IMG/VR virus record: IMGVR_UViG_3300022538_000422
Coordinates: 1-22,097 of that record
Length of the DNA stretch: 22,097 bases
Direction: 5' to 3' (one strand)
Source of the DNA: a virus
In this document: piece after piece, positions 1 to 22,097 of the stretch
Position numbering within the stretch: position 1 is the first letter of the stretch
Layout of the letters: each line of letters opens with the position of its first letter
Position numbers and translations under genes: made by a program
The notes under the pieces: model-generated
Told to the model about the DNA's origin: nothing
Database searches by the model: none
The model's input: only the letters and a program-made list of their open reading frames with translations

Positions 1-288
1 GCATGACACCCAATTACTGTAATTTCCATCAGGAACCCTCATAATTTTAGCATATACAGTTCCTACGGAAAGGAAGGTACCAGCACCCAAAGATATATCA
101 TACCATACACCATCAGCATCTTCAGTTATGGAGTTGGCATTTATTGACCCTGAGCATAGGTCATCACCTATTGGGGATTAATAATATTGCGACCCCCATT
201 CGGTCGCTCTTATACTTACGGTAAGTGTTCCTGGAGAACCAGCTTTACGCAATTTTAGCTTAACACTGGTAATAGTGTAACCTGGCAT
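1..288 (-). pseudogene. fibre-type beta-sandwich protein, partial, interrupted by an in-frame TAA
   Basis: The frame opens with ATG at 288, sharing one base with the TAA stop of the upstream hub-like gene (TAATG), and would run off the left edge. Its first 36 codons begin MPGYTITSVKLKLRKAG and match the start of a beta-sandwich domain I recall in phage tail or fibre proteins. Codon 37 (180-178) is TAA. The same frame then continues open to the window edge with the rest of that domain (GDDLCSGSINANSITE, then WYDISLGAGTFLS and VGTVYAKIMRV). Both halves look like one domain, so the stop appears to interrupt a formerly continuous gene. A single C-to-T change (CAA to TAA) would explain it. No start codon lies close behind the stop. 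It could be a pseudogene, a suppressed stop or a sequence error. The function, host or surface binding, is inferred. Confidence 0.6.
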
Positions 289-1310
289 TAAACACCTCTA
301 GTATCATATACCTTAACCCTATCATAAAGCTCCACCCTAGCGTCATGTGGAACTACCAGCCTCCCAGCTAAAGTTTCACCTTTGAACCTAGCCAATATAG
401 CTTCCGCTCGGTTTTGACAATCAGCATCGGTAAGGAGAGTAGGAGCTGCAAAAGTCCAGAGGATTTCTCCTGCATCATATTTAGCAATTTGGTCGGCATC
501 CTCCGCTATTCCAACTGTGGGATTTTCCCAAGGAATCCCAGTTTCGTCTCTGTTACCATAAACAGCTACTTTGTTAGGAATTAGTAGGTTCTTTTTCTCA
601 GTATATTCGTGGAAGAAATGAGCTTTGCGGGAATAGTAGGTCTCATCCACATCATCATCCTCATGCGGGTAGATGATTTTGAAGTCTCCTACGGACTTTG
701 CTCTTAGGAAGCATTTGGTCGTTTGTATCAACCTGTATAGGATGGAAGCAACATTTTCATAAGGAAAGTAATTCAGTTCAAAGTAAGGTTTGAAGTCATT
801 GATAATACCATCATCCTGGTCTCCTAAGGGGTCAAGGTCGTAATCACAGGAAGCTAGGAGCATCTTAATTAACTCATAGATGGTTTTGGTTCTATCATAA
901 ACAACATCATAGCTGGGTGGGTCAGCAAGGAGAATGGCTCTCTTTTCTCTTAGGACATCCCACACTCCCTCGCATTGCAGGACACAGATACATTTACCTT
1001 CAAGGGAATGGAACTGCTGGGATTTCACATACATCCTAGAACACATATCCTCATATTCATTCCCAACACTGGTTACATGTCCATAAGCCACACCAACATC
1101 CTTACCTACCAAGTCAACATCATCCAAAGAACGGTCATCGTTTCTCAGGATAACAACAGCATCGGTGGTATATGGTAATTCATGGTGTTCTATTCCCAAC
1201 AGCTTCCCAGTGTTGGAGGAGTAATTAGCACTATCAATCCTCACGAAAACATAAGGAGTTGCTGAGGCTGACTCCTGTGCTGTTCTTTGGGTGGAGCTAA
1301 TTTCTCTCAT
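288..1310 (-). CDS. tail-hub/baseplate-like phage structural protein
   Basis: This 340-aa protein starts with an ATG that overlaps the upstream stop in an ATGA (1310-1307). The N-terminal part (about 15-120) is beta-rich, with a pattern of ligand-like strands (PYVFVRID, DAVVILRNDD, VGVAYGHVTS). The middle has a helical segment (TIYELIKMLLASC) and a YENVASILYRLIQTTKCFLRA stretch. The C-terminal part has an IPNKVAVYGN strand and a segment ending RVKVYDTRG. The order and wording resemble tail-hub proteins (gp27 / gpD / XkdQ-like) that precede fibre genes, and here a fibre-type frame follows directly. The assignment rests on resemblance and position rather than on a catalytic motif. An adhesin or baseplate wedge component is the main alternative. 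Confidence 0.5.
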   Translation of the reverse strand: MREISSTQRTAQESASATPYVFVRIDSANYSSNTGKLLGIEHHELPYTTDAVVILRNDDRSLDDVDLVGKDVGVAYGHVTSVGNEYEDMCSRMYVKSQQFHSLEGKCICVLQCEGVWDVLREKRAILLADPPSYDVVYDRTKTIYELIKMLLASCDYDLDPLGDQDDGIINDFKPYFELNYFPYENVASILYRLIQTTKCFLRAKSVGDFKIIYPHEDDDVDETYYSRKAHFFHEYTEKKNLLIPNKVAVYGNRDETGIPWENPTVGIAEDADQIAKYDAGEILWTFAAPTLLTDADCQNRAEAILARFKGETLAGRLVVPHDARVELYDRVKVYDTRGV

Positions 1311-1558
1311 TCCTGCTCCCGTTTATGGATATCCCAAGCAGCTATGCCACCTATTACTCCTATTGCTGCTATGATTATAGGAACCTCATACCCACCAACG
1401 GTCATATAGGCAATGGCGATAAAGGTTATAGCAACAATAGCTACAGCCTCAACCACATAATGTAAATAGGTAATGGGATTATTTTCCACCTTCTTCTCCA
1501 AATTTTTTATCCTACTTATGGGGGCTGAGGTTAATACGCTAATCCTTGTTGGTACCAC
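1307..1558 (-). CDS. small two-helix membrane protein, holin-like
   Basis: This frame of up to 83 aa has two hydrophobic segments (roughly residues 34-54, AIVAITFIAIAYM, and 58-75, IIIAAIGVIGGIAAW), followed by a charged tail (DIHKREQE). A short basic or charged N-terminus (IKNLEKKVENN) precedes the first helix. This layout is compatible with a phage holin or a virion membrane protein, but no family motif was recognised. The GTG at 1558 lies inside the preceding gene and has no clear ribosome binding site. A TTG start (before EKKVENN), with AGGA about 8 nt upstream, is an alternative giving a protein of about 64 aa. The stop overlaps the next start (ATGA), suggesting coupled translation. Confidence 0.5.
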   Translation of the reverse strand: MVPTRISVLTSAPISRIKNLEKKVENNPITYLHYVVEAVAIVAITFIAIAYMTVGGYEVPIIIAAIGVIGGIAAWDIHKREQE

Positions 1559-1928
1559 CCAGCACAGTGTTTACCACTGCTGCTACCGCAGCTGCTATTG
1601 CATCCTTGAACACACTTGTCTGGGCGACCAGATGGGCTACCTCGTCAACATTCCATTGTCGGTCAATAGCGATGTCGCTGTGGCGGACAGCTTGCTTACT
1701 AACCATATTAGCTGTCTCAACAGCGTTTTGGAGAGCTTGGGTAGCAATTTCCTGCTTGGCATTATCGTGCTGTTGAGCATCACTTAGGACTTTTTCAACA
1801 TAAGCACGATTTTTCCTGATAGCTTCCAGCGACTCATGCTGGTACTCATCGTAGGTACGCTTTACATTCGCAAACCAAGCCTCATCCTTCCCAATCTCAA
1901 ACTCCCGTTCCCCTCGTCCTTCTCCCAT
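1539..1928 (-). CDS. helical phage protein of unknown function
   Basis: The 129-aa product is almost entirely predicted helix. Residues about 20-100 are rich in Glu, Lys, Gln and Ala (YDEYQHESLEAIRKNRAYVE), with no Pro or Gly breaks, which suggests an extended helical bundle or coiled coil. A short Ala/Val-rich segment (IAAAVAAVVNTVLGG) follows near the C-terminus and could be a membrane-active or packing helix. The start is well supported by GGAGGAAAACT before the ATG. It follows a gap of about 100 nt containing a hairpin and overlaps the next ORF by 20 nt. It lies among small genes between capsid and tail-hub genes, so a virion or lysis-associated role is likely, but the family is not recognised. 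Confidence 0.6.
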   Translation of the reverse strand: MGEGRGEREFEIGKDEAWFANVKRTYDEYQHESLEAIRKNRAYVEKVLSDAQQHDNAKQEIATQALQNAVETANMVSKQAVRHSDIAIDRQWNVDEVAHLVAQTSVFKDAIAAAVAAVVNTVLGGTNKD

Positions 1929-1962
1929 AGTTTTCCTCCTTTCCGACTAATTACTAAATAAT

Positions 1963-1994
1963 ACCTGCTCTACAACCTCAGCCCCTTAGCAGGT
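1963..1994 (-). terminator. hairpin between genes, possible attenuator or weak terminator
   Basis: On the minus strand ACCTGCT pairs perfectly with AGCAGGT across an 18-nt loop, followed by ATTATTTAG. The stem is short and the loop long, and the T-rich tail is broken. It may be a weak terminator, an RNA-processing hairpin, or chance. Confidence 0.25.
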
Positions 1995-2031
1995 TCTAAT
2001 TGTTATAGTTACTTGCACATATAGTGATTCT

Positions 2032-2268
2032 TTATCCCTCACTTTTCTCCTCTTCGTTGAAAGCTCCAATAATAGCTTGAGGAATATTCCCCTTCCTTAT
2101 CTTCGCTACATAGTCCAGAACCCTATAAGCGTGAAACTCCAAGTGCTCCAGAGTCCTAAACTCAGCAAGTTTCCGAACCACTAATCCCTCAGATGTTCTT
2201 GCTATTACATAACCTATGGCGTGTTTATCTTCACTTGGAAATACTATCAGTTGTAGCTCTTCCTCCAT
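2032..2268 (-). CDS. small acidic protein of unknown function
   Basis: The 78-aa product begins MEEELQLIVFPSEDKHAIGYVIA. The first half looks like beta strands and a loop. The middle is helical (LEHLEFHAYRVLDYVAKI), and the tail is Glu/Lys-rich (FNEEEKSEG). There is no membrane segment, signal peptide or metal-binding motif. An AAAGG precedes the ATG closely. It is flanked upstream by a perfect 11-bp hairpin (2297-2324) and downstream by another hairpin, so it may be separately processed or controlled. I do not recognise the family. Confidence 0.5.
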   Translation of the reverse strand: MEEELQLIVFPSEDKHAIGYVIARTSEGLVVRKLAEFRTLEHLEFHAYRVLDYVAKIRKGNIPQAIIGAFNEEEKSEG

Positions 2269-2296
2269 AACCTTTACCCCCTTGCTATGTGCTTTG

Positions 2297-2324
2297 ATAC
2301 ATATCCTTGCTATAGGATATGTAT
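2297..2324. promoter_or_regulatory. perfect 11-bp inverted repeat upstream of a small gene
   Basis: ATACATATCCT (2297-2307) is perfectly complementary to AGGATATGTAT (2314-2324) around a 6-nt loop. It lies about 30 nt upstream of the gene starting at 2268 and has no T-run on either side, so an operator or an RNA stabilising/processing hairpin fits better than an intrinsic terminator. Confidence 0.5.
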
Positions 2325-2350
2325 TGTGATAAGTAATATACCTACTATCT

Positions 2351-2560
2351 CTAAAACCATAAATGTCCTACCAATATACCTAGTCCAAAAGCTATTAGGA
2401 GTTGCCACCAATAGTGTCGGCAATATCCTATGACAACACCACAGATAAGGAATAGCAACATAAAGGCTAGGGGATATTTCCTTTGCTCATCCCTTATGAT
2501 AAGAGTCCAAGGTTTCCCACCTAGTCTGGTATAAAGCCAACGGTAAATCCTAACTAACAC
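2351..2560 (-). CDS. small two-helix membrane protein
   Basis: This 69-aa protein uses a GTG start. TAGGAG lies 6 nt before it, overlapping the stop of the preceding gene. After a basic N-terminal half (RIYRWLYTRLGGKPW; RDEQRKY) come two hydrophobic segments: residues about 30-47 (PLAFMLLFLICGVVIGY) and 51-69 (WWQLLIAFGLGILVGHLWF). Size and topology are compatible with a holin, a spanin-like protein or a virion membrane protein. No endolysin gene is visible next to it, so a lysis role is only a possibility. Confidence 0.55.
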   Translation of the reverse strand: MLVRIYRWLYTRLGGKPWTLIIRDEQRKYPLAFMLLFLICGVVIGYCRHYWWQLLIAFGLGILVGHLWF

Positions 2561-2569
2561 TGCTATCTC

Positions 2570-2887
2570 CTAGCTAGGTCTGCCCCAATAATCCACTACT
2601 AAGGTAGCAGAACTACCAGACTCGTTAATGAACTTTAGGTTCTTTAGGTTCTCAACTCCCCAATGCCTATAAACCCCACCCTTATAGGCACTAAAAGCAC
2701 CCCAAATGGTTCCAGTGGCTTCTTTCACAGGGTCAGTAGAACCATCAAAGGTGACACGGACATCCTGGGCGAGAACCTGAATATCGGCATATATAACATT
2801 ACCTACTACGGTAGCTACGGTAAGGGTCTTAACTGCATTACTAACGGTTATTTGCTCCCTAGCAATATGTCTCATTATCATGGTCAT
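2570..2887 (-). CDS. small beta-rich virion-associated protein
   Basis: I place the start at the ATG at 2887 (MTMIMRHIAREQITVSN), because AAAAGGAG lies 4 nt before it, giving 105 aa. A longer form starting at 2911 is also possible, since that ATG overlaps the preceding stop as ATGA but has a weaker ribosome binding site. The sequence alternates short hydrophobic strands (TVATVVGNVIYADIQV; VRVTFDGSTDPV; SATLVVDYWG), with the look of a small beta-sandwich that could be a head decoration or joining protein. It lies downstream of the capsid genes in a packed series. Function is inferred from position only. Confidence 0.55.
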   Translation of the reverse strand: MTMIMRHIAREQITVSNAVKTLTVATVVGNVIYADIQVLAQDVRVTFDGSTDPVKEATGTIWGAFSAYKGGVYRHWGVENLKNLKFINESGSSATLVVDYWGRPS

Positions 2888-2907
2888 ATAACTCCTTTTG
2901 CAAAAAC

Positions 2908-3120
2908 TCATCGCCTTAGTGGATGAGGACTTAGAGCTTTGCCTGTCCTATCCCTAGCATATTGATAGGAAATAGCGGAACATTGTGCTCTCCTCTCAGA
3001 TGGAGTCATACCTTGTGGGATAGGTTCGCTCATACATTGCTCTATGGATAGGGAGATAGCTTCCTTAACTGCCTCATCCGAACTTGCTGTGGTTAGATTT
3101 TGAACTGGAAGCGGACTCAT
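2908..3120 (-). CDS. small phage protein of unknown function
   Basis: The 70-aa product has a predicted helix (DEAVKEAISLSIEQCMSE), a linker with GMTPSERRAQCSAIS, and a second helix with YARDRTGKAL. The helix-GM-helix arrangement is reminiscent of short phage proteins of unknown function with a compact helical domain that I have seen near head genes, but I cannot name a family. It has an AGGAGG site upstream and ends in an ATGA overlap with a possible longer form of the next gene, implying coupled expression. Confidence 0.5.
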   Translation of the reverse strand: MSPLPVQNLTTASSDEAVKEAISLSIEQCMSEPIPQGMTPSERRAQCSAISYQYARDRTGKALSPHPLRR

Positions 3121-3132
3121 AACTAAAACCTC

Positions 3133-3342
3133 CTATGCTTTCATTTCCTCCCCAATAACATCAACCTTGGTGTCAAAGGTTCTTTTCATTATGGAGGCAA
3201 TATTACTCCAGTTTTCTGGAAGGTGAGCATTTTCATTACATTGGATGATTAGCTCGGCATCCCCACCTTTCCATTTGGTTTGCATTTTAACCTGCTGTTC
3301 GTTCTCCCAGGTAATGGTTACCTGATATTCATATTCAGCCAT
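3133..3342 (-). CDS. small protein of unknown function
   Basis: The 69-aa product begins MAEYEYQVTITWENEQQVKM. A beta hairpin with WENEQQ and TKWKGG is followed by a short strand (AELIIQCNE) and a helix (NIASIMKRTFD). There are no membrane segments. The start overlaps the end of the 64-aa coiled-coil gene by 8 nt, and its AAAGGAGG site lies inside that gene, so the two are probably translated together. The family is not recognised. Confidence 0.5.
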   Translation of the reverse strand: MAEYEYQVTITWENEQQVKMQTKWKGGDAELIIQCNENAHLPENWSNIASIMKRTFDTKVDVIGEEMKA

Positions 3343-3529
3343 CCGCTACCTCCTTTGGCTTCTCTGGTGGTTTCTCCATAAAGGTGATATTCTGGTTGAT
3401 ATAAGTAAGAACACCCTCAAGTCTCAGGATGGTCATTTGAGCTTTGTTCAGGAGTTGCTGTTGCTCCTCCAACATGGTCTCAAACTTTTGTCTATCCTGT
3501 TTGAGGGTGTTCAGCGTAAGTTGTTTCAT
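3335..3529 (-). CDS. small coiled-coil protein
   Basis: The 64-aa product is mostly one amphipathic helix (KQDRQKFETMLEEQQQLLN, then AQMTILRLEGVLTYINQN) followed by a Pro/Lys-rich tail (EKPPEKPKEVADG). It may oligomerise or serve as a chaperone or assembly factor for a neighbouring virion protein, but nothing fixes this. GGAGG lies upstream at a rather long distance (about 13 nt). The stop overlaps the next gene by 8 nt. Confidence 0.5.
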   Translation of the reverse strand: MKQLTLNTLKQDRQKFETMLEEQQQLLNKAQMTILRLEGVLTYINQNITFMEKPPEKPKEVADG

Positions 3530-3566
3530 AAGGTAGTAATTACCTCCTCCTTATGGATTACCTTAA

Positions 3567-4187
3567 CTAGTCAGCCAGATTACCCTTCTCATAAAGGGCA
3601 ATATACCTATCCACAGCATTGACGATTACCTTGATATAGCCCTTCACTGTGCCACCAGGGTTGTTAAGCTCCGTAGTAGGGTCATTATTCCAGACACCAG
3701 CCTCAGCACCTTTCAACTCCATGACGGACTCCCAAACCTTATAATCACCCTTGTTGACGAGGATGACTGTCGGACCTTGGGTTACAGTCCCACGCACATC
3801 ACTCATAGCTTCAAGGACAGCCATAACCGCTGTGGTTCGGTTATCACCATAATTAGTCTCCAACTTACCCTCAAAGCATCTCAGGGCACCAGTCAAGGTG
3901 CCAGTATCTCCTTTCAGGATAGGGTTGGATTTGAAACCAATGCAATCCCTACCACCAGCTTCATCAGCAAATCTGGGAGAAGCCTCAAAACTATGGACAT
4001 CTACACCAGAACCACCAACCGTTATATTAGGTTTACTCTGGACAGCACAGGAGCCACCACTGGTTCTAGCATAGTCCCTACTATTAAGGCGGACATTCTT
4101 ATCATCGTCCTCGGTGTTTATCTCTACATGGTCTTCCCAAATGGTATCACTACCACCAACGGACATGACCTTTGACTTCCAACTCAT
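3567..4187 (-). CDS. phage structural protein next to the capsid gene (possible decoration protein)
   Basis: This 206-aa protein starts with ATG after AAGGAGGAACGAT and follows the major capsid gene by only 25 nt. It is rich in Gly, Thr, Asp and Asn and looks beta-structured throughout, with an N-terminal region (GGSDTIWEDHVEINTED), a central strand series (GDTGTLTGALRCFEGKLET) and a C-terminal helix-containing part (GYIKVIVNAVDRYIALYEK). I recall this combination in uncultivated phage genomes next to capsid genes. A head decoration or cement protein is the best inference, with a tail-tube or connector protein as the alternative. No catalytic residues or membrane segments are evident. Confidence 0.45.
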   Translation of the reverse strand: MSWKSKVMSVGGSDTIWEDHVEINTEDDDKNVRLNSRDYARTSGGSCAVQSKPNITVGGSGVDVHSFEASPRFADEAGGRDCIGFKSNPILKGDTGTLTGALRCFEGKLETNYGDNRTTAVMAVLEAMSDVRGTVTQGPTVILVNKGDYKVWESVMELKGAEAGVWNNDPTTELNNPGGTVKGYIKVIVNAVDRYIALYEKGNLAD

Positions 4188-4212
4188 ATCGTTCCTCCTT
4201 CTTACTTTACTA

Positions 4213-5262
4213 CTAGGCGGTAACTGCCGAATCTTCTATATCAAAGATACGACCTAGGCTAAGTTTGCTCCCAAGGAGCAACGCACTATAATTAACCAGC
4301 CTAATACCGCCAGCATCATAGTCCTCAAGCTCGTCAAACATAACCAGCTTGTAGAACTGTCCTAGCATTTGGGTGTTACCGAAACCAAGCATTAACCCAG
4401 GTTCACCGTTAAAGACATCTCCGAACTTGATGCCAAACACGGAGTATTGCTTATCATCAGCGGTGTATTTAGCTCTGAGGTTAGAGCCATCACCAACATT
4501 CTGGTTTTCAGCTACCAGGAAGTCAGTCCTTACAATGGGAATACCATCAAAGAACATGACACGCTTACCAGCTTCATCCCAGCCAACGGTAATGGAACCC
4601 ATAAGGTTATACATGGTGGTGGCTCCAGAATAATCAGCTGCATAAGATAGACCACGCTCCTGGTATAGTTCATCCAACCTACGAGCAATTTCAAAGGGGA
4701 ATAGGAGAATATCACAACCATGTTTCATAGCATCTAGCATCTTCCTCAGGTTGTCAAGGGAGAGTCCAGCTTCAGCATTGTCTATATCCAAGCTGGTTCC
4801 AGTTTGCACCGCTGCTAGAGCATGGAGACCATCAAACTCCTTGGTGAGACCAGCACCATAGCTAATATCATCATAGATGATTTTATCACCTAGCTTCCTC
4901 ACAATACCCTTCTTCATCTCCCATAGCATCTGAGCCTCATAGTCATTGATGGTTCCATAGACATCAGGAAGGAAATTGTCAAGAACCCGCTGAACATAGC
5001 ACCTCTTTAGTGCCACTTCCTGCGGGTCATAGGTTACACTAGCTGACCAAGACAGCTGTTCACCAATCTCTATGTCCTTTACATCAGCCTCAATGCTGGA
5101 TACCTCTCTATTCCACTTAATGGTCTTACCCCTAGCTTGTGCTACAGGAAGCCTATCAAGCAGGTTATTTCGCTTGATGTCCTCCTCAATGACACCAGGG
5201 ATAAGTTGGGACTCGGTTAACCTTTGAGCTTCGGTAAGGCTATTCCAATGTCCTATCGCCAC
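4213..5262 (-). CDS. major capsid protein
   Basis: This 349-aa protein builds the head shell. It starts with GTG, with AAAGGAGG about 9 nt upstream. The N-terminus (SLTEAQRLTESQLIPGVIEE) and following part (NNLLDRLPVAQARGKTIKWN) match the extended arm and early strands of HK97-fold capsid proteins as I know them. Later come a helical spine-like region (YEAQMLWEMKKGIVRKLGD), a segment with LFPFEIARRLDELY, and C-terminal strands (SVFGIKFGDVFNGEPGLMLG). Length fits the family. It lies 15 nt downstream of the scaffold gene, the standard scaffold-capsid pair, and shares the scaffold promoter. The call is strong by order and sequence character, though the exact capsid family was not determined. Confidence 0.85.
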   Translation of the reverse strand: MAIGHWNSLTEAQRLTESQLIPGVIEEDIKRNNLLDRLPVAQARGKTIKWNREVSSIEADVKDIEIGEQLSWSASVTYDPQEVALKRCYVQRVLDNFLPDVYGTINDYEAQMLWEMKKGIVRKLGDKIIYDDISYGAGLTKEFDGLHALAAVQTGTSLDIDNAEAGLSLDNLRKMLDAMKHGCDILLFPFEIARRLDELYQERGLSYAADYSGATTMYNLMGSITVGWDEAGKRVMFFDGIPIVRTDFLVAENQNVGDGSNLRAKYTADDKQYSVFGIKFGDVFNGEPGLMLGFGNTQMLGQFYKLVMFDELEDYDAGGIRLVNYSALLLGSKLSLGRIFDIEDSAVTA

Positions 5263-5277
5263 AGTATCTTACCTCCT

Positions 5278-5871
5278 TTATTGATAATCAGGGTCAGATT
5301 TGGACTTTTTCTGGAGTTCCCTAGCAAGTGTTATTTCTGACTTACACCCTTCCAAAACAGTGGTAGGTGCACCTACTCCAACTCCAGATGGTCCAATGTC
5401 ATACTTAGCAGGTTTTCCTTTGTTCCCTACAAGCTGAAGAGCATCCTCTAAATTCCTGAGCTGGTTCATATCCTTGTCTTTCAGAGATTCCTCACTTACC
5501 TTATATTGGACAGCTAGGTGAGACCTCTTCATACCAAGCAACTCCTCTTCCAGTTGCTTCCTGCTTTCCTGAGCAGCATTTAACTGGGTCTCCAACTCAC
5601 CTACCTTGGGTTTCAAGGTAGCACCCTCTTTTGCTTGTTCCTCAAGCTGCTCTTTGGCAGCCTGCTCCTGAAGAAGTTGGTTATGAGTTTCATCCTTCAA
5701 CCTATTAGCTTCGGCTATCTGGGACAAAAGCTCTCCCTCTTTCTTCTCGGAACCCCCCTTTACCGCTAGAAGGTCAGACTCCTTAACATGCTTAATTACC
5801 TTGCCATCCACCATAATGTTAATGGTTCCATCCTCATTCACGGTATAGGTCTGAGTTTGTTCGTCTGGCAT
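5278..5871 (-). CDS. head scaffolding protein
   Basis: The 197-aa product begins MPDEQTQTYTVNEDGTINIM. It then has a long acidic/basic coiled coil from about residue 40 to 120 (AKEQLEEQAKEGATLKPK; RKQLEEELLGMKRSHLA). A Gly/Pro linker follows, and a basic C-terminal tail (ARELQKKSKSDPDYQ). This pattern, placed directly upstream of the capsid gene, is typical of phage scaffolds that guide capsid assembly and leave or are degraded. A dedicated promoter (5891-5920) lies just upstream and leaves a leader of only about a dozen nucleotides, which holds AGGAGG. Scaffold and capsid can therefore be expressed strongly on their own. Confidence 0.8.
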   Translation of the reverse strand: MPDEQTQTYTVNEDGTINIMVDGKVIKHVKESDLLAVKGGSEKKEGELLSQIAEANRLKDETHNQLLQEQAAKEQLEEQAKEGATLKPKVGELETQLNAAQESRKQLEEELLGMKRSHLAVQYKVSEESLKDKDMNQLRNLEDALQLVGNKGKPAKYDIGPSGVGVGAPTTVLEGCKSEITLARELQKKSKSDPDYQ

Positions 5872-5890
5872 TTCTAAACCTCCTAAGGAT

Positions 5891-5920
5891 ATTATATCAC
5901 AACTTTACATAATCTGTCAA
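5891..5920 (-). promoter_or_regulatory. sigma70 promoter for scaffold and capsid genes
   Basis: On the minus strand TTGACA (5920-5915) and TATAAT (5896-5891), both perfect consensus boxes, are separated by 18 nt. A second TTGACA at 5932-5927 sits in AGCTTGACATAATACT, a 16-nt sequence shared with the terS promoter. CTTGACATAAT and ATTATGTAAAG form a near-perfect inverted repeat around and inside the promoter, resembling an operator. Confidence 0.8.
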
Positions 5921-5940
5921 GTATTATGTCAAGCTCAACC

Positions 5941-5991
5941 AATATACTTTATTATACTATTATGATAATGTTAATTATGATATAGTATATT
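5941..5991. repeat. AT-rich inverted and direct repeats after the giant gene
   Basis: AATATACT (5941-5948) pairs with AGTATATT (5984-5991). Between them ATTATGATA occurs twice (5959-5967 and 5974-5982). The outer stem overlaps the end of the 1945-aa gene. It could act as a weak terminator for the packaging transcript, as a protein-binding region for the next promoter, or only reflect AT richness. Confidence 0.3.
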
Positions 5992-8900
5992 TCTTACCAA
6001 CATCCTTGCAAATCTGCTGGAAGATAATCCCAGCTTCAGGAGTTTGGAAACTCTCAACTCTACCCCAGAATCTCAACCAAGCATCCAGGGCAGGATTAGC
6101 ATACCTAAGTGCTAATCTGGCATTGGACACATCGGTGCGGAAACTGGATACTAGCTTGTTACCTGTCGTTACGCTGACCATAGCTTTGATTTCATCCTGC
6201 CGAACAAAGTCTATGTCCATGCGTTCAAGGTAAAGGAATTCCTTAATTAGCTTTTGCTCCTCCTCTGGGTATCTTTCTAAAGCAGACTCCCAAATTTTGT
6301 TATATACCCTGAAGTATTCCTTATACACCTTCCGCCTTACCAGCTCCATTCTAGTAGAATTCCTAGAGATATAGTCATCCCACTCCTGCTTTAGATGAGG
6401 TGGTATAGCACCTTCTATAGCTTCCCTTTGTGCCCAAAAGGTATCCCAGTCCTTTACTTTCTCACCAGTTTCCTCATCTATTTTATCCTTTAGCTCTATA
6501 TCAAAGTAGAGGTTGAGGAGTTCCCTCATAGGATGCAGGACTGGCATAGGTATATTAAACTCCTTATAGTAATCGGTTCTACCTTCCAAAGTCATTAGAG
6601 GATTTTCCTTCATCTTCTGGTCTATGTAGTTGGTTTGGTCATCATAGAGGTCAATAAGCCTATCATTATAGTCTCTAGCACCGATGATACCACCAAGGAA
6701 ATCCTGTTGTATTTGGAGTTTCTCTTGTTGTTGGTTTTCGGTGTATCTCCTAACATCATCCCAATCCAACTCTAATCTGTTTAGAATTTCCTGTTGCCTA
6801 CCTGGTAGCAAAGGTCTAACAGAACCCATCCACCTATAGGCATCTAGCTCTTGGAGAATAGCCTGCTGGGTTGGGGATATGCCACCTACCAAATCCCAAA
6901 TTTTGTAACCATGCATCCTAAGCCACTTCTGTTGGTCAAGAGTAAATCCTGTCATTTCCTCTATAGCTTTAGAAGAATCCTCATACACCTGGTATTGCTC
7001 ATCACTCCTAAGCCTGAACAAACCGAACTGCTCAAAAAGGGCACCATGAAATGCTGCTTCACTCCTAGCATCCGTCCAAACGGCTTGCTCCTCCTCAGTT
7101 AGCTCTAGGTGTTCCTCCATCTTGGTCCAAATGTGGGTTCCATCATAACCACGCTTATTGACCATAAGGATAGTTAGGTAATCTCTAAACCTATCCGAAA
7201 ATAACCGTTCACTAATTGCTTTCACAAACTCATTGTCAGGGAATAAACCTATAGCAGCGTTTAGGGGAGTCTTCCATATTGCTGGTATGGTCTCACCCAT
7301 TTGCTGCTCCAAGCCACCAAGTGCAGCTAGAGGAATACCGATATGAGCACCTGGATAAAAGCCATATCGGGAGAGGAAGTCCATAAACTCCACAAAGTTG
7401 CCAGCAAATGGTAGAGCATCATAATATTCAGGGAAATCCCTCCTAGTAAGTCTGGTTGTTAAGGTGCCATAAATAGTTCCTCTAAATGGGTTAATGTCTA
7501 TGGAAGTCCCTGGTATATGGACATAACCATAGTCGGTGTTATTCTGCCACCTTTCAAATGCGGTAAAGGTTCCAGGATGTCTAATGAAGCTACGAGGAAG
7601 CCAGAACCACCTCTGGGATTCGTAGGTCCAGTAGGGGTAGATTGATTTCATCATGGCATCAAAAGCATTGGCGTTGGTGTAGTCAGGATATTCCTTGTAA
7701 TACCATTTGTGGGCTTCATCCATAGCGGATTGGCGGAGGGAATCAAAACCCTCATATTCAGGTTTCAGGATTCTAGGTGGAACTTTAGTTGGGGGGATAG
7801 TTGGGAATGGTTTAGCACCTCTGGTAATGGTATGACCCAACAGCTTCTGCTCATGAGGAATCAACTCAATTAACCCTTTCTTCTCAAGACCACGCAACCA
7901 TGCCACTCCATCTGGTTCTAATATACCACTAAATAGAGGTTTCCCACCAGCCTCCGCATCAGCAAGAATCCTATCCAAGGCAGTGGTAGCTATGCCCTTA
8001 CGCCTTACTGTTTCGGTAACATCAATCTGACCCAATATGATTCCCTTTATCCCCATAATGTCGGTGCTGCCATAAGATACGGAGCCAACCTTCTTTCCTT
8101 CAACCATAAAATCAAAACCCTCACCAATGGTGGTTTTAATTGGCTTTAGACTGATAGGAACAACAGGAGCTTCATACATTAGTCTGTCCATAGCATCGGC
8201 AGTTTCATCCAGGAACTTATCTATAATAATCTTTTCCTCTGGAGGAAACATCTTAGAGTTATGTAGGTAATGTAAGTCTCTCCTAACAGCTTCTAGCTCC
8301 ATTTGCTTGGAGGTAATCCAGGACAAAGTTCTGGGGTCTGTTTGCAGGGAATAAACTATTTGGTCATAAACCGCTCCTACAGATTCTCTGGTAAAACCTG
8401 CATCACCAGGTCTGGTTTTTGCTAGGACATAGGTTATAAACATCTCCCTATCGTTTTGGATTGTAAGGACATCCAACAAAGACCTAGAGATGTCATCACC
8501 TCTACATCCAAGGAGATTAGCAACATCCTGAGGAGCTAAAGGTCTATCCATCACTTTAATAGCTGGTCTTTGGAAAGGTCTAATACCAGCAGATATATCC
8601 ATACCTTCAGCTACCTGAACCAACATACCATCAAGGTCTGCTATTCTCCTATCAAAAATCATATACTCATTATCCATGTGGAGGTAAAAGTCATCCCAGA
8701 AAGTCCTACTTTTCATATCGGCTATGGTAGCTCCAGCAAATATCTCATGGCGGGTAGCCATGTTTTGTGCTCGGAACTCAGCAGCGTATTCCCGCTTGGT
8801 TGTTAGGATATCAAACAACCTATCAGCTTTGGTAACATAATCATCGGATATAGCCACTCCTGGTTGTTTCACTAAGGCTTTCAATTTGACAATAACCCTG

Positions 8901-11812
8901 TCTATATCAGCACCAGCACTATCCAGGAACAGGTATAGCCTATCAAAGTCAATATCAAACCTTGCTCTCCTTTCAGCTAGAGATAAACCTCTACTCCTAA
9001 CGGTAGCTTGAGCAATAACCTGTCTGGGAGTGGCTCCATAGACATTTGACATAACCTGTAGCTGTTTGAGACACCATGCCATATCCTGTGGATTTCTCAC
9101 CTCTAATTCAACTAGGATGTCAGCTAAGGATTTCATTTGTCGGGTAGCTATTTCAGGACCTCGGATAAAGTCATCCAGAATCATAGCTCCACTTTCAGTT
9201 ATAGTCCTGTCTATGGAAACACCACCCTCACTAAATAGAGTACCAGCCCTAAACTCACTCCCAACGAAATCCCTCACAGTATTAGGTAATTCAGGATGTT
9301 GTTTAAGAATGGTGTTAACCTCGTTCCCAACTATCCTCTCTCTGGTAAATTGGTTTTTGGAGTTCCTAAGTAGCTCTGGTTTACCTGTGCTTTTAGCATG
9401 GTGGACTAGGGTTTCTAAATCCCTAACTATGGTTTTATCAGCTAATGTTGGTGTCTTAGGTCCAACCCTCATCAAAGCCTCATAGGTATCACCACCTGTT
9501 TCTCTAAGTATTTGGAGGAATCGTTTAGCAAGAAAGTTCCTACGGACATCCATACCATAAGCACCAGGGATTCTAACCGCATAGGTATAGAGCTTGTCTG
9601 CCCAACCTTTCTTACCTAATGTAGCCAGTTGAAGAATCCAGTTATTCCAATTCTCCTCGGCTCCCTCCCTAGCTAGATAACCAATCATCTCTGATATACC
9701 AGCCCTCCTAATTTCAGGGTCAAAGGTTAGACCTACAGCTAGTGTCTCAAAGTTTTCAATGGTCATCCTTCTGGGACGGACACCACCAAGGGAAGTGCGT
9801 ATATAATCCTCCAGGACATTCATCGGACCATACATACCAAAGGTTAGGTAGGCTTCAGCAAAGGGTCTCACCACCATCCTATCAATTTGGTTCCTCCAAA
9901 TACCCTGAAGCCTAACATCTACATTGTGGAGCAGGGTAGTATAGCCACCAACCTCTTTGCGGACAAGGTAAGCTGCACTCTCCTCTATCCGCATGTGGAC
10001 TTTGAGGTTCCTGCTCATCAAAGCTCGCATAGCTGCAAAAGGACTTTTAGCTCCAGCAAACACCATAGCTCCTCGGGATATAACATCTGCTCTATCCTGT
10101 AACAACCTCTGAGCTAGTTTTAAGGTATCATCATCAGGATTTGCTGCACCAAGGATACGCAGAAGCCTACCACCAGCTTCCTTCTGTGTGATAATACCTT
10201 TCATAAAATAATCCTCAAAGAGGTTCTCAACATTCTCTATGGTTACTCTGGTTATATCCTCAGGACTAAGAGTGGTGCCTAACCTCTTAGACCAATTTCT
10301 GATGAGGGCTTCATCTACAGGAGCATGTTTGAGTAATTCCCTCCCAGCTAAAGCCATCCATTCCTCCGATTGTGGATGGTCAAGAGCAAATTTTATAAAT
10401 ACCTCGGTAGCTTCTCCAAATTCCTTCATGTTGATACTGTGGAGAGGTTTACCTGTATATCTGGTTAAAGCATGGTCAACAAGCCTACCTGCTTGTCTTT
10501 GAGCCATTAAAGCTCGCTGACCCGCAGTTTTTGGTATTCTCTTTATACCTGCCTTTATCAAGTCAAATGGAACCTCAAAAACCGCTTGTATTCCTCTCTC
10601 CGCTGCTCCAACAAACCTACCAACATAAGGAATTGGTTTGGTAATCCTAGCAGCTATACCCCAACCTACATAGGTCAATGGGTCAACAGCACCTTCCATC
10701 AACATATATTTAACAAACCAATTGAACTCCCAGTTATACCAAGCATTACCTAGAGCTTCCCAAGTGGATTCTGTTTTCCTCAACCTTTGATACTCAACTT
10801 CTATGTCGGGAATAAAGGTCTTCCATACAAAACCTGCGATTGGTTGGGAAACATGCTCAAAGTATAGACCAGCCAATTCCATAGCTGCCAAGCCAGGTTG
10901 CACAACCATTTCCTTAGCCATATCCCAAAAGGTATAATCTGGCATTTCAGCCAATCCACCTCTAAATGCCTCCAAGCGGTTAGCATCCTCCGTCCATTGT
11001 GCAATGAGGTCATCAGCAAGGAGTTGGGTATAGGCTACCTCTCCCAAATCAGCATCACTATAACCCTCCATCTTTAGGAGTTCATACCACTCCTCATCAG
11101 TCATAACCTTAGGAGGAACTCTAGGAGCAGTAATAGCTTTAAGGATTTCCTCTGTGGTTATTATGGATATGCCAATAGGTTTAGGAGCAATGCCTACAGG
11201 AGCAATTAGCTCGGGTAATCCTAACTCAACAGCCTCCTCTGGTGTTACTCCTTCTGGTGCTGAGATTGCTTTAATCATACCAGCTATGGTATCCCTAATT
11301 GAACTAAGCTCGGTTGGTGTAATGGTTTTTGGAATAGATAAAGCTGATAAAACCTCATCAACCGAAGTTAACCGACCACTAGATATGACGGTAGGAACAT
11401 CACCATATAGTTTATAATAAAACTCCTGCTTTTCAAGGTCATCCATAGCAATGGTCATTTTGTTTTTTAGCCTGTTTAACTCCTCTCCTACAACTCCTGT
11501 AAAGGCTATTTGAGCAGCTTTAACCCTTGTCTCTGGCGGGAGTGATGGTATCATGAGTAGTTTTTGGATGAAAATTCCTCCCCCACCTACCGAAGCATAC
11601 GCCTCATAATGTTCACCATATTCCTCCATGAGCTTACTGGTTTCACCCATCAAAGTCCAATAGCCCATCTTCTGGCTTTCCCATTCAACCAACTTTGTCC
11701 TAAGCTCAGGACTCGCCTTTGCTATGCGTTGGGAAAAGGAAAGGAACCAGCTGGTAATTTCCTTCATCCTGGGTGAAAGTTCTTTTAATTCATCTGGATA
11801 ACCGTCAGGCAT
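5975..11812 (-). CDS. giant virion-associated (polyvalent-like) protein with an internal GNAT acetyltransferase-like domain
   Basis: This 1945-aa protein starts with ATG after AGGTGAATT and follows the portal gene by 9 nt. Visible parts in order: a helical N-terminus; a Pro/Ile-rich linker near 155-240; a hydrophobic helical region near 365-410 (DPLTYVGWGIAARITKPI); a long helical middle; a GNAT-like domain at about 1219-1317 with the acetyl-CoA loop motif RRKGIATTAL near 1268, preceded by a GQIDVTETV strand; an aromatic segment (YPYWTYESQRWFWLPRS) near 1388; a hydrophobic stretch near 1465-1530; and a charged helical C-terminus. Between portal and scaffold one expects a minor head or internal protein. 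Phage polyvalent proteins are long multi-domain products delivered with DNA, and an embedded acetyltransferase fits that idea. Packaging into the virion and the acetylated target are inference. No lysozyme, MuF or ADP-ribosyltransferase motif was recognised. Confidence 0.7.
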   Translation of the reverse strand: MPDGYPDELKELSPRMKEITSWFLSFSQRIAKASPELRTKLVEWESQKMGYWTLMGETSKLMEEYGEHYEAYASVGGGGIFIQKLLMIPSLPPETRVKAAQIAFTGVVGEELNRLKNKMTIAMDDLEKQEFYYKLYGDVPTVISSGRLTSVDEVLSALSIPKTITPTELSSIRDTIAGMIKAISAPEGVTPEEAVELGLPELIAPVGIAPKPIGISIITTEEILKAITAPRVPPKVMTDEEWYELLKMEGYSDADLGEVAYTQLLADDLIAQWTEDANRLEAFRGGLAEMPDYTFWDMAKEMVVQPGLAAMELAGLYFEHVSQPIAGFVWKTFIPDIEVEYQRLRKTESTWEALGNAWYNWEFNWFVKYMLMEGAVDPLTYVGWGIAARITKPIPYVGRFVGAAERGIQAVFEVPFDLIKAGIKRIPKTAGQRALMAQRQAGRLVDHALTRYTGKPLHSINMKEFGEATEVFIKFALDHPQSEEWMALAGRELLKHAPVDEALIRNWSKRLGTTLSPEDITRVTIENVENLFEDYFMKGIITQKEAGGRLLRILGAANPDDDTLKLAQRLLQDRADVISRGAMVFAGAKSPFAAMRALMSRNLKVHMRIEESAAYLVRKEVGGYTTLLHNVDVRLQGIWRNQIDRMVVRPFAEAYLTFGMYGPMNVLEDYIRTSLGGVRPRRMTIENFETLAVGLTFDPEIRRAGISEMIGYLAREGAEENWNNWILQLATLGKKGWADKLYTYAVRIPGAYGMDVRRNFLAKRFLQILRETGGDTYEALMRVGPKTPTLADKTIVRDLETLVHHAKSTGKPELLRNSKNQFTRERIVGNEVNTILKQHPELPNTVRDFVGSEFRAGTLFSEGGVSIDRTITESGAMILDDFIRGPEIATRQMKSLADILVELEVRNPQDMAWCLKQLQVMSNVYGATPRQVIAQATVRSRGLSLAERRARFDIDFDRLYLFLDSAGADIDRVIVKLKALVKQPGVAISDDYVTKADRLFDILTTKREYAAEFRAQNMATRHEIFAGATIADMKSRTFWDDFYLHMDNEYMIFDRRIADLDGMLVQVAEGMDISAGIRPFQRPAIKVMDRPLAPQDVANLLGCRGDDISRSLLDVLTIQNDREMFITYVLAKTRPGDAGFTRESVGAVYDQIVYSLQTDPRTLSWITSKQMELEAVRRDLHYLHNSKMFPPEEKIIIDKFLDETADAMDRLMYEAPVVPISLKPIKTTIGEGFDFMVEGKKVGSVSYGSTDIMGIKGIILGQIDVTETVRRKGIATTALDRILADAEAGGKPLFSGILEPDGVAWLRGLEKKGLIELIPHEQKLLGHTITRGAKPFPTIPPTKVPPRILKPEYEGFDSLRQSAMDEAHKWYYKEYPDYTNANAFDAMMKSIYPYWTYESQRWFWLPRSFIRHPGTFTAFERWQNNTDYGYVHIPGTSIDINPFRGTIYGTLTTRLTRRDFPEYYDALPFAGNFVEFMDFLSRYGFYPGAHIGIPLAALGGLEQQMGETIPAIWKTPLNAAIGLFPDNEFVKAISERLFSDRFRDYLTILMVNKRGYDGTHIWTKMEEHLELTEEEQAVWTDARSEAAFHGALFEQFGLFRLRSDEQYQVYEDSSKAIEEMTGFTLDQQKWLRMHGYKIWDLVGGISPTQQAILQELDAYRWMGSVRPLLPGRQQEILNRLELDWDDVRRYTENQQQEKLQIQQDFLGGIIGARDYNDRLIDLYDDQTNYIDQKMKENPLMTLEGRTDYYKEFNIPMPVLHPMRELLNLYFDIELKDKIDEETGEKVKDWDTFWAQREAIEGAIPPHLKQEWDDYISRNSTRMELVRRKVYKEYFRVYNKIWESALERYPEEEQKLIKEFLYLERMDIDFVRQDEIKAMVSVTTGNKLVSSFRTDVSNARLALRYANPALDAWLRFWGRVESFQTPEAGIIFQQICKDVGKKYTIS

Positions 11813-11821
11813 AATTCACCT

Positions 11822-13486
11822 CTATATCATTTCTCCCATAGGTGGTGGAGGAGTTACTTCCTCTCTAGGCATTGCCTCTCTTGGAGTTGCTATCTCCCTA
11901 GCTCCTGGAGGAGCAGCTTCAGGAGCAGCTGGTGTTAATTGGGCTTCCAAAGCTCCTGCTGCCTTTTCATACAAAGCTGCGGTATCAGGGTCTCCAGCAT
12001 CCCTGAGTAGTCTAGCTTCCTCTTTATAAGCTGAAATTAGGGATATGGTAATAGCTATTGGATGGTTGAGAGCATCATCCCTCCTAGCTCTAGCTTGTTC
12101 TCTGAGGGAGTCCTTAATCTCAGGGAAGAGTTTGTCCATTGTGGTACTGGTAGAAAGTCTAAATTGAGGATTTACCATCCTAGCTACAGTTACCCTTTGA
12201 ATCAGGTAACCAGGTATATCTATGTTAAAGGTAACATCAAACTCCAAGTCGCTTGGCATATCCTCAGGCATCTTAAACCCATGAGGTTTATACCCATGCT
12301 TCCTCATCTGACCTAGCCAGAAGTTATCAATATCCGATAGTAGACCTTTGACAGCTTCATGGTAGGGAGTTAGCACCTGCATGGCAGCGGAAGCTACCTG
12401 GGACATAGCATAACCAGTTATTTGCTGCTGGATGTTACCATATAAACTCCAAGGGAACAAACCACGCTGCATCATATTTTGGTAGTCAAAAAGAATTGAC
12501 CGTAGTTCTATTGGTATTGGAGGAGTTGGTAATGGAGTAATATTCTCTTCTGGAGTCCCTCTAAAGATAGCTCCTCGCTTAAACAAGTCAGCTTGTGTTA
12601 GGATTGGGGTATCACCTCTGGATTGCTCAAACCATCTGGGATTAGCGGTATCACGGACAAGCTGTTGACCATAGGTTAACATCTTATTGAAGTTGGCTAT
12701 GATACCTTCATCGGTAGCAATAATGGATTCTCCATAATGCTCCTGCCACTTTGAGCCTGTGGTTAAACTACCTTTGTCAGGAAGTCCTCCAACTGGGGAG
12801 GTGAAGATTGGAATAAACTCCAAATCAGGTTCTTTGGTTGCTTCCTTGACAAACTCTCTACCCATAACAATAGCATTGGCTACCTCTCCATCAGCATCAA
12901 ACCCCCAATGGTCATAAAGAGTAGTTGGGGAAACGAAGGGACTTCTAAGTTTCCAACCCATCGTCCTAGCCTTCATGTTGGCTGCTGCTGCCGATAAGGG
13001 ATAGATATGGGCACATTCGGTTTGACCATCAGCACCAAACTCAGAGAACACCTCTGCTGGATGCCAAACCTCAGCTATCAGGTTATCATCATCAACTAGG
13101 GCAAGGACAGAATACCATCCAGTTGCTAACATGAGGGAAATAAGGTCTCTCATCCAAGATTGCCGACCTCGCTTCCTATAGCTCTTTTCTATTTGAGTCC
13201 ACCTCTTGGTTACATAACTTTCAAGGTAGGAAGCACCAGTTACCTGGATTGGTTCTAGCTCTTCGGATGATATTCTATGAGCTATGATGCTGGAGGTTAA
13301 TAGGTGCAGAGCTAGGTTATAACCTGCTCTTGGGTCATTGGAAACTACAGACTCCATACCTTCCTGCTCAAGCTCGTCTTTGAGGGTAAGGACATCATAC
13401 CAAGCCTTGAATTTAAGGTGTCTGGTTCCCCAATTCCTTCTTAACCTGTTGCATTTGGTTATTATGTTATCAACTGTTATTGCCAT
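11822..13486 (-). CDS. portal protein
   Basis: This 554-aa protein would form the ring at the head vertex through which DNA is pumped. AAAGGAGGAATTAA precedes the ATG, and the gene follows terL by 12 nt, the usual terminase-portal order. The N-terminal helical part (LKFKAWYDVLTLKDELEQ) leads into a region with MRDLISLMLATGWYSVLALV and EVWHPAEVFSEFG, typical of portal wing and stem strands. A later segment (YGNIQQQITGYAMSQVASAA) and the following helix resemble the portal tunnel and crown region. The C-terminal 40 residues are Pro/Ala/Glu-rich (APEAAPPGAREIATPRE) and probably flexible. Length and position fit, but the exact portal family was not determined. Confidence 0.85.
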   Translation of the reverse strand: MAITVDNIITKCNRLRRNWGTRHLKFKAWYDVLTLKDELEQEGMESVVSNDPRAGYNLALHLLTSSIIAHRISSEELEPIQVTGASYLESYVTKRWTQIEKSYRKRGRQSWMRDLISLMLATGWYSVLALVDDDNLIAEVWHPAEVFSEFGADGQTECAHIYPLSAAAANMKARTMGWKLRSPFVSPTTLYDHWGFDADGEVANAIVMGREFVKEATKEPDLEFIPIFTSPVGGLPDKGSLTTGSKWQEHYGESIIATDEGIIANFNKMLTYGQQLVRDTANPRWFEQSRGDTPILTQADLFKRGAIFRGTPEENITPLPTPPIPIELRSILFDYQNMMQRGLFPWSLYGNIQQQITGYAMSQVASAAMQVLTPYHEAVKGLLSDIDNFWLGQMRKHGYKPHGFKMPEDMPSDLEFDVTFNIDIPGYLIQRVTVARMVNPQFRLSTSTTMDKLFPEIKDSLREQARARRDDALNHPIAITISLISAYKEEARLLRDAGDPDTAALYEKAAGALEAQLTPAAPEAAPPGAREIATPREAMPREEVTPPPPMGEMI

Positions 13487-13498
13487 TTAATTCCTCCT

Positions 13499-15070
13499 TT
13501 ACCATTTCCATCCACTCTTACCAAGACAACCTCTTATGGTTGGATTAGGATTATTGCAGACAATCCCTATAGCTACGGAATCATGGATGTCATCTGCTCC
13601 TACGGATAGAGCTTTATCACCCACTTGGCGAATGTTCCTAAGCTCCGTGATGAACTCTATGTCGTGGACAACCATATCAGGTAAAGCTCTATGGAGGCTG
13701 GCTAACATATAGTCTTTGGTTCTTGGACCAGTTAACCATCCAGGTTCACTACTAATCCTACCACTAACTACATCCCTCCTATAATAGATATTACCATATT
13801 TGATAATCGGTGCTATACCTAATCCATGAGAATTAGCTTCCCAGGTTATCATAGCACCATTGTAATACCTAGCAGCCTCCCTAGCTTTAGCAACTGTTGG
13901 TTCTAGGGAATATAAGCCTGCATCCCTAGCACAATACTTCCAGTGGTCATTTCCTGGCTGGGGTGGCATCAACACGGTAATTGCTGTTTGGGTTACTTTG
14001 GCTTGTCCTGGGTCCACAGTTACAATATAGCTTTTACCTTCTTCTGGAGGATACCACACAGACAAACCATTTTGGTGTATGGGTGCTAGGTAGCACCCTC
14101 TAGCTTTCTCATTCACAACTACAGGGTCATAGAACATATCTCCAGTAGCTAGGAAGCAGGAGACATTATCCTCAGGGAATTCCTGAGCAAATAGCATCCT
14201 AGTTTCACCAGTCCTCCTAAGAGACTCTTTCTCCTTGATTTTCCATCTACGCCATCTTATTTGGTCATAGCTTAATCCTTTATTGACTACCAGCTGCTCC
14301 TCATCCTGAGATAAGGTGAACTCTGGCTTATCGGTCTCTGGTATATGTCTGATGCGTGGGTCTCCCAATGGTATTGTATAATCTAAACACATCCACCAAG
14401 GATAAAAATGTGGTGTGAAAACACTATTACCCTCCACAGCCAACCTATACATTTCACAGAAGTCATTGTCCTCACCATTGGGAGTGGAGAATACATCCAC
14501 GGTTCCGTCTGGAGGAACTCTGTCCATGGCTGGAGCAAATATTCTCTCCATAGACCCTACTGCCCAAAAAGCAAATTCATCACAAAGGAGATGGTGGATG
14601 GTTTCTGCTCTACCAGCTACATAACTCCTAGCTGATGCAATATAGATGGAACTTTTGCTGATAACTCTACCATTAACATAGAATCTAAAGGTTTTCTCAT
14701 AGGTGGAATCATGATGGATAGTAGGAAAGCCTGGTATCCCTAAGGAAGCTAGATGGTTATAAAAGAACTCCACCTTGCTCAGTAGGCGTTCGGTGATAAA
14801 GTCCTCATAAGCTATAAGGACGGTATTGGTTCCTGGAACTGTTAGGGTATCAACCAAGCGTTCACCTAACTTTATAGAACTATGACCTGCTTGAGCAGGT
14901 TTTACATCAATGTCCCTACCAGTTTCGGTAGCTATTACATCCTGCTGTATGGGATTAAGGATAAATGGAACCCTTTGGCGTTGTTTATTTTCAATCACCA
15001 ATAAGGTTTCAATAAACCTCTTTTTGTCAGCAAAAAGTTCCCTAAAGGTTTGTTCAAGTTCGGTTATCAT
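13499..15070 (-). CDS. terL: terminase large subunit (packaging ATPase and nuclease)
   Basis: This 523-aa protein powers DNA packaging and cuts the concatemer. ATPase part: a deviant Walker A, KPAQAGHSS (57-65), with no lysine in the usual GK position but a lysine at its first residue, as in phage lambda gpA (KSARVGYS). Walker B is LLCDE (161-165) and the coupling motif FSTPNG (194-199). A linker with QEFPEDNVSCFLATGDMFYD follows. Nuclease part: Asp352 in IVTVDPG, Glu410 in TWEANSHG and the Asp cluster 493-497 in GADDIHDS, the expected acidic triad of the RNase H-like fold. The start overlaps the 74-aa gene as ATGA. The gene precedes the portal gene. Confidence 0.9.
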   Translation of the reverse strand: MITELEQTFRELFADKKRFIETLLVIENKQRQRVPFILNPIQQDVIATETGRDIDVKPAQAGHSSIKLGERLVDTLTVPGTNTVLIAYEDFITERLLSKVEFFYNHLASLGIPGFPTIHHDSTYEKTFRFYVNGRVISKSSIYIASARSYVAGRAETIHHLLCDEFAFWAVGSMERIFAPAMDRVPPDGTVDVFSTPNGEDNDFCEMYRLAVEGNSVFTPHFYPWWMCLDYTIPLGDPRIRHIPETDKPEFTLSQDEEQLVVNKGLSYDQIRWRRWKIKEKESLRRTGETRMLFAQEFPEDNVSCFLATGDMFYDPVVVNEKARGCYLAPIHQNGLSVWYPPEEGKSYIVTVDPGQAKVTQTAITVLMPPQPGNDHWKYCARDAGLYSLEPTVAKAREAARYYNGAMITWEANSHGLGIAPIIKYGNIYYRRDVVSGRISSEPGWLTGPRTKDYMLASLHRALPDMVVHDIEFITELRNIRQVGDKALSVGADDIHDSVAIGIVCNNPNPTIRGCLGKSGWKW

Positions 15071-15291
15071 TGCTCCTCACCCACTGGAAAGCTGGTCTTT
15101 TTGAAATCCAAATAGACATTCTCTGGGAACATCAAAGCTATATGTTTCATTAAAGCTGGAGGTAAATCCACATTACAGATAATAAAGACTGTGGGGAAGA
15201 TGGAATCTGGGTGTTGGATTTCATACCTAGCACCAAGATTCTTAAACATTTTGTCCAGTTCATCTCTAACTATTTCTATACTCCAGCCCAT
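15067..15291 (-). CDS. small protein of unknown function coupled to terL
   Basis: The 74-aa product begins MGWSIEIVRDELDKMFKNLG. A helix is followed by strands (PTVFIICNVDL) and a helix (LMKHIALMFPENVYLDFK), an alpha/beta arrangement without metal-binding or membrane motifs. GGAGGTAACC precedes the ATG. The stop overlaps the terL start as ATGA, so terL translation is probably coupled to it. A packaging accessory role is possible from position alone, and I do not recognise the family. Confidence 0.55.
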   Translation of the reverse strand: MGWSIEIVRDELDKMFKNLGARYEIQHPDSIFPTVFIICNVDLPPALMKHIALMFPENVYLDFKKTSFPVGEEQ

Positions 15292-15300
15292 GGTTACCTC

Positions 15301-16755
15301 CTAAAAAATTGTTACTGTTGGGATAAAAGTTGGTGGTGCTACCGCCTCATATTCAATGTGGAGCTGAGGGCACTTAGTAGTAGAGCCATCATAGGAATAT
15401 GCCCTTCGTCTTCTTTCAGCATCGTGAGCACTTCTGTCTTCATAGTCCTCCCAGAAGATAACTATATCTTGACCACTTGCCCACCCATCTCGGTCTACTA
15501 TTTCCTGAATAACCGAGACGATTGATGGACTATTATATTCAGTATTAAGAACCCACGAAGCTATATTATCCCAATCAACTCTAGCCGTTGTTCTGGCAGC
15601 CCAGCGGGTATCAAACGCTCCATAGTTATCAGTAAACACAGCAGCATCATCTACATCTTCAGCACTTATTCTACTATTTGTTCCAGTAACAGTACTAGCA
15701 GTTGAGCAGGTTAATATAAGATAGCCTACATTTATAGTTCCTTCTATAGCAACAGTCTGAAACCTCATCCCTGAACCATATTGATAGAAACTTGTACTAT
15801 AAACACCAGCAACACAATAACTTAGTGTTAAACTCCAACCAGATGTTGTCAAACGCCTATAGCAATCATCATCACTTGCTCCAACTATCTCATCAACATC
15901 GGTGTCAATAAATACAGGATAAATAGCACCTTGCAACCACTCGTAAGGAACTCTTATCTCAATGTAAAGGTTCTTTCCTGCCTTTCTCAAGGTGGCTATG
16001 GATTGCTCTAAATTATGTTCAGGACTGCTATCCCAATACTCCAAAGGCATAAAACCCCATAGAACCTCACTATCCTTCCTGAACTCAATTATCTTAAAGG
16101 TCTGCTTCTTTACCTTCTTATCCCAGAGTTCACCATCAACATAAATATCCACATCCTTTGACGGGTCAAATATCAGATTGAGCCTCAATACAGGATTACC
16201 ACCATCAAGGATATACTGCTCAGGGACAGGTAGTTTGTTAAGGTTCTCTATCTCTAGGATTTTAACCAGCCTAGTTGAAGTGCATCGCCACCTAAAGTCT
16301 ATGCCTTCACCATAAGCATCATTCCACCTGATAGTCCCTTGATGGCTTGGCATACCAACAGCAGGAAGCAAGGCAACTTCTGGATTGGTAATTACAGGAG
16401 TAACATCTTGAGGCATTGAGACCTGTTGTATCTGGTCAAGGTCATTAGTCCACTCCAAAGCCATAGGTTGAAACTGGACTGTCTCACCCTGTTTCTCAAA
16501 CTCTATAATTTGACCAGCAGTGAAGTCCTCTTTGACCCTGATATGGTAGCCAGCTTTGACCATCCCCCAGTCCCAAGGAGCAGCAATAGGTTCAAAGATG
16601 TTATCTATCTCTTTCCACTGTTCCTCTTCCCAATAGTGGATAGAGCCAATGGTAACATCAACGGCAAAGTGTCTAGGGTCAGCGGAATCCACCCGCTTCT
16701 TGCCATTCCTAGTTCTCTTATCAACCTGCTCTACCCAAGCTCCCTTAGCTGGCAT
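15301..16755 (-). CDS. beta-rich phage structural protein, possible fibre or surface-binding protein
   Basis: This 484-aa protein starts with ATG after GGAGAAATA. The N-terminal half (about 1-290) has many short strands (SIHYWEEEQWKEIDNIFEP; GYHIRVKEDF; TIRWNDAYGEGIDFRWRCTS). The C-terminal half, from about 300, looks like a jelly-roll or lectin-like domain, ending in SVIQEIVDRDGWASGQDIVI, then AERRRRAYSYDG and a final strand LHIEYEAV. I recall this C-terminal pattern in surface and viral proteins with carbohydrate-binding-like folds, so glycan or host-surface binding is inferred. It follows the tail-fibre-like gene by 9 nt, which supports a shared role. No enzyme motif was seen. Confidence 0.5.
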   Translation of the reverse strand: MPAKGAWVEQVDKRTRNGKKRVDSADPRHFAVDVTIGSIHYWEEEQWKEIDNIFEPIAAPWDWGMVKAGYHIRVKEDFTAGQIIEFEKQGETVQFQPMALEWTNDLDQIQQVSMPQDVTPVITNPEVALLPAVGMPSHQGTIRWNDAYGEGIDFRWRCTSTRLVKILEIENLNKLPVPEQYILDGGNPVLRLNLIFDPSKDVDIYVDGELWDKKVKKQTFKIIEFRKDSEVLWGFMPLEYWDSSPEHNLEQSIATLRKAGKNLYIEIRVPYEWLQGAIYPVFIDTDVDEIVGASDDDCYRRLTTSGWSLTLSYCVAGVYSTSFYQYGSGMRFQTVAIEGTINVGYLILTCSTASTVTGTNSRISAEDVDDAAVFTDNYGAFDTRWAARTTARVDWDNIASWVLNTEYNSPSIVSVIQEIVDRDGWASGQDIVIFWEDYEDRSAHDAERRRRAYSYDGSTTKCPQLHIEYEAVAPPTFIPTVTIF

Positions 16756-16764
16756 TATTTCTCC

Positions 16765-18030
16765 TTATGGTGTTTGAAATACCAGTATAACATCCAATCC
16801 CTTTGTTCCTGTCCCAGCTACATCCACATCTATTCTAATCCTATCACCAGTCGCCACATCATCATAGCTACCATTGATAACTGGAGGTGTGGCAGCGATG
16901 TAGGAATTTAGCTCATTCTCATCAATGGTCATTAGCGTGGAGAGCATATCTTGAGCACCACCCGCATAATCTAGGTTGTGCAACTGGACTGTAGGTGTTC
17001 CAGAACTAGATGCCGTATATACCGCTATATCAGCATCCACCAGGTTCATCCCATTCAAGTCGCTAGGTATAGTGATATAAGCCTTACCATCACCAGTTGC
17101 CACTGCGGTATCATTAGCAAGAACCTTGACATAGACTATCCTCTTCACAGCAGCATTTACATTGGTGGTGTCGGTAACATCCGCACCAGCTTCTATTGCA
17201 TCCAGTTTGCTGTGGTCGGCATCCAGAAATGCTTGTTCACCAGTATCAGGATATACAGTAGCTCCCGCCTCTATATTATCCAATTTGGTATGGTCAGCAT
17301 CAAGGAAAGCCTGCTCTCCTGTATCTGGATATACAGTAGCACCTGTTGCAATACCATCCAACTTACCCTTATCCGCTTTGCTTATAAGTCCATGGAGAGC
17401 ATCGGTAGCATCTAGGTCGGTGGTGTCATCAGGTGCGGTAAAATCATCCAACTTTACCGTCTTAGCTGCTGCAACTACCTCGGCATCCAAAACATGTTGG
17501 TCATCTGCTAGGAGACCACTCAGTCCTGCAACACTTATCTCATCAGTTCCAGCATTTTGATGGGATGCTTTATGAGCAGATGGTGTTCTACTATCACCAC
17601 TGCCATCCAAGGTAGCATCCGATACTTTAGCATTAAGGTTGGCTAGGGTATCCGCTGTATGAGCACCTAACAAATGGGCTTTAGGGGTGTGGTCTTGAAC
17701 CTCAGCTTTGGTAGAACCTTCCAGCTTCTCCGAATTATCTACAACACCATCCTCATCGGTATCATAGGTGGATTTGAGCATATCACCTGCACCAACTCCA
17801 GCTTCACTAAGCTCTATGACAGTTGGAGAACCTGCCTCCCAAGCAGCTTGGTGATAAGCTACATATACCTTGTTGGTAGCTTCATCCACATAGAGATTGA
17901 CTACCTTACATTTACCAGTTGTAGGAACGGATACAGGTATATCTTCTCCGACAACAGTTAGGAATCTGGTAATACCATCCTCAACTATGCGGATGTGGTC
18001 GCCAACTTTATCCACATTGGTTATGGTCAT
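16765..18030 (-). CDS. tail-fibre-like protein with 26-residue repeats
   Basis: The 421-aa product starts with ATG after AAGGTAATTT. A beta-rich N-terminus (DHIRIVEDGITRFLTVVGED) is followed by DMLKSTYDTDEDGVVDNSE (83-101), a calcium-loop-like segment often seen in phage fibres. A shaft with SHQNAGTDEISVAGLSGL comes next. Two near-identical 26-residue repeats lie at 224-249 and 250-275 (core GATVYPDTGEQAFLDADH). A beta-sandwich C-terminal domain follows (about 296-421; DDVATGDRIRIDVDVAG). Repeats with KLDGIxxGA are a common hallmark of phage tail fibres, which form trimers and bind host surfaces. The fibre call is good; the receptor cannot be told. Confidence 0.75.
   Translation of the reverse strand: MTITNVDKVGDHIRIVEDGITRFLTVVGEDIPVSVPTTGKCKVVNLYVDEATNKVYVAYHQAAWEAGSPTVIELSEAGVGAGDMLKSTYDTDEDGVVDNSEKLEGSTKAEVQDHTPKAHLLGAHTADTLANLNAKVSDATLDGSGDSRTPSAHKASHQNAGTDEISVAGLSGLLADDQHVLDAEVVAAAKTVKLDDFTAPDDTTDLDATDALHGLISKADKGKLDGIATGATVYPDTGEQAFLDADHTKLDNIEAGATVYPDTGEQAFLDADHSKLDAIEAGADVTDTTNVNAAVKRIVYVKVLANDTAVATGDGKAYITIPSDLNGMNLVDADIAVYTASSSGTPTVQLHNLDYAGGAQDMLSTLMTIDENELNSYIAATPPVINGSYDDVATGDRIRIDVDVAGTGTKGLDVILVFQTP
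17206..17361 (-). repeat. two tandem 78-bp coding repeats in the fibre gene
   Basis: The two units (17361-17284 and 17283-17206) encode nearly the same 26 residues (GATVYPDTGEQAFLDADH, then TKL or SKL). At DNA level they differ at many third codon positions, so the duplication is not recent or has diverged at silent sites. Unit number could change the shaft length. Confidence 0.8.
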
Positions 18031-18033
18031 AAA

Positions 18034-18216
18034 TTACCTTCTTCGTCTTGGAAGTCTCCTCAGCGTTGTGGCTAATCTAGCTCTCCTACCCCAAACACCA
18101 GGTTTCTTAGCCCATCTCCTAGCTAAAGTCGCAGTAGATACACCCATAGCTTTAGCTTTGGCTCGGAAAATCCCAGGTCGTTTAATAGCTCCTTTAATCC
18201 ATTTCCTCTTTGCCAT
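18034..18216 (-). CDS. small highly basic protein, possibly virion DNA-binding
   Basis: The 60-aa product is Arg/Lys-rich throughout (MAKRKWIKGAIKRPGIFRA; ending TLRRLPRRRR). A central segment (AMGVSTATLARRWAKKPG) resembles a short helix-turn-helix or helical pair. I recall similar short KWIKGAIKRPG-type phage proteins annotated as hypothetical. A role in binding packaged or injected DNA, or in capsid interior contact, is plausible from charge alone. AAGGAGG lies 6 nt upstream, inside the preceding coiled-coil ORF, whose end overlaps this start by 23 nt. Confidence 0.65.
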   Translation of the reverse strand: MAKRKWIKGAIKRPGIFRAKAKAMGVSTATLARRWAKKPGVWGRRARLATTLRRLPRRRR

Positions 18217-18352
18217 CCTCTACCTCCTTTATCCTGCTATATAGGAGCTTGACAAGTCTCCTTATTATATCAACCTCTTTTTCTACAATATCCAATCGGC
18301 TATGGATTTCATCAACGATATCCTCTAATTCTCTTGGTGTATCTCTGTCCAC
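18194..18352 (-). CDS. 52-aa coiled-coil peptide
   Basis: A short frame from GTG at 18352 (AGGA 9 nt upstream) to TAA at 18194 encodes a charged amphipathic helix (TPRELEDIVDEIHSRLDIVE, then VDIIRRLVKLLYSRIKEVE) with hydrophobic residues in heptad spacing. It contains the ribosome binding site of the next gene and overlaps it by 23 nt. The frame is open further upstream to about 18400, so a longer form from TTG or CTG is possible. The heptad pattern argues that it is translated. It may pair with the neighbouring XhlA/holin-like coiled-coil protein. Function unknown. Confidence 0.5.
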   Translation of the reverse strand: MDRDTPRELEDIVDEIHSRLDIVEKEVDIIRRLVKLLYSRIKEVEDGKEEMD

Positions 18353-18423
18353 GAAGTCCAATCCTGGATATTTGTGCTCTCCTGAGATTTCGCCTCCCAG
18401 CTATCCTTTGTTTAAGCGAAGCT

Positions 18424-18690
18424 CTAACCCCCTTTGCCATTTAACCACCAAACAATGTTATATATACCTGTACCAAGAACACCTAAACCAATCAGGATGC
18501 CAACTAACATCCAATAATTTTTAGATAACCTTTGCTGACGGCTATAAAGCCTACCTACATCAACCTTAAGCTGTTTGATTTCCCCAACCAAGCCTGTATC
18601 ATCGGTGTTAGGAACACCAAGGAGGATTGTCCGTAATTCTATAACTGTATCATGGGTAATTTGTATTAACTCTTTTTCCCCTTCATCCAT
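18424..18690 (-). CDS. XhlA/holin-like protein with coiled coil and one membrane segment
   Basis: The 88-aa product has an N-terminal acidic helical part (MDEGEKELIQITHDTVIEL), a coiled-coil-like middle (LVGEIKQLKVDVGRLYSRQQ) and one C-terminal membrane segment at about 60-82 (MLVGILIGLGVLGTGIYNIV), ending in a short KGG tail. Coiled coil plus a single C-terminal helix is the layout of XhlA-type haemolysin/holin helper proteins and of some virion membrane proteins. AGGGAG precedes the ATG. No endolysin is seen next to it, so a lysis role is inferred only. Confidence 0.55.
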   Translation of the reverse strand: MDEGEKELIQITHDTVIELRTILLGVPNTDDTGLVGEIKQLKVDVGRLYSRQQRLSKNYWMLVGILIGLGVLGTGIYNIVWWLNGKGG

Positions 18691-18694
18691 CCTT

Positions 18695-18809
18695 TTACTC
18701 CCTCTCCTTCAGGTGGGTATAGCCACAATCACGACATTTCCATAATACGATTCCTCCTAACATCAATATGTGCTATGACCATCGGCTTATGGCAGTGTGG
18801 GCACTCCAT
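18695..18809 (-). pseudogene. zinc-ribbon ORF split by a 1-nt frameshift
   Basis: An ATG at 18809, with AAAGG 9 nt upstream and inside the terS end, opens a frame reading MECPHCHKPMVIAHIDVRRN and then stops at 18729 after 26 codons. Shifting by one base near 18740 continues as WKCRDCGYTHLKERE and ends at 18695. Joined, the two halves give a textbook zinc ribbon with two CxxC pairs (CPHC and CRDC). The total span is 115 nt, one more than a multiple of three. Either a single base was inserted and the gene is dead, the sequence has an error, or frameshifting makes the full protein. No obvious slippery run is present. Confidence 0.6.
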
Positions 18810-19302
18810 CAGTTTCCGCCTTTATAATTAGTTCTCTCTTTTCTTCCCTTAGAGTAAAAGTCAGTTTGGTAAAGTCAAAAGGTTCTCCAGATTCTACCTC
18901 ACCTACTAGCTGTTTGATAAGCATTAGCTGTTGAGGAGTATAATGACCCCTTAGCTTTAGGAGATACTGGTGTTCCTGAGCAGATAGTGCTACACCTGTA
19001 ATAGCTTTGATAAGGACATCAAAATCCTTTTGTAGAACCATGTGGTAGTTGCGGGTAAATTCAATGTTTATGTATTCGGAGCTAAGCTGCTTCCTTGCTT
19101 CAACTAAACCTACAGTATCCAGTTCATTAAACTCTGGGTCTAGCTCCCTCCAACGCTTGACACTCCTTATGGAGCATTTAGCCAGGTTCATAGCTTCCCT
19201 CACGGAAAAGCCAGCTACCCTAAAGCCAAGATACTTTGACCTCTTGGTATCATCCTGGCAGAAGGGTATCATTACCTGGCTAATATTCTCGGCATCATTC
19301 AT
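18787..19302 (-). CDS. terS: probable terminase small subunit
   Basis: This 171-aa protein has a helix-turn-helix at about 24-58 (YLGFRVAGFSVREAMNLAKC, then SIRSVKRWRELDPEF), a form typical of phage terminase small subunits that recognise the packaging site. The middle (about 65-130) is helical and could oligomerise (VEARKQLSSEYINIEFTRNY; LSAQEHQYLLKLRGHY). The C-terminal part is charged. It is the first gene after a strong promoter (19320-19348), with AAGGA about 7 nt before the ATG, and opens the block that leads to terL and portal. TerL lies about 3.7 kb downstream, which is unusual. A transcription regulator with the same fold is the alternative. Confidence 0.65.
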   Translation of the reverse strand: MNDAENISQVMIPFCQDDTKRSKYLGFRVAGFSVREAMNLAKCSIRSVKRWRELDPEFNELDTVGLVEARKQLSSEYINIEFTRNYHMVLQKDFDVLIKAITGVALSAQEHQYLLKLRGHYTPQQLMLIKQLVGEVESGEPFDFTKLTFTLREEKRELIIKAETDGVPTLP

Positions 19303-19319
19303 TGCTATATCCTTGACCT

Positions 19320-19348
19320 ATTCTATCACATTTCTAGTATTATGTCAA
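19320..19348 (-). promoter_or_regulatory. sigma70 promoter for the terS-to-giant-protein block
   Basis: On the minus strand TTGACA (19348-19343) and TAGAAT (19325-19320) are separated by 17 nt, just upstream of terS. The -35 box lies in AGCTTGACATAATACT, shared with the scaffold promoter region, and includes the CTTkACATAA motif found at the right end. The opposing plus-strand promoter starts only about 40 nt away. Confidence 0.8.
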
Positions 19349-19389
19349 GCTGGCTTATATAGAGAATTATAATTAACATTAAATAAGTA

Positions 19390-19419
19390 TTGACAATTAG
19401 TATAGAAAGGTGATATAAT
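19390..19419 (+). promoter_or_regulatory. sigma70 promoter for the plus-strand small-gene cluster
   Basis: TTGACA (19390-19395) and TATAAT (19414-19419) are perfect consensus boxes 18 nt apart, facing away from the terS promoter. The -10 box overlaps the ATG of the first small ORF, so transcription from here would begin inside that ORF. Either a downstream start is used or the ORF needs another transcript. Confidence 0.7.
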
Positions 19420-19555
19420 GATAATTAGACTAATCTGGATGGTTTACACAGGTAGATTGATGCTAGGCAGGATTTATATGGATGCAAATACTTGGTATGT
19501 GGAATTATACACCAAGAAGTATTATGAGGAAATGTTCCTAATTAAGGAGGAATAA
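19418..19555 (+). CDS. 45-aa ORF at the head of the plus-strand cluster
   Basis: An ATG at 19418, with AAAGGTG 5 nt upstream, begins a short frame with a hydrophobic/aromatic half (MIIRLIWMVYTGRLMLGRIY) and an acidic end (EEMFLIKEE). The ATG overlaps the -10 box of the cluster promoter. If that promoter is the only one, translation could start at 19478 (AGGATTTAT before ATG), giving 25 aa. Its end carries the ribosome binding site of the next gene, so it may act mainly as a leader. No family recognised. Confidence 0.35.
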   Translation: MIIRLIWMVYTGRLMLGRIYMDANTWYVELYTKKYYEEMFLIKEE

Positions 19556-19756
19556 ATGGATAACCACCCATGTAAACCCTGTGATGAGGAAAAAGTTATA
19601 GGACAGTTTAAGCTCCAGTTGAATGGAGTATTCCAACCTTTTCATGGCTACGGACATGATGTGTATATACCTGAGTCTATAAACCAAATAGTAAGGTTGG
19701 CTTTGCAACTCCATGATAGACTTAGTGGTAAGGATATCCCGATAGGAGGCGGATAA
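19556..19756 (+). CDS. small protein of unknown function
   Basis: The 66-aa product begins MDNHPCKPCDEEKVIGQF. A CKPC pair lies near the start, but there is no second pair, so a metal site would need dimers or be absent. The middle has a strand-loop (NGVFQPFHGYGHDVYI) and a helix (SINQIVRLALQLHDRLSG). GGAGG lies 5 nt before the ATG, inside the preceding ORF, and the stop is followed at once by the next ATG. This packing is typical of a phage early or accessory cluster. I do not recognise the family. Confidence 0.55.
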   Translation: MDNHPCKPCDEEKVIGQFKLQLNGVFQPFHGYGHDVYIPESINQIVRLALQLHDRLSGKDIPIGGG

Positions 19757-19945
19757 ATGGAAAATGAAACGCTAAATATCCAAACACTCAGGAAAGCACT
19801 TCATCACCCCACCTATCCATTAAGCGGAGAACCCTTTGCAGTATTACATCCTCTTGCATGGGACAACCTTAAAGAGGCACTTGGCTGGACAGATACTCAA
19901 ATGGAGAGGTTATTCATAAAAGCTACTTACATAGAGGAGAAATAG
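19757..19945 (+). CDS. small protein of unknown function
   Basis: The 62-aa product starts MENETLNIQTLRKALHHP directly after the preceding stop, with AGGAGG just upstream. It has a Pro-rich middle (YPLSGEPFAVLHPLAWDN) and a C-terminal helix (QMERLFIKATYIEEK). No cysteine pairs or membrane segment are present. Its end contains the AGGAGAAAT site of the next gene. It may be a small adaptor or inhibitor protein, but nothing in the sequence fixes a function. Confidence 0.5.
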   Translation: MENETLNIQTLRKALHHPTYPLSGEPFAVLHPLAWDNLKEALGWTDTQMERLFIKATYIEEK

Positions 19946-19948
19946 ATA

Positions 19949-20392
19949 ATGGATATCTGGGTAACATGGTGCAAAAGAAAAGCTAGGTGTAGGTATTGTG
20001 AAAAGGATATAGAAGTAGCTACAGCTATGGTGGTTGGGAAGATATGGAGAAAAGGTAGCGACAATAGGAGATGGAATATCAAGCTATTCTGGCACCTCCA
20101 GTGTTGGGTGACCCAAGCTACGGAGTATTTGGTAGCCAACCCCTATATAGCTAGAGGATATAGAGGCAGACCTAAGCTGGAGCTATCTAAGGAGGATGCC
20201 AGAACCCGTTATTTGTTACTAAGGAGAAAAGCTGAGTTGGAACAAAGGAAGAGAAAGCTAAAGTGTGAATATCCTGATAGGTTATTGGCGGAAGCTAGAC
20301 TGGATGAGAAGCTAGTTGGGATAATGGAAGAAATAGCAAAGGTTGGTGGAATACCGAAGAAATGGCTAAAGACCCTTACGACAACTATATAG
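19949..20392 (+). CDS. protein with a PARP-finger-like CxxC...HxxC motif
   Basis: This 147-aa protein carries Cys14-x2-Cys17 and, 31 residues later, His49-x2-Cys52 (CRYC and HLQC), with basic and aromatic residues between (IWRKGSDNRRWNIKLFWH). This spacing matches the signature of PARP-type zinc fingers, which bind DNA nicks and ends. The rest is a highly charged helical part (KAELEQRKRKLKCEYPDRLL; LDEKLVGIMEEIAKVGG), including GYRGRPKLEL, an AT-hook-like RGRP core at about 70-73. Zinc and DNA binding are inferred. It is the largest gene of the cluster, and AGGAG lies just before its ATG. Confidence 0.6.
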   Translation: MDIWVTWCKRKARCRYCEKDIEVATAMVVGKIWRKGSDNRRWNIKLFWHLQCWVTQATEYLVANPYIARGYRGRPKLELSKEDARTRYLLLRRKAELEQRKRKLKCEYPDRLLAEARLDEKLVGIMEEIAKVGGIPKKWLKTLTTTI

Positions 20393-20625
20393 AAGGTGGG
20401 AGTTGGAGATGTAATAAATCTCCTACAGGTGCTCATCATTGGGTTGAGCTACCCAATACAAGCAAAGGCGGGAGAGCCATATTCCTTTGTCAGTGGTGCT
20501 ATGATGCAAAGGAACTTCCTGTGACCTATGAAGCTGGTTTGAGGTTTAATGGTAGACATGTCATTCCTATCTCCCTTAGAGGTAATAGCTTGATAAAGGA
20601 GGTGATGCCTTGTGAGTCATCCTAA
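20362..20625 (+). CDS. small Cys/His-rich protein, probable zinc-binding
   Basis: The 87-aa product begins MAKDPYDNYIEGGSWRCN. Cys17, His25/His26 and the pair Cys43-x2-Cys46 (CQWC) could bind one zinc. The ATG at 20362 lies inside the previous gene (31-nt overlap) and has only a weak ribosome binding site (GGTGG about 12 nt upstream). No better in-frame start was seen, so coupled translation is likely. Phages often carry such small zinc proteins as regulators or host-takeover factors, and here the role is unknown. Confidence 0.5.
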   Translation: MAKDPYDNYIEGGSWRCNKSPTGAHHWVELPNTSKGGRAIFLCQWCYDAKELPVTYEAGLRFNGRHVIPISLRGNSLIKEVMPCESS

Positions 20626-20707
20626 AATATTGGTAAATAGGGTGATAAAGAATAATGCGTAAGTGGGTGTAAGGGTGGGTTAAGGAGAAATATACAAGGA
20701 GGTTAAA

Positions 20708-20872
20708 ATGACTAAACAGGAAAAGATACTGGAAGAACTAGTCAAACTGCAAGAGTTATCAAAGGGTGATGCTGAGGTGGCGCATGGCAAGGCAGACGAC
20801 CTACTGCTTGAGTATATAAACGACAAGCAAATAACCGAGGCGTTTAAAAAGATTGAAAGGTGGTACGCTTAA
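20708..20872 (+). CDS. 54-aa acidic helical protein
   Basis: This frame has an ideal AAGGAGG site 5 nt before its ATG (20708) and a TAA that shares one base with the next ATG (TAATG at 20870-20874). The product is almost all helix (TKQEKILEELVKLQELSKGD; KADDLLLEYINDKQ) and ends with FKKIERWYA. I recall a similar ELLLEYI...KIxKWYA ending in small uncharacterised phage proteins. No membrane or metal site is seen. The same 15-nt start region (AAGGAGGTTAAAATG) occurs before the 38-aa gene at 21036. Confidence 0.65.
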   Translation: MTKQEKILEELVKLQELSKGDAEVAHGKADDLLLEYINDKQITEAFKKIERWYA

Positions 20873-21054
20873 TGACTAAGCAGGAAGAGATAGGGGAATG
20901 CGATATATGCCAATGTCTGCTCCACTATGAGTGGAACGAAATTGATAAAAAGCACAACTTACCACGCTGTCGTATAGAATTTAGAGATGGTAGTCAAGTA
21001 AAACATCCGTGTTTTGACTATGTAAGGAGGTTAAAATGCTGGAGCTGCCTATGA
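20872..21054 (+). CDS. 60-aa cysteine-rich protein
   Basis: I choose the ATG at 20872, which overlaps the preceding TAA by one base and has AAAGGTGG upstream, rather than the ATG at 20860. The product has six-plus cysteines: CDIC (10-13), Cys15, Cys33, Cys47 and CWSC (56-59), with histidines at 18, 28 and 45. Two zinc sites or one ribbon are possible. The N-terminus (MTKQEEI) nearly repeats that of the previous gene (MTKQEKI) at both protein and DNA level. Its end overlaps the 38-aa membrane gene by 19 nt. The family is not recognised. Confidence 0.6.
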   Translation: MTKQEEIGECDICQCLLHYEWNEIDKKHNLPRCRIEFRDGSQVKHPCFDYVRRLKCWSCL

Positions 21055-21152
21055 TACTCCTGACTATAGGAGGTTGGCTAGGTGTATTTGTCCTGGTGGC
21101 GTTGGTTTTTGCAGTCGTGTTCCTAATCCTTATATACCCAAGTAGAAGGTAG
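21036..21152 (+). CDS. 38-aa single-pass membrane peptide
   Basis: An AAGGAGG site lies 5 nt before the ATG at 21036, inside the preceding gene. The product (MLELPMILLTIGGWLGVFVL, then VALVFAVVFLILIY) is one long hydrophobic segment followed by PSRR, so a membrane helix with a basic tail is clear. It is the last gene of the plus cluster. Similar tiny phage membrane peptides act as holins, superinfection-exclusion or host-takeover factors, and which applies here cannot be told. Confidence 0.6.
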   Translation: MLELPMILLTIGGWLGVFVLVALVFAVVFLILIYPSRR

Positions 21153-21178
21153 GGCAGATTTGGTGTAGGAATAATTTG

Positions 21179-21228
21179 TGAGACCACAAAGGAGCAAAAG
21201 CTGGTGGAAATTAAAATCTGAGACCACA
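21179..21228 (+). repeat. 10-bp direct repeat TGAGACCACA, 40 bp apart
   Basis: TGAGACCACA occurs at 21179-21188 and again at 21219-21228 in the non-coding stretch after the plus-strand cluster. The spacing of 40 bp is close to four helical turns, so paired protein sites are possible, but two copies may also be chance. The 210 nt between 21153 and 21362 otherwise show only the motif at 21296 and the terminator. Confidence 0.35.
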
Positions 21229-21295
21229 TATAGGAAAAATAATATTCATCTCTAAAGGTAAGCACCCGTATGCCAATTCCCAGCTTGGGGAGCTA

Positions 21296-21312
21296 CTTTA
21301 CATAATGTTAAG
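21296..21312. promoter_or_regulatory. near-palindromic CTTTACATAATGTTAAG site
   Basis: CTTTACATAATGTTAAG pairs with itself except at one position per half. Its first ten bases are identical to the repeat unit at 22073 and to the site inside the scaffold promoter (5903-5912). It lies in non-coding sequence between the end of the plus cluster and the terminator, so it may bind the same regulator. Confidence 0.45.
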
Positions 21313-21318
21313 CAGGTG

Positions 21319-21352
21319 GGCAAAAAGAAAAGGGAGCTGACGACTAGCTCCC
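21319..21352 (-). terminator. intrinsic terminator of the last minus-strand gene
   Basis: On the minus strand GGGAGCT and AGCTCCC pair perfectly around a 7-nt loop and are followed by TTTTCTTTTT, a classic rho-independent terminator placed 10 nt after the stop at 21363. In the plus direction it is followed by TCTCTTT and may also stop the plus cluster. Confidence 0.85.
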
Positions 21353-21362
21353 TCTCTTTGGA

Positions 21363-21932
21363 CTACTTGACTGGCAGTAGCTCTCCCGCTTTGATAGCTC
21401 GCTGGCGGACATTCTCTTTGACCCGCCACTGGGCTGAACCCCCTACTGCTTTAGCCAATGCCTCTTTGTCTTCCGCAGTGGCAAACTTCTCAAATGCCTG
21501 GGCTGGAGTCAAACCATAATCGGCTGTGGTTTTGGCAAACTCACCAGTTCCTCTGGCTACTCCACCACCACCGCCTGTTCCCCTAGCCCTCTTTACTTCT
21601 GGCACCCGCAAGGCACATCCCCCGATGACTTTAGTCTTTAGCCCATCCTTATCGGTCTGGGTGTGGTCTACACTATACACAAAGCCATAAGCCTTGACCT
21701 TCTCTAGACTGGCTTTGAGTCCAGTGTCTTTGTCTATCATAGCCTTGACCTCTTTAGCTAGGGCTTCTCTATCACCTGCTAGTTCCTCGGACTCTTTGGT
21801 AGCCTTGACCAGCTCGGCTTTGTGCTCCTCAACCTTTGCCTTGCCTAGCTCAATCGCTAGTCGGTCAACTTCTGCGTCGTTCCCGGCAGCTAGTGCTTCC
21901 CCGATAGCTTTTCTAATCTCTTCTACGGTCAT
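21363..21932 (-). CDS. monocistronic protein of unknown function with own promoter and terminator
   Basis: I place the start at the ATG at 21932 (AAAAAGGAGG 5 nt before), because the longer frame from 21965 would start at the predicted transcription start. The 189-aa product has an acidic helical N-terminus (MTVEEIRKAIGEALAAGND to ELAGDREALAKEVKAM), a central strand part (YGFVYSVDHTQTDKDGLKTK), a Gly-rich linker (ARGTGGGGGVARGTG) and a C-terminal helical region (FATAEDKEALAKAVGG; WRVKENVRQRAIKAGELL) that resembles a small DNA-binding wing-helix or fold-back. Its isolated transcription unit is typical of phage morons or separately controlled genes. The 13-bp repeat array directly upstream may regulate it. 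The family is not recognised. Confidence 0.6.
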   Translation of the reverse strand: MTVEEIRKAIGEALAAGNDAEVDRLAIELGKAKVEEHKAELVKATKESEELAGDREALAKEVKAMIDKDTGLKASLEKVKAYGFVYSVDHTQTDKDGLKTKVIGGCALRVPEVKRARGTGGGGGVARGTGEFAKTTADYGLTPAQAFEKFATAEDKEALAKAVGGSAQWRVKENVRQRAIKAGELLPVK

Positions 21933-21972
21933 TTTACCCTCCTTTTTGGTGCTGTCGTCTAACACCTACCTA

Positions 21973-22001
21973 AGCATAACACAAGGGAGTGGCTTTGTCA
22001 A
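21973..22001 (-). promoter_or_regulatory. sigma70 promoter of the last minus-strand gene
   Basis: TTGACA (22001-21996) and TATGCT (21978-21973) are separated by 17 nt on the minus strand, about 40 nt before the ATG chosen for the gene. Transcription would start near 21966. An inverted repeat ATTTTTG/CAAAAAT (22015-22021 and 22032-22038) and the 13-bp repeats lie just upstream. Confidence 0.75.
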
Positions 22002-22046
22002 GTGTTTTGTCGGCATTTTTGGGCAAAGGAGCAAAAATAGTTCCTA

Positions 22047-22097
22047 ATTAACATAACGGTTTGACATAATAGCTTTACATAAGGACTTTACATAACA
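22047..22097. repeat. four tandem 13-bp iteron-like repeats, running off the window
   Basis: ACATAA recurs with exactly 13-bp spacing at 22051, 22064, 22077 and 22090. The two right-hand units share CTTTACATAA; the others are TTTGACATAA and ATTAACATAA. The last unit is cut by the window edge, so more may follow. Such arrays bind replication initiators, repressors or activators. The same motif lies in two promoters of this window. Confidence 0.75.

Follow-up and report, generated by a model that had tools for sequence, protein, structure and literature searches.

A gene in the window, that is, the whole 22,097-nucleotide stretch of viral DNA analyzed here (IMG/VR record IMGVR_UViG_3300022538_000422), encodes a giant protein that probably resides inside the head of a podovirus-like phage as an ejection protein and in which a helical scaffold carries interchangeable effectors, in this instance a GNAT domain predicted to acetylate a host protein. 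The giant protein represents a new family, lying beyond the coverage of Pfam and PHROGs. The source virus is probably short-tailed, uncultivated and a virus of bacteria.

The giant gene and its surroundings

The giant gene begins with an ATG start codon and continues as a single uninterrupted frame of 1945 codons plus a stop codon. It occupies 26% of the 22-kb virus contig, in line with a preliminary description of this DNA that had reported one unbroken frame taking up about a quarter of the window. Because a separate IMG/VR record (L002) independently encodes residues 1-1613 of the same protein, with 99.8-100% identity, this frame is considered to be real and not an assembly artefact. The features of the giant protein and of the neighboring genes are listed in Table 1.

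The giant gene sits in a late operon, being the second gene downstream of the sequence encoding the large terminase subunit (TerL) and lying directly ahead of the scaffold-like and major capsid protein (MCP) genes. The order TerL-portal-giant-scaffold-MCP is conserved in relatives wherever the neighbors are covered. The placement of the giant gene between portal and scaffold, as earlier described, is accordingly upheld in terms of gene order, TerL and MCP, but the names portal and scaffold reflect position and synteny, with database searches, including those of Pfam and PHROG, having returned no match to either of these two genes. The position between portal and scaffold is itself a point against an ejection role; in phages T7 and P22, the genes encoding ejection proteins are located after the tail genes.

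Table 1. Features of the giant protein and neighboring genes in the window.
Feature	Coordinates	Strand	Basis or remark
Giant gene, encoding a 1945-aa protein proposed to lie inside the head and be ejected	5975..11812	(-)	
N-terminal scaffold, residues 1-1207, all alpha-helical, common to all relatives	8192..11812	(-)	
Second slot site, residues ~865-871, empty in window	9200..9220	(-)	
Third slot site, residues ~986-990, empty in window	8843..8857	(-)	
Main cargo slot, residues ~1208-1349, with Pro/Lys-rich linker at C-terminal end	7766..8191	(-)	
GNAT acetyltransferase domain, residues ~1220-1320	7853..8155	(-)	Pfam, profile and same-slot domains of relatives
Acetyl-CoA-binding loop R-R-K-G-I-A (R/Q-x-x-G-x-G/A motif), residues 1270-1275	7988..8005	(-)	
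C-terminal scaffold, residues 1350-1945, best-conserved part	5978..7765	(-)	
Intein insertion site W1395/T1396, empty in window	7625..7630	(-)	
Terminase large subunit (TerL)	13499..15070	(-)	tblastn to annotated large terminases, E 1e-18
Portal-position gene, 554 aa	11822..13486	(-)	Identity by position, size and synteny only
Scaffold-like coiled-coil gene	5278..5871	(-)	Position, size and synteny only; begins ~100 bp past giant gene
Major capsid protein (MCP)	4213..5262	(-)	phrog_212, E 1.8e-15; tblastn
Probable terminase small subunit	18787..19302	(-)	phrog_4044, E 0.0032

Identification of relatives

Searches of Pfam, PHROG and PDB using the whole giant protein returned no match, and weak single matches, such as those to IBN_N, CARF-assoc_HTH and BBP1_C, were judged to be due to chance. 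Likewise, relatives were not detected among 50,697 INPHARED phages, PLSDB plasmids or GTDB species genomes, the latter having been addressed by pattern scan. Relatives were found in IMG/VR, where 20 loci were retrieved using the single sequence, 80 using a profile of the C-terminal part and 126 candidates using a wider profile. A census of slot contents was taken across 79 distinct IMG/VR members.

A GNAT domain is embedded in the giant protein

The proposal that a GNAT domain is embedded within the protein was borne out by comparison with relatives and solved structures. The segment in question shares 40% identity over 81 residues (E 9e-15) with the domain found at the same position in a distant relative, L079, while a profile based on three such GNAT sequences matches the solved GNATs 1y9k, 3ld2 and 6ao7 in the PDB (E 7e-5 to 4e-4). 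When cut out and considered alone, the window segment remained under the curated cut-off of Pfam Acetyltransf_1 (E 0.032), but the same-slot domains of two relatives, L038 and L079, passed that cut-off (E 2.1e-7 and 3.6e-5, respectively). The RRKGIATTAL acetyl-CoA loop described earlier is also present, although starting at residue 1270 and not at residue 1268. In the alignment, this loop reads RRKGIA in the window protein, QRRGIA in L079 and RRQGLG in L038. At the level of sequence, the assignment of residues ~1220-1320 as a GNAT domain may thus be regarded as solid.

Structure prediction provided weak backing. In the AlphaFold (AF2) model of residues 1195-1945, the GNAT segment (pLDDT 45-71) includes four strands and the helix that follows the loop, with residues 1292-1343, corresponding to the C-terminal half of the domain, being poorly formed or not formed. 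When this low-confidence model was used in a Foldseek search, the GNATs 6ao7 and 1y9k were top-ranked, with a probability of 1.00 and at ~3 A, but with an E-value of 0.25. The modeled structure would therefore appear to be consistent with a GNAT fold.

The GNAT domain occupies an exchangeable slot

Alignment of the relatives revealed the N-terminal ~1200 and C-terminal 600 residues flanking the GNAT-containing region to be shared, with residues ~1208-1349 not being shared. The preliminary description, in pointing to the embedded domain, had missed that it lies in an exchangeable slot in which a GNAT is one option. This main slot is empty, containing a linker of 9-52 residues, in 34 of the 79 members and is filled by a cargo of 83-440 residues in the remaining 45. 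The cargo comprises GNATs, ART-PolyVal ADP-ribosyltransferases, a nucleotidyltransferase, HExxH-containing inserts and unknown domains. Model support was obtained for the GNATs of the window, L038 and L079, and for the nucleotidyltransferase of L149 (NTP_transf_2, E 1.9e-7). Matches to ART-PolyVal in L003 (E 2.5e-4), L033 (E 6.9e-7) and L155 (E 4.6e-7) all fell slightly below the curated cut-off, and, in a profile comparison, a second group of ADP-ribosyltransferases (ARTs; L006, L033, L066 and L058) could be connected to ART-PolyVal (P 1.3e-7). The HExxH inserts of L124 and L081 were assigned by motif alone, with no convincing match to a peptidase model. Other candidate assignments were set aside. 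An R-S-E-like ART reading of the inserts in L005, L012, L031, L035, L122 and L151 relied on motif only and was confirmed neither by PDB profile searches nor by profile comparison, while the YHGAP (L009, L010 and L051) and MYRGSL (L007 and L127) groups appeared ART-like by eye, yet did not match any model.

In L004, the closest relative (94% identity in the C-terminal part), the main slot is empty, with the GNAT domain being absent and a short in-frame linker found in its stead, in a setting where the DNA flanking the slot is 82-94% identical to that of the window on both sides. When slot states were mapped onto a 67-row maximum-likelihood tree based on the C-terminal scaffold, 31 changes were needed, as compared to 30.3 when labels were shuffled. 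Cargo is thus as scattered as shuffled labels, and the slot is replaced faster than the scaffold diverges. In addition, cargo can be more alike than are the scaffolds carrying it, as seen for the window and L079 (40 vs. 30%), L010 and L051 (48 vs. 35%), and L014 and L086 (46 vs. 35%), with the converse holding for L081 and L084, where the modules are 35% alike and the scaffolds 88%. Judged from these sequence comparisons, the pattern in the main slot is one of module exchange rather than slow divergence.

The nature of the cargo bears on two other explanations for the giant protein. Its gene assumes the same position as do muf genes, directly behind the portal, and both ART and metallopeptidase cargo and presumed delivery with DNA are also encountered in MuF toxins (PMC5576092), such that the giant protein could be a minor head protein of the MuF type, associated with the portal and bearing toxin cargo, which would make it a temperate-phage MuF polymorphic toxin. 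This is unlikely, given that the MuF domain (PF04233/PF06152) is absent from the window protein and the 32 members scanned, that the cargo is internal and not a C-terminal extension, and that no small immunity ORF is seen, with the next gene mostly starting ~90-120 bp on, whether cargo is present or not. To a similarly low degree, it can be envisaged that the GNAT domain acts in the producing cell or in assembly, where late acetylation of a phage or host protein would occur and fusion to a head protein would be incidental. Location of the giant gene in a late operon accords with such a role, as does the fact that ejection is something that we infer. At the same time, unrelated kinds of cargo are found within one structural protein in 45 of the 79 members, these being of the sort that one would expect for effectors injected and active early (PMC5512222), and a late enzyme would have no need of such fusion.

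The helical scaffold and signs of ejection

No catalytic domain other than the GNAT had been recognized in the remaining ~1800 residues in the preliminary description, and none was found here; this portion of the protein is now read as a conserved, all-helical scaffold. The AF2 model of residues 1-1200 (mean pLDDT 74) is helical and practically without strands. The first ~112 residues of the scaffold are variable across the family, and near relatives share 55-94% identity in the C-terminal scaffold. The N-terminal half had no significant Foldseek match in the PDB or BFVD, the C-terminal scaffold had no match in Pfam, PHROG or the PDB, and profiles of both halves missed every solved structure, including those of ejection proteins.

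Some members of the family offer clues as to function. In six distant relatives (L049, L058, L088, L091, L139 and L140; E 2e-16 to 2e-4), the variable N-terminal stretch holds an SLT lytic transglycosylase, and three members, all SLT-bearing, match phrog_342 (internal virion protein with endolysin domain). The window protein contains neither an SLT domain nor a strong transmembrane helix, with hydropathy reaching at best 1.42 over 19 residues. The contig of L004 presents an exact 141-bp terminal repeat and was, therefore, taken as a complete 42-kb genome. Because no ORF in this genome besides the giant exceeds ~650 codons, L004 is considered to lack a tape measure, which fits a short-tailed phage. 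Taken together, SLT and phrog_342 in relatives, the all-helical model, the lack of a tape measure in L004, the fixed place of the gene and cargo of the polyvalent type suggest that the giant protein may be carried in the capsid and injected, in keeping with the preliminary description.

Tape measures are themselves long and helical, sometimes contain an SLT domain and enter the cell envelope, and the giant protein could be a tail protein of this sort. Its length, the all-helical model and the SLT domain of some members would all agree with such an assignment, while weak BFVD matches include tape measures and one member matches the phrog_4372 tape measure (E 8e-4). This explanation is, nonetheless, slightly less probable than the two addressed above, since the BFVD matches are non-significant (E >0.03), the gene is found between the portal-position and capsid genes, ahead of MCP, wherever the neighbors are covered, and no long-tail genes were recognized with confidence in the complete relative L004.

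Additional slots and an intein site

Two other sites in the N-terminal scaffold, both empty in the window protein, accommodate inserts in relatives. The second slot contains a HExxH insert in L007 and other inserts in L020 and L035. The third slot contains HExxH inserts in L031, L041 and L056, a ParB_N domain in L035 (E 7e-6), and GNAT-like inserts in L054, L066, L147 and L156. Finally, the intein site (W1395|T1396) is occupied in 10 relatives. That slot content is inactive filler, reflecting an expanded loop with decayed domains tolerated by the scaffold, is the least probable explanation of all, for although the canonical acetyl-CoA loop is missing in several inserts (L030, L054 and L066) and the main slot is empty in many members, the R/Q-x-x-G-x-G/A loop is retained in the window, L079 and L038, the HExxH, G-S...D-x-D and ART motifs are retained in other inserts, and slot sizes are bimodal, with no continuum between the empty and filled states.

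Proposed mode of action

The favored reading is, as such, that of an ejected internal head protein. The giant protein would be packed in the head, from where the ~1800-residue helical scaffold would exit the particle together with the DNA, in the manner of T7 gp16. Effector enzymes would sit in fixed inter-helix loops bordered by proline-rich linkers. Once in the cytoplasm, the GNAT domain would draw on host acetyl-CoA so as to acetylate a host or, less likely, a phage protein early in infection. In related phages, the same slot may deliver ADP-ribosyltransferases, nucleotidyltransferases, metallopeptidases or nothing, with the content presumably being swapped by in-frame recombination.

In broader terms, there is an even chance that this previously undescribed family of giant ejection proteins serves as a delivery chassis, offering up to three internal payload slots and an intein site, the modules of which recombine even between chassis that are ~30-35% identical. 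The existence of near-identical chassis with and without one enzyme (the window vs. L004), together with the same enzyme in a distant chassis, provides a natural comparison, and through such paired comparison, the enzymes needed by the phage at entry become testable. The family also suggests that a natural scaffold for protein delivery exists, one able to tolerate unrelated inserts of 80-440 residues.

Comparison with known systems

A few model phages are known to inject effectors from the head, and such effectors have been predicted for polyvalent proteins. The T4 Alt protein is a stand-alone ADP-ribosyltransferase that is packaged in the head, injected and modifies host proteins. The giant protein is proposed to act likewise, its enzyme being brought into the cell from the head, yet differs in that this enzyme is a GNAT embedded within a structural protein.

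The 1318-residue T7 gp16 is largely helical, has a transglycosylase at its N-terminus and enters the cell by ejection (PMC8954989). Like gp16 and other podovirus ejection proteins, the giant protein is long and mainly helical, six of its relatives contain an N-terminal SLT domain, and the complete genome of L004 is podovirus-like, without a tape measure. By contrast, no sequence or fold similarity between gp16 and the giant protein is detectable, the window protein has no SLT domain, and where gp16 has two predicted transmembrane helices, the window protein has no strong one. The giant family is further distinguished by gene position, between portal and scaffold, and by enzyme cargo in internal slots.

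MuF toxins contain ART and metallopeptidase domains thought to be delivered alongside DNA (Jamet et al., 2017; PMC5576092). As in the giant family, the gene is found right behind the portal (identified by position in the present case) and the enzymatic domains are exchangeable. MuF toxins, however, possess a MuF domain, C-terminal cargo and an immunity gene, whereas the giant family has no MuF domain, internal cargo and no immunity gene.

In polyvalent proteins, ARTs, GNATs, nucleotidyltransferases, ParB-like and zincin domains are predicted to play such a role, being injected from the virion (Iyer et al., 2017; PMC5512222). Shared with the giant family are great length, virion-gene neighbors in terminase-portal phages and the cargo repertoire, including ART-PolyVal, GNAT, Pol-beta nucleotidyltransferase, ParB-like and zincin domains (PMC5512222). 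Polyvalent proteins, however, combine several disparate activities in each chain, whereas the window protein has one recognized enzymatic domain and the giant family is built on one conserved scaffold with fixed slots; some relatives, such as L007, L035 and L147, appear to have two domains, assigned partly by motif. Moreover, an R-S-E-like (Alt-type) motif, discerned as a motif only, occurs in some inserts of the giant family, yet is absent from genuine polyvalent proteins, according to Iyer et al. (PMC5512222). The comparison to polyvalent proteins drawn earlier holds for the gene, which is found among virion genes, but not, in the strict sense of multiple activities, for the window protein itself. 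The giant protein is close to both polyvalent proteins and MuF toxins, while strictly belonging to neither family.

Inteins and other modules in relatives of the giant protein

In ten relatives of the 1945-aa giant protein (those of the IMG/VR loci L005, L019, L020, L029, L031, L032, L040, L056, L071, and L089), the protein is interrupted by an intein of approximately 300 residues. In all ten, insertion occurred within the invariant sequence YPYW/TYESQR (the slash marking the insertion point), corresponding to residues 1395/1396 of the window protein. The inserts begin with C or S and end at GN/T in most cases, with the two of the ten scanned yielding matches to Intein_splicing (E 1e-4 and 2e-3) and LAGLIDADG (E 0.005).

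A module marked by the sequence IKLYHGAP, 240-260 residues long and of no known family, is found in three giant proteins with distant scaffolds, where the copies are 48-60% identical to one another. An SLT lytic transglycosylase domain comprises the first ~130 residues of the protein in L049, L058, L088, L091, L139, and L140; members of the window's clade lack this N-terminal domain. In L012 (9671-16231), a stop or frameshift, which may be either real or a sequencing error, divides the gene into separate ORFs of 619 and 1538 aa.

Positions of modules and late genes
Feature	Locus	Position	Strand	Location
IKLYHGAP module	L009	1239-1505 aa		giant protein
IKLYHGAP module	L010	1204-1464 aa		giant protein
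IKLYHGAP module	L051	1259-1527 aa		giant protein
Late gene	window	16765-18030	-	between terminase subunits
Late gene	window	15301-16755	-	between terminase subunits

Genomic context

Homologs of the two late genes lie elsewhere in some relatives (e.g., L038:19857, L074:16397, and L050:16583), as if these were moving fibre-like genes. The contig of L004, the nearest relative, also contains L092/L093 and bears an exact 141-bp terminal repeat, indicating a complete genome of ~42 kb. This contig encodes a family-A DNA polymerase, an exonuclease, a helicase-like ATPase, and a DNA methyltransferase.
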